Origin: Hymenobacter jeollabukensis | Lineage (GTDB): Bacteria > Bacteroidota > Bacteroidia > Cytophagales > Hymenobacteraceae | Direction of reading: 5' to 3' | DNA length: 64,000 nt | Assembly (NCBI RefSeq): GCF_005771675.1 | Contig: NZ_VAJM01000001.1 | Location: forward strand, 1 to 64,000 | In this document: piece by piece, positions 1 through 64,000 of the stretch | How positions within the stretch are numbered: the first letter of the stretch is position 1 | Layout: each line of letters starts with the position of its first letter | The notes under the pieces: model-generated | Told to the model about the DNA's origin: nothing | The model's database searches: none | What the model saw: the letters and a program-made list of their open reading frames with translations, nothing else | Made by a program: the position numbers and the translations under genes

Positions 1-78
1 GGAGTATTTGTCCCATAGGGCCGTGCGGTAAGTAGCGTCAAAAGGTACACCACGACACCCTGGGACTATACAGCTAGG

Positions 79-129
79 GTTGTCGTTCGACGAAGCACGC
101 GAGATGTCTCGACAAGCTCGACATGACGT
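79..129. repeat. Arm of a palindromic repeat (GTCGAG family)
   Basis: This short stretch reads GCACGCGAGATGTCTCGACA followed by AGCTCGACATGACG. The same arm recurs near 14.4 and 15.6 kb, and variants lie near 8.5 and 24.4 kb. Only the right-hand arm is evident here, so the left half may be degenerate. It lies downstream of the minus-strand aldo/keto reductase gene. Bases 1-176 hold no gene that I can support. Confidence 0.6.
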
Positions 130-176
130 GCTGGTTACGCCTCTGCATGACGTTCTATACTACCTGACAACGCAAC

Positions 177-2056
<1,880 letters not shown>

Positions 2057-2154
2057 CCTCGGTGCTGAAGCCGGTACCGGCAGCGTTCTGCCGGGCGTAC
2101 GCGGCGCTGCTTACGTGTTAAACAGCTTCTTTAATGGAGCAGTTGGCGGCAAGG

Positions 2155-2162
2155 CAAAATTA
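2155..2162 (-). promoter_or_regulatory. Bacteroidota -7 box (GAF gene)
   Basis: On the minus strand this reads TAATTTTG, a full match to TAnnTTTG, about 100 bases upstream of the GAF protein start. No clear -33 TTTG was found. Confidence 0.45.
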
Positions 2163-2260
2163 CGGCCTGTTTTTCACACAGAGTATATAGCGCAAAAATC
2201 CTATATATAATCTATTCCGACCTCCCCCGCTACGCGCAGGCAGGCCGCGCCGGGTCGGGG

Positions 2261-3316
2261 CTAGCCCAGCACGGCCGCCACCGGCACCTGCGGGTGCAGC
2301 ACCATAAACACCAGCTCCTGCAGGATATCGGCCTCCGACATGGAGCCGGCTTCCACGCCCTTGCTCTGCAGATCGGCCCGGCGGATCAGGCGGATGATGT
2401 CGCGGGTGCGCGGGTACGGGAAGACTTTCAGGGCCTGCTGGTACTCCTTCTGGGCGTAGCTGTTGTTGACGCCGATTTTCTTCCAGTCGGCCGGCGAGGG
2501 GTTGGGCAGCGTGTGCAGCTGCAGCAGGCGCAGGAAGAAGTTGAAGAGGATGGTCAGGTTCGGAATGAGCGGGTTGTCCTTGGGGTTGAGCGCGAAGTGC
2601 TGGATGATGCGGTTGGCCTTTAGGATGTCGCGCATGATCAGCGCCTTTTGCAGCTCGAAGATGTTGTAGTCCTTGCTGATGCCCACCATGCGCTGCACCG
2701 TGGCCGCGTCGATGGGCTGGCCGGGCTGCAGGTTCAGCTCCATCTTCTGGATTTCGCCCAGCAGGCGGGCCAGGTCGGGGCCGATGTACTCGCTCAGCAG
2801 CTGCACCGCCTCGTCGTGAATGGGGCGCTGGCGCTGGCGCATGGTGGCCTGCAGCCACTGGGGCACCTGGTAGTCGCGCAGCTTGTCGGAGGTCATCAGC
2901 ACGGCGTGCTCGGTTACGGCCTTGCCCAGCTTTTTGCGGCCGTCCAGGGTTTTGTGCTTGTGGGCAAAGACCAGCACCGTGCTCGGCAGCGGGTTCTTGA
3001 GGTAGGCTTCGAGCATGGTCTGGCCGGCGTCGCCTTCCAGGCCCGGCAGGTTCTGGGCCTCCTTCACGATGACGACGGTGCGTTCGGCCATCATCGGGAA
3101 GCGCCGCGCCTGCCCCAGCACCGTCGGAATGTCGGTGTCCTTGCCGTAGAGCACCACCTGGTTGAAGCCCTTGTCCATCTCGCTCAGCACGTTTTTCTCG
3201 ATGAAGTCGGACACCAGGTCGATGTAGTACGGCTCCTCCCCTTGCAGAAAGTACACCGGCTGGTACTGCCCCTTCTGGAGCTGCGGCATGATCTGGTCGG
3301 CGGAAAGGGCGGGCAT
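2261..3316 (-). CDS. holA: DNA polymerase III subunit delta
   Basis: A 351-residue clamp-loader delta subunit, which opens the beta sliding clamp during replication. It has the RecA-like N-terminal part (YFLQGEEPYYID, VVIVKEAQNL) and the delta C-terminal helical domain (SYAQKEYQQALKVF). Length fits the family. The start ATG at 3316 gives the normal N-terminus MPALSADQIM; further upstream the frame runs into the octamer repeats. The leader therefore carries four GGTGANNT units directly before the start codon. The likely -7 box lies at 3418-3425, overlapping the start codon of the divergent glycosyltransferase. Confidence 0.93.
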   Translation of the reverse strand: MPALSADQIMPQLQKGQYQPVYFLQGEEPYYIDLVSDFIEKNVLSEMDKGFNQVVLYGKDTDIPTVLGQARRFPMMAERTVVIVKEAQNLPGLEGDAGQTMLEAYLKNPLPSTVLVFAHKHKTLDGRKKLGKAVTEHAVLMTSDKLRDYQVPQWLQATMRQRQRPIHDEAVQLLSEYIGPDLARLLGEIQKMELNLQPGQPIDAATVQRMVGISKDYNIFELQKALIMRDILKANRIIQHFALNPKDNPLIPNLTILFNFFLRLLQLHTLPNPSPADWKKIGVNNSYAQKEYQQALKVFPYPRTRDIIRLIRRADLQSKGVEAGSMSEADILQELVFMVLHPQVPVAAVLG

Positions 3317-3317
3317 C

Positions 3318-3412
3318 GGTGAGGTGGTGAAGTGGTGAACTGGTGAGTTTGCTGGGCTGGCGCTAGGTAAGTTGCACGTCAACTCACTATTTCACCATCT
3401 CATAAGTTCACC
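3318..3412. repeat. Inverted octamer arrays (GGTGANNT family)
   Basis: The left arm at 3318-3349 is four octamers: GGTGAGGT, GGTGAAGT, GGTGAACT, GGTGAGTT. The right arm at 3381-3412 carries the complement pattern: AACTCACT, ATTTCACC, ATCTCATA, AGTTCACC. The left arm starts two bases from the holA start codon. The same family recurs at 47486-47614 and 51985-52080. Confidence 0.85.
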
Positions 3413-3417
3413 ACCTG

Positions 3418-3425
3418 CAAAGATA
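3418..3425 (-). promoter_or_regulatory. -7 box for holA
   Basis: The minus strand reads TATCTTTG, a full match to TAnnTTTG. The last base coincides with the A of the glycosyltransferase ATG at 3425, so the two divergent genes share control DNA. Confidence 0.5.
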
Positions 3426-4972
3426 TGCCCGTTTCCGCTCCTGCCCCGATGGCCCGCCCGGTGCGCCTCGATACCTGGCTGCTGGTGCTGGCCGCCGCGA
3501 AGTTTCTTATGCAGCTGCTGCTTTCGGGCCGCTACGGCCTGCACCGCGACGAGTACCTCTACCTCGACATGGCCCACCACCTGGCCTGGGGCTACAAGGA
3601 AATTCCGCCGCTGCTGGCGCCGCTGGCCTGGCTGGCGCAGGCCGCGTTCGGGCACAGCGTCATCGGGGTGAAGTTCTTCCCGGCCTTGTTCGGGGGCCTC
3701 ACCGTGCTGCTCACCGGGCTCATTGCGCGGGAGGCCGGCGGGGGCCGCGGGGCCCAGCTGGCGGCGGGCTTCGCGGTGGCGGTGGCGCCGGTGTATCTGG
3801 CCATGCAGGGCCTGCTGCAGCCCAATTTCCTCGACGTGTTTTTCTGGACGCTCTACGGCTGGCTGGTGCTGCGCTTCGTGCACACCCACGAGCCGCGCCT
3901 GCTGCTGTGGCTGGGCCTGAGCATCGGGCTGGGGCTGCTGGCCAAGTACACCACTGCGTTCTACGTGCTGGCCCTGGTGCTGGCCTTGCTGCTCACGCCC
4001 GCCGAGCGGCCCTGGCTGCTGACGCGCTGGTTTTGGGGCGGCGTGGGCCTGGCTTTTCTCATCTTTCTGCCCAACCTCGTCTGGCAGGCCACCCACCACT
4101 GGCCGGTGCTCGGCCACATGCACAAGCTGCAGGAAACCCAACTCACCAACGTGTCGCCCGTCAATTTCCTCGTCGAGCAGCTGCCCATGACCCTGGCCGG
4201 GGCGCCGCTGTGGCTGGCCGGGCTCTGGTTCGGCCTCACCCGCGCCGGCCGGCCCTACCGCCCGCTGGTGCTGGCCTACTTCTTCGTCATCGGCCTGCTG
4301 CTGCTGAGCCGGGGCAAAAACTACTACGCCGCCGCCGTGTACCCGCCCCTGATAGCTCTGGGCGCCGCCTACCTCGACCGCCGCAGCCGCCCGGCCCTGT
4401 TCGGCGCCCTGGCCCTGGGCGTCTTGCTGACCCTGCCCGTGGTGCCCGCCCTGCTGCCGGTGTTGTCCGTCGAGCAGCTGGCCCGCTACGTCAAAAAGCT
4501 GCCCGTCGACGCCCTCACGCGCTGGGAAGACGGCCGGCAGCACGCCCTACCCCAGGACGTGGCCGACATGCACGGCTGGGACGAGTACGCCCCGCTGGTG
4601 CAGCGGGCCCTGGACCAGCTGCCGCCCCAGGAGCGCGCCCACTGCATCGTCTACGGCGACAATTACGGGCAGGCCGGGGCGCTGAACTGGTTCGGGCCCG
4701 CCCTGGGCCTGCCCCGCGCCTACACCCTGAACGGCTCCAACGCCTACTGGATGCCCCAGCCCGACTCGGTCAGCGCCTTCATCTACGCCAACGAGGGCGA
4801 CGGGCCCGAAGACCTCAAGCGGGCCTTCGAAACCGTGGAAGTCGTCGGGCGGGTGCAGAGCCCCTACGCCCGCGTGCGGGGCAGCGAGGTGCTGCTGTTT
4901 CGCCACCCCCGCGGCGACCTGCGGCCCTTCGTGGCCAAACGCATCAAGGAGGCGCAGGAAGGCTTCGAGTAA
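3425..4972 (+). CDS. GT39/ArnT-like membrane glycosyltransferase
   Basis: A 515-residue polytopic membrane protein of the GT-C fold, dolichyl-phosphate-mannose/ArnT type, which moves a sugar from a polyprenyl-phosphate donor to a lipid or protein acceptor on the outer face of the inner membrane. The first periplasmic loop has the diagnostic acidic motif HRDEYLYLDMAHHL (about residues 40-53). About ten hydrophobic segments follow up to residue 360, then a soluble domain of about 150 residues with YGDNYGQAGALNWFG. The soluble C-terminus is common in the Bacteroidota members. The acceptor is unknown and no sugar-pathway gene is adjacent. Confidence 0.85.
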   Translation: MPVSAPAPMARPVRLDTWLLVLAAAKFLMQLLLSGRYGLHRDEYLYLDMAHHLAWGYKEIPPLLAPLAWLAQAAFGHSVIGVKFFPALFGGLTVLLTGLIAREAGGGRGAQLAAGFAVAVAPVYLAMQGLLQPNFLDVFFWTLYGWLVLRFVHTHEPRLLLWLGLSIGLGLLAKYTTAFYVLALVLALLLTPAERPWLLTRWFWGGVGLAFLIFLPNLVWQATHHWPVLGHMHKLQETQLTNVSPVNFLVEQLPMTLAGAPLWLAGLWFGLTRAGRPYRPLVLAYFFVIGLLLLSRGKNYYAAAVYPPLIALGAAYLDRRSRPALFGALALGVLLTLPVVPALLPVLSVEQLARYVKKLPVDALTRWEDGRQHALPQDVADMHGWDEYAPLVQRALDQLPPQERAHCIVYGDNYGQAGALNWFGPALGLPRAYTLNGSNAYWMPQPDSVSAFIYANEGDGPEDLKRAFETVEVVGRVQSPYARVRGSEVLLFRHPRGDLRPFVAKRIKEAQEGFE

Positions 4973-5003
4973 AACCCATGCGCGCGGCAGTGCCCCGGGC
5001 GCT

Positions 5004-5011
5004 TACCTTTG
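5004..5011 (+). promoter_or_regulatory. -7 box for tyrS
   Basis: TACCTTTG is a full match to TAnnTTTG, 90 bases upstream of the tyrS ATG. Transcripts starting here would carry the heptamer hairpin at 5019-5096 in their leader. Confidence 0.5.
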
Positions 5012-5018
5012 GCAAAAA

Positions 5019-5096
5019 GTTGTCTGTTGTCAGTTGCGAGTTGTCAGGCTGTTCTGGCACTCCTGCCCTGACAACTGACAACTCGCAACTGACAAC
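5019..5096. repeat. Inverted heptamer arrays in tyrS leader
   Basis: The left arm at 5019-5046 is GTTGTCT, GTTGTCA, GTTGCGA, GTTGTCA. The right arm at 5069-5096 is TGACAAC, TGACAAC, TCGCAAC, TGACAAC. Units 2-4 of each arm are exact reverse complements, giving a 21-bp stem (5026-5046 with 5076-5096) that ends five bases before the tyrS ATG. Confidence 0.9.
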
Positions 5097-5101
5097 TCCT
5101 T

Positions 5102-6403
5102 ATGTCCCTTATCGACGAACTGCGCTGGCGCGGCATGTTTCACGACATGATGCCCGGCACCGACGAGCAACTGAACAACCACGCGCCCGTCTCCGGCTAC
5201 ATTGGCTTCGACCCCACCGCCGCCTCCCTGCACATCGGCAACCTGGCCACCATCATGCTGCTGGTGCACCTGCAGCGCGCCGGCCACCGCCCCGTGGCCC
5301 TGGTGGGCGGCGCCACCGGCATGATCGGGGACCCGTCGGGCAAATCGGCCGAGCGCAACCTGCTCGACGAAACCACCCTGCGCGCCAATCAGGCCGGCAT
5401 CAAGGCCCAACTGGAGAAGTTCCTGACCTTCGACGACTCGCCTACCGGCGCGGTGGTTGTCAACAACTACGACTGGTTCAAGGAGTTTGGCTTCCTGCAG
5501 TTCCTGCGCGAAGTAGGCAAGCACCTGACTGTGAACTATATGATGGCCAAGGACTCGGTGAAGCGCCGCATCGGCGGCAACGAGGACACCGGCGCCGAGG
5601 GCATCAGCTACACTGAGTTCAGCTACCAGCTGCTGCAGGGCTACGACTTCTACCACCTCTACAAAACCCTGGGCTGCACCCTGCAAATGGGCGCCTCCGA
5701 CCAGTGGGGTAACATCACCACCGGCACCGAGCTGATCCGCCGCCTCACCGGCGGCGAGGGCAAAGCCTATGCCCTCACCGGCCAGCTTATCACCAAGGCC
5801 GACGGCACCAAGTACGGCAAGTCGGAGACGGGCACCGTGTGGCTCGACGCCTCGATGACCTCCCCCTACGAGTTCTACCAGTTCTTCCTGCGCGCCGAGG
5901 ATGCCGATGCCCCGCGTTTGATTCGCGTGTTTACGCTGCTGAGCCAGGAAGAAATTGAGGCCCTGGAAGCTGAACACGAGCCAGTGCCTAACCGGCGCAT
6001 TCTGCAGAAGGCGCTGGCCAAAGACGTGACCATTCGCGTGCACGGCCAAGCGGCCTACGAAGCGGCCGTTTCCGCCTCGGAAATCCAGTTTGGTGGTGGC
6101 GACCTGGCTAGTCTCGACGAGGAAACCTTACTCGCCGTATTCGCCGGCAACCCCCAGGCCGAAGTACCCCGTGCGTCATTAGCTGAGTTGAATGTCATTA
6201 GCCTCCTGAGCGAAGCCACCAACGGCGTCATCTTTCCCTCCAAAGGGGCGGCCCGCAAAATGATTCAGCAGAACGGCGTAAAAATCAACCGCCGGAAAGT
6301 CGACGTTGAGCAACAGGCTGCCGATGTTGAACCGCTACATGGCAAATACATTGTAGCCCAAAAGGGCAAGCAGGACTACTTTCTCATCACATTGACGGAG
6401 TAG
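5102..6403 (+). CDS. tyrS: Tyrosyl-tRNA synthetase
   Basis: A 433-residue class I aminoacyl-tRNA synthetase that charges tRNA-Tyr. The HIGH-type motif is HIGN (residues 44-47) and the KMSKS-type motif is KYGKS (237-241). The tyrosine pocket segments VNNYDWF and GASDQWGNI are present, and a C-terminal S4 RNA-binding domain covers about residues 365-432. Length is normal. The gene stands alone between a promoter at 5004 and a strong terminator at 6424-6455. The leader can form a hairpin that reaches almost to the start codon, which may limit translation. Confidence 0.97.
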
Positions 6404-6423
6404 TCGATTTCGGCAAAATGCAG

Positions 6424-6455
6424 AAAGGGCTCCTGGTGCAAACCAGGAGCCCTTT
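6424..6455 (+). terminator. Terminator after tyrS
   Basis: A perfect 14-bp stem (AAAGGGCTCCTGGT and its complement) with a GCAA tetraloop, 20 bases after the stop codon. A second hairpin at 6475-6500 probably serves the convergent histone-like gene. Confidence 0.85.
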
Positions 6456-6505
6456 CAACGTTAGACGAGAAGCAACGGGCGGCGTGACCGGGCCGCCCGT
6501 GGTCC

Positions 6506-6781
6506 TTACTTCTTCTTGGCCGGAGCGGCTTTCTTAGCGGCCGGAGCAGCAGCGGCTTTCTTGGCCGGAGCGGCTTTAGCGGCCGGAGCGGCAGCCTTGT
6601 CGGTGGCGCTGTTCTTGGTGTTCTGCACCTCAGCGCGGATTTCCTGAGCCATGTTCTTCAGCTCCTGCATGCCTTTGCGCACACGGGTGCCGGCAGCCGA
6701 GTTGCTCTTGTCGTAGAACTTCTCGAAGTCAGCTTCCAGCGAGTGAACGAGGTCCCGGAGTTTGCCAAAATTGTTAGCCAT
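6506..6781 (-). CDS. Histone H1-like Hc1 protein
   Basis: A 91-residue basic protein. Residues 1-60 form a helical domain (FGKLRDLVHSLEADFEKFYD) typical of the Hc1 family in Bacteroidota. Residues 61-91 are a low-complexity tail of Ala, Pro and Lys repeats ending in KKK, as in eukaryotic H1 tails. Such proteins bind DNA and help compact the nucleoid. The ATG at 6781 is preceded by a good promoter (6852-6880). The tail is encoded by repeated codons and could vary in length between strains. Confidence 0.88.
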   Translation of the reverse strand: MANNFGKLRDLVHSLEADFEKFYDKSNSAAGTRVRKGMQELKNMAQEIRAEVQNTKNSATDKAAAPAAKAAPAKKAAAAPAAKKAAPAKKK

Positions 6782-6851
6782 GAGAAAGAGAGGGGGGGTT
6801 AGTGGTGTGAAACAAGGGTTTGACCGTGGCTAATATACGGGCATTTCAAAT

Positions 6852-6880
6852 CAAAGCTAATTTTCGAAAAAATTTTTCAA
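6852..6880 (-). promoter_or_regulatory. Promoter of the Hc1 gene
   Basis: On the minus strand TTG (6878-6880), an 18-base spacer and TAGCTTTG (6852-6859) match the Bacteroidota -33/-7 layout. The start codon lies about 70 bases downstream. Confidence 0.6.
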
Positions 6881-6969
6881 GGCCGATTGCAGCCCGTATG
6901 GGGCAATTTCACCACCCAAAATCCGCATTTTAGCTTTTCCACCCTCCACCGATTCTATTCGATAAGTAC

Positions 6970-7015
6970 AAAAACAAAGCCACCCGCTGCCTTAGCAACG
7001 GGTGGCTTTGTTTTT
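6970..7015 (-). terminator. Terminator of the oxoamine synthase gene
   Basis: A 17-bp perfect inverted repeat with AAAAACAAAGCCACCCG as one arm. It is flanked by A-runs and T-runs, so it may work in both directions. It lies 18 bases after the stop at 7033. Confidence 0.85.
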
Positions 7016-7032
7016 CGGGCCAAAAGCGCGTT

Positions 7033-8271
7033 TTAGGCCGTTGCGGGCTGTTTTGAGTACAGGCCCTTGTCGAGCTTGCTGGCAATGGCTTCGAAGGCGG
7101 CAATGGTCTGGTCGACGTCGGCCAGCGTGTGCACGGCCGTCGGAATCAGGCGCAGCATAATCACGCCTTTGGGCACCACCGGGTACACCACGATGGAGCA
7201 GAAAATGCCGTAATTCTCACGCAGATCGAAGGTTAGCGCCGTCGCGTCGGGAATTTCGCCGTTGAGCAGCACCGGCGTCACCGGGGTGGTGGTGGTGCCG
7301 ATGTTGAAGCCCTTCTCGCGCAAGCCCGACTGCAGGGCCCGCACGATGGTCCACAGGTTTTCTTTCAATTCCGGCTGGCTGCGCAGCAGCTCCAAACGCT
7401 TCAAAGCACCCACTACCAGCGGCATGGGCAGGGATTTGGCGAAGATCTGGCTACGCATGTTGTAGCGCAAATATTCAATTACCGGCTCGGGGCCACCGAC
7501 GAAAGCGCCGATGCTGGCCATGCTCTTGGCAAACGTCGAAAAATAAAGGTCGATGCCGTCCTGCACGCCCTGTTCTTCGCCCGTTCCGGCGCCCGTAGCG
7601 CCCATCGTGCCGAAGCCGTGGGCATCATCCACGAACAGGCGGAAGTTCCACCGCTCCTTCAGGGCCACGATGTCCTTCAGGTTGCCCTGGTTGCCCGACA
7701 TGCCGAACGCGCCCTCGGTAATCACCAGGATGCCGCCGCCCGTCTCGTCGACGATGCGCTTGGCGCGCTCCAGCTGCTTCTCGAGGCTGGCCATATCGTT
7801 ATGCGGAAACACGAAGCGCTTGCCCGCGTGCAGGCGCACCCCGTCGATGATGCAGGCGTGCGACTCGGCGTCGTACACAATCACGTCGTGGCGCGAGACG
7901 AGCGAGTCGATGATGCTCACCACGCCCTGGTAGCCGAAGTTGAGCAGCAGCACGTCGTCCTTCTGAATGAACTCGGCCAGCTCTTTCTCCAGCTGCTCGT
8001 GGTAGTTGGAGTTGCCGCTCATGATGCGGGCGCCCATTGGCAACGCCATGCCGAACTCGGCGGCGGCGTCAGCGTCGGCCTTGCGCACCTCGGGGTGGTT
8101 GGCCAAGCCCAGGTAGTTGTTCAGGCTCCAGGTCAGAACCTCTTTGCCGCGGAAAATCATGCGCGGCTTGATTTCGCCTTCGAGCTTGGGGAACGTGAAG
8201 TAGCCGTGAGCGTAGTGCGAATGGCTGCCGAGCGGGCCGCGGTTGGCGGCAATTCTCTCAAAAATGTCCAC
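7033..8271 (-). CDS. Alpha-oxoamine synthase (serine palmitoyltransferase/KBL type)
   Basis: A 412-residue PLP enzyme of the alpha-oxoamine synthase family, which condenses an amino acid with an acyl-CoA. Lys249 in STFAKS should bind PLP, with His138 (AESHAC) and DDAHG (215-219) around the cofactor. In Bacteroidota the likely role is the first step of sphingolipid synthesis; glycine C-acetyltransferase is the alternative. I chose the GTG at 8271, giving the start DIFERIAANRGPL. A TTG at 8340 extends the frame by 23 residues but lies within ten bases of a TAACTTGC promoter-like box (about 8350-8357), which would make it nearly leaderless. Confidence 0.85.
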   Translation of the reverse strand: MDIFERIAANRGPLGSHSHYAHGYFTFPKLEGEIKPRMIFRGKEVLTWSLNNYLGLANHPEVRKADADAAAEFGMALPMGARIMSGNSNYHEQLEKELAEFIQKDDVLLLNFGYQGVVSIIDSLVSRHDVIVYDAESHACIIDGVRLHAGKRFVFPHNDMASLEKQLERAKRIVDETGGGILVITEGAFGMSGNQGNLKDIVALKERWNFRLFVDDAHGFGTMGATGAGTGEEQGVQDGIDLYFSTFAKSMASIGAFVGGPEPVIEYLRYNMRSQIFAKSLPMPLVVGALKRLELLRSQPELKENLWTIVRALQSGLREKGFNIGTTTTPVTPVLLNGEIPDATALTFDLRENYGIFCSIVVYPVVPKGVIMLRLIPTAVHTLADVDQTIAAFEAIASKLDKGLYSKQPATA

Positions 8272-8440
8272 GCGGGGATGCTTTTTGGGTGAGTAAGCGG
8301 AAAAAACCGTTTGGCCCACGCCATTCAGGGCGCAGGCCAAATGTGGCGCAAGTTACGAAACCGCGCTCAGGCAACGAGCGTTAGGCGCCGCGATATTCGG
8401 CATGGCGAATAGAGCGACACCGTAAACCAGCACCTCACCC

Positions 8441-8587
8441 GAAGAACAAAAGAACGTCATGTCAAGCTTGTCGAGACAGCTCGCGTGCTGACGTCGGATA
8501 GTAAAAGCCTCGTTCAACGAACGGGTTGCTATCCGGCGTCAGCACGCGAGATTCCTCGGCTGCGCTCGGAATGACGTTCTTCTGTTA
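8441..8587. repeat. Palindromic repeat, about 145 bp
   Basis: The left arm has GAACGTCATGTCAAGCTTGT, then CTCGCGTGCTGACG and GATAG. The right arm has CTATC, CGTCAGCACGCGAG and GGAATGACGTTC. The arms are of two subtypes (GTCGAGA on the left, CCTCGGCTGCGCTCGG on the right), so the element is a mosaic. It fills most of the 389-bp gap before accC. A TACTTTCG box at 8620-8627 may be the accC promoter. Confidence 0.85.
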
Positions 8588-8660
8588 TCGTTCAAATTAC
8601 GCCTTCTGCCCCTATCTATTACTTTCGCCACTCCCTTCCCTCCCCCTGCCCCTCTACGGC

Positions 8661-10181
<1,521 letters not shown>

Positions 10182-10200
10182 GCTGAATCGTCTCACCTAA

Positions 10201-10240
10201 AATAGCCCCGCCCGACCGGTACCGGTCGGGCGGGGCTATT
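10201..10240 (+). terminator. Terminator after accC
   Basis: A perfect 20-bp inverted repeat with no unpaired loop base at its centre (AATAGCCCCGCCCGACCGGT and its complement), followed by TTTG. Confidence 0.85.
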
Positions 10241-10280
10241 TTGTGGAATATGCAATGCAAGGGCGCTGGACTATCCATTC

Positions 10281-11342
10281 TCACCCCAGCACCGTGTCGG
10301 CCACGAGGCTCAGGCCGCGGGTCAGCAGCGCGTCGTCGGCGATGTTGCCCAAGGCCAGCCGCAGGCCGTTGTGGGCCGGGTTAGAGCTGAGCTGGTAAGC
10401 CGCGCTGGTCACCACTTCGACGCCGCGGGCCAGCAGCTGCCGTTCCAGGGCGGGCACGTCGGCGGTGGCGGGCAGAGGGAGCCAGAGGTGGAAGCTGGTA
10501 GGCTGAGCCTGGTACGGCAGCCCCCGCAGCGCGGCCGCGGCCAAAGCCTGGCGGCGGCGGGCTTCCCGCTGCTTGTCGGCAATGAGCTGGGCCAGCTGGC
10601 CGTTCTGCGCCCAGGTGCCCAGCAGGCGCGTGAGCAGCATCACCGAGCCGCCGGTAAGCGTGCGGATGGCGTTGATCAGCTCCTCCCGCCACTGCGGCGG
10701 CGCGACGATGTAGGACAGCTTGGCGCCCGGGGCCACGGCCTTGGCCAGGCTGAAGATGTAGAAGCTGCGCTCGGGCGCCAGCTGGGCAAAGCTCGGGGGC
10801 GCCTCGGGCTGCAGAAAGCCGTAGGCGTCGTCGTCGATGAGCAGCACGTCGGCGCGGCGGGCCACTTCTACCAGCTCCCGGCGCCGCGCCAGGGGCATCA
10901 CCAGGCCCAGCGGGTTGTGCACGGTGGGCGTCAGGTACACGGCCGCGGCGCGGTGCTGCCGGCACAGGCGTTCCAGCGCCGCCGGCTCCATCCCGTCGGC
11001 ATCGAGCGGGCAGGCCACCAGCTGCACCCCGAAGCGCCGGGCCAGCAGCAGAAAGCCGTTGTAGGCCACCGCGTCGACCACCACGGTGCGGCCGGCCAGC
11101 TGCGCGGCCAGCAAAATGGCCACCAGCGCGTGGTGCCCGCCGCAGCCCAGGTGCACCGTATCCGGGTCGATGGAGAAACCGGGGCGCGCCAGCCAGGCGG
11201 CGGCCACGGCCCGGTCGGCGGCGTAGTGGCCGGGCGGCTCCATCAGCAGGTAGGCTTCGTCGGGCGGCAGCGCCGCCAGGGCTTGCCGGAATAGCTCATG
11301 GTGGGCCGGCAGCACCGGGTAGTTGTAGCGCAGGTCAATCAT
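10281..11342 (-). CDS. PLP-dependent aminotransferase (class I/II)
   Basis: A 353-residue fold-type I PLP enzyme resembling the aminotransferase half of MocR regulators, but with no DNA-binding N-terminus. The PLP lysine is in SLAKAVAPGAKLSY, and DDDAYGF holds the aspartate that contacts the pyridine nitrogen. TPTVHNPLG carries the substrate-side Asn. The ATG at 11342 gives MIDLRYNYPVLP, a normal start for this group. The gene lies, reversed, between accC and a duplicated accC 3' end, which suggests that it arrived with that duplication. The substrate is unknown. Confidence 0.85.
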   Translation of the reverse strand: MIDLRYNYPVLPAHHELFRQALAALPPDEAYLLMEPPGHYAADRAVAAAWLARPGFSIDPDTVHLGCGGHHALVAILLAAQLAGRTVVVDAVAYNGFLLLARRFGVQLVACPLDADGMEPAALERLCRQHRAAAVYLTPTVHNPLGLVMPLARRRELVEVARRADVLLIDDDAYGFLQPEAPPSFAQLAPERSFYIFSLAKAVAPGAKLSYIVAPPQWREELINAIRTLTGGSVMLLTRLLGTWAQNGQLAQLIADKQREARRRQALAAAALRGLPYQAQPTSFHLWLPLPATADVPALERQLLARGVEVVTSAAYQLSSNPAHNGLRLALGNIADDALLTRGLSLVADTVLG

Positions 11343-11409
11343 GGGGCCAAGGTAGCGCGCCGAGCACCACCACAGAATGTGCGCAAGCTCCACGGCTGGA
11401 AGTGTCCGG

Positions 11410-11658
11410 TTGGGCTTCGGCCGCTATGTGCTTTACCACCCTGCCTTCCCCTCCGACGACTTCGATACGAACTTCGTGCGCAACCATTTCCAGCCTAGCG
11501 TGCTGCAGCCCACGCCCAGCCCCGAGCTGGCCCAGCTGGCCGCCTTTCTGCTCGGTGAGCAGAAAGGCGCCGGCGCCGCTACGGCCTCGAATGGCGCGGC
11601 TGCGGGCGGCGCGGCCGTGCCGGTGTCGAACTGGAAGAAGAATCGGTTGGCTCGGTAG
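11410..11658 (+). pseudogene. Duplicated 3' end of accC
   Basis: This stretch encodes LGFGRYVLYHPAFPSDDFDT at its start and SNWKKNRLAR with a stop at its end, matching the last 85 or so codons of accC (9921-10181). There is one in-frame gap (VLAAKLLTEQ becomes FLLGEQ) and many third-position changes. The frame is open and could give a peptide of about 90 residues from 11377, but the ATP-grasp core is missing, so it is not a working carboxylase. The codon-like pattern of changes means that the source was once a full gene. It has its own terminator. Confidence 0.85.
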
Positions 11659-11677
11659 GGTTCGGCTGATAGACTGT

Positions 11678-11722
11678 AAAACAGAACCGCCCGGCTGGTA
11701 TTCAGCTGGGCGGTTCTGTTTT
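11678..11722 (+). terminator. Terminator after the accC fragment
   Basis: A 19-bp stem starting AAAACAGAACCGCCCGGCT, with a TTTT run. Its sequence differs from the terminator after full-length accC, although its position relative to the reading frame is similar. Confidence 0.8.
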
Positions 11723-11752
11723 CTACCTAGAACTTGAATCTGAAATACCTTT

Positions 11753-12190
11753 CTATCTGCCCATTTGGGCGTCGTATTCCTTGGCACCTGCTGGCACGTC
11801 TGTGAGCTTAAAATATTTTCTTCCCTTTGCAGAAAACGCTACTCTATCAGTGTCCAATTCGACAAAATAGCCAGCCATTTCTTTAGGGAGAGCAACTTCT
11901 TTGGTGTATAAGCTAGGCTGCCCATTGCAATGAATCAGCATCTTGTCCTTATCTATTTTGACATCTAAAATATTATCAACAACACAAACAGTATCTACTC
12001 TTGTATCCGACTTTATAAGAATGTAATCCGGTGAATTAGAGTAAGCAGCTGAGTAGGTAAACCAATCGATACTACCATTAGCTGTCTTGATATATTTCAT
12101 ATACATTCTATCTGATTCTTTAGCTGAAAAGTCCGGCGAGCATGAATAGGACGTTGACAGCAAAAAGAATAGAATTGCGGAGTATTTCAT
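11753..12190 (-). CDS. AT-rich hypothetical lipoprotein
   Basis: A 145-residue protein with a lipoprotein signal (MKYSAILFFLLSTSYSCSPD; Cys17 would be acylated), so probably membrane-anchored. No family is recognised. The rest is polar, with SKGRKYF-like basic patches and no obvious catalytic motif. Base composition is much more AT-rich than all neighbours, with codons such as AAA, TAT and ATA, which marks it as recently acquired. The start was set at the ATG before the signal peptide (12190). It ends 30 bases from the accC-fragment terminator and lies just downstream of bshB1 on the same strand. Confidence 0.7.
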   Translation of the reverse strand: MKYSAILFFLLSTSYSCSPDFSAKESDRMYMKYIKTANGSIDWFTYSAAYSNSPDYILIKSDTRVDTVCVVDNILDVKIDKDKMLIHCNGQPSLYTKEVALPKEMAGYFVELDTDRVAFSAKGRKYFKLTDVPAGAKEYDAQMGR

Positions 12191-12227
12191 AGTCAATGTA
12201 TTTTCGTTATCTAATTCAAAGGTATTA

Positions 12228-12947
12228 TTAAAACCACCCCGCCAAATCCCGCACCCCAATCGGGCGCTCCACGGTGAAGCCTTCCCCGAACTCCACCCCG
12301 ATGGCGTGGCCGAACTCCCGGGCCCGGGCTTCCACGAAGTGCCAGAACTCCGGCGAGGAAATGTGGGTGTGCGGCTGCCCGTCGGCGGCCACGTTGAACT
12401 GCGAGCCGTAGGCGGCCACCGAGGCGCGCTTGGTTTCCCAGTGAGCCGAAATGTCCACCACGAAGTCGGGCTTGAGGTAACGGTCCTGGATGAAGTGGTA
12501 CACCCGGGCCGGGCGCCAGGCGGCCTGGGGCTGTCCGTCTTCGCCAAGCGTCTCAATCATCTTCAGGCCCGAGAGGAAGCAGGCTTCGGAGGCCAGCTGG
12601 GAGCCGCGGCCGTGGTCGGGGTGCCGGTCGTGGATGGCGTTGCAGAGCACGATGTCGGGCTGGTAGCGGCGCACGGCCTGGATGATGGGCAGCTGATGCT
12701 CCCGGTCGTTGCGGAAGAAACCGTCGGACAGGCCCAGGTTGACGCGCACGCTCAGGCCCAGCAGCTCGGAGGCGGCCTGGGCCTCCCGGGCGCGGGTTTC
12801 GGGCGTGCCGCGGCTGCCCAGCTCCCCGCGGGTGAGGTCCACCACGCCTACTTTTTTGCCTTGGGCAATAGCGGCGGCAATGGTGCCGCCGGCGCACAGC
12901 TCCGCGTCGTCGGGGTGCGAAGCCAAAACCAGAATGTCGAGTTTCAT
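12228..12947 (-). CDS. bshB1: Bacillithiol biosynthesis deacetylase
   Basis: A 239-residue LmbE/PIG-L-type zinc hydrolase that removes the acetyl group from N-acetylglucosaminyl-malate in bacillithiol synthesis. The metal motif HPDDAE is at residues 11-16, and the later His pair is in DRHPDHGRGS. Length and sequence fit BshB1 of Bacteroidota and Firmicutes closely. Its presence implies that bacillithiol is the low-molecular-weight thiol. The ATG at 12947 lies seven bases from the heptamer repeat array. The other bsh genes are not in this window. Confidence 0.93.
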   Translation of the reverse strand: MKLDILVLASHPDDAELCAGGTIAAAIAQGKKVGVVDLTRGELGSRGTPETRAREAQAASELLGLSVRVNLGLSDGFFRNDREHQLPIIQAVRRYQPDIVLCNAIHDRHPDHGRGSQLASEACFLSGLKMIETLGEDGQPQAAWRPARVYHFIQDRYLKPDFVVDISAHWETKRASVAAYGSQFNVAADGQPHTHISSPEFWHFVEARAREFGHAIGVEFGEGFTVERPIGVRDLAGWF

Positions 12948-12953
12948 GCAGTA

Positions 12954-13033
12954 GTTGTCCGTTGCGAGTTGTCAGTTGTCAGGACGTGAGGCTTTCAGAA
13001 CGAACTGACAACTCGCAACCGGCAACTGGCAAC
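12954..13033. repeat. Inverted heptamer arrays between bshB1 and the M23 gene
   Basis: The left arm at 12954-12981 is GTTGTCC, GTTGCGA, GTTGTCA, GTTGTCA. The right arm at 13006-13033 is TGACAAC, TCGCAAC, CGGCAAC, TGGCAAC. The right arm stops three bases from the M23 stop codon, and the left arm starts six bases from the bshB1 start. The arrays thus fill the whole intergenic space. Confidence 0.88.
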
Positions 13034-13036
13034 TCT

Positions 13037-14152
13037 TTACTTGATCCGCAGCGTACGGCCGACGCGCAGGGTGGTTTTGCCGGTGATGTCGTTCAAACGG
13101 CGAATCTGAGCCTGGGAGACGCCGTGCTTATCGGCAATTTCCGACAGCGTATCCCCCGAGCGCACGCGGTACGACACGGTGCGGCGGGCGGCCGTGGGCC
13201 GGTGGGCGCTGCCGCTGCGGGCCTGCACCGCGGCGCGCATGCGGGCGGCCTGCCCGGCATAGTTAAACAGGGCGGCCGTAATGGCCAGGTTTTCCTTCTT
13301 CAGCTGGTACTCCGGGAAGTTGTAAATCTCCTCGGGGTTGATGGGGTTGCCCTCGTAGCGCACCTCATAGTGCAGGTGCGAGCCGGTGCTGCGCCCGGTG
13401 CTGCCGCCCTTGCCGATCAGGTCGCCAGCCTTCACGAAGGTGCCGGGGCGCACCAGCTGCTTGCTCAGGTGGCCGTACACCGTCTCCAGGCCGTTGTAGT
13501 GGCGCACCACGATGTAGTTGCCGTAGCCACCGCCGTCCCAGTTCACCACGCGCACCACGCCGTCGAAAGCGGCCTTTACCGAGTCGCCGGTTTCCAGGTC
13601 CAGGTCCACGCCGTAGTGCCAGCGGTAGCCGCGGAAGCGGAAGCCCGAGGTGACGGGCGTGGTGGTCAGCGGCATGCGGGCCAGGCGCTGGCGGGCGGGG
13701 TCGGTCAGGTGCAGCGTGAGCGTGTCGCGGTAGCGGCTCGGGTCGCGGCGGTAGGGGTTCACGTAGCGCGTATCCCAGATGGAATAATAGCCCGCCACCT
13801 TGATCCAGGACGAGTCGATGAGCACTTCCTCCGACATTTCCACGATGCTCTGCTCGCCCAAGTTGAGCGTGCTGGTATCCTCGCTGACGATGCTCAGCGG
13901 CTTAGCCGGCTTGAACACCGATTTGGCCGCCTCCGAGTTGTCATCGGGCAGCTCCTCCGTCTCGACGACCACCGACGTATCGGGGCGCACGTAGCGGATT
14001 TTCGGAGCCCGGATCTTAAAGAAATCCTTGGGAGTGCCCGCTTTGGCCTTGGGCCGGGGCGTGCGGCGCCGTTGCGCCTGGGCCGCCTCGGGGGCGAAGC
14101 TCAGCAGTAGAGCCAGCAGGCCGAGCAGCCAGAATTTGAATGCGGTTGACAA
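13037..14152 (-). CDS. M23 family peptidase with LysM domain
   Basis: A 371-residue exported cell-wall hydrolase. A signal peptide (STAFKFWLLGLLALLLSF..AQAQ) is followed by a linker and a LytM/M23 zinc endopeptidase domain with HYGVDLDLETGD and the HxH motif GSHLHYEV. A LysM domain that binds peptidoglycan closes the protein (YRVRSGDTLSEIADKHG). No ATG is available: the only ATG upstream lies in a repeat element. I chose the TTG at 14152, with TTG 14158 as the alternative. A promoter box at 14217-14224 supports this. Confidence 0.85.
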   Translation of the reverse strand: MSTAFKFWLLGLLALLLSFAPEAAQAQRRRTPRPKAKAGTPKDFFKIRAPKIRYVRPDTSVVVETEELPDDNSEAAKSVFKPAKPLSIVSEDTSTLNLGEQSIVEMSEEVLIDSSWIKVAGYYSIWDTRYVNPYRRDPSRYRDTLTLHLTDPARQRLARMPLTTTPVTSGFRFRGYRWHYGVDLDLETGDSVKAAFDGVVRVVNWDGGGYGNYIVVRHYNGLETVYGHLSKQLVRPGTFVKAGDLIGKGGSTGRSTGSHLHYEVRYEGNPINPEEIYNFPEYQLKKENLAITAALFNYAGQAARMRAAVQARSGSAHRPTAARRTVSYRVRSGDTLSEIADKHGVSQAQIRRLNDITGKTTLRVGRTLRIK

Positions 14153-14216
14153 GTGCAATAGGACTGGGTGGACGTCCCCGCGGGCCACGCTCACCGGCGC
14201 AGCCCTCGGGAGCCCG

Positions 14217-14224
14217 CAAAGGTA
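14217..14224 (-). promoter_or_regulatory. -7 box for the M23 peptidase gene
   Basis: TACCTTTG on the minus strand, 65 bases before the proposed TTG start. It rules out the ATG at 14356 as the start because that codon lies upstream of the box. Confidence 0.55.
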
Positions 14225-14330
14225 CGGAAGCCAAGCAAAACGGGCCGCCTCGCCCCAAAGGCAAGCCGGCCCGTTGCAACGGCCAAATCCAATTTTTAGT
14301 ATTCTGCCGGGGTACCTCCGCACCACCTGA

Positions 14331-14447
14331 ACGTCATGTCGAGCTTGTCGAGACATCTTGCGTGCTGACGTTCACAAGTAATTTTCTCGTTCAACAAGAA
14401 GAATACTATCGGGCCAGATGTCTCGATAAGCTCGATATGACATGCCA
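14331..14447. repeat. Palindromic repeat, about 117 bp
   Basis: The left arm AACGTCATGTCGAGCTTGTC with GAGACATC, an inner CTCGTTCAACAAGAA segment, and the right arm AGATGTCTCGATAAGCTCG with ATATGACAT. It lies between the M23 gene and the trxB 3' end, in a gap of about 310 bp that otherwise holds only the M23 promoter. Confidence 0.85.
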
Positions 14448-14464
14448 AAGCGTCTCGGAGCGGC

Positions 14465-15412
14465 CTAGTGCACGCCCAGCGCCGCCAGGTACCGCTCGGC
14501 GTCCAGCGCGGCCATGCAGCCGGTGCCGGCGGCCGTCACGGCCTGCCGGTACACGAAGTCCTGCACGTCGCCACAGGCAAACACGCCGTCGACGTTGGTC
14601 TTGCTCGTGCCCGGAATCGTCTTCAGGTAGCCCTGCTCGTCGTGGTGCAAATACTCGCGGAATATGCCCGAGTTCGGCTCGTGCCCGATGGCCACGAAAA
14701 AGCCGTGGATGGGAATTTCGCGCGTCTCGTGGGTCAGCAGGTTCTTCACCCGCACGGCTTCCACGGCGTGCTCCCCCAGGATTTCGTCGGTAGCCGAGTC
14801 GAACAGCACCTCAATCTTGGGATTGTCGAGCACGCGCTTCTGCATGATCTTCGAGGCGCGCATCTCCCCTTTCCGCACCAGCATGTACACCTTGTTGCAC
14901 AGGTTGGCCAGGTAGGTAGCTTCCTCGGCCGCCGTATCCCCCGCGCCCACGATGGCCACGTCCTTGCCGCGGTAGAAGAACCCGTCACACACGGCGCAGG
15001 CCGACACGCCCGAGCCGTTCAGCCGCGCCTCCGACTCCAGCCCCAACCACTTGGCCGATGCCCCGGTGGCAATGATAACGGCGTCAGCCGTCAGCGTGTG
15101 CTTCTCGTCGATGGTCACGCGGTGCGGGTGGCCGGAGAAGTCGACCGAGGTGGCAATGCCGTAGCGAATATCGGTACCGAAGCGGGCGGCCTGCTTTTTC
15201 AGGTCTTCCATCATTTCCGGCCCCATGATACCATCCGGGTAGCCGGGGAAGTTCTCCACGTCGTTGGTGATGGTCAGCTGCCCGCCGGGCTGCAGGCCCT
15301 GGTACATAACGGGCGCCATGTTGGCGCGGGCGGCGTAGATGGCGGCCGTGTAACCGGCCGGCCCCGAGCCAATAATCAGACACTTGACGTGTTCTGCAGC
15401 AGTATTCTCCAT
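14465..15412 (-). CDS. trxB: Thioredoxin-disulfide reductase
   Basis: A 315-residue flavoenzyme that passes electrons from NADPH to thioredoxin. It has the FAD-binding GSGPAGYTAAIYAARA near the N-terminus, the redox-active CAVC motif in GVSACAVCDG, the NADPH-binding GAGDTAAEEA, and the C-terminal FAD motif GVFACGDVQD. Length is normal. It has its own promoter box at 15444-15451. Both flanks carry palindromic repeats, so it is probably monocistronic. Confidence 0.96.
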   Translation of the reverse strand: MENTAAEHVKCLIIGSGPAGYTAAIYAARANMAPVMYQGLQPGGQLTITNDVENFPGYPDGIMGPEMMEDLKKQAARFGTDIRYGIATSVDFSGHPHRVTIDEKHTLTADAVIIATGASAKWLGLESEARLNGSGVSACAVCDGFFYRGKDVAIVGAGDTAAEEATYLANLCNKVYMLVRKGEMRASKIMQKRVLDNPKIEVLFDSATDEILGEHAVEAVRVKNLLTHETREIPIHGFFVAIGHEPNSGIFREYLHHDEQGYLKTIPGTSKTNVDGVFACGDVQDFVYRQAVTAAGTGCMAALDAERYLAALGVH

Positions 15413-15443
15413 GAGTTGAAAATGCGAATTCCGTAAGGAGCGG

Positions 15444-15451
15444 CAAAGGTA
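15444..15451 (-). promoter_or_regulatory. -7 box for trxB
   Basis: TACCTTTG on the minus strand, 32 bases upstream of the trxB ATG. Confidence 0.55.
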
Positions 15452-15498
15452 AGCGTCGTAGCACGACTGTAGCGTGCAGCTGTTCGTGAAGTCCCCAG

Positions 15499-15614
15499 AA
15501 CGTCATGTCGAGCTTGTCGAGACATCTCGCGTGCTGATGCCAGATAGCAACCTGATGATTGGAATTACTATCAAGCGAGATGTCTCGACAAGCTCGACAT
15601 GACGTTCTGGGGAC
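15499..15614. repeat. Palindromic repeat, about 115 bp
   Basis: This is the cleanest copy. The left arm GAACGTCATGTCGAGCTTGT continues with CGAGACATCTCGC. The right arm GCGAGATGTCTCGACAAGCT continues with CGACATGACGTTC. The 30-odd outer bases are exact reverse complements. The inside holds a weaker GATAGCAA/TTACTATC pair. Confidence 0.9.
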
Positions 15615-15629
15615 CTGAATAGCCAAACA

Positions 15630-15657
15630 AAAACCCCGACCGTAGGGCCGGGGTTTT
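15630..15657 (-). terminator. Terminator after rpoD
   Basis: A 9-bp stem AAAACCCCG/CGGGGTTTT with a short loop, flanked by A-runs and T-runs, 28 bases after the rpoD stop. Confidence 0.8.
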
Positions 15658-15684
15658 CATCACTGGCAAAAACCAGGAAGGTTG

Positions 15685-16548
15685 TTAGCCCAGGTACGGC
15701 TTCAGCGCCTTGCTGCGCGAGGTGTGGCGCAGGCGACGGATAGCCTTTTCCTTGATCTGGCGCACCCGCTCGCGGGTCAGGTTGAACTTCTCGCCGATTT
15801 CCTCCAGCGTGAGCGAATGCTCGCCGTTGAGGCCAAAATACAGCGTAATCACGTCCGCCTCGCGCTTGGTCAGCGTGGAGAGGGCGCGCTGCACTTCCTT
15901 GCGCAGCGAGTCGTTCATTAGGCCCATGTCGGGCGACTCCTCGTCCTCGTTTTCGAGCACGTCGAGCAGGCGGTTTTCTTCGCCCTGCACGAACGGCGCA
16001 TCCACCGATACGTGGCGGCCCGAAATCTTGAGCGTATCCACCACTTCCGAGGTGGTCAGCTCCAGCACTTCGGCAATTTCCTCCGGCGAAGGCTCCCGCT
16101 CGAATTTCTGCTCCAATTCCGAGAAGGACTTGCTGATCTTGTTCAGCGAGCCGACGCGGTTCAGGGGCAGACGCACGATGCGCGACTGTTCGGCCAGGGC
16201 CTGCAGAATCGACTGGCGAATCCACCACACGGCGTAGGAGATGAACTTAAAGCCGCGGGTTTCGTCGAAGCGCTTGGCAGCTTTGATCAGGCCGAGGTTG
16301 CCCTCGTTGATCAAATCGCCCAGCGACAGACCTTGGTTCTGGTATTGTTTGGCCACCGATACCACGAAACGGAGGTTGGCCTTGGTGAGCTTTTCCAGCG
16401 CCTGCTGGTCGCCTTCCTTGATGCGTTGCGCCAGCGTTACCTCCTCGTCGGGAGTGAGCAGATCTACCTTGCCAATCTCCTGGAGGTACTTATCCAGCGA
16501 CTGACTTTCGCGGTTGGTAATCTGCTTGCTGATTTTTAACTGTCTCAT
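15685..16548 (-). CDS. rpoD: Primary sigma factor (sigma-70/RpoD)
   Basis: A 287-residue housekeeping sigma factor of the short Bacteroidota type, without the long region 1.1. Region 1.2 is at the N-terminus ([20 protein letters not shown]), region 2 has [20 protein letters not shown] and [10 protein letters not shown], region 3 follows, and region 4 has [20 protein letters not shown]. This factor reads the TAnnTTTG promoters seen in this window. It lies upstream of a terminator at 15630-15657. No clear -7 box was found before it. Confidence 0.95.
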
Positions 16549-16616
16549 TGTAGACGGGCGCGAAGGGTAAAAAGGTGCAGGTTGGTCTTATTGAGAGTTT
16601 CCCGGCTGCGGAACCT

Positions 16617-16649
16617 CGGTCAGAAGGTGCTAACAGCGCCTCCTGACCG
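16617..16649 (-). terminator. Hairpin downstream of pnp
   Basis: CGGTCAG (16617-16623) pairs with CTGACCG (16643-16649), with an inner GGTGCT/AGCGCC pair. There is no long T-run, so it may be an RNA-stabilising hairpin rather than a true terminator. Confidence 0.5.
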
Positions 16650-16689
16650 AAAGTTCGCGCCAGTGCAATACAGCGGCCTTCCTGCGAAA

Positions 16690-18936
16690 CTAGCGGGTGA
16701 AGCGCTCCGGACGCGGACCCCGGTCGGGGCGCGGGCCACGGTCGGGCCGGTCGCCGCGCTCCGGACGGTCACCCCGCTCGGGGCGCTCCGACGGCTCCAC
16801 GTAGCCTTCCGGCTTCGGCATGAGGCTCTTCATCGACAAACGGAATTTGCCGGTCTTCTTGTCCACCTCGACCAGTTGCACCTTCACTTCCTGGCCTACC
16901 GTCAGCACGCCTTCCAGCGAAGGCAGACGGTCGTAGCTCACTTCGGAAATGTGCAGCAGGCCGTCCTTGCCGGGCATGAACTCCACGAACGCGCCGTAGG
17001 CCTGGATGGAGCGCACCGTGCCGCTGTACGTCTCGCCTACTTCCGGTGTCGCAGCAATACCGCGGATGCGGCCCACAGCGGCGGCCATGTCGTCGGCGTT
17101 GGAAGTGTAGATGTACACGTGGCCCTTCTCGTCCTTCTCCTCGATGGTGATGGTGGCGTTGGTGTCCTTCTGGATCTGCTGCACCACTTTGCCGCCGGGG
17201 CCGATGATGGCGCCGATGTACTCCTTGTCCACCAGAATCTTGGTCGAACGCGGGGTGTGGGGCTTCAGGTCAGCAGCAGTTTCGCTGATGGTCTTGGCCA
17301 TTTCGCCCAGGATGTGCAGGCGGCCTTCGCGGGCCTGGTTCAGCGCGGCGGTCATGATTTCGCTCGACAGACCCTGGATTTTGATGTCCATCTGGCAAGC
17401 CACGATGCCCTTCTCCGTGCCGGTCACCTTGAAGTCCATGTCGCCGAGGTGGTCCTCGTCTCCCAGAATGTCCGACAGCACGGCGTACTCACCGGTTTCC
17501 TTGTCCTGCACGAGGCCCATGGCAATGCCCGAAACGGCGGCCTTGAGCTTGATGCCGGCGTCCATCAGCGCCATCGACGAGGCACACACGGTAGCCATCG
17601 ACGACGAGCCGTTCGACTCCAGGATGTCCGACACCACGCGGATGGTGTAGGGGTTTTCGTCCTCGGCGGGCAGCACTTTCTTGATGGAGCGCATGGCCAG
17701 GTTGCCGTGGCCGATTTCCCGGCGGCCGGGGCCGCGGTTGGGCTTCACCTCGCCGGTCGAGAAAGCCGGGAAGTTGTAGTGCAGCAGGAACTTGTTGTAG
17801 CCCGACACCATGGCCGAGTCCACAATCTGCTCGTCGAGCTTGGTGCCCAGGGCCACCGTGGTCAGCGACTGGGTTTCACCGCGGGTAAACAGCGCCGAGC
17901 CGTGGGCCCCGGGCAGGTAGTTCACCTCCGACCAGATCGGGCGGATTTCCGTCAACTGACGACCGTCGAGGCGGGTGCGCTCCTTGATCATCATGTCGCG
18001 GATGGCCTTCTTCTCGGCCGAGCCGTAGTAGCGCGAGAACATTTTCTGGTCCAGTTCCGGCTGCTCAGCCAGCAGCTTTTCCAGCAGCGGTTTCTTGATG
18101 GCCGAGAAGCCTTCCTTGCGGCCGGCCTTGCTCGGGTTGCCCGACTTAGCTACCTCATACGCAGCCTGATACACGGCTTCGTTAATCTGCTTCTTCAGCT
18201 CCTCGTTCTCGTCGTACTTGGGGTACTCGCGCTTCACGTGCGACTTTTCGATGGCCTGGGCCAGCTCCTGCTGCACGCGCACCTGCTCCTTGATGGCCTC
18301 GTGGGCGTAGGCAATGGCTTCCACCATTTCCTCCTCGCTCACTTCGTTCATCTCGCCTTCCACCATGGCCACCGAGTCGGCCGTGGCGCCCACGATCAGG
18401 TCGATGTCGGCGCGGGCAATGTCGGCGGTTTTGGGGTTGATCTGCAGCTTGCCGTCGATACGGGCCACACGCACTTCCGAGATGGGGCCGGCGAAGGGAA
18501 TATCGGAAATAGCCAGGGCAGCCGACGCGGCCAGGGCGGCCAGGGCATCGGGCTGTACGTCCTTATCGGCCGAAATCAGCGAAATCATCACCTGCACCTC
18601 GTAGTGATAGTCCTTGGGGAACATCGGGCGCAGGATACGGTCAACGAGGCGGCATACCAGGATTTCGTAGTCCGACAGGCGGCCTTCGCGGCGCTGGAAC
18701 GAGCCGGGAATCTTGCCGGCACCGCCGAATTTCTCCTGGTAATCCACCGACAGCGGCAGGAAGTCCACGCCTTCGCGCTGCGAGGGCTGCGACACGACCG
18801 TGGCCAGCAGCATCGCGTCGCCGAGGCGCACGACGACGGCGCCGTCGGCGAACTTGGCCAGCTTGCCGGTTTCGAGGGAAATCTGCCGACCGTCGGGCAG
18901 GGTAATGTGTTTGGTAACCGCGTTGTAAGGAGGCAT
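16690..18936 (-). CDS. pnp: Polyribonucleotide nucleotidyltransferase (PNPase)
   Basis: A 748-residue phosphorolytic 3'-5' exoribonuclease. Two RNase PH domains flank a helical domain; the second has the catalytic region RGPGRREIGHGNLA and DILESNGSSSMAT. A KH domain (IGAIIGPGGKVVQQI) and an S1 domain (YSGTVRSIQAYGAFVEF) follow. The last 35 residues are an Arg/Asp/Pro-rich tail with repeated PERGDR units that may bind RNA. The start MPPYNAVTK at 18936 fits homologues. rpsO lies just upstream on the same strand, the classic rpsO-pnp order, but a terminator separates them. Confidence 0.96.
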   Translation of the reverse strand: MPPYNAVTKHITLPDGRQISLETGKLAKFADGAVVVRLGDAMLLATVVSQPSQREGVDFLPLSVDYQEKFGGAGKIPGSFQRREGRLSDYEILVCRLVDRILRPMFPKDYHYEVQVMISLISADKDVQPDALAALAASAALAISDIPFAGPISEVRVARIDGKLQINPKTADIARADIDLIVGATADSVAMVEGEMNEVSEEEMVEAIAYAHEAIKEQVRVQQELAQAIEKSHVKREYPKYDENEELKKQINEAVYQAAYEVAKSGNPSKAGRKEGFSAIKKPLLEKLLAEQPELDQKMFSRYYGSAEKKAIRDMMIKERTRLDGRQLTEIRPIWSEVNYLPGAHGSALFTRGETQSLTTVALGTKLDEQIVDSAMVSGYNKFLLHYNFPAFSTGEVKPNRGPGRREIGHGNLAMRSIKKVLPAEDENPYTIRVVSDILESNGSSSMATVCASSMALMDAGIKLKAAVSGIAMGLVQDKETGEYAVLSDILGDEDHLGDMDFKVTGTEKGIVACQMDIKIQGLSSEIMTAALNQAREGRLHILGEMAKTISETAADLKPHTPRSTKILVDKEYIGAIIGPGGKVVQQIQKDTNATITIEEKDEKGHVYIYTSNADDMAAAVGRIRGIAATPEVGETYSGTVRSIQAYGAFVEFMPGKDGLLHISEVSYDRLPSLEGVLTVGQEVKVQLVEVDKKTGKFRLSMKSLMPKPEGYVEPSERPERGDRPERGDRPDRGPRPDRGPRPERFTR

Positions 18937-19076
18937 TCCTTCAGGGGTAGCTTGGGGTTGGAACAGCGTTTTTGGCAGCGAAGCTGGGCTCCGACTTGGG
19001 CAAGCGGGCCAGCGAATCCGGCTCGGGATTAAAACAACGTGCCCGGCAGACGGAGGTGTGCCGGGCAACGCAAAAA

Positions 19077-19110
19077 AAGCAGGGAACCCGGCCGGCGGGC
19101 TCCCTGCTTT
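19077..19110 (-). terminator. Terminator between rpsO and pnp
   Basis: A 10-bp stem AAAGCAGGGA/TCCCTGCTTT with inner GC pairs and a long A-run on the pnp side. Another hairpin (TGCCCGGCA/TGCCGGGCA) at about 19040-19067 follows it towards pnp. Confidence 0.75.
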
Positions 19111-19120
19111 CTGGAGTGGG

Positions 19121-19396
19121 TTACTTACGGATGCCCAGCTCCTTGATGATGGCGCGGTAGCGGGTGATGTCGCGCTGCTGCAGGTAGTTCAGCAGACGAC
19201 GGCGCTTACCTACCAGCTTGAGCAGGCCCAGACGGGTCGAGAAGTCTTTTTTGTTGACTTTCAGGTGCTCCGTCAGGTGCGAGATACGCGTGGTAAACAG
19301 CGCGATTTGCGATTCGGCCGAACCGGTGTCGGTTTTGGTCTTAGCAACGCCGTGCTGTTCGAAGATAGCCTGCTTGGCTTCGGTAGTGAGTTTCAT
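19121..19396 (-). CDS. rpsO: 30S ribosomal protein S15
   Basis: A 91-residue small-subunit protein that binds 16S rRNA. The S15 signature is clear: [20 protein letters not shown] and the later [16 protein letters not shown]. Length is typical for the family. A promoter box lies at 19477-19484, giving an 80-base leader that could hold the autoregulatory site known for S15 in other bacteria; I did not identify one. Confidence 0.97.
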
Positions 19397-19476
19397 CGGC
19401 AGATAGGGAGGAAGCCCCGTCTTGGATTAAAGGGTGTGAAAAAGGGTATACGCCGGCAACATAGCTAGGCGTGGCG

Positions 19477-19484
19477 CAAAGGTA
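19477..19484 (-). promoter_or_regulatory. -7 box for rpsO
   Basis: TACCTTTG on the minus strand, about 80 bases upstream of the rpsO start. Confidence 0.55.
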
Positions 19485-19555
19485 AGAAAATATTCGGTCC
19501 GTTGGACGGAATACGGATTGAATGTAGCCGGCGTCCTTCAGTCAGCGGGCATTAA

Positions 19556-19595
19556 AAAAGCGTTTGCCCGGACTTGCGGTCTGGGCAAACGCTTT
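19556..19595 (-). terminator. Terminator after the LptF/G gene
   Basis: A stem AAAAGCGTTTGCCCGG paired with CTGGGCAAACGCTTT, 25 bases past the stop at 19621. Confidence 0.85.
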
Positions 19596-19620
19596 CATTT
19601 CAAGAAAGATGGAGGGGCCT

Positions 19621-21066
19621 CTACCCTGCCGTCGTCACCGGCGCGGGCTTGCGCACGAACCACTTCGGCAGCTTGCGTGAGAGGCGCAGCCAGAAGTCGA
19701 CTTCGAAGAGGCTGGAGTCGCGGCGGGCCTGGTAGAGGAAGAACAGGCCGGCGGGCAGCAGCACGAAGTTGGACATCCACATGCCCACGCCTACCGGCAT
19801 CACCGCCTCGCGCCCGTACTTCTCGCCGATGATGGACACGACGTAGAAGATGATAAAGAACAGGATCGACACGAGTACCGGCACGCCCAGGCCGCCTTTC
19901 TTGATGATGGCGCCCAATGGCGCGCCGATCAGAAACATCACCAGAATGGCCACTGACTGGGTATACTTGCGAAAAATCTCGATGCGGTAGTTGCCCATTT
20001 CGCGGGCGGTGCTGTTTAGGCGCTCCGAATACGTGGTCATGTAGGACTGCATGTTGCGGGCCCGGTTGGCCGCCGCTTCCAGCACCATGGCCGACGACGC
20101 CGGCATTTTCGTGGCCGGTACCTGCCAGGCGGCGGTGCGCTGGTCGAATACCTGCCCCGTGGTATCGAAGCGCTGGTAGAGAAAATACGGATTCAACTGC
20201 GTGCTGGCTTGCTTCCGCTCCTTGTTCAGCACCACCTGCATGGAGTCGACGAAGCCGCGAAGCTGCGGCAGCGTCAGCATAATCTTGTTTTCCTTGAAAA
20301 GATCTTCCTTGGTACGGTCGAGGCTAAAGGACGCCAACGAAAAGATGATGTCGGTGCGGTCAAACTTCTGCTGCACGAAACCGGCGCCGGACCGGTCGCG
20401 GGCGGTGGGCTGCTCCACGTACTTGCGGCCGTTGAACAGCTCCAGCGCGAGGTACTGCCCGTCGTAACGGGTGGCCATGCGGCCCGAGTCGGCCAGTACC
20501 ATGGCCACGTTGCCGCTGTTGCCGCTGTGGTCGTAAATCATCACGCCGTACAGCTTCTCGCCATTCTCGCCGGCTTTGCTGTTGACTTTGATGGTGTAGC
20601 CCGGAATACCATTATAAAACACGCCCGGCCGGATGTCCAGCGCCAGCTTCTGCTGGCGCACGTCCCAGAGCAGGCTGTAGGCTTTCAGGTTGGCCTTGGG
20701 CACGATGGTGTTGTTGAACCAGAAAGCGAAGCCGGCCAGCAGGGCGCTGAACAGCATCACCGGCCGTAGAATCCGCGTCAGCGACACGCCTGAGGTCTTG
20801 ATGGCCGTCAGCTCGTGGTGCTCACCCAGATTGCCGTAGGTCATCAGCGAAGAGAGCAGCACCGCCAGCGGCAGCGAGATGGGCACGATGAGCACGCTGA
20901 AATACATCAGTAGCTGCAGGATTACGCCCGTCCCCAGGTCCTTGCCAACGAGGTCGTCGAGGTACTTCATCATCGTCTGGGTGAGGAAGACGAACTCCAC
21001 CACCGCAAACGTGAGCAGAAATGGCCCGAAAAAGGCCTGCAGGATTAGTTTATCGATTTTCTTCAT
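19621..21066 (-). CDS. LptF/LptG family permease
   Basis: A 481-residue inner-membrane protein of the YjgP/YjgQ family. LptF and LptG form the membrane part of the LptB2FG transporter that extracts lipopolysaccharide. There are three hydrophobic segments at the N-terminus (QAFFGPFLLTFAVVEFVF, LLMYFSVLIVPISLPLAVLL, LFSALLAGFAFWF), a periplasmic beta-rich domain in the middle, and three segments at the end. The ATG at 21066 gives MKKIDKLILQAF. Only one paralogue is here, so F versus G cannot be assigned. Confidence 0.88.
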   Translation of the reverse strand: MKKIDKLILQAFFGPFLLTFAVVEFVFLTQTMMKYLDDLVGKDLGTGVILQLLMYFSVLIVPISLPLAVLLSSLMTYGNLGEHHELTAIKTSGVSLTRILRPVMLFSALLAGFAFWFNNTIVPKANLKAYSLLWDVRQQKLALDIRPGVFYNGIPGYTIKVNSKAGENGEKLYGVMIYDHSGNSGNVAMVLADSGRMATRYDGQYLALELFNGRKYVEQPTARDRSGAGFVQQKFDRTDIIFSLASFSLDRTKEDLFKENKIMLTLPQLRGFVDSMQVVLNKERKQASTQLNPYFLYQRFDTTGQVFDQRTAAWQVPATKMPASSAMVLEAAANRARNMQSYMTTYSERLNSTAREMGNYRIEIFRKYTQSVAILVMFLIGAPLGAIIKKGGLGVPVLVSILFFIIFYVVSIIGEKYGREAVMPVGVGMWMSNFVLLPAGLFFLYQARRDSSLFEVDFWLRLSRKLPKWFVRKPAPVTTAG

Positions 21067-21114
21067 ACCAGCAGTAAGCCGCAGCAGTTGGCTCCTTAAC
21101 GCCGAAAACGGCCG

Positions 21115-21122
21115 CAAAGGTA
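21115..21122 (-). promoter_or_regulatory. -7 box for the LptF/G gene
   Basis: TACCTTTG on the minus strand, about 50 bases upstream of the ATG at 21066. Confidence 0.55.
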
Positions 21123-21159
21123 CATGCCCCGACGCCGGGAAACGGTTGGCTAATAAAAA

Positions 21160-21199
21160 AGGAGCAGCCCTGCCCCGATACCGGGCAGGCGCCGCTCCT
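21160..21199 (-). terminator. Terminator after the START-like gene
   Basis: AGGAGC with CCTGCCC pairs with GGGCAGG and GCTCCT around a short loop. An A-run on the distal side gives a U-run on the minus strand. It lies 32 bases after the stop at 21231. Confidence 0.75.
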
Positions 21200-21230
21200 A
21201 TTGGAACATAAAGGTGCTGAGAAAAGTGAC

Positions 21231-21644
21231 TTAGCCGCCTACCTGTTCACGCAGGTTCTGGACGAGGTTGTCCCACATTTCGGTCAGTTCCACGTCGTCG
21301 GTTTCCTCCGAGTAGTCCACGACCTTCAGAAAGACCTCCTGCGTCAGCTCCGACGACTCAATGGTAAAGTCGAGGTAGTTGGCATCGGGCATGTGCCGGC
21401 GCTCCGGCCCCAGGAACACGAAGCGTACCGAGCGGTTGGTGCGCTGCGAGGTGATTTCGGCGAGGTGGGGCTGGTTGTCCCACACGAAGTTGAAGATGTG
21501 CGGATTCACCATCTGCACGTCCTGGCAGAACCATTGGCGCAGCCCGGAGGCCGAAGCGAGGTAGGGATAAAGAATCTTAGCCGAGGCGTTGACGGGGTAT
21601 TCCTGCACGAACCGGTGCTTGGAGCGAGTAGCAGAAAGAGGCAT
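21231..21644 (-). CDS. START-like domain protein
   Basis: A 137-residue cytosolic protein of the small helix-grip (START-like/SRPBCC) group found across Bacteroidota. It has ASGLRQWFCQDVQ after the first strand, in the pattern of AHSA1-type domains, and a C-terminal helix (ELTEMWDNLVQNLREQV). The fold usually binds a hydrophobic ligand, but no ligand is known for this group. The ATG at 21644 was preferred over the upstream one because MPLSATRSKHRF fits the size of the family. Confidence 0.75.
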   Translation of the reverse strand: MPLSATRSKHRFVQEYPVNASAKILYPYLASASGLRQWFCQDVQMVNPHIFNFVWDNQPHLAEITSQRTNRSVRFVFLGPERRHMPDANYLDFTIESSELTQEVFLKVVDYSEETDDVELTEMWDNLVQNLREQVGG

Positions 21645-21737
21645 AGGGAAGCGAGAGAAGCGAAAAATTTGTCTGGCTGGCAATCAGCCAGATTGGGTAC
21701 TAGCGGCAAGATACACGGCTTTTTTTTCCGTCAAAGC

Positions 21738-21769
21738 TTGCGTAGGGTTAAATCTTCGCTTTACCTTTG
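21738..21769 (+). promoter_or_regulatory. Promoter of tRNA-Met
   Basis: TTG (21738-21740), a 21-base spacer and TACCTTTG (21762-21769) match the Bacteroidota -33/-7 layout. The tRNA begins 14 bases after the -7 box. Confidence 0.65.
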
Positions 21770-21782
21770 CACCACCAAACAG

Positions 21783-21856
21783 GGCGGGGTAGCTCAGTTG
21801 GTTAGAGCACAGGATTCATAACCCTGAGGTCACGAGTTCAACTCTCGTCCCCGCTA
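21783..21856 (+). tRNA. tRNA-Met (CAT anticodon)
   Basis: 74 bases fold as a cloverleaf. The acceptor arms are GGCGGGG and CCCCGCT, the D-arm GCTC/GAGC, and the anticodon arm CAGGA-TTCATAA-CCCTG, with CAT at positions 34-36. The T-arm is ACGAG-TTCAACT-CTCGT. CCA is not encoded. The anticodon stem lacks the three G-C pairs of initiator tRNA, so it is the elongator type, or a tRNA-Ile2 with a modified C34. The phage-repressor-like gene lies 370 bases downstream. Confidence 0.93.
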
Positions 21857-21863
21857 CATAGCA

Positions 21864-21900
21864 AAAAAGCCGAGTGCCTTTAACCTGGCACTCGGCTTTT
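21864..21900 (+). terminator. Terminator of tRNA-Met
   Basis: A stem AAAAGCCGAGTGCC/GGCACTCGGCTTTT followed by TT, eight bases after the tRNA. Confidence 0.85.
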
Positions 21901-22171
21901 TCTATTTGCATGCACCTGATAGTTAATCAATTATACTGTACCCGATGTGGCCCAGCCGTACAGGGCTGAAACCACCTCCGTGGAAAGCTGCAACCGTTTA
22001 CTGCGCCACTACCTGGCCCGCTTACGCCACTGCACCAAGTGTATACGCATGTGGTCACAAGCCCTTTTGCCACTACGTGCCCAGAAAAACGGAATCCTGA
22101 CGATGCTTTTGAAGCAATGCCTAATTCCCGCCAGATTTCGTTTTTTTGTGGCGAAAAGCCATTGACGATGT

Positions 22172-22194
22172 GTTGTACACCCCACATGTGCAAC
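22172..22194. promoter_or_regulatory. Candidate operator of the repressor-like gene
   Basis: GTTGTACA, a 7-base spacer and TGTGCAAC form an inverted repeat with seven of eight positions matching, 30 bases upstream of the regulator start. The spacing suits autoregulation. Bases 21905-22171 hold no gene that I can support. Confidence 0.4.
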
Positions 22195-22223
22195 ATCTCA
22201 TGATATGGAATATTTCTTCAGCC

Positions 22224-22670
22224 ATGGATTCCACTGCCGAACGGCTTCAGGAGCTAATCAGGATTGTAGGCGCCAAATCAGTCAGTGCATTCGCTGTATC
22301 TATTGGGGTCAGAAGCACCGTACTGGCCAATATGCTCGGAGGACGTATGTCCAAGCCAAGCTTTGATACATTGGAGAAAATTAAAGCGCAGTACCCCCAA
22401 GTAGATCTGGAATGGCTGGTAATGGGTAAAGGCCAGCCGCTAAAAGCTGCAACTGCTTATTCTCTACCCGCCCAGCCTGTCCCAGGCGCCAGCGAACCGG
22501 ATATCAAATTGCTCGGCAAACCTGAACTGACTGACAAAACCAGTCCACAAGCGGCCTTGGCAGAATGTCAGAAGGAGTTGACCGCTTGGAAGGAAAAGGC
22601 TGAAACTTACCGGCAGTTGGCCGAGGACCGGCAAACCATTATTGAACTAATGAAAAAAGCCGCCCGCTGA
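22224..22670 (+). CDS. Phage-repressor-like HTH protein
   Basis: A 148-residue protein. Residues 1-65 form a CI/Cro-like helix-turn-helix (RLQELIRIVGAKSVSAFAVS, then PSFDTLEKIKAQYPQVDLEW and LVMGKGQP). This arrangement, in which the DNA-binding domain ends in WLVMGKG, is typical of Bacteroidota phage-type repressors. The C-terminus is a coiled coil (ECQKELTAWKEKAETYRQLA) for dimerisation; no peptidase domain follows. Base composition is lower in GC than the neighbours. It may be the last trace of an element integrated at the tRNA, but no integrase is present. The ATG at 22224 follows the candidate operator. Confidence 0.8.
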   Translation: MDSTAERLQELIRIVGAKSVSAFAVSIGVRSTVLANMLGGRMSKPSFDTLEKIKAQYPQVDLEWLVMGKGQPLKAATAYSLPAQPVPGASEPDIKLLGKPELTDKTSPQAALAECQKELTAWKEKAETYRQLAEDRQTIIELMKKAAR

Positions 22671-22719
22671 GCGCGTAACGGCTTTCGGCGATTCTGTCGC
22701 CGCGGATTTGAAGATAAAA

Positions 22720-22743
22720 AAGCCCGACCAAATGGCCGGGCTT
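22720..22743. terminator. Terminator between the HTH gene and rplT
   Basis: A stem AAGCCCGACC/GGCCGGGCTT with one mismatch and a four-base loop, with an A-run on the left. It probably ends the rplT transcript on the minus strand. A hairpin CGGCGA/TCGCCG at 22686-22703 may serve the HTH gene. Confidence 0.65.
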
Positions 22744-22771
22744 CTTCGTGCTAAGCTACTATTATCAGCAA

Positions 22772-23119
22772 CTACGCTTTCACTTTCTCCACGATGCCTT
22801 TGAAGGCCTCGGGGTGGTTCAGGGCGAGGTCGGCCAGCACCTTACGGTTCAGGTCGATGCCAGCCTTCTTCAGGCCGCCCATGAACTGCGAGTACGACAG
22901 GCCGTGGATGCGGGCACCGGCGTTGATACGCTGGATCCACAGGGCACGAAAGTCGCGCTTTTTGGCTTTCCGGTCACGGTAAGCGTAGAGCAGACCTTTC
23001 TCAACCGCGTTTTTGGCAACGGTCCAGACATTCTTGCGGCGGCCGAAGTAACCTTTGGCCAGACGCATTACCTTTTTGCGACGGTGGCGCGAGGCCACGT
23101 TATTGACGCTTCTTGGCAT
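22772..23119 (-). CDS. rplT: 50S ribosomal protein L20
   Basis: A 115-residue large-subunit assembly protein. The basic N-terminus ([20 protein letters not shown]) and the core ([36 protein letters not shown]) are diagnostic. It is the last gene of infC-rpmI-rplT on the minus strand. In other bacteria L20 represses this operon by binding the mRNA; no clear L20 site was identified here. Confidence 0.97.
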
Positions 23120-23225
23120 AACCTACTTGTTTTTGGCGGCCGGTGCCTCCCTCATTCTGAAGGGGCTTGGCGAATAACCGGACGCCGGGTTGAAAAAATG
23201 TTCAGCGGGAGCTTCGGGCCGCCGC

Positions 23226-23420
23226 TTAGAGGACCAGCATGTCCTTCACCCGGTTCATGTCAGCGGAGCTAACCAGGGTGACATGGGTCAGGGCGCGCTT
23301 ACGCTTCGTGCTCTTCTTGGTCAGAATGTGCGACTTGTACGCGTGCTTGCGCTTTACTTTGCCCGTGCCGGTCAGCGAGAAACGCTTCTTGGCGCCGGAC
23401 TTGGTTTTCATTTTCGGCAT
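23226..23420 (-). CDS. rpmI: 50S ribosomal protein L35
   Basis: A 64-residue basic ribosomal protein with the family pattern [14 protein letters not shown], then [14 protein letters not shown] and the C-terminal [11 protein letters not shown]. The ATG at 23420 is the standard start. It lies between infC and rplT with about 100-base gaps, in the usual operon order. Confidence 0.97.
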
Positions 23421-23513
23421 TGTGAGAAAGGTTGAAGGGTAAAACATCGGCGGCCGGCTGCCTAGGGCCGGCTCGCCTGAACAACGGAGCGGCTCACGCC
23501 GCGCTGGAGTAAC

Positions 23514-24146
23514 TTATTCGGCCGCTTCGTTGGAAGCAGCAGCTTTCGGAGCCTTGCCTTCCGTGGCGGGCTTCGGCGCCGGCGAGCCGGCAGGCTTCAC
23601 TACCACGGCTTTGGGCGCGAGGTAGAGGAACATGCGCTTGCCTTCGAGCTTGGGCAGCTGCTCTACTTTGGCCAGATCCTCAAGGGCCTGGGCAAACTTG
23701 AGCAGCAGGATTTCGCCGCGCTCCTTGAAGACGATGGAACGGCCCACGAAATGCACGTAAGCCTTGATTTTGGCGCCTTCACGCAGGAATTCCTGGGCGT
23801 GCTTGAGCTTGAACGCGAAGTCGTGGTCGTCGGTGTTGGGGCCGAAACGGATTTCTTTGACCACCACCTTCGTCTGCTTGGCCTTCATCTCGCGGGTGCG
23901 CTTCTTCTGCTCGTACTTGAATTTCGAGTAGTCGATAACGCGGCATACCGGCGGGACGGCCGTGGGAGAAATCTCCACGAGGTCCAGGCTCTGCGCTTCC
24001 GCCATGCGGCGGGCTTGCTCAGTAGGGTAAATGCCCTGCTCCACGTTGTCGCCTACCAGGCGGACTTCGCGGGCCGTAATCTTGCCATTGATTTTGAACG
24101 GCTCCTCCACTTGGCGCGGAGGGAGGCGGCGGTTAGGGGTTCTGAT
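23514..24146 (-). CDS. infC: Translation initiation factor IF-3 with AUC start
   Basis: IF-3 keeps the 30S subunit apart and checks initiator tRNA and start codons. The N-domain ([20 protein letters not shown]), the linker and the C-domain ([20 protein letters not shown]) are complete. An Ala/Pro/Lys-rich tail closes the protein. No ATG precedes the conserved part. A GTG at 24110 would cut off the Arg-rich N-terminus, while ATC at 24146 gives [16 protein letters not shown], two codons after an in-frame TGA. Rare AUU, AUC or AUA starts are a known self-control device in infC, so I chose ATC (210 residues). Confidence 0.9.
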
Positions 24147-24264
24147 AAGACTTCAGAGTTTAGGTGAAACGTGGTCGGGTCAAAGGCCGGAAAGCAGCTG
24201 TAAATCAGCGCCGCCAACCATTTGAGCGGGCGAATATCCGGCAATTTTCCCGAATGACAAAATA

Positions 24265-24297
24265 CAGCCCGCCGAAAACCGTGTTTCCGGCGGGCTG
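24265..24297 (-). terminator. Terminator between thrS and infC
   Basis: A stem CAGCCCGCCG/CGGCGGGCTG with an inner AAAA/TTTC, followed on the minus strand by TATTTTG. It separates thrS from infC although both point the same way. I see no clear -7 box between it and infC. Confidence 0.65.
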
Positions 24298-24370
24298 CAA
24301 GGGTTTTAACGGTTGGAGCGGCGGATTAGTTCTATTCCACAGCCGTAAGGAAAAGAAGAACGATTAAAAT

Positions 24371-24492
24371 AGAACGTCGTTCCGAGCGAAGTCGAGGAAT
24401 CTCGCGTGCTGACTCCTGATAGCATCCTTCTCGTTGAGGTTACTAGCAGACCAAACACGCAAGATTCCTCGACTTCACTCGGAATGACGTTC
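24371..24492. repeat. Palindromic repeat, about 120 bp (CCGAG subtype)
   Basis: The left arm GAACGTCGTTCCGAGCGAAG continues with TCGAGGAATCTCGCGTGCTGA. The right arm GCAAGATTCCTCGACTTCAC continues with TCGGAATGACGTTC. This subtype replaces GTCGAGCTTGTCGAGACATC by CCGAGCGAAGTCGAGGAATC. It lies just after the thrS stop. Confidence 0.85.
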
Positions 24493-24506
24493 GGGAGGCC
24501 TCGCTC

Positions 24507-26468
<1,962 letters not shown>

Positions 26469-26598
26469 TAGATGAAACGTGCAAAAAATTGCGGTAGCCC
26501 GCAAGTTAGCAGCTTCAAACGCAGAAACCACGTCGGAAGCGGAGAATTGGGCATTACCGGGCTGATAACGCCACGATGGGCGCATTAATTCACCGCCG

Positions 26599-27780
26599 CT
26601 AGTTGGAGGGCGTGAGCAGCGTGGGCGGCTTCACTTCCAGCGGCTCGATGGTGGTCGGGACGGTGGTGGGCACACGGCGCGGCTGGGGCAAGGGCGGCGC
26701 CCCATACACCAGCTTCAATGAATCGAGCTGGCGGTTGGGTAGCCGCTGACCGACTTTCCAGACTTTGTAAGTGTAGTGCCGGTTGCCGGGAATCTGCTTC
26801 ACCAGGGCCCGGTAGGCAATCCAGGCCGACTGCGTCTGGCCCACCGACTCGTAGCTTTCGGCCAGCATCAGGCCCACGTCGGGCAGGTACTGGCTGCGGC
26901 GACGGGCGCGGCTGAGCGGACGAATGGCCTGGGCGTAGCGCTTGCCCTTGTAGTGGTAGAGGCCGAGGCGGTAATCGGCGCGGTAGAGCGTGGTATCGAG
27001 GCGGACGGCGCGGGCGTACTGGCGGGCGGCGCTGTCGGGCTGGCCGGCGAAGTCGAACACGCGGCCCCGGTCGTACCAGAGGGCGGCGTAGCTGCGGTCG
27101 GCGCGCAGACCGCTTTCGATGTAGGGCGCGGCGGCCAGGGGCTGACGGTTGGCGTTGAGCAGGTAGGCCGTCTGGTGCAGTACTTCGGCCTGGCGCGGGG
27201 CGCGCAAGGCGCTGGCGCGCAAGTAGTCGAGGGCCTGCACGGTGTCGCGCAGGTTGGCGTACACGAGGCCCTTGTAGAACAGCGCGGCGGCGTTGTCGGC
27301 GTCTTCGCGCAGCACGCGGTCGAGGTAGTCGAGGGCGGTGGTGTAGCGGCGGGCGGCCAAATTGGTTTCGCCGAGCAGCAAGTGCAGCTCGGGCGGGTTG
27401 TAGCCGCGCTGCTGGGCCTGGGCCGTGGCGTCGATGGCGGCTTCCAGCTTGCCCTGGGCGCGCAGTACGCGGGCTTTGGTCAGAAAAAACTCCCCGGGCG
27501 CGTCTTCGTCCAGTTCAATGGCCTGGTTGATGTCCCGCAGCGCGGCGTCGAGCTGGCCGTCCTTCACGCGAAAATCGGCCCGGCGGGCGTACAGAACGGG
27601 GTTGCGCGGCTGGCGGGCAATGGCCCCGTTCAGCTCGTTGGCCTGGATTTCGGGCCCGCTGCGCACCGTACCGAGGTCGACCATGGTGTCGGGCTGTTCC
27701 GCCTCGGGCGTGGCGCTGCCGCAGGCCAGCACCAACGGGGCCAGCACCAACGGCAGCAAACGGCAAACGGGTCGAAACAC
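26599..27780 (-). CDS. TPR-repeat lipoprotein
   Basis: A 393-residue lipoprotein with a lipobox ([10 protein letters not shown]; the Cys is near residue 20) followed by about eight tetratricopeptide repeats, for example [20 protein letters not shown] and [23 protein letters not shown] arrays usually act as protein scaffolds. The tail is Pro/Thr-rich. No ATG is near the signal peptide, so I chose GTG at 27780. This lies about 30 bases from a TACCTTTG box. It follows the L,D-transpeptidase gene on the same strand after a 65-bp gap. Confidence 0.82.
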
Positions 27781-27806
27781 GGTTTTCGGAAGTAAGGCAG
27801 AGGCGG

Positions 27807-27814
27807 CAAAGGTA
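27807..27814 (-). promoter_or_regulatory. -7 box for the TPR lipoprotein gene
   Basis: TACCTTTG on the minus strand, 26 bases upstream of the GTG start, so the gene need not depend on the transpeptidase promoter. Confidence 0.5.
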
Positions 27815-27845
27815 CGCACCCGGCTCCAACGCCCGCTACCGGCTG

Positions 27846-29288
27846 CTACTCCCCGGCCACGACGGTCGGGGCCGCATCCCCGCGCAAGGCCGCCATCAGC
27901 TCGGCGTCGCGGCCGTAGATGTCGGGCAGCTGGCGCAGCGCGGGGCCGTCGTCGGCGTGGCAGGTGAGGTAGCGCACGTACACGGGCATGGGGTAGCGCA
28001 GCGGGAAATACTTGCTGTAGCCGCCGTAGACGCTGTCCCACATCCGCTCGACGTTGCGCTGGGCCCGCTCGGGCTGGGCGGCCAGGTCGTGGCGCAGCAG
28101 GAACACGGCCAGCTGCAGCGGGTTCTGCAGGCGGATGCAGCCGTGGCTGAGGGCGCGCCGGGGTTGGCCGAACACCCGCCGGGCCGGCGTATCGTGCAGA
28201 AAAATGTCGTGCGGGTTGGGAAAACGGAATACCACGTTGCCCAGGGCATTGTCGCTGGTGGCGGCCTGCCGAATGACGTAGGGAAACGACTCGGCCGACA
28301 CTTCTTTCCAATTGATGCGGCGCGGGTTAGGTACGCGGCCCTGCTGGTCGTAGAGAATGTAGTTATTGGCGTCGAGGAAGCCGGGGTTGCGGCGCAACTG
28401 GGGTAGCATTTCGCGGGTGGCAATGCTGCGCGGCACGTTCCAGCGCGGCGAGGTTTCGAAAAAGCGGATGCGGCTGCACAGCTCGGGGGTGGGCGTGGCG
28501 GGTGCGCCTACTACCACCCGGAACGTGCGCAGCACCTTGGCGCGGCGCACCACCTGCAGGCTGTAGGCCGGAATGTTCACCACGCAGTAAATCGAGTCGG
28601 CTACCGGCTCCCAGCGCAGGCGCTGCAGATTGGCGGCCACCAGCCACTGCTGCCGGCGGGCCGCGGCCGAATCGGTGCGCAGCAGGCGCTGCCAGGCCCC
28701 GAGCAGGCGCACGTAGCTGCGGCTGCGGGGCTGCGCGGCCAGCACCTGCTGGCTGAAATCGGGGCACTGCCGGGCCGCGAGCAGCCAGAACACCGGGTCG
28801 AACACGGAATCGGCGGCACAGGAGGTAGGCTGCAGGCTTTCGGGGCGCAGCTGGCCACGGCGCAGCTGGCTGGTCAGCTGCAGCAGCCGGGTCGTCAGCA
28901 GCAACTCCGCCCGCACGCGGCGAGCGAGCTGCTCATCCAGACCGGCGCCTGGCAGCGCCAGCGAATCGAGGGTTTGGGCCAAGGCCTGGTTGGCCGCCTC
29001 GTCGGGGCGCAGCCCGTACTCGGGGGCCTGCCGCAACAGCCGGGCGCCGGCCCGGGCGGCGGCCCGGGCACCCGTGGCCGTCGTCCAGACCGGCTGGAAA
29101 TTCGCCTGGCCATAGAAGCGCTGCACCTGCTCGGTTGGTTCGGCCTGGCCAGCTGGCAGCGCCGTCAGCTGCTGGCGCAACCGGGCGGCTACGTCAGCGT
29201 CCGATTGGGCCGCGGCGGGTGTGCTCAGCCCAAGACAGACCAATATTCCGAGGCCTGCGCGCAGCTTCTCTCCTACCGATTGGCTCAT
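27846..29288 (-). CDS. L,D-transpeptidase (YcbB/LdtD-like)
   Basis: A 480-residue exported enzyme that makes 3-3 cross-links in peptidoglycan or attaches proteins to it. A signal peptide ends near AAAQ (residue 28). An alpha-helical peptidoglycan-binding-like region follows, then a YkuD domain from about 232 to 410. The active site is SHGCIRL with Cys384, and the upstream histidine lies in FLHDTPAR. The overall layout matches the LdtD group rather than the short LdtA type. The ATG at 29288 gives MSQSVGEKLR. Confidence 0.9.
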   Translation of the reverse strand: MSQSVGEKLRAGLGILVCLGLSTPAAAQSDADVAARLRQQLTALPAGQAEPTEQVQRFYGQANFQPVWTTATGARAAARAGARLLRQAPEYGLRPDEAANQALAQTLDSLALPGAGLDEQLARRVRAELLLTTRLLQLTSQLRRGQLRPESLQPTSCAADSVFDPVFWLLAARQCPDFSQQVLAAQPRSRSYVRLLGAWQRLLRTDSAAARRQQWLVAANLQRLRWEPVADSIYCVVNIPAYSLQVVRRAKVLRTFRVVVGAPATPTPELCSRIRFFETSPRWNVPRSIATREMLPQLRRNPGFLDANNYILYDQQGRVPNPRRINWKEVSAESFPYVIRQAATSDNALGNVVFRFPNPHDIFLHDTPARRVFGQPRRALSHGCIRLQNPLQLAVFLLRHDLAAQPERAQRNVERMWDSVYGGYSKYFPLRYPMPVYVRYLTCHADDGPALRQLPDIYGRDAELMAALRGDAAPTVVAGE

Positions 29289-29380
29289 GATGCCGCGGCC
29301 CAACCGGGAAGTAGCCGGCTGTACCGGCTAATAAGTTAACCCAATTCAGGGGGAAACGAACCGTCTGCCATCAAATAAAA

Positions 29381-29406
29381 GCCGGACGGCTGGCAGGCCG
29401 TCCGGC
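29381..29406 (-). terminator. Terminator after the RMD-like TPR gene
   Basis: A 10-bp stem GCCGGACGGC/GCCGTCCGGC with a TTTTATTTG run on the minus strand, 27 bases after the stop at 29433. Confidence 0.85.
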
Positions 29407-29432
29407 AGGACTGATTTTGGTATAGGCGCTGC

Positions 29433-30254
29433 TCAGCTACCGCCCATCTGCTCCAGCATCTTACGGCAGCGGCGGCTGATTTCCAGCTCCTCGCCGGTCA
29501 TAGGCTGCAACTCGGCGGCCTCCTTCAGCACCTCGCGGGCCGACTGCTGCAGGCGCTGATTCTGGTACACCCGGGCCAGGTCGTAGTAGTACTGAATGCG
29601 GCAGGGGTCCAGGTTGTGGGCTTTGCGCAGGGCTTCCATGGCCTTGGTGTTGGAGGCGCCGGTGGGCGGCCCGCCCAGAAACAAGCGGCAGTAGGCGCGC
29701 TCCACCAAGTTCAGGTGCGCCACGCGGTAGTTCCAGCGGCCGAGCACCTGCCAGGCCTCGGGCAGCGTGGGGCTGTATTCCACGGCGCGCAGCACGTAGG
29801 GCTTCATGCTTTTGTAGAGGCTGAGCCGGTCGCGGGCGCTGCGGATGGTGGCCTGCTGGGCCAGGGTCAGGGCCACGGCGTAGTTGGCTTCCCCGCCCTT
29901 AGGGTTGACGGCGTAAGCGCGGTCGGCAAACTGCCGGGCGGAGGTGTAGTAGGCCCCCCGGCGGCTTTCGTCGGTGTAGCGGGTGCCGATGTTGACGCTG
30001 AGCACGGCGGCCTGCCACAGCGCTTCGTAGTTGCGCGGGAAAGCGCCCAGAATCTGCTCGTAGCGGGCCAAGGCGGCCGATTCGCGATACTGCAGCTGCA
30101 GGGCTTTGGCCTCGCGCAGCAGCGCCGACACGTCCACCGAGTTGGGCGCGTCCTTGGGGTCGTCGGCGCGCGCGGCCAGACTCGGCAGGCAGCAGCACGC
30201 CAGGCCCAGCAGCAGGCGGCGCGGCACTAACAAACGCAGGCGGGCGGTGAGCAT
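29433..30254 (-). CDS. RMD-like TPR protein
   Basis: A 273-residue exported helical protein; the signal peptide ends near AARA. Its C-terminal half has the pattern PEAWQVLGRWNYRVAHLNLV, then RLFLGGPPTGA and LDPCRIQYYYDLARVYQNQ. This resembles the TPR protein family known in animals as regulator of microtubule dynamics. Bacterial members occur in Bacteroidota and their role is unknown. The ATG at 30254 precedes a good signal peptide. A weak -7 box (TACCCTTG) lies at 30289-30296. Confidence 0.72.
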   Translation of the reverse strand: MLTARLRLLVPRRLLLGLACCCLPSLAARADDPKDAPNSVDVSALLREAKALQLQYRESAALARYEQILGAFPRNYEALWQAAVLSVNIGTRYTDESRRGAYYTSARQFADRAYAVNPKGGEANYAVALTLAQQATIRSARDRLSLYKSMKPYVLRAVEYSPTLPEAWQVLGRWNYRVAHLNLVERAYCRLFLGGPPTGASNTKAMEALRKAHNLDPCRIQYYYDLARVYQNQRLQQSAREVLKEAAELQPMTGEELEISRRCRKMLEQMGGS

Positions 30255-30456
30255 AACGGTAAAGCAGGAGCGCCGGCGGGTGGTTCGGCAAGGGTAAGAT
30301 ACGGTTCCGCGGCCAAAAGGCTGCAAACGCAGAGCGGCCCGGCCTTGCCGCCCGCCGTTTGGCTAGACAACAAAACCGGGCCGCGGTTTAATTCAGTGGT
30401 CGGTGTCCTGTAGTCAGGTAGCACAGCTTTTGCCCGACTACCAACGACGCAGTACC

Positions 30457-33420
30457 CTAGAACAGCGTCATCTGCGACTTGGGCTTGCGTTGCAACAGGG
30501 CCTGCGCCTGGGCCACTTCCTCGGCCGAAATTTCCACCGGGCCGTCGTGCTCGGGCAGCGGGCCGTCCTCGGGCGTGGTGGCCGAGGCGGGGCGCGGAAT
30601 GGTGGCCGGGCCCTTGCGCTTGGCCTGGGCCTTGCGCTCCGGCTCGGGGCCTTCGTCGGTGAGCAGCTCCACGCCGAGCACCTTGAAATAGTTGAGCTTG
30701 TTGCCCATGGCCTTCCAGCCCTTCACGTCGATGAACTCGTGCAGGTGCAGGCGCTCCGAGAGCTTCTCCCCCTTCTTTTCCTTCTGCACTTTCACCTCGA
30801 TTTCGGGCGCCACGCCGCAGGTGGCCACCAGCAGGTGCGTGCCCTTGGTTTCGGGGATGAAGACGAATTTCTTGGCCAGGGTGCTCGTCTCGATGCGGAA
30901 CCGTTTGACGTAGTGCGTCTTGGTTTCGCCTTCCAGGTACACCGCGTTGATGACCGTGTCGGGCTCGAATTTGCGCAGCAGCACCAGGTCGCGCATCACG
31001 AAGTGAATGGCCGGGTCGGGCGCAGTCAGTTCGTACGAGCCGTCCTTGTAGATGGCCAGCACCGCGTCCTCGGTATCGAAGGTGCCCAGGAAGCGGCCGT
31101 GCCCGCCGGTGTTCAGGCGGCCCACCACTTCGTCGAAGAACACCTCGCGCCCGCCGAGCGTGGAGTCGCCCTTGGACTTCTGGGTAATCTTCTTCACCGG
31201 CTGCTTGGTCACGATGTTGCCCATCGAGCCCTTGCCCTTGATGGCCAGCTCGGCAAAGTCGAAGTCGAACTTCTTCACCCGCGCCGGGGCCTTGTCCGAC
31301 AGCTCCACCGACAGGATTTCCGACTCCGAGTTAGGGTTGGCCGTCAAGTACAGCACCTTGGAGTTCTTGCCGCCTTTGGTCAGATCGTAGGACTTATCAC
31401 GCGTGATGCCCGTGACCAGGAAACGTTTGGCGTAGCTGATACCCGACGGGCCATCCTGGTACACCATGTTGTACACCAGCCGGTCGTCGTTCTTGTTGTA
31501 GACGCCCACGTGCAGCAGGTCCTTGCCGACGAAGGTCTTCTCCGCAATCCGGGTCACCACGAAGGAGCCGTCGCGGCGGATGGCAATGATGTCGTCCAGG
31601 TCGGAGCAGTCACACACGAACTCGTCCTTCTTCAGCCCGTGGCCCACGAAGCCGTCCTGGCGGTTCACGTACAGCTTCTGGTTGGCCACGGCCACTTTCT
31701 GGGCCGTCACCACGTCGAAGGTGCGCAGCTCGGTTTTGCGCTCCTTCGCGTCGCCGTACTTCTTCAGCAGGCCCTCGAAGTAGCGGATGGCGTAGCGCGT
31801 GAGGTTGGCCAGGTTGTCGGCCACCTCTTCCAGCTCGGCTTCCAGCTTCTGGATGTACTCGTCGGCCTTGAAGCCGTCGTACTTCGAGATACGCTTGATG
31901 CGGATTTCCGTCAGGCGGGTCAAATCATCCTCCGTAATGGCGCGGCGCAGCACGATGCGCGTGTCATTGGCCTTTTCCCGCTCCCCGTCGATGCGCACGT
32001 ACTTTTTCAGCCCGGCGTCGATGGTTTCCAGGATCTGCTCCCAGGTTTCGCACTCCTCGATCTTGCGGTAGATGCGGTTTTCGATGAAGATTTTCTCCAG
32101 CGAGGCCGAATGCCAGCGCTCCTGCAGCTCGTCCTGCCGGATCTGCAGCTCCCGCTCCAGCAGGCGCAGCGTCTTGCTGGTGCTCAGCCGCAGCATGTCC
32201 TCCACCGCCACGAAGCGCGGCTTCTCGTCGATGATGACGCAGGTGTTGGGCGAGATGCTGATTTCGCAGTCGGTGAAGGCGTACAGCGCGTCCATGGTCA
32301 GGTCCGGCGACACGCCCGCGGGCAGGTGCACCTGGATTTCCACCACGGCGGCGGTGTTGTCCACCACCTTCTTGATCTTGATTTTGTTGGCTTCCGAGGC
32401 CTTCACGATGCTTTCCATCACGCCGGTGGTCGTCGTGCCGTAGGGCACGTCGCGGATGATGAGCATGGTTTTGTCGACCTTCTCGATGGTGGCGCGCAGG
32501 CGCAGCTTGCCGCCGCGCACGCCATTATTGTAATTCGAGATGTCGCAGAGGCCGCCGGTGGGAAAGTCCGGGTACAGGATGATGTCGCGGCCCTTGAGCA
32601 CGTCAATCGAGGCCTTGCACAACTCGCGGAAGTTGTGGGGCATGATCTTGGTCGACAGACCCACGGCAATACCTTCGATGCCCTGGGCGAGCAGCAGCGG
32701 GAATTTCACCGGCAGGGTCACCGGCTCGCGCTTGCGGCCGTCGTAGCTGGCCTGCCACTCGGTGGTGTCGGGGTTGAAGACCACGTCGAGGGCAAACTTC
32801 GAGAGGCGGGCCTCGATGTAACGCGGAGCGGCGGCGCCGTCGCCGGTGCGCACGTCGCCCCAGTTGCCCTGGGTTTCGATCAGCAGGTCCTTCTGGCCCA
32901 GGTTCACGATGGCGTCGCCGATGCTGGCGTCGCCATGCGGATGGTACTGCATGGTCTGCCCGATGACGTTGGCCACCTTGTTGAAGCGGCCGTCGTCCAT
33001 TTCCTTCATCGCGTGCAGGATGCGGCGCTGCACGGGCTTGAGGCCATCCTCGATGGCGGGCACGGCCCGCTCCAGAATCACGTAGGAGGCATATTCCAGA
33101 AACCAGTTCTGGTACATGCCGCCGATGCTGCTGATGTCGTGGATGGTTTCGCCCGGCTTGAAGTCGCCTTCCTCGGCCTGCACGGCCAGGGCCAGCTCTT
33201 CGGCCGCGTCGTCGCTGCCGTCGGCTTCCTCGGCGCTCAGCTCGTCGGCTTCGGCCAGCGGCTCCCCGTCGGGGCCGTGGGCAGTTTCCGGGGCGGCGGT
33301 TTCGTCATTATCGGCCGCGGCGGGTGCGGCCCCAAAATCGATGGTATCCCCGACGCCGAACAACTCGGGGTCCTGGCCGTTCAGGTTCTGCTCGTCGGGG
33401 GTGTGGTTGTCGTTTGACAC
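30457..33420 (-). CDS. parC: DNA topoisomerase IV/gyrase subunit A
   Basis: A 987-residue type IIA topoisomerase subunit that cuts and rejoins DNA. The breakage domain has AIEDGLKPVQRRILHAMKEM and QYHPHGDASIGDAIVNLGQ; the catalytic tyrosine is Tyr201 in APRYIEARLS. A coiled-coil tower and a C-terminal beta-pinwheel follow. The first 90 residues are an acidic low-complexity extension before the conserved core, unusual for the family. The matching parE lies 8.4 kb away on the same strand rather than next to it. A -7 box is at 33531-33538. Confidence 0.93.
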   Translation of the reverse strand: MSNDNHTPDEQNLNGQDPELFGVGDTIDFGAAPAAADNDETAAPETAHGPDGEPLAEADELSAEEADGSDDAAEELALAVQAEEGDFKPGETIHDISSIGGMYQNWFLEYASYVILERAVPAIEDGLKPVQRRILHAMKEMDDGRFNKVANVIGQTMQYHPHGDASIGDAIVNLGQKDLLIETQGNWGDVRTGDGAAAPRYIEARLSKFALDVVFNPDTTEWQASYDGRKREPVTLPVKFPLLLAQGIEGIAVGLSTKIMPHNFRELCKASIDVLKGRDIILYPDFPTGGLCDISNYNNGVRGGKLRLRATIEKVDKTMLIIRDVPYGTTTTGVMESIVKASEANKIKIKKVVDNTAAVVEIQVHLPAGVSPDLTMDALYAFTDCEISISPNTCVIIDEKPRFVAVEDMLRLSTSKTLRLLERELQIRQDELQERWHSASLEKIFIENRIYRKIEECETWEQILETIDAGLKKYVRIDGEREKANDTRIVLRRAITEDDLTRLTEIRIKRISKYDGFKADEYIQKLEAELEEVADNLANLTRYAIRYFEGLLKKYGDAKERKTELRTFDVVTAQKVAVANQKLYVNRQDGFVGHGLKKDEFVCDCSDLDDIIAIRRDGSFVVTRIAEKTFVGKDLLHVGVYNKNDDRLVYNMVYQDGPSGISYAKRFLVTGITRDKSYDLTKGGKNSKVLYLTANPNSESEILSVELSDKAPARVKKFDFDFAELAIKGKGSMGNIVTKQPVKKITQKSKGDSTLGGREVFFDEVVGRLNTGGHGRFLGTFDTEDAVLAIYKDGSYELTAPDPAIHFVMRDLVLLRKFEPDTVINAVYLEGETKTHYVKRFRIETSTLAKKFVFIPETKGTHLLVATCGVAPEIEVKVQKEKKGEKLSERLHLHEFIDVKGWKAMGNKLNYFKVLGVELLTDEGPEPERKAQAKRKGPATIPRPASATTPEDGPLPEHDGPVEISAEEVAQAQALLQRKPKSQMTLF

Positions 33421-33530
33421 GCGCGGGGGTGGCTTGGGCCACGGTTATTGTTCTTGTACCTCTCCTTGGCGGCGCCGAACCGCCAAAGGCTCCTTAAAAC
33501 ACGCCTGCTGCGGAATTGGTGCGCAGGCCG

Positions 33531-33538
33531 CAAACGTA
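33531..33538 (-). promoter_or_regulatory. -7 box for parC
   Basis: TACGTTTG on the minus strand, about 110 bases upstream of the parC start. Confidence 0.5.
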
Positions 33539-33887
33539 AGGGTTAACTCATCGGGGGAAACATCAAAACCAGGGAAACCCGGCAAAGCCCGCGCAGCGGT
33601 GAGGCTGATCGGGCCATACCAATGGCCTTCAAAAGTACCGTTTGCCGGGCAGAGCACAACACCCTGCAAGCTCATCGGCGCACATAAAGTTCCTAAAAAA
33701 ATTAGTCATAACCCAACCTTTCAAACAAATCACACCGCAAAAGCGGGAAACAGAGGCCTGATTCAGCCAATATTATTAGCAAATAAATTCCCCTACGATG
33801 CTACTATGCGCTGTGCGCCATGAGATGGTGCATAGCCTACAGCTTGAAGCGGCTTCAGAAGTTCTGGATTAGTTGATTGCCGCGAAA
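33539..33887. other. Intergenic stretch without a supported gene
   Basis: This is an AT-richer gap between parC and the receiver gene. A 76-codon frame on the minus strand (33445-33675) overlaps the parC promoter, has no family match and was not accepted. A GCGCTGTGCGCCATGA segment near 33809 has a short palindrome. Nothing else was seen. Confidence 0.5.
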
Positions 33888-33935
33888 CGCAACGGCCCGC
33901 CGGCGCACTACACTGTGCACTGGCGGGCCGTTGCG
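33888..33935 (-). terminator. Terminator of the kai operon
   Basis: A 14-bp stem CGCAACGGCCCGCC/GGCGGGCCGTTGCG with an inner GCAC/GTGC pair, 15 bases after the stop at 33951. It closes the five-gene kaiC-to-receiver unit. Confidence 0.8.
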
Positions 33936-33950
33936 GATAAACCGGGGAGC

Positions 33951-34370
33951 TTACTCGGCTGGCACGTACTGGAAGTGCTGCAGCAGCACGTCGTCAATTT
34001 TTTCCTTGGTCAGCGGCTTGTTCAGAAAGCCGGCAATTTTCAGCTGTTGCATCCGCTCCACGTCCTGTGGGTGCAGGGAGGTGGTCAGCATCACGATAAC
34101 CGTTTCGGGTTTATTGGCCGCGGGCAGGTGCTCGTAAGCCTGTAGAAACTCAAATCCATCCATCACGGGCATTTTCACGTCCAGAAACACCAGTACCGGC
34201 TCACTCGGCTTCGGGCCCGGGCGGCGGGCTTGCAGCGCGTCCATGGCTTCCAGGCCATTTTGGGCAACCAGTAGTTCGTCGGCTACGGCCAAGCGCTTCA
34301 GCAGCAGCCGGTTCAGGTAATTGGTGGTTTGGTCGTCGTCAACGAGCAGAATACAGGAAGGGAGGGGCAT
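33951..34370 (-). CDS. Single-domain response regulator
   Basis: A 139-residue receiver domain with no output domain. The acidic triad is DDD at 11-13, the phospho-acceptor is Asp64 in VFLDVKMPVMDG, the switch threonine lies in MLTTS (96-97), and Lys118 is in LNKPL. It is the last gene of the kai operon, 62 bases after the PAS kinase, and is probably its phosphate receiver. With no DNA-binding domain it must act through another protein. Confidence 0.92.
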   Translation of the reverse strand: MPLPSCILLVDDDQTTNYLNRLLLKRLAVADELLVAQNGLEAMDALQARRPGPKPSEPVLVFLDVKMPVMDGFEFLQAYEHLPAANKPETVIVMLTTSLHPQDVERMQQLKIAGFLNKPLTKEKIDDVLLQHFQYVPAE

Positions 34371-34432
34371 TGCAGCGGCAAAAAGGGGGTGTGCCGCGGG
34401 CGCCGGGGCCCGCGCAGGGACGCTTACGGAAT

Positions 34433-36148
34433 TCAGCGGCGGAAGTACACGGAAAACGTCGAACCGACGCCCACCGTGCTTTGGACCTCGACGTGGCCGC
34501 CCGCGTTTTCCATGATGCGCTTGACCATGTAGAGCCCGATGCCCGAGCCTTCGACGTGGTCGTGGAAGCGCTGGAACATGGCAAACAGCTTGGCATTGCC
34601 GGCCACCTTCAGGCCCAGACCGTTGTCCTGCACGGTCAGCACCTGGTGCTCGGCGGTGGCGTGGCAGCGCACCTGCACCCGGGGTGTGCGGTCGGGGTGG
34701 CGGTACTTGAGGGCGTTACTGAGCAGGTTATAAATCACCGAGCGCAGGTTTTTCTCCGAAAACGGCACCGGCGCGCAATGCTGCACGTCCACGTCCAGTT
34801 GGGCGCCGGAGGCTTCCATCAGGGGCACCAGGTCCAACATCACGGCGCGCACCACCGGCGCCAGCTCGATCAGCCCCTGGGGCTGCTCGTGCTCCTTCTG
34901 CAGGCGCGTCACTTCGGTCAGGTGCTCAATGGTGCGCTTGAAGCGGTCCACCGACCCCTGCATCATGCGCACCAGCGGCTCGACGGCAGGTCCGGCCACC
35001 AGCTCGGCGGGCAGCTCGCCCAACAGGGCCGCCAGCAGCCCTTCGATATTGTTGATCGGGGCCTTGAGGTCGTGCGAGGCGGTGTAAATGAAATTGTCCA
35101 GGTCGCGGTTGATGCGCAGCAGCTGCTCGTTGCTGGCGCGGAGCAGTTCCTGAGCTTCGGCCACGCGGGCCTGGGTGACTTTGTGCTCGTGGATGTCAGT
35201 GTAGGCCCCGATCCACTGAATAATCTCGCCCTGTTCGTTGCGCGAGGGCAGCGCCCGGCCCAGCATCCAGCGAAACTCGCCCGTAGCGCTGCGGATGCGG
35301 CACTCGATTTCCAGCGCTTCCCCGCTCTCGATGGCCTCGCGCCAGCGCTGCACCGCGCCCGGTAGGTCGTCGGGGTGAATAAGGGCGCTGAAGCTGTGCG
35401 CGGGGTCGATCTGCGCGTTGTGGCCGGTGTACTCGAACCAGCGGCGGTTAAGGTAGGTGTTGCGGCCGGCAGAGTTGGCCGTCCAAGCAATGTGCGGCAT
35501 GCCCTCCAGGATGCGGCTGGTTTCGGCAGCGGTCTGCTCGGCGGCCTGCTGGGCCTGGGCCTGGGTGCGCAGCGTTTCCTGCTGGCGTTCCAGCAGGGTG
35601 TTCTGCTCGGTCACCCGGGCCCGGATGGCGCTGATTTCGCGCTGCTCCGACACATCCGTAACGATGACGGCCAGTACCGGCGTCTGATTGAACACCAGCA
35701 CGTTCAGGGCCAGGGCCACGGGGCGCTGCTGGCCGTTGGTAGCCTGTAGGGGCATTTCGCCCTTGCTTTTGCCCCGCCAGGCCTTGGCCAGCAGGTCTTC
35801 CCAGTAGGCTTGGCAATCGGTGGGCACGAAGTCGTGAAACGCGACGCCCATCATGCTCTCCAGCGGGGCCTTGACCATACCGGCCAGGCAGGCGTTGCAG
35901 TAGAGCACGGTGCCGTTCTGGCTGAGCAGCAGCGCGCCCTCGCTCATCTGCTCGATGAGGGTGCGGTAGCTCTGGTCGGCGCCTTCGAGGGTGAAGATGC
36001 GCGGCCCCTCGGGTGCCTGCACGGCCAGCGCATCGATGGTGCCGGTGCGGATGGCCGTTATGAGGTCTTCAGCTTCCTGCAGCCGGTGGCGCAGCGCCTC
36101 GTTTTCCTGCGCCAGCTCAGCGGCAGTGAGCGGCCCGCGGTCAGTCAT
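34433..36148 (-). CDS. PAS histidine kinase of the kai operon
   Basis: A 571-residue soluble sensor kinase. An N-terminal coiled coil (1-40) is followed by PAS 1 (about 55-170), a coiled coil, PAS 2 (about 210-325, with WFEYTGHNAQIDPAHSFSAL), HisKA with His359 in YTASHDLKAPI, and an ATPase domain (N-box YNLLSNALKY 473-482, DNGLG 508-512, GSGIGLY 534-540). No membrane segment is present. It lacks the KaiB-like sensor domain of cyanobacterial SasA. Its ATG overlaps the end of the second kaiB by 8 bases (ATGACTGA), so the two are translationally coupled. Confidence 0.92.
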   Translation of the reverse strand: MTDRGPLTAAELAQENEALRHRLQEAEDLITAIRTGTIDALAVQAPEGPRIFTLEGADQSYRTLIEQMSEGALLLSQNGTVLYCNACLAGMVKAPLESMMGVAFHDFVPTDCQAYWEDLLAKAWRGKSKGEMPLQATNGQQRPVALALNVLVFNQTPVLAVIVTDVSEQREISAIRARVTEQNTLLERQQETLRTQAQAQQAAEQTAAETSRILEGMPHIAWTANSAGRNTYLNRRWFEYTGHNAQIDPAHSFSALIHPDDLPGAVQRWREAIESGEALEIECRIRSATGEFRWMLGRALPSRNEQGEIIQWIGAYTDIHEHKVTQARVAEAQELLRASNEQLLRINRDLDNFIYTASHDLKAPINNIEGLLAALLGELPAELVAGPAVEPLVRMMQGSVDRFKRTIEHLTEVTRLQKEHEQPQGLIELAPVVRAVMLDLVPLMEASGAQLDVDVQHCAPVPFSEKNLRSVIYNLLSNALKYRHPDRTPRVQVRCHATAEHQVLTVQDNGLGLKVAGNAKLFAMFQRFHDHVEGSGIGLYMVKRIMENAGGHVEVQSTVGVGSTFSVYFRR

Positions 36149-36470
36149 GGAGGTACGGGTCGTTGGGGTCAGGCACGAGGCCGAGCAAGGACAGCACACG
36201 GCGGCGGTCCGACAGGTCGCCGACCAGGAAGCGCACCAGCCCCGGTTGCTTCTTGATGAGCGTGGGCGCGGCCACGATACGCTCCGCCCTGGCCAGTTCG
36301 GGCTGCTGGTAGATGTCGACGATCTGCAGCTCGCAGCGCCCCGGCAGGTACCGCTCGCAGATGTCCTGCAGGTTGCGCACGGCCTGGGTGGAGTTGGGCG
36401 TGGCGCCAGTAATGAAGAGGTGCAGCACGTATTCGGGCCCGGCCGAATCCGGGGCTTGCTCTGGTTCCAT
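36141..36470 (-). CDS. KaiB-like protein 2
   Basis: A 109-residue thioredoxin-like KaiB family protein. It has the first strand and helix YVLHLFITGATPNSTQAVRN, the cis-proline AAPTL (67-71) and the C-terminal VGDLSDRRRVLSLLGL. It is more diverged than the neighbouring KaiB: the usual RVLIGLD ending is RVLSLLG. KaiB proteins bind the CI ring of KaiC in a rare refolded state. It lies between kaiB-1 (10-bp gap) and the kinase (8-bp overlap), so it may be the kinase's partner, as the sensor half of SasA is. Confidence 0.88.
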   Translation of the reverse strand: MEPEQAPDSAGPEYVLHLFITGATPNSTQAVRNLQDICERYLPGRCELQIVDIYQQPELARAERIVAAPTLIKKQPGLVRFLVGDLSDRRRVLSLLGLVPDPNDPYLHD

Positions 36471-36480
36471 ACAGCCTGGC

Positions 36481-36804
36481 TTACTTGTGCAGTCCCGGCC
36501 GGATATCGAGGCCCACCAACACCCGCTCCTGGTTCGACAGGTCGCCGATGATCTTGCGAATGGGCGAGGGCACCTTGCGCACCAACGTGGGAATGGCCAG
36601 GATCTGGTCCCCCTCGGCCAACTGGGGGTGCTGCATCAGGTCGATGACTTCCAGGCGGTAACGCCCGTGCAGGTGCTCTTCGCAGTACTTTTTGAGGTTG
36701 GCCAGGGCGGTGACGGATTTCACCGTCTGCCCGGCCACATATAGGCGCAGTTCCCAGGTTTCCTCGTCCATAGTTGATTGCGTAGGGGCCAGTGTCGTCT
36801 GCAT
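36481..36804 (-). CDS. kaiB: KaiB protein 1
   Basis: A 107-residue KaiB. It carries [20 protein letters not shown], the [15 protein letters not shown] segment and the strongly conserved ending [18 protein letters not shown] (83-100), very close to cyanobacterial KaiB. It should bind KaiC and slow or reset its phosphorylation cycle. The ATG at 36804 leaves nine bases after the kaiC stop. An alternative ATG at 36771 would give a start nearer to that of most KaiB proteins. Confidence 0.92.
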
Positions 36805-36813
36805 ACCGGACTG

Positions 36814-38544
36814 TTACGAATTTGCGGGCGCAGCGGCCGAATGATTGCCCGGGCGGGCGTTGTGGCCGGCCGCAATCTGCTGACGGGCCTGGGAGAGTTC
36901 CTGGTGGCGCTGCTCTTCTTCCTGGTTCGAGCGGCGCAGCTCCTCCTCCACCGACTCAAACTCGGTGCGCAGGTTGGCAATGGTAGCTTCGAGCACCCGG
37001 CGCTTGCGTTCCAGCTCCCGCTCCCGCCGCTCGATTTCCTGCTGGGCGGCCACGGCCACGGCCTGCTCCTGCAGAAACTGCGTCTGGCGCGAAGCCCCCG
37101 TCACGATGCCGCCGGGGCCGATGACCACGTCGAGCAGGCGGATGCCCTCGTGGGTCACCACGAACTCGCGCACCTGGTTGGAGTGGGCCATGCCGCGGGC
37201 CTTGAGGATGCTCACGCCGCGGTTTCGCTCGCCGATGCCTTCCAGGTCGCGCACGTGAATCCAGGTATCGACCAGCGACGAGACACCTTCCTCGGTCATT
37301 TCCTGGTTGGCGCTGCGCCCGCTCACCAGGGCCGTAAACAGGGCCGTAATGCCCTGCACCTTCAGGTAGTCGATGAGGCGGGTGAGCATGCCGCGTACTT
37401 CCGTGATGCTGCCCACCGACACGAGGTTGCTGATCGGGTCGATGACCACGGCCTGGGGCCGGAACTGGCCGATGAGCTTGTGCAGGGTCACCAGGTGCTG
37501 TTCCAGCCCGTTGAGCGTAGGCCGGGAGGCTTCGATGTGCAGCAGCCCCTGCTCCACGAAGGGCTGCAGGTCCAGCCCGACGGAGCGCATGTTGCGCATC
37601 AGCTGCTGCGGCGACTCCTCGAAGGCGAAGTAGAGGCACCGCTCGCCGCGGCGGCAGGCTTCGGCGGCGAAGGCAGCGGCCAGCGTGGTCTTGGCCGTGC
37701 CGGCCGTGCCGGTAATGAGGGTGCTGCTGCCGCGGTACAGGCCGCCGCGGGTAAACATTTCGTCCAGCCCCGGCACCCCCGTCGATACCACCTCGTTGGA
37801 TACCTCGTGCTCCAGCTTCAGGCTGGTGACGGGCAGCACCGAAATGCCGTCCTCGGTAATCAGGTAGGGGTACTCGTTGGTGCCGTGGGTGCTGCCGCGG
37901 TACTTCACGATGCGCAGGCGGCGGGTGGTAATCTGGTTGATGACCCGGTTGTCGAGCAGAATCACGCAGTCCGATACGTACTCCTCCAGGCCCTGGCGCG
38001 TGAGCGAACCGTCCCCCCGCTCGGCGGTGATGATGGTGGTAACGCCCTTGTCCTTCAGCCAGCGAAACAGCCGGCGGATTTCGGAACGCAGCACGGCCTG
38101 GTTGCTGAAGCCCGAAAACAGGGACTCAATGGTATCGAGCACCACGCGCTTGGCCCCGATCGAGTCGATGGCGTAGCCCAGGCGGATAAACAGGCCCTCC
38201 AGGTCGTACTCGCCGGTTTCCTCAATTTCGGAGCGGTCGACGTGCACGTGGTCGAGGCGCAGCTTCTTGTCGGCCACCAGCTGCTTGAGGTCGAAGCCCA
38301 GGGAGGTGACGTTGGCGGCCAGCTCGTCGGCGGTTTCCTCGAAGGCCATCAGCACGCCCGGCTCGTCGAACTCCTCGATGCCGCGCACCAGGAACTCCAC
38401 GCTCATCAGCGTCTTGCCGCAGCCGGCCGAGCCGCAGAGCAGCGTGGGCCGGCCCTGGGGCAGCCCGCCGTTGGTTATTTCATCGAGGCCATCGATGCCC
38501 GTGGGGGCTTTGGGTAACTGGGGCAGCGCGGGGGCAGCGGTCAT
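36814..38544 (-). CDS. kaiC: Circadian clock ATPase/kinase KaiC
   Basis: A 576-residue double-domain KaiC. CI has Walker A GSAGCGKT (38-45) and the catalytic pair E69-E70 in MAFEE. CII has Walker A GTAGTAKT (279-286) and E309-E310 in AFEE. The phosphorylation segment MTEEGVSSLVDTWIHV places T417, S422 and S423 where cyanobacterial KaiC has T426, S431 and T432, so the site pair is Ser-Ser. Residues 485-560 form a charged coiled coil in place of the short A-loop tail. It is the first gene of kaiC-kaiB-kaiB-kinase-receiver. No kaiA is present. Confidence 0.95.
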   Translation of the reverse strand: MTAAPALPQLPKAPTGIDGLDEITNGGLPQGRPTLLCGSAGCGKTLMSVEFLVRGIEEFDEPGVLMAFEETADELAANVTSLGFDLKQLVADKKLRLDHVHVDRSEIEETGEYDLEGLFIRLGYAIDSIGAKRVVLDTIESLFSGFSNQAVLRSEIRRLFRWLKDKGVTTIITAERGDGSLTRQGLEEYVSDCVILLDNRVINQITTRRLRIVKYRGSTHGTNEYPYLITEDGISVLPVTSLKLEHEVSNEVVSTGVPGLDEMFTRGGLYRGSSTLITGTAGTAKTTLAAAFAAEACRRGERCLYFAFEESPQQLMRNMRSVGLDLQPFVEQGLLHIEASRPTLNGLEQHLVTLHKLIGQFRPQAVVIDPISNLVSVGSITEVRGMLTRLIDYLKVQGITALFTALVSGRSANQEMTEEGVSSLVDTWIHVRDLEGIGERNRGVSILKARGMAHSNQVREFVVTHEGIRLLDVVIGPGGIVTGASRQTQFLQEQAVAVAAQQEIERRERELERKRRVLEATIANLRTEFESVEEELRRSNQEEEQRHQELSQARQQIAAGHNARPGNHSAAAPANS

Positions 38545-38632
38545 AAGGCGGTGTGCGGTAACGGCAACGTAAGCGGCAACTCTACGGCTTCACTACCGGC
38601 TAAAGGGCCGGTTTCAGCAGCAGTCAGACGGG

Positions 38633-38639
38633 CAAGGTA
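38633..38639 (-). promoter_or_regulatory. Possible -7 box for kaiC
   Basis: The minus strand reads TACCTTG, a near match to TAnnTTTG, about 90 bases before the kaiC start. No clear -33 element was seen. Confidence 0.3.
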
Positions 38640-38664
38640 CGGTTTTATCGGCACGGTGGCGCTT

Positions 38665-39246
38665 TTACAGCCGGGCGAGAACTTGGTCGTACAGCTCCGG
38701 GTCGGCTTCGTCGAGCCAGTGGTAGCTGCCCATGATTTCCACGTCGATGGTCTGCTGCATTACCGGCTCAAACGGCTTCGGTATCCAGCAATACAGGACG
38801 GGGAACTGATGCCCGGGCACGTGCTCCCGCAAATAAAACCAGGTATCGATGGGCGGCGCGTCCTCCTCGTCCACCAAACCCCGGCTTTCCACAATTGGCG
38901 CCCCGTCGTACGTGCTCAGCTGCGTTTCAAAGCCCAGAATGCGGCCCCGATCCAGTAGCCCGGCCCCGCCCAGCCGCGCCCGAGGCTCCTCCCGGTGGGC
39001 TAGCGCGGCGCGCAAGACTTCCTGATAGCCGGCCGCGCTGAAGCACCGGCCATCCATGCTGGCGCACGTACCCTCGTACCAGTCGTCGGCCGGCTCCAGC
39101 CGGTACAGCGGCTGCCCGTCGATGAGCGGATTGGTCTGCCGGAATACGCGGCCGTAGTCGCCCCGCTCGAAGTCGAAGCCGGCGGCCAGGCGTTCGGTCC
39201 TCGGTATCACCTGCCGCAGACGGGCCGTGAATAGCTCCAGGTTCAT
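38665..39246 (-). CDS. Hypothetical protein
   Basis: A 193-residue soluble acidic protein with no recognised family. It is rich in aromatic residues, with segments such as DTWFYLREHVPGHQFPVLYC and a C-terminal GSYHWLDEADPELYDQVLA. No signal peptide or membrane segment is seen. The ATG at 39246 was chosen because upstream codons run into non-coding repeat DNA. It is upstream of kaiC on the same strand with a 120-bp gap, so cotranscription is possible but not shown. Confidence 0.65.
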   Translation of the reverse strand: MNLELFTARLRQVIPRTERLAAGFDFERGDYGRVFRQTNPLIDGQPLYRLEPADDWYEGTCASMDGRCFSAAGYQEVLRAALAHREEPRARLGGAGLLDRGRILGFETQLSTYDGAPIVESRGLVDEEDAPPIDTWFYLREHVPGHQFPVLYCWIPKPFEPVMQQTIDVEIMGSYHWLDEADPELYDQVLARL

Positions 39247-39360
39247 AGCTGCAAGGTAGGGAGTCGGCAACAATAGACTGGGGCGGCTGCCCACGGCCCC
39301 TGGTTCCGCCCAACCCCCTCCTACTCGCTCCCAGGGGCCTTTTACGTCTCAAACATTGCT

Positions 39361-39423
39361 CTTGGGAACGTATCAAAAGCACTTGGGGAGGTATCAAAAG
39401 CTGTTGGGAACGTATCAACAGCA
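39361..39423. repeat. Three tandem 21-bp repeats
   Basis: The units start CTTGGGAACGTATCAAAAGC, CTTGGGGAGGTATCAAAAGC and GTTGGGAACGTATCAACAGC, and a partial fourth starts CTTGGAAAG. They lie in the 378-bp gap between two divergent hypothetical genes (39247-39624). Nothing else is evident in the gap. Confidence 0.8.
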
Positions 39424-39624
39424 CTTGGAAAGCTGTCGGAGCCTCGCGACGCCTAAGCGGAAGCCGCTGAGACGATATCCATGGCTCAGGGGCCGTTAGC
39501 AAAAGCCCTCGGGACCGTTGCAATTGGGAGAATTATTGTACAGCTTGAGGCTACTACCGTCGACCCTATTACACACCGGGTATCGATACCGCGCCATCCT
39601 TTCCACTCCCATTCTTCTAGTACC

Positions 39625-40335
39625 ATGAAAAAGAAGGCTGAACGCCCTCACTACAACATGTCGCAGCCCGACCTGGTGGCGGCGGCCCACGAAAAGCTGC
39701 TGTACCTGCGCCGCGACCTGGCCGACCTGGCCAGCTACGACGTGTCGGCCGCCCGCCTCGATGGGCTGCAGCGCCTGACCACCGACTTCGTGGCCCTGCC
39801 CACCGAGGACGAGGGCGTGCAGGCCACGGCCGCCACTACCCAGGCCAAGCTGGGCGCCCGCGCCGCCGCGCTGGGCACCATGCAAACCATCATGGGCAAG
39901 GTGGGCCTGCTGCACCACGACCGGACGCCGCAGTACAAAGCCTTCGGCACCAGCGGACTTCAATCGGCCTCCGACGGCGACCTGTACCTGGGCCTGGTGC
40001 GCTGCGTGCGCGTGGGCCGCGCAGGCCTGGACACCTACGCCGTGAAGGGCCTCACGGCCGGGCTGCTCGACCAGCTCGAAAACGAGAACAAGGTCCTGCT
40101 CAAGCAAGTGGGCGAACAGCACGACGCCGAATCCAGGGCCGCCACGGCCACCCAGCAGCGCCTGACGGCCGGCAACGCCCTTTACGACGAGCTGGTGCAG
40201 CTCTGCGAGGCCGGCAAGGCGGCCTTCGTGCAGACGGACGCCGTGAAGCACGCCGATTACGTGCTGTACGACGCGCCGGCCCCGGCCGCGCCACCGGCGG
40301 GCAAGCCCGCGCCCAAGGCCGCCGTCAACGGCTAA
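39625..40335 (+). CDS. Helical hypothetical protein
   Basis: A 236-residue soluble protein of no known family, almost wholly alpha-helical by composition. It has a basic start (MKKKAERPHYN), long Ala/Leu-rich helices and an Ala/Pro-rich tail ending in PAPKAAVNG. No catalytic motif is evident. The ATG at 39625 was chosen over the open frame upstream because the upstream part reads as non-coding. A hairpin follows at 40373-40396. Confidence 0.6.
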   Translation: MKKKAERPHYNMSQPDLVAAAHEKLLYLRRDLADLASYDVSAARLDGLQRLTTDFVALPTEDEGVQATAATTQAKLGARAAALGTMQTIMGKVGLLHHDRTPQYKAFGTSGLQSASDGDLYLGLVRCVRVGRAGLDTYAVKGLTAGLLDQLENENKVLLKQVGEQHDAESRAATATQQRLTAGNALYDELVQLCEAGKAAFVQTDAVKHADYVLYDAPAPAAPPAGKPAPKAAVNG

Positions 40336-40372
40336 GCCGCCCGGCCCGGCGTCCCGCGTTCCGATTTGGGTC

Positions 40373-40396
40373 GCCCCGGCAGCAACCTGCCGGGGC
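40373..40396 (+). terminator. Hairpin after the helical hypothetical gene
   Basis: A 10-bp stem GCCCCGGCAG/CTGCCGGGGC with the loop CAAC, 37 bases after the stop. It lacks a good T-run. Confidence 0.55.
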
Positions 40397-40467
40397 GGCT
40401 TGTTACCGGCCGCCAGCTTACCCTTGCTTCTGCCCTATCCCTTTGTTTTCCCGTTTCTGGCCCGCCC

Positions 40468-41592
40468 ATGTCCGACAACGCTGCCGAAGAGTCTGCCCCA
40501 ACTCCTGCCCAACCACCCACCGAAGCCGACGTGCTGGCTGATCCGCGCCTGCGGGAGCTGCTGGCGGGCTATCAGCCCTGGTCCCAGGACTCGTTTCTGA
40601 AAAGCTACGCCCGCGTACTGAGCGACCTGCACTACCAGGGCGAACAGTACGAAGCCAGCCTGGAATACCTGCTGCGCCAGCACGACCAAGAGGCCTACCG
40701 GCAGCTCTGGGCCATTCAGCACCAGAAGCTGTTCGACCTGGAGTGCCAGTGGCGGGCCGGGCTGGTGGCGGTGCCTGGCGCCCGCCTGACGGCCGACTTC
40801 GAGGACTGGCACGAGGCCATTGCGGCGTGTGCCGTCATTGCGCCCATCAGCCCGGAAGAGCTGGCCCTGTTCGACGCGTTCCTGGCCCAGCTGACCGACC
40901 CGGACGACCTGGAGCCGGATGACCTCTGCCACGACTTTTGGCGGTACCGCCAGTACCTGGCCCTGCACGAGGACGACGACGCCGACCTGACGCTCACGCC
41001 CTGGACCGACTTCTGGGACATGCGCCGGGGCACCGCCTACCTGCGCACCCTGCCCGACCGGCGCGGCGAGCTGGAAAGCCACTACGAGCAGGCCGCGTAC
41101 GCCGAGCGGCGTCGGCAACAGCCCGAAGCAGTAGCTACTCCGCCCGACCCACGGCCGCACGCGCCGAACTTCGGGCCGGAGTTTGATACCCTGGTGCGGG
41201 AGCTGCTGCGCCGTTTCGAGCCGGCAGTGAAGCTGCGGCAGTTCGAAACCAAACAGGAACTACTCGCCTACGAAGCCTCGGATATCAACGGCGACCTGGA
41301 GGTAGCGCTGGAGCGGCTGCAGGAGGCAGGCCAGGTGGTCATCCCCATCGAGGCGCACACGGACTGGCGCCAGGCTGTCATTCAGGCGGGCAACCGGTAT
41401 TACCTGGATCAGTTGCGCGCCGCGCTGCCCCGCGTCTACGAAGACTACTGTCAGCGAATCAGCCTGGGTATTAGCCTCGCACCCCCACGCGAAAAGCGGC
41501 GCCACCGCAAATGCAGCCATTTTGAGGCCGACGAACCCCTCATCCGGGAAGGCCGCCGGGCGCTGGGTGAACCGGACGATTTGGATTTCTGA
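40468..41592 (+). CDS. Hypothetical protein
   Basis: A 374-residue acidic soluble protein with no family that I recognise. It has Trp/Tyr-rich patches (LHYQGEQYEASLEYLL, DFWRYRQYLALHEDDDADL) and ends in a basic stretch RRHRKCSHFEADEP. The ATG at 40468 was taken as the start because upstream codons overlap the preceding hairpin. It is on the same strand as the preceding helical protein with a 130-bp gap. Confidence 0.65.
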   Translation: MSDNAAEESAPTPAQPPTEADVLADPRLRELLAGYQPWSQDSFLKSYARVLSDLHYQGEQYEASLEYLLRQHDQEAYRQLWAIQHQKLFDLECQWRAGLVAVPGARLTADFEDWHEAIAACAVIAPISPEELALFDAFLAQLTDPDDLEPDDLCHDFWRYRQYLALHEDDDADLTLTPWTDFWDMRRGTAYLRTLPDRRGELESHYEQAAYAERRRQQPEAVATPPDPRPHAPNFGPEFDTLVRELLRRFEPAVKLRQFETKQELLAYEASDINGDLEVALERLQEAGQVVIPIEAHTDWRQAVIQAGNRYYLDQLRAALPRVYEDYCQRISLGISLAPPREKRRHRKCSHFEADEPLIREGRRALGEPDDLDF

Positions 41593-41620
41593 GGCGGTTA
41601 GTTGTCGCGCTCAAACAGAA

Positions 41621-41810
41621 CGTCATCCTGAGCAAAGCGAAGGACCTTCCTCACACCCTGCAGCGCCGCTACAAGCAAAGCACCCTCGCTTTACCGCTGT
41701 GCGCGAAATGCAGAAGCGCAGCCACCATGCCCAGACGATGGGCGTTGGTGGCTGCGCTTCTTAGCTGGTGCAGGGTGTGAGGAAGGTCCTTCGCTCTGCT
41801 CAGGATGACA
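41621..41810. repeat. Large inverted repeat, about 190 bp (CCTGAGC subtype)
   Basis: The left arm at 41621-41662 starts CGTCATCCTGAGCAAAGCGA and includes AGGACCTTCCTCACACCCTG. The right arm at 41769-41810 is its near-perfect complement. The centre holds another hairpin (41713-41760). It fills the gap between two converging genes. Confidence 0.9.
41713..41760 (-). terminator. Hairpin inside the large inverted repeat
   Basis: A 15-bp stem GAAGCGCAGCCACCA/TGGTGGCTGCGCTTC with an inner GCCC/GGGC pair. It lies 64 bases after the parE stop and may end that transcript. Confidence 0.55.
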
Positions 41811-41823
41811 CGGGCGGGGGTTG

Positions 41824-43773
41824 CTACACCAGCTCGGCCTCAGCGGCGGGCACGATGGTTTCGCTGGCGGGCAGCGTGTCGGAAGTCACCAGGTCCTTCT
41901 CGATGCGCAGGTGGTCGATGATGAATTCCTGGCGGGCGGGGGTGTTCTTGCCCATGTAGTAGGTCAGCAGCTTCTGGATGGAGCGGTCCGACTGCAGAAT
42001 CACCGGCTCCAGGCGGATGTTGTCGCCGATGAACTTGCCGAACTCGTCGGGGCTGATTTCGCCGAGGCCCTTGAAGCGGGTGATTTCCGGGTTGCGGCCC
42101 AGCTTCTTGATGGCGGCCTGCTTTTCGCGCTCGTCGTAGCAGTAAATCGTCTGCTTCTTGTTGCGCACCCGGAACAGCGGGGTTTCCAGGATGTAGACGT
42201 GGCCGTTGCGCACCAGGTCGGGGAAGAACTGCAGGAAGAAGGTGAGCAGCAAGAGGCGAATGTGCATGCCGTCCACGTCGGCGTCGGTGGCAATGACCAC
42301 GCGGTTGTAGCGCAGCCCTTCCAGGCCTTCCTCGATGTTCAGCGCGTGCTGCAGCAGGTTCAGCTCCTCGTTTTCGTAGACGATTTTCTTTTTCATCCCG
42401 AAGCAGTTCAGCGGCTTGCCGCGCAGGCTGAACACGGCCTCCAGCTCCACGTTGCGGCTCTTGGTGATGGAGCCCGACGCGGAGTCGCCCTCGGTGATAA
42501 ATAGCGTCGTCAGGCCTTCCTTGTCCAGCGTCTTGCCCTCGCCGAAGTGGAAGCGGCAGTCGCGCAGCTTGCGGTTGTGCAGGCTGGCTTTCTTGGCGCG
42601 CTGGTTGGCCAGCTTCTTCACGCCCGCCATGTCCTTCCGCTCCCGCTCGCTCTGCTCGATGCGGCGCTTGAGGCCTTCGGCCGCCTCGGGATTTTTGTGC
42701 AGGTAGTTGTCGAGGTGCTCCTTCACGAAGTCGACCACGAAGTTGCGCACGGTCACGGCGCCCTCGGGCTCCATCGTAATCGAGCCCAGCTTGGTCTTGG
42801 TCTGCGACTCGAACACGGGCTCCTGCACCCGGATGGCAATGGCCCCCACGATGCTGGCGCGGATGTCGGTGGCGTCGTAGTCCTTCTTGTAAAACTCGCG
42901 CAGGGTCTTCACGATGCCCTCCCGGAAGGCCGCCAGGTGGGTGCCGCCCTGGGTGGTGTACTGCCCGTTGACGAAGGAGTAGTACTCCTCGCCGTAGTCG
43001 TTGCCGTGGGTCAGGGCCATTTCGATGTCCGTGCCCTTGAGGTGAATGACCGGGTAGCGGATGGCCTCCGGGTCGGTTTTGCGCTCCAGCAGGTCGCGCA
43101 GCCCGTTTTCGGAGTGAAACTTCTGCCCGTTGAAGTTGATGGTCAGGCCCGCGTTCAGATAGGCGTAGTTCCAGAACTGGCTTTCCAGGAAGTCCGGGAT
43201 AAAGCGGAAGTTGCGGAAGATGGTCGGGTCCGGCTCGAAGGCCATCATGGTCCCGTTGCGCTGGGAGGTCTTGATGGGTTTCGGGTCGCTGATGAGCTTG
43301 CCGCCCTGAAACTCGGCCGACTTCATCATGCCCTCGCGCACGCTCTGCACCACGAAGTTGGTGCTCAGCGCATTCACAGCCTTGGTACCCACCCCGTTCA
43401 GGCCCACCGACTTCTGGAAGACCTTGCTGTCGTACTTGCCGCCGGTGTTGATTTTGCTCACCACGTCGACCACCTTGCCCAGCGGAATGCCGCGGCCGTA
43501 GTCGCGCACCGACACGCGCTGCTCGGTGATTTTGACCTCGATGGTGCGGCCGTAGCCCATCATGTGCTCGTCGATGGAGTTGTCGATGACCTCCTTGACG
43601 AGGATGTAAATGCCGTCGTCGGGCGAGGATCCGTCGCCCAGCTTGCCGATGTACATGCCCGGGCGCAGGCGGATATGCTCCCGCCAATCCAACGAACGGA
43701 TGGAATCCTCGTTGTAGCCGTGGTCGGCGGGGGCGCTTGGCGCGCTTTCTAAGGGCAGTTGCTGCTCAGCCAT
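41824..43773 (-). CDS. parE: DNA topoisomerase IV/gyrase subunit B
   Basis: A 649-residue ATPase subunit of a type IIA topoisomerase. The GHKL ATPase domain has the Bergerat motifs ([39 protein letters not shown]). The TOPRIM domain has [10 protein letters not shown] and [13 protein letters not shown]. Length fits ParE rather than long GyrB. It works with the A subunit at 30457-33420, which is unusually far away. The ATG at 43773 is the normal start. Confidence 0.93.
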
Positions 43774-43983
43774 TCGGTAATATCCTTCAGTACGTTTAAG
43801 CGGTAAAATAACGCAGAAAAGGCAGGGTTTCCACCTTTGCCACGTTTGGCTCGTTTGCTATTCTCATTGGCAAATCGAACCGTACCCTAACCGCCGCTGC
43901 TCGGAGTAGGTTCATTCAAATTTCCGAAAAAGCCCGCAAATCAACACGCTTTGACCACACCTTTCTCCCAACAATTTTAGCAA

Positions 43984-45168
43984 ATGCTTCCTCCTCCCAA
44001 CAATTTTAACCGCCCGCAGCACCCGCACCAGACGCCGGAAGTGCGGCAGGCGCCGGTGATTCATTATACGTTCGTGCTCATCGGGCTCACGCTGCTGGTG
44101 TTCGTGCTCCACAAGCTCGACGAAATTCTGCTGCCCATTGCGTTTTCGGCGGTGTTCACGCTGCTGCTGCTGCCCATCAGCCGCTGGCTGGAGCTGCGCG
44201 GGCTGCCCCGGGTGCTGGCCATCATCATCTGCCTGCTGCTGGTGCTGCTGCTGTTCGCGGGCATCATCCTGGGCTTCGGCTCCCAGCTCACGCAGTTCCG
44301 CGACGAGATTCCCAAGCTGCAGGCCAAGATGATGGAAATCTTCAACCAGGCCCAGGCCTGGGCCCACGACCGGTTCGGCTACGAGCCGATGAGCATTGCG
44401 GAGGTGAAGGATTCGACGATAAAAAGCCTCAAGAAGTCGGGCACGACCTACCTGGGCACCACCCTGAGCACCACCACCGACGTGCTCAGCAACCTGGCGC
44501 AGGTGCTCATCTACATCTTCTGCTTTTTGTACTACCGCGACCATCTGCGGCAGTTCATGTTCCGCTTCGTGGCCCCCGACAAGCGCACGATGGTGCTCAA
44601 CACCGTCGACAGCATTCAGACGGTGGTGCAGGCCTATATTTCGGGGCTGCTGAAGGTCATCGTTATCGTGAGCATTCTGAACGCCATCGGGCTGCTGGCC
44701 CTGGGCGTCAAGTTCGCGGTGTTCTTCGCCATTTTCGCCTCGGTGCTGGCCGTCATTCCCTACATCGGCATCATGATCGGGGCCACTGTGCCGGCCATTA
44801 TCACCCTAGTCGAAACCGGCTCCCCGCTACAGGCCCTGGCCGTTATCGGCGTGTTCGTGGTGGTGCAGTTCCTGGAGGGCAACTTCATCACGCCCATGAT
44901 TACCGGCTCGCAGGTGAGCATTAATCCGCTGGCGGCTATCTTGGCCTTGATTCTGGGTGGGGCGCTGTGGGGCACGCCGGGCATGATTCTGAGCATTCCG
45001 CTAACGGCCATTCTGAAGGTCGTCTTCGACGCCTATAAACCCCTGGAGCCCTTTGGCTTCCTGCTCGGCGACGTGGCGGATGGGGAGGATAACCAGACCA
45101 GCAAAAAGGAAGCGGAGGCGGAAATCCGGCCGTGGTACCGGCGCCTGTGGCACATGATCGGGAAGTAG
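43984..45168 (+). CDS. AI-2E family transporter
   Basis: A 394-residue membrane protein of the PerM/YdiK (AI-2 exporter) family. It has an N-terminal pair of helices (FVLIGLTLLVFVLHKLDEIL, then IAFSAVFTLLLLPI), a cytoplasmic helical part, and five or more later segments, including the conserved YIGIMIGATVPAIITL and the LEGNFITPMITGSQVSINPL signature. The family exports signals or solutes, though the substrate here is unknown. It is divergent from parE, with no partner gene. Confidence 0.88.
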   Translation: MLPPPNNFNRPQHPHQTPEVRQAPVIHYTFVLIGLTLLVFVLHKLDEILLPIAFSAVFTLLLLPISRWLELRGLPRVLAIIICLLLVLLLFAGIILGFGSQLTQFRDEIPKLQAKMMEIFNQAQAWAHDRFGYEPMSIAEVKDSTIKSLKKSGTTYLGTTLSTTTDVLSNLAQVLIYIFCFLYYRDHLRQFMFRFVAPDKRTMVLNTVDSIQTVVQAYISGLLKVIVIVSILNAIGLLALGVKFAVFFAIFASVLAVIPYIGIMIGATVPAIITLVETGSPLQALAVIGVFVVVQFLEGNFITPMITGSQVSINPLAAILALILGGALWGTPGMILSIPLTAILKVVFDAYKPLEPFGFLLGDVADGEDNQTSKKEAEAEIRPWYRRLWHMIGK

Positions 45169-45401
45169 CCGGCGCAAGAAATTCCACCCGAGGACGTAAC
45201 CCGCCAGCTCGGCCGGTAGTATAAGCCTCTAGAAACTGCAAGCGCCCTTCTTTACCGCCGCGCTTCGGTTTCGGCCCCAATAACCAAAACACCGCCGATG
45301 ACTTCGGTTGTCTACCACTGACGCGGCGCAAGTCTGGCCATTCCAGGCTACGCCGCAAATAGCATCCAACCGCTAGGGTTAACCTGGCTGTTGAGAGAAG
45401 G

Positions 45402-45434
45402 GACGGTCCGTCGAAAGGCGGGCCGTTCTTTTTT
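45402..45434 (+). terminator. Terminator in the gap after the AI-2E gene
   Basis: A stem GACGGTCC/GGGCCGTT with two G-T pairs followed by CTTTTTT. It lies 233 bases after the transporter stop. Bases 45169-45401 hold no gene that I can support. Confidence 0.6.
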
Positions 45435-45560
45435 GGCCACAGTTGGGGCATCATTGACTGCCCCCAGTTTTGTTTCGCTGATTTGTCCGGTTGGATTTTG
45501 ATTTCTGCAATACGAAATCAAATCGGACGCTTTATATTTGCGTAGAGCCTCACGTAAAAA

Positions 45561-45588
45561 GCGGCAGTCCGCAAACACGAACTGCCGC
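45561..45588 (-). terminator. Terminator of the small 43-residue gene
   Basis: A stem GCGGCAGT/ACTGCCGC with the minus-strand run TTTTT after it, six bases beyond the small gene's stop. A terminator in this place supports the small gene being real. Confidence 0.7.
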
Positions 45589-45594
45589 CTGCTA

Positions 45595-45726
45595 CTACAG
45601 CAGATGCTTAATCAGGTATTCCAACCCGACCCGCACTGCCGCCCCGAAGAACTGAAGCCACAGTTTCTCGGTTTTTTGAAAGAAGCCGCGTAGCAACGAC
45701 TTCTTTTTCGCACGTCCCTTTTTCAT
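45595..45726 (-). CDS. Candidate 43-residue basic peptide
   Basis: A short frame from ATG 45726 to TAG 45595. The N-terminus is highly basic (MKKGRAKKKSLLRG), then FFQKTEKLWLQFFGAAVRVG and EYLIKHLL, which would form an amphipathic helix with aromatic and basic faces. The layout suggests a membrane-active or RNA-binding small protein. It has a good terminator just downstream, and a TAATTTTG box (45889-45896) about 165 bases upstream. A hairpin AGCCCCGG/CCGGGGCT lies in the leader. No family is recognised. Confidence 0.5.
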   Translation of the reverse strand: MKKGRAKKKSLLRGFFQKTEKLWLQFFGAAVRVGLEYLIKHLL

Positions 45727-45950
45727 CTTGAGCAAGAAGAAGGGTGCGACCAACACCCACTTCTTGAAGCCCCGGTAGCGCCAACTGCCGGGGCTTCGTC
45801 TTTATCAAGACGACGCGTTGGCGGGGTGACAACCGTGCGAATAGCACGAAGATAGCCAATGCCATAGCTACGGATCAACTAGCCGGATCAAAATTACTAA
45901 TTTTTTTAGCAAATCATCCGCAAGCAAGCCACCGGCACCTTTTCGGCGGC

Positions 45951-45958
45951 TAACTTTG
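45951..45958 (+). promoter_or_regulatory. -7 box for the exonuclease gene
   Basis: TAACTTTG is a full match to TAnnTTTG. Together with the family alignment it favours the TTG start at 46005 (46 bases downstream) over the TTG at 45966 (seven bases downstream). Confidence 0.55.
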
Positions 45959-46004
45959 TTATCCATTGTCACTAGACGCCGAAAGCCTTTTAGCTGCTGC
46001 CGAT

Positions 46005-47483
46005 TTGTACGCCATCATCGACCTTGAAACCACCGGGGGCCAGCCCACGCAGGACCGCATCACCGAAATTGCCATCTACATTCACGATGGCGACCAGGTG
46101 GTGGATTCCTACGCGACGCTGCTCAACCCCGGCCGGCCCATCCCCTTCTACATTCAGCAGCTCACCGGCATTACCGACGAGATGGTGAAGGAGGCGCCGC
46201 GCTTCCACGAAGTGGCCAAGAAGGTGGTGCAGATGACGGAGGGCTGCGTGTTCGTGGCCCACAACGTGCGCTTCGACTACTCGTTTCTGAAGAAAGAGTT
46301 TGCCGATCTGGGCTACACCTACTCGCGCAAGACGCTGTGCACCGTGCGCCTGAGCCGCTCCCTGATTCCGGGGCAACCGAGCTACTCGCTGGGCAAGCTG
46401 TGCCAGAACATCGGCATTCCGCTCAACAACCGTCACCGCGCCGCCGGCGACGCCGAGGCCACGGCCATTCTGTTCGACCGCCTGCTCAAGATCAGTCAGG
46501 AAGCGGAGGCCCCGGGCTACGAAGCCGCCCCGGCCGCCAAGCTGATGGCCGTGGACGCGGCGGCGCCGGAGGGAAACCGCGCAGCGCTGAAGAAGCCCAC
46601 GGCCCGCAAGGTGGCGGCCGTGCAGCAGGCCATCAAAACCGCCCTGTTGCCGCCACTGATGACGCCCGAGCAAGTGGCGGCGCTGCCCCAGGAGGCGGGC
46701 GTGTACTACTTCCACAACGAGGACGGCGACGTTATCTACGTGGGCAAGAGCATCAACATCTACAAGCGCATTCAGCAGCACTTCGCGGTGGATTACAAGT
46801 CGCGCAAGTCGTTGGATTTCAAGAATTCCATTGCCGACATCACCTGGGAGCTGACGGGCTCGGAGCTGGTGGCCCTGCTGCACGAGTCATCGGAGATTAA
46901 GCGACTGAAGCCGCACTACAACCGGCAGCAGCGCCGCTCGGTGTTTCCGGCCGGTATTTACATGCGCGTGGACGAGAACGGGTACAAGCGCCTCTACTAC
47001 GGCCGCGCCGATGCCAACAACCAGGAAATTCCCATCATCGCGCTGGGCAATCAGTTCAAGGCCAAGGGCTTTCTGTACCACAAGGTAGCCAAGTACAACC
47101 TCTGCCAGAAGCTCTGCGACCTGTACAAAAGCAGCAGCTCGTGCTTCGACTACCAGGTGCACCGCTGCAAGGGCGCCTGCATCGGGCTGGAGCCGGCCGA
47201 GGAGTACAACCAGCGCGTGGAGGAAGCCATCGAGAGCATCACCTACGAGCACCAGTCGTTCGTCATCATCGGCGAGGGGCGCCGGGCGGGCGAGCGGTCG
47301 GTGGTGGTGGTGGAGCATGGCCGCTACCTGGGCTTCGGCTACATCGACGAGACGTTCACGGCGCGGCGGCTGGAGGCGTTCAAGGACGTCATCAAGGCGC
47401 AGGTCGACAACAAGGACGTGCAGCAGATCATCCGCCAGTACATGCGCACCAAGCACAAGGACAAGGTGAAGGTGTTTGCCTGA
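46005..47483 (+). CDS. Exonuclease/GIY-YIG (UvrC-like) fusion protein
   Basis: A 492-residue two-domain nuclease. Residues 1-175 are a DEDDh 3'-5' exonuclease related to the DNA polymerase III epsilon subunit (YAIIDLETTGG, HNVRFDYSFL, HRAAGDAEATA). Residues about 225-310 are a GIY-YIG endonuclease like the UvrC N-terminus (GVYYFHNEDGDVIYVGKSIN, IYKRIQQHF). The C-terminal part has a Cys pair region (SSSCFDYQVHRCKGACIG). Such fusions are widespread in Bacteroidota and are thought to act in DNA repair. I chose TTG 46005, since homologues begin at YAIIDLETTGG; TTG 45966 would add 13 residues. Confidence 0.85.
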   Translation: MYAIIDLETTGGQPTQDRITEIAIYIHDGDQVVDSYATLLNPGRPIPFYIQQLTGITDEMVKEAPRFHEVAKKVVQMTEGCVFVAHNVRFDYSFLKKEFADLGYTYSRKTLCTVRLSRSLIPGQPSYSLGKLCQNIGIPLNNRHRAAGDAEATAILFDRLLKISQEAEAPGYEAAPAAKLMAVDAAAPEGNRAALKKPTARKVAAVQQAIKTALLPPLMTPEQVAALPQEAGVYYFHNEDGDVIYVGKSINIYKRIQQHFAVDYKSRKSLDFKNSIADITWELTGSELVALLHESSEIKRLKPHYNRQQRRSVFPAGIYMRVDENGYKRLYYGRADANNQEIPIIALGNQFKAKGFLYHKVAKYNLCQKLCDLYKSSSSCFDYQVHRCKGACIGLEPAEEYNQRVEEAIESITYEHQSFVIIGEGRRAGERSVVVVEHGRYLGFGYIDETFTARRLEAFKDVIKAQVDNKDVQQIIRQYMRTKHKDKVKVFA

Positions 47484-47485
47484 GT

Positions 47486-47614
47486 GGTGAAATGGTGAAA
47501 TGGTGAGATAGGGTAGTCCGACCGGGGCCGGGCGGTTGCGTTTTTCCGCAGCTTTGTGCGCCGTTGGCGCCGACCGAACGACAACTCACTATTTCACCAC
47601 CTCACTATCTTACC
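47486..47614. repeat. Inverted octamer arrays (GGTGANNT family)
   Basis: The left arm at 47486-47509 is GGTGAAAT, GGTGAAAT, GGTGAGAT, starting two bases after the exonuclease stop. The right arm at 47583-47614 is AACTCACT, ATTTCACC, ACCTCACT, ATCTTACC. The centre has a CAGCTTTG box (about 47550) that might promote the next gene. Confidence 0.85.
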
Positions 47615-47694
47615 TTTCGGGCAACCCTGCGGGGCCCGGCTTACGAGTCTGGGGCTGACGCGGTGGTTTCGCTCAGCCCACTGCCCAGTTGCCT

Positions 47695-48456
47695 ATGAAA
47701 CGGATTCTCTACCCAGCCCTGGCAGGCTTGCTGGCCCTCAGCGCCTGCGAAAACAAGCACGTAAAGCCCAAGGAAGAACTGGGTGAATTGGAAATGCACG
47801 TAGAAAACGTGGTGGGCAGCAGCACGCTGGCTTACAACACCGCCTACACCACGGCCGCCGGCGACGATTTTAAGGTGACGGAGCTGCGCTACTACCTCAC
47901 CAACGTGCAGCTGGTGCGCGCCGACGGCTCGGTGTGGGCCGAGCCGGAAAGCTACTACCTCATCGACCAGGCCAAAGCCGACTCGCAGCACCTGACCATC
48001 GAGGATGTGCCGGCGGGCGACTACTCAGCCGTGCGCATTACTATCGGCGTGGATGTGGCGCGCAACACCGCCGGGGCCCAAACCGGGGCGCTGGACCCCG
48101 CGCACCAGATGATCTGGAACTGGACGGACGGCTACATCTTCCTACGGCTCAACGGCAGCTCGTCGAAGGCGCCCGGCAACGGCGGCCTGTTCTTCGACGT
48201 GGCCGGCTTCCGCGACCCGTACAACAACATCCGCACGCTGACCTTGCCGCTGCCGACGGGCACCACCGCGCTGCACATTAAGGAAGGCGCCTCGCCCGAA
48301 ATGCACCTGAAGGCCAACGTGCTGAAGCTGTTCGACGGCCCGCAGCCGGTGCGCTTCGCGCAGATGAGCTCAGCTTCGGGCGAGTCAGCTTCGGCACAGC
48401 TGGCGGATAATCTGGCCGCCGGCATGTTCCGCATCGACCACATCCACGGCAACTGA
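47695..48456 (+). CDS. MbnP-like lipoprotein
   Basis: A 253-residue lipoprotein. A lipobox (LALSACENK; the Cys is near residue 18) is followed by a beta-rich domain with FKVTELRYYLTNVQLVRADG, YYLIDQAKADSQ and MIWNWTDGYIFLRLNG. This matches the MbnP family, which is linked to copper handling in other bacteria and often lies next to an MbnH-type di-haem protein. No haem protein is adjacent here, so the role is uncertain. The protein ends in FRIDHIHGN. The stop is followed at once by a heptamer array. Confidence 0.82.
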   Translation: MKRILYPALAGLLALSACENKHVKPKEELGELEMHVENVVGSSTLAYNTAYTTAAGDDFKVTELRYYLTNVQLVRADGSVWAEPESYYLIDQAKADSQHLTIEDVPAGDYSAVRITIGVDVARNTAGAQTGALDPAHQMIWNWTDGYIFLRLNGSSSKAPGNGGLFFDVAGFRDPYNNIRTLTLPLPTGTTALHIKEGASPEMHLKANVLKLFDGPQPVRFAQMSSASGESASAQLADNLAAGMFRIDHIHGN

Positions 48457-48526
48457 GTTGTCAGTTGTCAGTTGTCAGTTGTCAGTTGTCAGTTGTCAGT
48501 TGTCAGTTGTCAGTTGTCAGTTGTCA
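48457..48526. repeat. Tandem array of ten GTTGTCA heptamers
   Basis: Ten perfect copies of GTTGTCA start at the first base after the TGA of the MbnP-like gene. There is no inverted partner on the far side. Copy number is likely to vary between strains. Confidence 0.95.
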
Positions 48527-48570
48527 AGGTAGAACGCGGGCTGCGGGTAGCGGTTGAGTTCTGTTAGATT

Positions 48571-48607
48571 AAAAAAGCGCCAGACTGAGGTAGTCTGGCG
48601 CTTTTTT
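48571..48607. terminator. Terminator between converging genes
   Basis: A 16-bp perfect stem starting AAAAAAGCGCCAGACT, with A-runs and T-runs on both sides, so it can work in both directions for the MbnP-like gene and the minus-strand gene ending at 48628. Confidence 0.9.
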
Positions 48608-48627
48608 TATGCTTTAGGGTTAGAGCA

Positions 48628-50226
48628 TCAATACAGCCGGTGGCGCAGCAGCCAGCCGGGGCCGTCGTACTCGTTGGCCTTGGGCTGGTAGGCTTCGATG
48701 TCGACCTGCTTTTTGTCGACTTTCAGCAGGTTGCCGTCGCCGGAATCGTAGATGGTCACGCGGGTTTTGAGGGCGCGGGGCGGCACTTGCAGCTGCTGCA
48801 CCAAGTCCTGGCCCTGGCCGTCGTAGATGCGGATGCGCAGGCGGCGGTCGGGCTGGCCGACGAGCTGAAACTCGTCGTTGCCGCCGAGGCCGAAGAGGCT
48901 CACGCTGCCGGTCTGGCGAGCGTCGAACAGGCGCTGGCCGATCAGGCGGCCGTTGTTGCCGTCGGGGCGCAGGGCGTACACGCGCACCCAGGCCTGCCAG
49001 GGGCCGGCGGCCTCCACCACAAACCGCTCGGGCTGGTCGGTGCCCGGAATTTCCACGTCGCGGGCCAGCTGGCGGTAAAACTCCTCGGCCACGCGGGGCA
49101 GCTGCTCACGGCGGCTCTGCAGCTTCTGCTGAAATTCCTCGCCCGACAGCGCGTACACCTCCTTGGGCCACACCTGCAGGGCCTCGGCAATAACTTTATC
49201 GGTGAGGGCCAGGCGCATGGAGTCGGCCACCTGGTGGAAGTCCTGCGCGGTGAGGTACACCAGCAGAGACTTGTCCATGGGCCGGGCGGCGCGGTTGAGG
49301 CCCTCCACGTCGTGCAGCTTGATGTCGCGGGTAAAGGTCTGGTAGTTGGTCTTCACGAAGCTCACGATGCGCGTGAGCACGCCGTCGTCGAACTTGAAAA
49401 AGGCGTGGTCCCGGTCGCGGGGAATGGCGCGGAGCACGGTGGTGCTGTCGGGGCCCCGAAAGGCGGCCCAGCGCCACTGGTCCTCGCGCCGGCTCCAGTC
49501 GCCCAGCCACATATCGAAGAGGCGGCTGCGCAGGTAGTGGCGGGCGTCGACGTGCACCCGGGGCGTGGCCACCAACTGGGTGAAGGCGTGCTTGGAGCTG
49601 ACGACCTGGTTGGAGGCGCCGAAGCTGCTGACCATGCGCTGGTCGCCCTCGGGCCGCTCTTCGAAGAGGTAGAGCGCGTTGGCAAAAGCCTGCCGGAACT
49701 CGCCCAGGGCGGGGTCGTCAGGCAGGAAATACAGGCGCGGGTTGGTGTGGTACACCCCGGCGGCCTGGGCCAGCCGGGGCACGATGTAGGCGCCGTAGGG
49801 GTGAATGACGCTGGTCTGGTCCTTCATCAGGCGCCCGATCCAGCCGTTGCGCAGGTCTTCGGGCAGCGCGGCCGTGGCGTCCTTGTCGACGCTGCGCAGC
49901 ACGTACTGGCGGCCGTCGGGGGCCACCAGGCGCAGGTTGCGCGTCTGGAAGCTGCCGCCTTCCTTCACCGGCTTCAGCCCGCCGGGCACGGCCGTGCGCA
50001 GGTTGAATACCGGCGCGGTGACGGGCTCGGCCCACTCCTTGCGGTAGTGAAAGCCCCACATAAGCTGGTGCAGCCAGCCACGGTTGTATTGCGGGCCGGC
50101 GGCTACGTGCACCAGCGAATCGGCGGGAATAACGGACGGCGGAGCCTGCGCCTGGGCGCGGGGAGAAGCGGCCGGCAGGCTCAGCGCCAACAGCAGCAAG
50201 CGGTACGTGGGTAGCAAGGTCAGCAA
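48628..50226 (-). CDS. Exported hypothetical protein, paralogue A
   Basis: A 532-residue exported protein; the signal peptide ends near RAQAQA. No family is recognised with certainty. It is clearly paralogous to the divergent gene at 50393: both have YRxxWxxPVTxPVxxLR, GGFQT-like and PYGAxxVPxLAQAAGVxHT segments. The middle holds FDMWLGDWSRREDQWRWAAF then PRDRDHAFFKFDDG, a layout like the catalytic loop and metal-binding motif of atypical kinases. Here the DRH of the paralogue is SRR. The tail is beta-rich (GGNDEFQLVG, RIRIYDGQGQD), as in proteins fused to phosphoesterases. Confidence 0.75.
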   Translation of the reverse strand: MLTLLPTYRLLLLALSLPAASPRAQAQAPPSVIPADSLVHVAAGPQYNRGWLHQLMWGFHYRKEWAEPVTAPVFNLRTAVPGGLKPVKEGGSFQTRNLRLVAPDGRQYVLRSVDKDATAALPEDLRNGWIGRLMKDQTSVIHPYGAYIVPRLAQAAGVYHTNPRLYFLPDDPALGEFRQAFANALYLFEERPEGDQRMVSSFGASNQVVSSKHAFTQLVATPRVHVDARHYLRSRLFDMWLGDWSRREDQWRWAAFRGPDSTTVLRAIPRDRDHAFFKFDDGVLTRIVSFVKTNYQTFTRDIKLHDVEGLNRAARPMDKSLLVYLTAQDFHQVADSMRLALTDKVIAEALQVWPKEVYALSGEEFQQKLQSRREQLPRVAEEFYRQLARDVEIPGTDQPERFVVEAAGPWQAWVRVYALRPDGNNGRLIGQRLFDARQTGSVSLFGLGGNDEFQLVGQPDRRLRIRIYDGQGQDLVQQLQVPPRALKTRVTIYDSGDGNLLKVDKKQVDIEAYQPKANEYDGPGWLLRHRLY

Positions 50227-50392
50227 AGCGGCAACGGTAGTGGGGCCAGCGGCGGCCCCGACCCGAAAGGCAGCCTCTTATACCGCAGCGGCGGCGGGGC
50301 GGTTGCCTGCGGCGGGCCGGTTCGGCCATTTCCGGCACGCTTGCGTAAGGAGCCCTAGATTCTATGCCCTACCTCTGCCCTACTCCGACCGC

Positions 50393-51979
50393 ATGACGCG
50401 CTGTTCTTCCGGCGCCGTGCTGCTGCTCGGCCTGCTCACGGCGGGCTGCGCCCGGCAGCACTTCTTCCAGCCCGACGCCCGCATTCCCGATGCTGCCGCC
50501 CAAGCCGCCGTGGGCCCCGACAGCGCCCGCGTGACGGCCGGCCGCCACTACCGCCGCGGCTGGTCGGGCCGGCTGTGGTTTGGCCAGCACTACCGCACCA
50601 CCTGGGCCCAGCCCGTCACCTTGCCGGTGCTCGATTTGCGCCGCGCCGCGCCCGGCGGGCTGCAGCCCGGCAAGATGGGCGGCGGCTTTCAGACCACCAG
50701 CATGACGCTGAACGGCCCCAATGGCCGCACCTACGCCCTGCGCAGCCTCGACAAAGACCCATACAAGACACTGTCGAAGTTTCTGCGCCACACCTTCGCG
50801 CTGAACGTGGTGCGCGATGCCACCTCGGCCGGCACGCCCTACGGGGCCTTCGTGGTGCCGCCGCTGGCCCAGGCGGCAGGCGTGCTGCATACCCGCCCCC
50901 GCCCCTACTACATCCGGGCCGATGAAACCGGCCTGGGCAAGGCCTCGGAGCGGTTTCGGGGCAAGGTGGTGCTGCTGGAAGAAAAGTACGAGAGCAAGGA
51001 AAACCTCACGCTCGAGTTCGGCCCCGACGCCCAGGATTTGATGGAAAGCGACGACGCGCTGGAGCAGATTTACCGCGACGGCCGCCACCGCTTCGACCAG
51101 CCCGCCTTTTTGCGCGCCCGCCTGCTCGACCTCTGGCTGGGCGACTGGGACCGGCACGAGGGCCAGTGGGACTGGGTGGCCGTGGAGCAGAACCAACGCA
51201 CCCTCTACCGCCCCATTCCCGTCGACCGGGACCAGGTGTTTTTCCGCTTCGATGACGGGCTGATTTCCTGGCTGGTGAGCAAGGCCGTGCGCAAGTTCCG
51301 CACCTTCGGACCCGCCTATCAGAGCATCGGCGGCTACACCCGCAACGCCCGCTTCATCGACTCGCGGGCCCTCAATGAAATGACGCGCCAGCAGTACGCG
51401 GCCACCGCCGCCGTTCTGCAGCAGGCCCTGACGGATGAGGTGATTGAGCAGGCGGCGCGGCGGCTGCCGCCGGAAGTGTACCGGCTGGAAGGCCCGCGCC
51501 TGGTGGCCGCCCTGCAAGCCCGTCGGGCCGCGCTGCCCCAGGCCGCCGCCGAGTTTTACCGCCGCCACGCCGAAGAAGTGGTGGTGCCCGGCACCGACGA
51601 GGCCGAGCGGTTCGTGGTGGAGCGCCAGAGCGACACGCTCACGGTGGTTTCCGTCTTCAGCCGCGACAAGGCGGCCACGCTGCTTTACCGCCGCGGCTTC
51701 CGCCCCGCCGAAACCAAACTAGTGCTGCTGCACGGCCTCGGCGGCAAGGACGAGTTCGTGCTCAGCGGGCAGGTGCGCCGCTCGCCCCGCATCGACATCT
51801 ACGGCGGCCCCGGCGAGGATACCGTGGCCGACAGCTCCCGCGTGGCTGGCCCGCGCAGGATGACGCGCTTCTACGACACCAAGCGCAACAACCAGGTGGA
51901 GCCCGCGCCGGAGCTGAAAATCAAAACCGAAAGCGGCGTAGCCACCCACGCCTTCGACCGGGACGGCTCGGGACGGTAG
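50393..51979 (+). CDS. Lipoprotein paralogue B with kinase-like DRH motif
   Basis: A 528-residue lipoprotein (lipobox LLTAGCAR; Cys near residue 19), so likely membrane-anchored. It has the same domain layout as the divergent paralogue A. The central LLDLWLGDWDRHEGQWDWVA and PVDRDQVFFRFDDG resemble the DRH catalytic loop and metal-binding Asp motif of HipA, Fam20 or CotH kinases, but no glycine-rich loop was recognised and the kinase idea is only a guess. The C-terminus is beta-rich (GLGGKDEFVLSG, RIDIYGGPGEDT). The ATG at 50393 sits just before the signal peptide. Confidence 0.75.
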   Translation: MTRCSSGAVLLLGLLTAGCARQHFFQPDARIPDAAAQAAVGPDSARVTAGRHYRRGWSGRLWFGQHYRTTWAQPVTLPVLDLRRAAPGGLQPGKMGGGFQTTSMTLNGPNGRTYALRSLDKDPYKTLSKFLRHTFALNVVRDATSAGTPYGAFVVPPLAQAAGVLHTRPRPYYIRADETGLGKASERFRGKVVLLEEKYESKENLTLEFGPDAQDLMESDDALEQIYRDGRHRFDQPAFLRARLLDLWLGDWDRHEGQWDWVAVEQNQRTLYRPIPVDRDQVFFRFDDGLISWLVSKAVRKFRTFGPAYQSIGGYTRNARFIDSRALNEMTRQQYAATAAVLQQALTDEVIEQAARRLPPEVYRLEGPRLVAALQARRAALPQAAAEFYRRHAEEVVVPGTDEAERFVVERQSDTLTVVSVFSRDKAATLLYRRGFRPAETKLVLLHGLGGKDEFVLSGQVRRSPRIDIYGGPGEDTVADSSRVAGPRRMTRFYDTKRNNQVEPAPELKIKTESGVATHAFDRDGSGR

Positions 51980-51984
51980 CATGT

Positions 51985-52080
51985 GGTGAGATGGTGAGTT
52001 TGATGTTGGGGAGGCCAGAACCGCGCAGTTTGCGCCGCCAGAACGTCAAACTCACCAGTTCACCATCTCACTATTTCACC
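51985..52080. repeat. Inverted octamer arrays overlapping a stop codon
   Basis: The left arm at 51985-52000 is GGTGAGAT, GGTGAGTT. The right arm at 52049-52080 is AACTCACC, AGTTCACC, ATCTCACT, ATTTCACC. The last unit lies inside the topoisomerase coding frame and supplies its last codons and stop (52071-52073). Confidence 0.85.
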
Positions 52081-53198
52081 GTCGCAGACAACATGTCCAG
52101 CACGAGGTGCTCGGTCGGATTGAGTTGGTCCTGGTCGCCTGGGTCGGCGTCGTGGCGGCGCAGGTAGTCGATGAGCTTGTCGGATTGGAACAGCTCTACC
52201 ACCTGCGGGTGGATGTAGTACTTGGAGCACACGGTGGGCGTGTTGCCGAGGTCCTTGGCCACGTCTTTCACCGCTTTCTTCAGCACTTTGTCCTTGGGCA
52301 GCTCGGGCTCGGCCCGCAGCACCTGCTCCAGACACTGCACCATGCGCACGGTGCCGCCCCAGGTGCGGAAGTCCTTGGCCGAAAGCAGCAAACCGGTGGC
52401 CTCGCGCAGGTAGTCGTTCACGTCGCCCGACTCCAGCTCCTGGCGCTGGCCCTCGGCGTTGTAGTACTGAAACAGGTGCTGCCCGGGAATTTCCTTACAC
52501 TTCTGCACCAGCCGGGCCAGTTTCCGGTCGTGCAGGGTCACGTCGTGGGCCACGCCCTTCTTGCCTACGAAGGCAAAGCGCACGTCGGCCCCGTCGACCT
52601 GCACGTGCCGGTCGCGCAGCGTCGTCAAGCCGTAGCTCTTGTTCTTTTTGGCATACTCGCGGTTGCCGACGCGGATAAACGACTGGTCCATCAGCGTCAG
52701 CACCAGGGCCACCACTTTCGGCTTGTCGAGGCCGGGGCGTTTCAGGTCCTTTTGCAGCTGCTGGCGCAGCGTCGCCAGCTTTTCGCCGAAGGCGCGCAGG
52801 CGGCTGAACTTGGTGAGTGAGCGGGCCTGGTCCCAGAGCGGGTGGTAGATGTACTGCTTGCGGCCCTTGGCGTCGCGGCCGGTCACCTGCAGGTGGGCAT
52901 TGGGCGAGGGCGCAATCCACACGTCGGTCCAGGCCGGCGGGATGACGAAGCCCTGGATGCGGGCCAGCACCTTTTCGTCGGTGATTTTCTCGCCCTTGGC
53001 GTCGAGGTACTGAAAGTGAGCGTTGCGGCCCAGCTTGCGGGTCAGGCCGGGCTTGGTGTCGGGGAAGTAGCGCAGGCCGGCCAGCTCGGCCTGGCGGGCG
53101 GGGTCTTTGTAGAGCTCGTGCACGTCGGCCTCCACGGGCACGAGTCTTTTCTTGCGGACTTTGAGGCGCGGGGTGGCGGCGCCGGTAGTGGTGGGCAT
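52071..53198 (-). CDS. DNA topoisomerase IB
   Basis: A 375-residue poxvirus-type (type IB) topoisomerase, which relaxes supercoils through a 3'-phosphotyrosyl link. The N-terminal domain has LTRKLGRNAHFQYLDAKGE and IPPAWTDVWI. The catalytic domain has Arg176 in SFIRVGNREYAKKN, Arg278 in KDFRTWGGTV and the nucleophile Tyr328 in CSKYYIHP. Length suits bacterial members, which are common in Bacteroidota. The stop codon is part of an octamer repeat. It points towards the paralogue B gene. Confidence 0.93.
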   Translation of the reverse strand: MPTTTGAATPRLKVRKKRLVPVEADVHELYKDPARQAELAGLRYFPDTKPGLTRKLGRNAHFQYLDAKGEKITDEKVLARIQGFVIPPAWTDVWIAPSPNAHLQVTGRDAKGRKQYIYHPLWDQARSLTKFSRLRAFGEKLATLRQQLQKDLKRPGLDKPKVVALVLTLMDQSFIRVGNREYAKKNKSYGLTTLRDRHVQVDGADVRFAFVGKKGVAHDVTLHDRKLARLVQKCKEIPGQHLFQYYNAEGQRQELESGDVNDYLREATGLLLSAKDFRTWGGTVRMVQCLEQVLRAEPELPKDKVLKKAVKDVAKDLGNTPTVCSKYYIHPQVVELFQSDKLIDYLRRHDADPGDQDQLNPTEHLVLDMLSATVK

Positions 53199-53480
53199 GG
53201 GCGGAAATTCAAGCGGCCCGAAGCCGGGCCCAGGCGTGTACGCAGGCGCGGGCGCGGCGGCTGCCCGGCGGTGCGCACAAACGGCCTGCTTCCACCGGGC
53301 GGCAAAAATTATCGGCCTGAAAACGACGCTAAAAACGCCCGTACGGTGCCCGAAATATGCCTGTGGGCCCGAACCGAGCGTTAGCCGGCTGCGTATCGGG
53401 GGCCAAGCGGGTTTGGCACCGTTTTTTCTTTGGGCCGCTCAGCCGCGCTTTTCCCCACCGACTTTTTCCACTCAGCACGC

Positions 53481-54296
53481 ATGTTTCGACGCATTTTCTC
53501 CCGCTTTGGCCTGCTGGCCGCCCTGGCCCTGCCGCTGGGCTTCGCCGCTTCTTCCTGCACCGACAAAGACGGCAACCCACTTCTCTTCAGCCTCGAAGAC
53601 GACATCAACCTGGGCAACCAGGTGGCCCAGCAAACCGACTCGACCTACCGTGCCCAAGGCAAGCTGCTGGAGCGCGGCAGCCACGCCCGCGCCTACCAGC
53701 TGCTCGACGGGGTGGTGAACCGCGTGCTCAGCTCTTCCGACCTGCAGCACCGCAACGACTTCGCCTGGGACGTAAAAATTATCAAGGAAGACTCGACCCA
53801 GAACGCCTTTGCCACGCCCGGCGGCCACATTTACGTGTTTACGGGCCTGATTAAGTACCTCGACGACGAGAGCCAGCTGGCCGGGGTGCTGGCCCACGAA
53901 ATTGCCCACGCCGACCGCCGCCACACCTCGCGCCAGCTGCAGAACGAGTATGGCATCAACCTGCTGCTGAGCGTGGCCCTGGGCGAAAACCCCGGCCAGC
54001 TGGCCCAGATTGCCGCCGGCCTCGGCCAGCTCAAGTTCAGCCGCGACTTCGAAACCGAGGCCGACCAGTACTCGGTTATTTACCTGAACGGCCCCGGCTA
54101 CTACGCCTGCGACGGCGCGGCGGGCTTCTTCATCAAGGCTCAGAACGAGGGCCAGAGCAGCCCGCCGGAGTTTTTGAGCACCCACCCCAGCCCGGCCAAC
54201 CGCATTCAGTCCATTCAGGCCAAGGCCGACGAGCTGAACTGCCGCAACCGCCAGGTGAGCAGCAGCGGCCTGCGCGAGCTGCAAGGGCTGCTCTAA
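53481..54296 (+). CDS. M48 family lipoprotein metalloprotease
   Basis: A 271-residue lipoprotein protease. A lipobox (LGFAASSCTD; Cys near residue 26) is followed by an M48 zinc-peptidase domain with VLAHEIAHADRRHTS (HExxH) and the third ligand in DFETEADQYS. The family includes BepA/LoiP-type periplasmic quality-control proteases. It has no TPR tail. The ATG at 53481 gives MFRRIFSRFG as a good signal peptide. A terminator follows at 54320-54349. Confidence 0.9.
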   Translation: MFRRIFSRFGLLAALALPLGFAASSCTDKDGNPLLFSLEDDINLGNQVAQQTDSTYRAQGKLLERGSHARAYQLLDGVVNRVLSSSDLQHRNDFAWDVKIIKEDSTQNAFATPGGHIYVFTGLIKYLDDESQLAGVLAHEIAHADRRHTSRQLQNEYGINLLLSVALGENPGQLAQIAAGLGQLKFSRDFETEADQYSVIYLNGPGYYACDGAAGFFIKAQNEGQSSPPEFLSTHPSPANRIQSIQAKADELNCRNRQVSSSGLRELQGLL

Positions 54297-54319
54297 GCGC
54301 CCGCATAGCTTCCATTGAT

Positions 54320-54349
54320 AAGGCCAGCTGCTTTCGGGCGGCTGGCCTT
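54320..54349 (+). terminator. Terminator after the M48 gene
   Basis: A 9-bp stem AAGGCCAGC/GCTGGCCTT with an inner GCC/GGC pair, followed by ATTGTTTG, 24 bases after the stop. Confidence 0.75.
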
Positions 54350-54560
54350 ATTGTTTGCGCAGCACCGTGATGGTAGTCGGGCGGCTGGCTACGGCGCCGC
54401 GCGGCCGTAAGCAAACAAACTGGTAGTCATAGCCCAACCATACGCCCCGAAACGCAACGCGGAGGTCTGCGTTATGTCAATGGCCGCTGCTTCGCCAGGG
54501 GCCGCCGCCTCATTGCGCGGGCTTGGCTAGCTTCGCCCCTCTTTATTCCGACCTCCGCTT

Positions 54561-55727
54561 ATGTCCTTCCTCGACCGCCTCAGCGACCTGGCCGAAAACG
54601 CCGACGACCTGCTGCGCCGCGCCCGTGCCCGCCTCGGGCTGCTGCACCAGGTGCAGGTGCTCCCCTACCGCAGCTACGGCACGCCCGAGCGCCTCTACGT
54701 GAAAGGCCGCGTGCTCACCGACAAAGGCATCGGCGAGCCCGACCCCGGCGACTCGCGCTGGCACAACCTGCTGAACATGTACCGCCGCTTCGACTCGCAG
54801 GAAATGCCCGGCGCCCAGCTCGTCATCCGCCCCGGCGACGGCACCGAGCACCCCGTGGTGAGCGACGAGGAAGGTTATTTTACCCTCAACATCGAGCCCC
54901 GGCAGCTCAGCCCGGCGGTGGATTTTCTCTGGCACCCGGTGGAAGTAGAGCTGCTGCACGCCCCGGGGCCGCTGCCCCTGCAGCGCGCCGTGCAGGCGCC
55001 CGTGCTGGTGCCGCCCGCCGACGCCGAGTACGGCATCATCTCCGACCTCGACGACACCGTCATCCAGACCTCGGCTACCGACCTGCTGCGCATGGCCCGC
55101 ACCGTGCTGCTGCGCAATGCCCGCTCGCGCATGCCCTTCAAGGGCGTGGCCGAGTTTTACCGGCAGCTGCAGCTGGGCCGCAACGGCAAGCGCAACAACC
55201 CCTTCTTCTACGTGTCGTCGTCGCCCTGGAACCTCTACGACCTGCTCGAAGACTTCCTGGCCCTAAACGAAATTCCGCCCGGTCCGCTGCTGCTGCGCGA
55301 CATGGCCCTGAAGCGCAAATCCTCCGGCGACGCCTCCGAGCACCACGGCCACAAACTCAAGGAAATCGACAACCTGCTGCTTACCTACCCGCAGCTGCCC
55401 TTCGTGCTCATCGGCGACTCGGGTCAGGAAGACGCCAACATTTACCGCGAGGTGGTGCGCCGCCACCCGGGCCGCGTGCTGGCCATCTACATCCGCGACG
55501 TGAACCTGCCCGAGCGCACCGTGATGGTGCAGCGCGTGGCTGAGGAACTGCGCAACGACAAGGTGGAAATGCTGCTGGTGAAAGACACCGTGCACGCCGC
55601 CGAGCACGCCGCCGCCACCGGCCTGGTGTACGTGGAGGCTGTGCCCGCCGTGGAAGCCGAAAAGCAGAAGGACGAAGCCACGCCCGAAGACCCCGGCGAC
55701 GTGGCGGAGGAAGAGGGCAAGAAATGA
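54561..55727 (+). CDS. App1-like phosphatase (DUF2183)
   Basis: A 388-residue protein with a C-terminal HAD-type phosphatase domain related to yeast App1, a phosphatidate phosphatase. The motif ISDLDDTVIQT carries the nucleophile Asp; FFYVSSSPWNLYDLL and FVLIGDSGQEDANIYRE are the later motifs. The N-terminal 150 residues are a separate beta-rich domain. The tail is acidic and Lys-rich. It may act on membrane lipids; the substrate is not shown. The stop is followed immediately by eleven heptamers. Confidence 0.83.
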   Translation: MSFLDRLSDLAENADDLLRRARARLGLLHQVQVLPYRSYGTPERLYVKGRVLTDKGIGEPDPGDSRWHNLLNMYRRFDSQEMPGAQLVIRPGDGTEHPVVSDEEGYFTLNIEPRQLSPAVDFLWHPVEVELLHAPGPLPLQRAVQAPVLVPPADAEYGIISDLDDTVIQTSATDLLRMARTVLLRNARSRMPFKGVAEFYRQLQLGRNGKRNNPFFYVSSSPWNLYDLLEDFLALNEIPPGPLLLRDMALKRKSSGDASEHHGHKLKEIDNLLLTYPQLPFVLIGDSGQEDANIYREVVRRHPGRVLAIYIRDVNLPERTVMVQRVAEELRNDKVEMLLVKDTVHAAEHAAATGLVYVEAVPAVEAEKQKDEATPEDPGDVAEEEGKK

Positions 55728-55804
55728 GTTGTCAGTTGTCAGTTGTCAGTTGTCAGTTGTCAGTTGTCAGTTGTCAGTTGTCAGTTGTCAGTTGTCAGTT
55801 GTCA
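55728..55804. repeat. Tandem array of eleven GTTGTCA heptamers
   Basis: Eleven perfect copies start at the first base after the TGA of the App1-like gene. An inverted array with mutated units lies at 55886-55913, across a terminator. Confidence 0.95.
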
Positions 55805-55834
55805 GGGTGTACTTCATTCCCTCTGAACAGATTC

Positions 55835-55871
55835 AAAAAAGGTCTTTCCTGCGACAGGAAAGACCTTTTTT
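55835..55871. terminator. Bidirectional terminator
   Basis: A 16-bp perfect stem starting AAAAAAGGTCTTTCCT with the loop GCGAC and T-runs on both strands. It lies between the two heptamer arrays and serves converging genes. Confidence 0.9.
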
Positions 55872-55885
55872 CTTGGACTGTGTAC

Positions 55886-55913
55886 TGACAACTGCCAACT
55901 CGCAACTGACAAC
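55886..55913. repeat. Inverted heptamer array (four units)
   Basis: TGACAAC, TGCCAAC, TCGCAAC and TGACAAC end three bases from the stop codon of the minus-strand gene (55917). They are the complement of the array at 55728. Confidence 0.85.
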
Positions 55914-55916
55914 CAC

Positions 55917-56411
55917 TTAGCTCGAATGATCCGCTACTATTACCCAGCGGCCGTCGATTTTGCGGAAGAGCAAGGTGAACCAGCCCTGCAGGTCGCCTTT
56001 CTGCGGGCGGGCCAGGTGCCAGCGGCCGACTACGTGGGCGGCTTCGGCGTCGATGGGGTTGATGCGCAACTGCGAGAAGTCGAGCTGGCCCATGGCGGCG
56101 GCATCGGGGTAGCTGCGCTGGTAGTTCGTGAGGGTGCGCTGCCAGCCGTGTTGGGGGCCGCTTTTGCCGATGAACAGCAGCGAGTCGCTCTGCCAGTAGC
56201 CCTGCATGTAGGCGGGCAGGTCGCCGCGGTTCCAGGCGGCGGCCTGGGTGCTGAGCACGGTGCGGATTTGCTGCGCGTCGGCGGCGGTAAAGGCCGGGGC
56301 GGCTACGGCCGTTGCGGCGGTGTCGGCGGGCTTGGTCGTTGAATCGGGGGAGCAGGACGAAAGCAGCAGGGCGGCCAGGGCCAGGCTGGGCAGGTAGTGA
56401 GCAGTGCGCAT
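55917..56411 (-). CDS. DUF4440-like lipoprotein
   Basis: A 164-residue lipoprotein with the lipobox LALAALLLSSCSPD (Cys near residue 20). The mature part has the cystatin/NTF2-like pattern of the SgcJ/DUF4440 group: AAWNRGDLPAYMQGYWQSDS, then GWQRTLTNYQRSYPD and GRWHLARPQKGDLQGWFTLL. These proteins bind small molecules or act as accessory domains; the ligand is unknown. It lies three bases after the mtgA stop, so the two form an operon. Confidence 0.8.
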   Translation of the reverse strand: MRTAHYLPSLALAALLLSSCSPDSTTKPADTAATAVAAPAFTAADAQQIRTVLSTQAAAWNRGDLPAYMQGYWQSDSLLFIGKSGPQHGWQRTLTNYQRSYPDAAAMGQLDFSQLRINPIDAEAAHVVGRWHLARPQKGDLQGWFTLLFRKIDGRWVIVADHSS

Positions 56412-56414
56412 GGC

Positions 56415-57161
56415 TTAGTTCAGGATTTTGCCAATGAATTTGGTGCCGCCGAGCCGGCGCATGTTGCGAAGCACCCGCTGCTGCTTGGTGCGGGCCTGCG
56501 GGCCCGGGTGCCCGGCCTGAAACTTCAGCGGGTTGGGCAATACGGCGGCCAGCAGCGCGGCCTGGGCCGGCGTCAGGCTCCGGGCCGAGCGACCAAAGTG
56601 CTTCTGCGCGGCGGCTTCGGCCCCGAACACGCAGTCGCCCATTTCGGCAATGTTCAGGTACACTTCCAGAATGCGCTCCTTGCCCCAGAGCAGCTCGATG
56701 AGCACCGTAAAGTAGGCTTCGGCGGCCTTGCGCACGTAGCTGCGGCCCTGCCAGAGAAACACGTTTTTGGCCACCTGCTGCGAGATGGTGCTGCCCCCGC
56801 GGATACCGCCGCCCTTCTCCCCGAAGTTGTGCCTAGCGGCCTTGATGATGGCGTCGGTATCGAAGCCGTGGTGCATGAGGAAGCGCTGGTCTTCGGCCGC
56901 CACCAGGGCCAGCGGCAGCTGCGGCGACACCTCGCGGAGCGTGACGAAGCGGTAGTGAATCTTGCGCGAGGCGTCTTCGGGCAGCAGGCCGCCGTAGGCG
57001 GCCTCGGGACGGTGGCTGCGGCGCTCCAGCATCAGCCAGGTGGCCGGTGGCGTCACCCAGCGGTACACCAGCACCCAGGCCAGCGACACCAGAAACAACG
57101 AAGCCAAAACTTGCAGCGCCACGCGCCGCGCCAGCCGCAGCTGGGTTGCAAACTCTGCCAT
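56415..57161 (-). CDS. mtgA: Monofunctional peptidoglycan glycosyltransferase
   Basis: A 248-residue inner-membrane GT51 enzyme that polymerises glycan strands from lipid II. One N-terminal membrane segment (VALQVLASLFLVSLAWVLVY) precedes the catalytic domain with the motifs VAAEDQRFLMHHGFD, GGSTISQQVAKNVFLW and KERILEVYLNIAEMGD. It lacks a transpeptidase domain, as MtgA should. It is the upstream gene of the mtgA-DUF4440 pair. Confidence 0.93.
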   Translation of the reverse strand: MAEFATQLRLARRVALQVLASLFLVSLAWVLVYRWVTPPATWLMLERRSHRPEAAYGGLLPEDASRKIHYRFVTLREVSPQLPLALVAAEDQRFLMHHGFDTDAIIKAARHNFGEKGGGIRGGSTISQQVAKNVFLWQGRSYVRKAAEAYFTVLIELLWGKERILEVYLNIAEMGDCVFGAEAAAQKHFGRSARSLTPAQAALLAAVLPNPLKFQAGHPGPQARTKQQRVLRNMRRLGGTKFIGKILN

Positions 57162-57507
57162 GCGCAGGATGAATTCAGGAAAAACCGGCCGCCCGGCAAT
57201 GGGCGGCCCGCGGCGAAATTACTAACGGCCGCCGCCCGGTGGTGCATCTGCCCGGCGGAATACAGCCGCGCGGCCGGTTTTTCGCCAATGGCGCGGCCTC
57301 GAAACTGGTGTGCCGACGCCGCTGCTTTCGTGCGGCCCACCGCCCCGCCAACACCGCCACCCGCTCCCCGTTTGAATAAGCACGGCGCGCCGCGTTGCGC
57401 CGGGCGGCGACGCAACGCGGCGCGGCATTGCTCCCGCGCCTTCACGCGAAATCCACCCGCCGGGCCGTGCTTCGTCCCCGGCTTACTCCTGACGCTACCC
57501 TTTCTCT
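57162..57507. other. Intergenic stretch with a strong hairpin before gpmA
   Basis: This very GC-rich gap lies between two divergent genes. A perfect 13-bp inverted repeat GCGCCGCGTTGCG (57387-57399) and its complement (57411-57423) lies 85 bases before gpmA. No gene was supported here; the overlapping reading frames are low-complexity Arg/Pro-rich shadows. Confidence 0.55.
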
Positions 57508-58113
57508 ATGTCCCAACTCGTTCTGGTCCGCCACGGCCAATCAGAGGCCAACCTGGCAGGCGTCTTCACCGGCTGGCTCGACGTACCGCTGACGCCCCAA
57601 GGCGAGGCCGAAGCCCGGGAAGCCGGCCGCCGCCTCCACGATTTTCACTTCGACGCGGCCTACTGCTCCACGCTGGTTCGCTCGCGCCGCACCCTGGAGC
57701 TGATTCTGGCCGAGCTGGATGAGTCCAGCCTGGAAATTCACGCCGCCGACGCCCTGCGCGAGCGGATGTACGGCGCGCTGCAGGGTCTCAACAAAGCCGA
57801 AACCATTGCCCGCTACGGCCTGGAGCAGGTCACGCGCTGGCGCCGCAGCTACGAAGACGCCCCGCCCGAGGGCGAAACCCTGCACCACACCCTCGACCGC
57901 GTGGTGGCCTACTACAACGAGGTGCTGGCGCCGGCCCTGCGGGCGGGGCAGCGCCTGCTGGTGGTGTCGCACGGCAATACCCTGCGGGCCCTGCGCATGC
58001 AGCTGGAAGGCCTGACGGTGGCCCAGGTGGAGGCACTGGAAATTCCCACCGGGGGCATCCGCGTCTACGAGCTGAACCCGGACCTGGTCATCACCTCGAT
58101 GTCCGACTTGTAA
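57508..58113 (+). CDS. gpmA: 2,3-bisphosphoglycerate-dependent phosphoglycerate mutase
   Basis: A 201-residue histidine phosphatase-superfamily enzyme of glycolysis. The phospho-acceptor is in LVLVRHGQSEANL (His9), followed by FTGWLDVPLTPQGE, RERMYGALQGLNK and the second histidine in VVSHGNTLRALRM. The sequence follows GpmA rather than a general phosphatase, though it is shorter than the 250-residue E. coli form, as in some bacteria. It stands alone. Confidence 0.88.
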   Translation: MSQLVLVRHGQSEANLAGVFTGWLDVPLTPQGEAEAREAGRRLHDFHFDAAYCSTLVRSRRTLELILAELDESSLEIHAADALRERMYGALQGLNKAETIARYGLEQVTRWRRSYEDAPPEGETLHHTLDRVVAYYNEVLAPALRAGQRLLVVSHGNTLRALRMQLEGLTVAQVEALEIPTGGIRVYELNPDLVITSMSDL

Positions 58114-58153
58114 GGCCCGCTTGGTTGCCAGGCGACACCGCCGGAGGGCATTT

Positions 58154-60694
58154 TCAGGCCGAATGAGCTGGGGCCAATGCAAGTTGCCGGGCGCGACACC
58201 GGACGTTGCGCCAAAGTTTGTAAGCTTCGAACCAGACAGTGGTACCAACGGCTACGGCGGCGCAGAGGGCCAGCTGCGGGCCATTGAGCGGCACGAGCTG
58301 AAAAAGCTGCCGCCCTGTGGGCCAGAGCAGGCAGGCCGCCAGCAGCAGCAGGCCGAGGCCCAGCGCCACGGGCAGCAGCGCATTGGCGTAGCGCCAGGTG
58401 CTGCGCAGGGAGTGGCGGCGCGAGCGGCTGACCAGCGTCAGCAGCACGTTGGCCAGCACCAGGGTGACGAACAGCAGCGTGCGGGCCAGCCCCTCGCCCA
58501 GGCCGGCGTGCAGCGCGTAATAAGCCAGCCCCAGCACGCCCACGGCCACCACCAGGCCCTGCCCCACGCCCTCGCCCAGCTGCGCCCAGGCCAGAAACGG
58601 CTGATTCAGGGGGCGCGGCGGCTCCTGCAAAGTGCCGGCCTCGGTAGGCTCGTTTTCGAACACGATGGAGCAGGTCGGGCCCATCAGCAGCTCCAGGAAA
58701 ATGACGTGCACCGGCCCGAGCAGCACCGGAAAGCGGCCGGCCAGCAGCGAGGGTACCAGCACGGCCAGCACCAGCGGCACGTGAATGGCTACGATGTAGA
58801 GCACGGCCTTCTGCAGGTTCTGGTAGATGCGCCGGCCCAGCTCCACGGCGGTTACCATGCCGGTCAGCTCGGCGTCGAGCAGCACCAGGGCGGCGGCCTG
58901 CCGGGCCAGCTCGGTGCCGCGCCGCCCCATGGCCACGCCGATGTGGGCGGCCTTGAGCGCCGGCGCGTCGTTCACCCCGTCGCCGGTCATGGCCACCACC
59001 TCGCCGTCGGCTTTCAGGGCCTCGATGACGCGCAGCTTGGCCTCGGGCACCATGCGGGCGTAGAGGTTCACCTCCCGCACCCGCCGGCGCAGTGTGGCCT
59101 CGTCGAGGGCCAGCACTTCGGAGCCGGTGAGCAGCGGCTCGGGGCGGCGCATGCCCACCTGCCGGGCAATGCTGAGCGCCGTGAGGGCGTTGTCGCCGGT
59201 TATCATCTTCACCTCGATGCCGGCCCCGTAGAAGGCCCGCAGCACCGCGGCCGTGCTGGCCTTGGGCGGGTCACTGAAGCCCACCAGGCCCACGAATTCC
59301 CAGGCAAAGCCTTCCTGCGTGGCGGGGTAGTCGGCGGGCGGGCACTGGCTGCGGGCCACGCCGAGCACGCGCAGTCCGGCAGCAGCCATGGCCTGCAAAG
59401 CCGCCTGGGCCGCGACTAAATCGACTGGGGCCAGCGCACAGCGGGCCAGAATGCCCTCCGGAGCCCCCTTGGCCGCCACCACGCGCTGGCCGGCCGCACC
59501 GGCGAAAACGCGGGTCATCAGGGGCGGCTGCCCACCCAGCGGGTATTCGTGCACGAGCTGAAACGCGGGGCGCAGGTCGACCTCGGCCGCGGCGGCGTAG
59601 GCGCGGTGCAGGGCCTGCTCCATCGGGTCGAAGGGCTGCGGCTCGCTGGCCCACATGGCGTAGCTGAGCAGCTCGCGCTGGGCCGGGGCGGGCACCTCGG
59701 CCAGCGGCTGTGGGCCGGCGTCGCCGGGGCAGTAGAGCTGGGTGAGGGCCATCTGGTTCTGGGTGAGCGTGCCGGTTTTGTCGACGCAGATGATGGTGGC
59801 CGAGCCCAGGGTTTCGACGGTCTGGGGCTGCTTGACGAGCAGGCCCCGCCGCATCAGCCGCCAAGCGCCCAGGGCCATGAATGCGGCCAGCGCGGCCGGA
59901 ATTTCCTCGGGCAGAATGGCCATGGCCAGGGTCAGGCCGTGCAGCAGGCCGTGGCTGAGGCTGCCCGAGTCCCACCAGTGGTAGGCCCACACCAGCACAA
60001 AGGCCAGCCCCCCTACCAGCGCCATGCGGCGCACGAAGCCGGCCACCTGCCGCTGCAGCGGCGTGGGCGGCGCCTCCACCTGTCGGATCAGCCCGCCGAT
60101 GCGGCCCAGGCGGGTGTGCTCCCCCACGGCCGTCACCTCCACCACCGCCCCGCCGCGCACCACGGCCGAACCGGCGTACAGCGCCTCGCCGCCGCCGGCC
60201 GCCTTGGCCACCGGCAGCGACTCGCCGGTCAGAAACGACTCGTCGAGCAGCAGGTCGTGGGCCTCCAGCAAGGTGCCGTCGGCTACCACCTGCTCGCCCT
60301 CGGTCACCGTCAGCACGTCGCCGACTACCACTTCGTCGGCAGCTACTTCGGCCCATTCGCCCGCCCGCCGCACCCGGGCCCGGGGCTGGGTGAGCGTTTG
60401 CAGGGCCTGCAGGGCTTTGTCGCTGCGCACTTCCTGGTAGAGCGAAATGCCGACCACCAGCACGGTGGCGCTGAGCACCGTCAGCGCTTCGGCGCGGCTG
60501 CCCATGAGCAGGTACAGCCCGGCCGTGAGCAGCAAGAGCACAAACATGGGCTCGGTGAGCAGCCGCCGCACGAGCAGCCAGCGGCTGCCGCGGTCGGCCC
60601 GCACGAGGGTGTTGCGACCGAACTGCCGCCGCCGCGCCGTCACTTCGGCGGGGGCCAGTCCGGCGGGCAGCGGGGCGGCGGATGACGAAACCAT
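58154..60694 (-). CDS. Cation-transporting P-type ATPase
   Basis: An 846-residue P2-type ATPase. Actuator domain: LTGES (155-159). Membrane segment 4: AILPEEIPAALA (261-266), the calcium-type PEEIP motif. Phosphorylation site: Asp305 in CVDKTGTLTQNQM. Hinge: MTGDGVNDAPALKAAHIG. There is no N-terminal heavy-metal domain, so the ion is probably Ca2+, Mn2+ or Na+/K+-like rather than copper or zinc. The ATG at 60694 gives MVSSSAAPL. It diverges from the BON/Usp cluster. Confidence 0.9.
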   Translation of the reverse strand: MVSSSAAPLPAGLAPAEVTARRRQFGRNTLVRADRGSRWLLVRRLLTEPMFVLLLLTAGLYLLMGSRAEALTVLSATVLVVGISLYQEVRSDKALQALQTLTQPRARVRRAGEWAEVAADEVVVGDVLTVTEGEQVVADGTLLEAHDLLLDESFLTGESLPVAKAAGGGEALYAGSAVVRGGAVVEVTAVGEHTRLGRIGGLIRQVEAPPTPLQRQVAGFVRRMALVGGLAFVLVWAYHWWDSGSLSHGLLHGLTLAMAILPEEIPAALAAFMALGAWRLMRRGLLVKQPQTVETLGSATIICVDKTGTLTQNQMALTQLYCPGDAGPQPLAEVPAPAQRELLSYAMWASEPQPFDPMEQALHRAYAAAAEVDLRPAFQLVHEYPLGGQPPLMTRVFAGAAGQRVVAAKGAPEGILARCALAPVDLVAAQAALQAMAAAGLRVLGVARSQCPPADYPATQEGFAWEFVGLVGFSDPPKASTAAVLRAFYGAGIEVKMITGDNALTALSIARQVGMRRPEPLLTGSEVLALDEATLRRRVREVNLYARMVPEAKLRVIEALKADGEVVAMTGDGVNDAPALKAAHIGVAMGRRGTELARQAAALVLLDAELTGMVTAVELGRRIYQNLQKAVLYIVAIHVPLVLAVLVPSLLAGRFPVLLGPVHVIFLELLMGPTCSIVFENEPTEAGTLQEPPRPLNQPFLAWAQLGEGVGQGLVVAVGVLGLAYYALHAGLGEGLARTLLFVTLVLANVLLTLVSRSRRHSLRSTWRYANALLPVALGLGLLLLAACLLWPTGRQLFQLVPLNGPQLALCAAVAVGTTVWFEAYKLWRNVRCRARQLALAPAHSA

Positions 60695-60784
60695 AGGCAA
60701 GCAGGTAAGGCGCCGGCCAGGTGACGGAGCCTCCCACAAGTTGGAGCGCTGCCCCCGCGAAAAAGATGACTTCTGTCACCTGAT

Positions 60785-60867
60785 TTGACGACGATTGTCA
60801 ACGCATTGACCGTGAGCAACCAACATCTTTGACAACCCCGGCCGGCGCCCCGGCCCGCGCTTGTCAA
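60785..60867. promoter_or_regulatory. Cluster of TTGAC/TTGTCAA half-sites
   Basis: Between the divergent ATPase and BON cluster lie TTGAC (60785-60789), TTGTCAA (60795-60801), TTGAC (60806-60810), TTGACAA (60829-60835) and TTGTCAA (60861-60867). The last two form a wide inverted pair. This could be an operator region. Confidence 0.35.
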
Positions 60868-60888
60868 TTCCCCAAGCCACCTACTGCC

Positions 60889-60981
60889 ATGGTCACGCCC
60901 ACGCTTTGGTTTTCGCTGCTGCTGCTGGTCCTCACCGCCGCTACCTGGCACCTGACCCGCTCAGCCCAACCGGCCGCCTGA
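60889..60981 (+). CDS. Candidate 30-residue membrane peptide
   Basis: ATG 60889 to TGA 60981 encodes MVTPTLWFSLLLLVLTAATW followed by HLTRSAQPAA: one hydrophobic span with a short polar tail. Such single-span peptides often tune transporters (KdpF is a known case of similar size). It is divergent from the P-type ATPase and upstream of the BON gene. No homologue is recognised from sequence alone. Confidence 0.4.
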   Translation: MVTPTLWFSLLLLVLTAATWHLTRSAQPAA

Positions 60982-61147
60982 CCTGACGGTCGGCAGCGCC
61001 CGCGCGGCTTTCCACCCCGAATCGGCAACGCACGGAACGGGCCTTCCACGGGCCTGCGGCCTGGCGCTGGGCGGTGGCGGATAACCCAGCTGCCCGCGCT
61101 GCCGGATTTTCACTCCTGCTTGTTCCCCACCTTTTCCTGCTTCTGGC

Positions 61148-62569
61148 ATGCCTCTCCACGCTTCCCTCACGGCGCCCACGGAGCGCCTGGCCGATGACGA
61201 CATCACGGCGGCCGTTGAACGATTCATTTTCACCAAGAAAGGCATGACAACGCCGCTGATCGACGTGGCCACCCACGACGGCATCGTGGAGCTGACGGGC
61301 TTTGCCGGCACCCTGCTGGAGCGCGAACGGGCCACGGCCCTGGCCCAGGCGGTGCGCGGGGTGCGCGGGGTCATCAACGAGGTGGTGGTGCGCGCCACTG
61401 ACGTGCCCGATGCGGCCCTGCTCAGCGCCGTGGAAGCCGCCCTGAGCCGCGACCCGGCCACCACCGGCTACAACGTGCGCTGCCACGCCAGCAGCGGCGA
61501 GGTGACGGTGGAAGGCGCCGTGCAGTCCTGGGCCGAGCAGCAGCTGGTGCTGCAGGCCCTGCGCGGCGTGCGCGGCGTGACGGCCATTCGCAACCGGCTC
61601 GACGTGCACCGGGGCGAAATCACCAACACCGACGCGGAAATTACCATTCAGATCCGGGAGCTGCTGGACTGGGACATCCGCGTACAGAGCGAGCTGGTGA
61701 GCATCCGCACGGCGCACGGGGTGGTGCACCTGGCCGGCACCGTGGGCACGCCCGCCGAGCGCGACTTCGTGGTGGCAACGGCCTATCAGGCCGGGGCCAC
61801 CCACGTCAACGCCCGCGACCTGTTCGTGGCGCGCTGGGCCCTCGACAAGGCCCTGCGCCGGGAGAAATTCGTGCTGCGGGCCGACGAAGACGTGGCCCAA
61901 GCCGTGCGCGACGCGCTGCGCCTCGATCCGCGGGTCCGCGCCTTCGGGCCCACCGTGCGGGTGCGCGACGGGGTGGCCACGCTGGCCGGGGCCGTGAGCA
62001 ACCTGCTGGCGCAGCAGGCGGCCGAGCGCGACGCCGAAAACATCGTGGGCGTGCGCGAGGTGCACAACCTGCTGCAGGTGGAAACCCACTACCCCGCCCC
62101 CGACGCCGCCACCCAGCAGCACATCAAGGCCGCCCTGGCCTGCGACGCGTACGTGGGGCCCTACACCTTCACGGTAAACGTGAGCAACGGCAAGGTGCAG
62201 CTCTACGGTACTGTCAACGCCCATTTCGAGCAGGAGCGCGCCGCCGACGTGGCCGCCGGCGTCACGGGCGTGGTCACCCTCGACAACCATGTGCAGGCCG
62301 GCCCCGCGGCTGCCTCCGCCGACCCGATCAGCGCCCCGGCCGACGGCCACCCCGAGCCCGACTACGCCCTGGAGCAGCGCCTGCGCAGCCACTACTACTG
62401 GTCGGCCCTGCTCCACGACCAGGACGTGGATATCCGGGTGCACGAGGGCCGCGTGACGCTCCTGGGCACCGTCGACACCCACTGGCAGCGGCGCGTGGCC
62501 GCCCAGCACGCCCGGGCCTGCGGCGCCCGCGACGTCAACAACCACCTGCGGCTGGCCAGCTGGGGCTAA
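61148..62569 (+). CDS. BON-domain repeat protein
   Basis: A 473-residue protein made of about six BON domains in a row (roughly 15-80, 87-155, 160-230, 245-315, 325-395 and 405-473). Each has the pattern of helix, strand, then GxVxLxGxV with a turn, for example HDGIVELTGFAGTLLERERA and HGVVHLAGTVGTPAERDF. BON domains bind membranes or small ligands and are often stress-induced. It has no obvious signal peptide, so it may be cytosolic. The neighbours (Usp proteins, ATPase) support a stress role. Confidence 0.88.
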   Translation: MPLHASLTAPTERLADDDITAAVERFIFTKKGMTTPLIDVATHDGIVELTGFAGTLLERERATALAQAVRGVRGVINEVVVRATDVPDAALLSAVEAALSRDPATTGYNVRCHASSGEVTVEGAVQSWAEQQLVLQALRGVRGVTAIRNRLDVHRGEITNTDAEITIQIRELLDWDIRVQSELVSIRTAHGVVHLAGTVGTPAERDFVVATAYQAGATHVNARDLFVARWALDKALRREKFVLRADEDVAQAVRDALRLDPRVRAFGPTVRVRDGVATLAGAVSNLLAQQAAERDAENIVGVREVHNLLQVETHYPAPDAATQQHIKAALACDAYVGPYTFTVNVSNGKVQLYGTVNAHFEQERAADVAAGVTGVVTLDNHVQAGPAAASADPISAPADGHPEPDYALEQRLRSHYYWSALLHDQDVDIRVHEGRVTLLGTVDTHWQRRVAAQHARACGARDVNNHLRLASWG

Positions 62570-62621
62570 GCCGGGCCGCCGCTCCACCTCCTGCACCTAT
62601 TTCGCCTTATTCCTCTTTGCC

Positions 62622-63461
62622 ATGACCTCCCCCTCCCTTGTCGTCCTGACGGATTTTTACGCCGTCACCAACCGCGCCCTCTCCTACGCGGCGGGGCTGG
62701 CCGTGCCCCTGCAGGCCCACCTGGTGCTGCTGCACGTGCGCCACGACGAGCTGCTCTCGCCCGAGCACCGGGCCGGCGACGCCGCTTCGCCGCAGCGCAC
62801 CCGGCAGGCCCTCAGCGCCCTGGCCGACGAGCAGCCGGTGCCCACGCAGGTCGACATCGAGGAGGGCTACCTGCCGGTGGCGGTGGCCGAGGCCGTGCGT
62901 CATCACCGGCCCCGCCTGGTGGTGCTGGGCCGCCCCGATGCCGCCACCACGCCCACCGAGGTGGTCGTCGGGGCGGCGCTCGACGTGCTGCGCTACGCGC
63001 CCTGCCCGCTGCTGCTGGTGCCCTATCTGGGCTGGGACACCTTTCCGCCCCGGCGGCTGGCGCTGGCCGTCGATGGGCAGCCGTTTTCGCTTTACGAAGA
63101 CCAGCACCTCGTGCCGGAGCTGCTCGGCGCGCTGGACGCCACGTTCAGCATCGTCCACGTCGTATGCGAGCCGGCCCCGGCGGCCGAGGCGGAACCGAAG
63201 GCTGAAACGACGCAGAAGGTGCTGCGCGAAGTGCAACGCAGCGGCGTGGCCACGCTGGCCGCCGATACCCGCCCTCTGCTGATTTATCACGCCAGCCCGG
63301 TCGATGGCATTCTGCAGGGAGCCGCCGAAGCCAAGGCCGATCTGCTGGTGCTGGTGGCCCGGCCGCATCACTTGCTCAGCGGGTTGTTTCACCACAGCGT
63401 CACGGCCCAGCTCATCGCCCAAAGCCCGATTCCCTTGCTGCTGCTGCCGTCCCTGGAGTAA
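62622..63461 (+). CDS. Universal stress protein, tandem UspA
   Basis: A 279-residue protein of two UspA-type domains (about 1-140 and 145-279), with LVVLTDFYAVTNRALSYAAG and the ATP-loop region VVLGRPDAATT in the first half. The second half is more diverged and ends in IAQSPIPLLLLP. Tandem Usp proteins dimerise internally and often respond to anoxia or starvation. It lies 52 bases after the BON gene on the same strand. Confidence 0.9.
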   Translation: MTSPSLVVLTDFYAVTNRALSYAAGLAVPLQAHLVLLHVRHDELLSPEHRAGDAASPQRTRQALSALADEQPVPTQVDIEEGYLPVAVAEAVRHHRPRLVVLGRPDAATTPTEVVVGAALDVLRYAPCPLLLVPYLGWDTFPPRRLALAVDGQPFSLYEDQHLVPELLGALDATFSIVHVVCEPAPAAEAEPKAETTQKVLREVQRSGVATLAADTRPLLIYHASPVDGILQGAAEAKADLLVLVARPHHLLSGLFHHSVTAQLIAQSPIPLLLLPSLE

Positions 63462-63643
63462 GGCGGGGTGACCCGCTTCAACGGGTGATAACTGCTCGTT
63501 GGGAGCGTGGCGCCGACCGCCGCTTATTGCCCGCGAATACGGCCTTGGCCAGGCTGACAGCCGAGTTGCCGGCCTAATCCGCGCAGCGCGCCACCTTGCC
63601 CGCAGCCGCATTTGCCGATTCACCGTCAAGCCTCGCCAGTCCC

Positions 63644-64000
63644 ATGTCAACCTTGCCCACCCAGCCGGCGCCGGTAGCGGCCGAGCAGCCCCTGGCGCTG
63701 CTGGTTCTCACCAGTTTCTTCCCCGAAAGCCGCCGGGCTCTGCGGCTGGCCGTCGAGCTGGCCCAGCCGCTCGGCGCCCGCCTGGTGCTGGTTCACCTCG
63801 ATCAGCTGGCCCTGCTCAACGTGGAAGTGCCCGGCCCGGATTCGCCCGAAGCCGCCCGGCAGCTGCACGAGGCCCTGCAGGAACTGGCCGACCAGCAGCC
63901 CGTGCCCACCGACCTGGCCCTGATCAACGACCAGCTGCCCGAGGCACTGGAGGCGCTGATAAACGAGTACTACCCGGCCCTGTTCGTGCTCGGCCGTCCC
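63644..64000 (+). CDS. Universal stress protein (cut by window end)
   Basis: A frame open from ATG 63644 to the window end (119 codons, no stop). The start MSTLPTQPAPVAAE is followed by LALLVLTSFFPESRRALRLA, LGARLVLVHLDQL and YYPALFVLGRP, which are the first strand, helix and ATP-loop approach of a Usp domain. It resembles the first half of the preceding tandem Usp gene. Only the N-terminal part is in the window. Confidence 0.85.
   Translation, partial: MSTLPTQPAPVAAEQPLALLVLTSFFPESRRALRLAVELAQPLGARLVLVHLDQLALLNVEVPGPDSPEAARQLHEALQELADQQPVPTDLALINDQLPEALEALINEYYPALFVLGRP

Follow-up and report, generated by a model that had tools for sequence, protein, structure and literature searches.

KaiB and KaiC homologues (KaiB2/KaiC2) have already been described in Bacteroidetes, and that survey reports non-cyanobacterial SasA homologues without a KaiB-like domain, from which it concluded that another output pathway was needed (PMC5520375). 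KaiBC of Rhodobacter sphaeroides is described as an hourglass responding to ATP/ADP (PMC10076222, PMC11372060), and the R. sphaeroides kinase has been proposed as an input, with a PAS domain sensing redox or another cue (PMC5520375, PMC10931921). KaiC-KaiB-PAS/kinase operons were in print before this analysis. The kaiC-B-PAS/HK operon of Rhodopseudomonas palustris resembles the locus described here in bringing KaiC, KaiB and a PAS kinase together, but the available part of its description gives one kaiB and makes no mention of the shared N-terminal element or the second KaiB class (PMC4794148). SasA and fold-switched KaiB are reported to compete for a common site on CI (PMC6378743), and G89A/D91R KaiB to be mainly fold-switched and to bind KaiC with a burst phase (PMC8059507). 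RtaNt kinases encoded beside kaiC in Ramlibacter and relatives also have a common N-terminal domain, proposed as a KaiC reader; unlike the loci considered below, this group was described as otherwise lacking kaiB and as having an N-terminal domain that is receiver- and KaiB/SasA-like, the comparison being by description (PMC3164672).

The window analysed was a stretch of 64,000 nucleotides from Hymenobacter jeollabukensis (NZ_VAJM01000001.1, positions 1 to 64,000). It includes a putative operon on the minus strand encoding KaiC (36814..38544, 576 aa), two KaiBs (KaiB-a, 36481..36804, 107 aa; KaiB-b, 36141..36470, 109 aa), a PAS-PAS histidine kinase (34433..36148, 571 aa) and a single-domain receiver (33951..34370, 139 aa), with intergenic gaps of 9, 10, -8 and 62 bases. 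The kinase ATG is located at 36148 and overlaps the stop of the second KaiB by 8 bases. These coordinates and families had been proposed in an initial annotation and were confirmed, as was its description of the system as KaiA-less, with KaiA (PF07688) found in none of eight genus genomes, own included, and a positive Synechococcus elongatus control. The linkage of KaiBC to a kinase was also confirmed, and relatives keep the order KaiC-KaiB-KaiB-output, so the proposal withstood the gene-order refutation that the initial annotation had set for itself. The initial annotation was silent on the two KaiB classes and on the N-terminal element of the kinase that is common across phyla.

The KaiC protein was matched by PF06745 in two stretches, CI and CII (E 3.3e-117), indicating two ATPase domains in one chain, and scored 747.6 bits with NF006799 (cut-off 408). 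It did not score as cyanobacterial-type KaiC, with 370.2 bits for TIGR02655 against a cut-off of 546.25. Residues 10-550 aligned to R. sphaeroides KaiC (8dba, E 1.6e-189) in an alignment spanning the C-terminal extension, in which Ser422-Ser423 corresponded to the KaiC-RS Ser pair at the candidate phosphorylation-site positions. This Ser-Ser pair was present in 71 of 71 coil-type KaiCs. The P-loops with their lysines, the Glu pairs and Ser422-Ser423 of KaiC were present. Having two ATPase domains, predicted Ser-Ser sites and a predicted C-terminal coiled-coil extension of approximately 50 residues, the window KaiC is assigned to the KaiC2 type, and its nearest studied relative is the hourglass KaiC of R. 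sphaeroides. The two systems are alike in the coiled-coil-tailed KaiC, the Ser-Ser sites and the lack of KaiA (PMC10076222), and R. sphaeroides 2.4.1 shares the kaiC-kaiB-kinase order and a kinase bearing the same N-terminal element. They differ in that R. sphaeroides has one KaiB and an HWE kinase while Hymenobacter has two KaiB classes and a HisKA-type kinase.

Both KaiBs were above the PF07689 cut-off of 27 bits (97.3 bits for KaiB-a and 82.4 bits for KaiB-b) and were the two PF07689 matches in their own genome; two matches were found in five of eight genus genomes and zero in the other three. First and second KaiB were below the cut-offs of the NCBIfam KaiB equivalog NF006798 (106.1 and 77 bits, cut-off 110) and of the NCBIfam model TIGR02654 (102.9 and 76.5 bits, cut-off 145.3). 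The S. elongatus positions G88 and D90 are kept in KaiB-a as G98 and D100 and are occupied by L95 and G97 in KaiB-b. G88 with D/N90 occurred in 63/63 first KaiBs versus 9/63 second KaiBs, and was retained in one of the 29 second KaiBs of Hymenobacteraceae (L092). A KaiB tree, built without 16 near-copy loci and without KaiB fragments no longer than 70 aa, placed its 53 first KaiBs inside one starred set (100/99) that included no second KaiB, and the single KaiBs of family f18 branched beside the first KaiBs (99/92). The second KaiBs were not one resolved clade in this tree of few columns and unsettled bootstrap, which speaks neither for nor against a single origin of KaiB-b.

Fold models of both KaiBs took matched 51-row alignments as input. 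KaiB-b was predicted to have a thioredoxin-like fold (pLDDT 82.1), with Legionella KaiB (PDB 4kun) as the best structural match, and the model also matched fold-switched KaiB, KaiC-bound KaiB-RS and the SasA N-domain (1t4y, 6x61). KaiB-a was predicted at low confidence to have a ground-state-like fold (pLDDT 64.5, with 49-60 in the C-terminal half), and its top 17 structural matches were ground-state KaiB crystals. The KaiB-a model was poor in the C-terminal half, which decides the fold. The two different folds obtained from matched alignments were counted in favour of the split SasA-like reading described below. At the sequence level, KaiB-b is a class separate from the canonical first KaiB and usually lacks the G88/D90 pair, two residues whose replacement is known to favour the fold-switched state. 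A SasA kinship of KaiB-b was also considered, given that the SasA model NF006800 matched 49/51 second KaiBs and 40/51 first KaiBs, but this weak lean was not used as proof, and in sequence KaiB-b is closer to KaiB than to SasA.

The output protein consists of an N-terminal kai element followed by PAS, PAS, HisKA and HATPase_c. PAS and HATPase_c were above cut-off, HisKA was just below (23.5 vs 26.9 bits), and the SHDLK (from 358) and N/G-box stretches of a histidine kinase were present. The element (35894..36118, minus strand, 75 residues) includes a predicted coiled coil and AIRTGTIDALAV and ends where the PAS core begins. It was matched by profile A1 at 120.8 bits (E 1e-34), and elsewhere in the whole genome this profile had one match at E<=1 (14.7 bits, E 0.13). 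The first part of the element was without a match in Pfam. Output proteins across phyla have this N-terminal element in common, with a length of approximately 45-75 residues and running straight into PAS, and it is fused to varied outputs including HisKA, HisKA_3, HWE or hybrid kinases, an HD domain and a sigma-54 activator. Cyanobacterial SasA has its KaiB-like domain and kinase in one chain, whereas in Hymenobacter the KaiB-like part is encoded by a separate gene. No KaiB domain was found in the window kinase, which scored 73 bits with the SasA model NF006800 (cut-off 342), and no KaiB-kinase fusion was found among locus ORFs above 230 aa searched with profiles of both KaiB classes. The apparent fusions at L022 and L023 were over-long ORFs entering KaiB genes from upstream, and a 6-bit KaiB-profile match in L019 was disregarded. 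A tblastn search of the element against plasmids returned just the query's own record and was insensitive, since the plasmid loci L123 and L125 have the element.

The order KaiC-KaiB-KaiB-output gene was found in Bacteroidota, Verrucomicrobiota, Fibrobacterota, Myxococcota and on a rhizobial plasmid. An element-bearing output gene came next in each of the 53 distinct loci where two KaiB genes follow KaiC, in 8/24 one-KaiB loci and in 0/15 loci without KaiB, a count that excluded L015-L017 (same genomes as L068, L073 and L071) and L020, L027 and L028 (no KaiC in these loci). Single-KaiB loci were 8 of the 61 element loci and the second KaiB is therefore not essential. The element was present in 28 of 395 Bacteroidota genomes, all 28 adjoining KaiB, in 12 of 194 in the Verrucomicrobiota sample, 11 adjoining KaiB, and at nine places in 8 of the 198 genomes of the Myxococcota sample, all nine adjoining KaiB. 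Matches of 33 bits in G023 and G027, which covered the PAS end alone, were dropped from the element count. Over four genome samples, the element places read adjoined KaiB genes, barring one decayed exception. One genome (G981) has the order KaiC-KaiB-KaiB-(element, kinase)-KaiB-(element, sigma-54 activator), the kinase being assigned by eye, with each output gene preceded by a KaiB and the third KaiB retaining G88/D90. The recurrence of the gene order across phyla, the common N-terminal element and the second KaiB class go beyond what is in print.

We consider the chances about even that the putative operon is a KaiA-less R. sphaeroides-type KaiBC timer with a split SasA-like output arm, for which we infer the following binding steps. 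KaiC would alternate between phosphorylated and dephosphorylated states following the ATP/ADP ratio. The first KaiB would switch fold slowly, bind the CI ring and bring about reset, while the second KaiB, already thioredoxin-like, would bind quickly to the same CI face as SasA does and bring in the output enzyme via the shared N-terminal element. The kinase would be switched on by gathering on the KaiC ring and switched off once the first KaiB displaced the second. In Hymenobacter the phosphate may go to the neighbouring receiver, and in relatives the same arm would end in a different kinase, in an HD domain or in a sigma-54 activator. As in SasA (1t4y, 6x61), kinase output would run through a thioredoxin-like, KaiB-like part, and the predicted KaiB-b fold matches both structures. 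More tentatively, at least five phyla may share one output principle, where a KaiB paralogue fixed as thioredoxin-like is the adaptor for any element-bearing enzyme. If true, the same KaiBC timer could be fitted with several types of kinase, with an HD-GYP-type domain or with a sigma-54 activator. KaiB-b and the element are a concrete and testable candidate for the output pathway of non-cyanobacterial KaiC timers, the element allows genome searches for timer outputs, and a fold-switching protein may here be naturally split into switching and non-switching copies. Counted in favour of the split SasA-like arm were the output gene that always follows two KaiBs, the places of the element beside KaiB, the G981 order, the joint retention of KaiB-b and the element kinase at L222 and L225, the difference at G88/D90, the starred set of first KaiBs in the tree, and the published findings on G89A/D91R KaiB and on competition at CI. 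Counted against it were the Legionella KaiB as top match of KaiB-b, the single-KaiB element loci, the second KaiBs and the third G981 KaiB that keep G88/D90, the closeness of KaiB-b to KaiB in sequence, the absence of a nearby KaiC at L222 and L225, the poor KaiB-a model and the TIGR02655 score of the window KaiC, and KaiB-b, the element and KaiC may lack mutual contact. Docking of the element on the KaiC coiled coil was dropped as a requirement because four loci with coil-less KaiC (L019, L092, L162, L163) have the element and 14 coil-type KaiC loci are without an element gene (11 without KaiB, 3 with one KaiB).

KaiB-b and the element kinase could instead be a KaiC-independent thioredoxin-like signalling pair merely travelling with kaiC-kaiB. 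The thioredoxin-like Legionella pneumophila KaiB, the protein that the KaiB-b model matches best, would fit this, and it reportedly does not bind KaiC. Loci L222 and L225 likewise retain a second-class KaiB and an element kinase with KaiC absent nearby (within 3.7 kb upstream at L222, which is at a contig end, and 4.9 kb at L225), and of the two genomes concerned, G192 and G736, a genome-wide search of G192 gave no KaiC above cut-off. Elsewhere, however, the pair adjoins KaiC across phyla in the other loci read, and KaiB-b conserves the stretch PTL.K..P.P.RR.IGD, so that an independent pair is possible but unlikely. It is rather improbable that the kinase is an input to KaiBC with its PAS domains sensing redox or another cue. 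PAS domains are often sensors and such a role was proposed for the R. sphaeroides kinase as mentioned above, but the same element is fused to effectors, namely the HD domain and the sigma-54 activator. Redundancy of the two KaiBs, or a mixed ring tuning KaiC dephosphorylation, with the element an ordinary inherited PAS N-cap, would agree with both proteins scoring as KaiB and with the element running straight into PAS. This is highly improbable given that the classes differ at G88/D90 and are apart in the tree, and that the element helix is retained where the following PAS differs (L211 and L219, by eye) and where outputs are exchanged. It is extremely improbable that the locus encodes a self-sustained circadian oscillator with an output route of its own: KaiC, KaiB, kinase and receiver are all present, but KaiA is lacking, the receiver is optional and the nearest studied KaiC is an hourglass dependent on ATP/ADP changes.

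The initial annotation had suggested a self-contained oscillator or hourglass. The oscillator was not supported and an hourglass is plausible because the window KaiC is closest to R. sphaeroides KaiC, reported as part of an ATP/ADP-responsive hourglass. For the timer with a split SasA-like output arm, the receiver would be an optional partner. The receiver gene product was matched by PF00072 (Response_reg) at 60.2 bits and carries the acidic pocket and the Asp and Lys stretches of a receiver. A same-strand receiver was located within 5.5 kb in 13/29 two-KaiB loci of Hymenobacteraceae, and the receiver, formerly included in the unit, is optional and outside the conserved unit. The terminator placed 3' of the receiver at 33888..33935 (minus strand) was upheld in part. 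The classical T run is missing, with just UUU after the hairpin within the folded stretch, and a terminator scan gave 0 sites, but the hairpin itself is strong, with a folding energy of -44 kcal/mol and a z of -8.0.

The kai operon lies on the minus strand of the window and consists of genes for KaiC (36814-38544), a first KaiB (KaiB-a, 36481-36804), a second KaiB (KaiB-b, 36141-36470), a PAS-PAS kinase as the output protein (34433-36148) and a receiver (33951-34370), with intergenic gaps of 9, 10, -8 and 62 bases in that order. This gene set, with its span and gaps, had been proposed in the initial annotation and was confirmed by re-reading of the ORFs and by concurring family scans. A closing terminator had also been proposed and was upheld in part, as a strong hairpin (-44 kcal/mol, z -8.0) was located at the operon end but was followed by just three U, and a terminator scan returned no sites. 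The kai region is flanked by minus-strand ORFs (30457-33420 and 41824-43773) that resemble what we take to be topoisomerase IV/gyrase A- and B-type subunits. The genome comprises 6.18 Mb in 27 contigs and, in a comparison among named relatives, KaiB-b was 94% identical to the second KaiB of Hymenobacter edaphi.

KaiC matches above the family cut-off occurred in 5/8 Hymenobacter, 128/200 Hymenobacteraceae and 42/395 Bacteroidota genomes. Ninety-two distinct KaiC loci were read, including the window, three plasmid loci, eight from a KaiB-b search that are thus biased towards KaiB-b, and eighty from KaiC searches that were hand-chosen, mostly from top-scoring matches. An output gene bearing a shared N-terminal element was present in 53/53 loci with two KaiBs downstream of KaiC on the same strand, in eight of the 24 with one such KaiB and in none of the 15 with none. 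The two-KaiB order was found in Hymenobacteraceae and other Bacteroidota, in Verrucomicrobiota, Fibrobacterota and Myxococcota (L019, so labelled in the KaiB tree) and on a Pararhizobium plasmid. A single KaiB together with a kinase of the HWE type is present in Rhizobium sp. BG4 and in R. sphaeroides 2.4.1. The proposed linkage to both a kinase and a receiver held in the window, and a same-strand receiver within 5.5 kb accompanied all five two-KaiB loci of the genus but only 13/29 of the family; the receiver is therefore an optional partner.

The N-termini of the output proteins were alike (alignment A1, 25 rows), with a coiled coil followed by AIRxGxVDALVV and a stretch running into the PAS domain. 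Among the best stretches listed in a Pfam scan of ten output proteins, none started before residue 48. The same scan found the element joined to HisKA (L129, L131), HisKA_3 (L021), HWE kinase (L123, L125) and hybrid kinase-receiver (L124, L151, L206) domains, to an HD_5 domain that is HD-GYP-like by eye (L157) and to a sigma-54 activator (L220). The last is the second of two element-bearing output genes in a single kai locus of one genome (G981; L212, L220), where a KaiB precedes each. The L157 locus, from a Bacteroidota family (f18, L157-L161), has one KaiB and HD_5 in place of a kinase, which points to a putative c-di-GMP output; the four related proteins have N-termini that resemble that of L157.

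Searches with the element (E <= 1e-6) matched 105/200 Hymenobacteraceae genomes (103 strongly and two partially, at 33 bits), 28/395 Bacteroidota, 12/194 Verrucomicrobiota (the phylum of L024) and 8/198 Myxococcota, with one match per genome except for two in G981. These larger searches scored up to 14 or up to 29 candidates per genome, so weaker copies could be missed; in the window genome all 45 candidates were scored and the sole other match at E <= 1 reached 14.7 bits. The element adjoined KaiB genes at 28/28 places in Bacteroidota, 11/12 in Verrucomicrobiota and 9/9 in Myxococcota, and at 31/31 of those read among 103 in Hymenobacteraceae. The exception (L210/L224) was a broken element gene with no kai gene found within 16 kb. 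Two divergent copies, in which mainly the helix and AIRxGEVD are left by eye (L211, with a different PAS after it, and L219, at 30 bits), still adjoined KaiB and KaiC.

Output genes started -8 to +7 bases from the KaiB stop in 52/60 loci, where the nearest in-frame start was taken, a choice that favours small gaps. In two loci, L222 (whose contig ends 3.7 kb upstream) and L225, the DNA read contained a second-class KaiB and an element kinase but no KaiC, which may mark a remnant or independent use of the pair. In another genome (G055) the KaiC gene is broken, and the frames of the two KaiBs and of the kinase are open.

The two KaiBs belonged to different classes. Equivalents of S. elongatus G88 and D90, mapped via the end coordinates of 4kso alignments (gap-free implied) and traced in the KaiB alignment, were present as G88 with D/N90 in 63/63 first KaiBs, 9/63 second KaiBs (1/29 in Hymenobacteraceae, L092), 6/10 single KaiBs beside an element gene and 2/16 without one; the third KaiB of G981 retains them. 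In T. elongatus KaiB, substitution of the corresponding residues (G89A/D91R) gave the fold-switched form, according to PMC6378743 and PMC8059507. AlphaFold2 models from matched 51-row alignments of own-locus proteins gave KaiB-b a thioredoxin-like order (b-a-b-a-b-b-a, pLDDT 82.1) and KaiB-a a ground-state-like fold (pLDDT 64.5, with blocks of approximately 49-60 in the C-terminal half). Structural matches of KaiB-b included Legionella KaiB, fold-switched KaiB, KaiC-bound KaiB-RS and SasA N-domains, and none of the 50 rows listed was a ground-state KaiB, while for KaiB-a 17 chains of ground-state-type crystals preceded any fold-switched one. In a KaiB tree of 127 rows, one starred set (58 rows, 100/99) took in all 53 first KaiBs and not one second KaiB; the second KaiBs formed no single resolved clade.

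One site on CI is contested by SasA and the fold-switched form of KaiB (PMC6378743), and a permanently thioredoxin-like KaiB would be able to occupy it with no slow change of fold beforehand. KaiB-b and the element protein may therefore together make up a two-piece SasA, and KaiB-a would be the timer part and competitor. What the analysis establishes is gene content, residues, genomic association and predicted folds; in the order of events envisaged from these, KaiB-b would bind KaiC and the element protein, the kinase would be activated on the KaiC ring and phosphate might pass to the receiver. Among earlier reports, PMC4794148 describes kaiC-B-PAS/HK operons for R. palustris and R. sphaeroides, PMC3164672 kinases or GGDEF/EAL proteins adjoining kaiBC and an Nt domain in kinases of kaiB-less kaiC (tandem kaiBs might also figure there), and PMC5520375 Bacteroidetes with KaiB2/KaiC2 only and SasA homologues without a KaiB-like domain. 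In open-access titles and abstract openings, neither the element nor a division of KaiB into two classes was found described, and no open-access paper was found to contain both KaiC and Hymenobacter, both being weak evidence of absence.

The best solved relative of the window KaiC was R. sphaeroides KaiC (8dba, E 1.6e-189), aligned over residues 10-550 including the coiled coil, with Ser422-Ser423 matching its Ser pair. By a tail-length rule 71/92 KaiCs were of this coil type, all 71 with Ser-Ser. The CII P-loop (residues 279-286) reads GTAGTAKT, with Ala replacing Gly before Lys, a variant shared by 35/71. KaiA was found in 0/8 Hymenobacter genomes, in agreement with the KaiA-less system first proposed. 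That proposal named an oscillator or hourglass; since published accounts present the KaiBC of R. sphaeroides as an hourglass following the ATP/ADP ratio (PMC10076222, PMC11372060), the KaiC likeness and the KaiA result speak for a probable hourglass rather than an oscillator.

Eleven Bacteroidota loci had a coil-type KaiC with neither a downstream KaiB nor an element gene (L135, L137-L140, L143, L145, L149, L152, L154, L155). A second kai system in Hymenobacteraceae (L081-L091, L093, L094) featured a coil-less KaiC (36% identical to the window KaiC in L081), one KaiB and no element gene, with a kinase within 2.5 kb at 1/13 loci (L090). KaiB was upstream of a coil-less KaiC in L130 and L153, and in the latter two long ORFs with kinase matches come after the pair.
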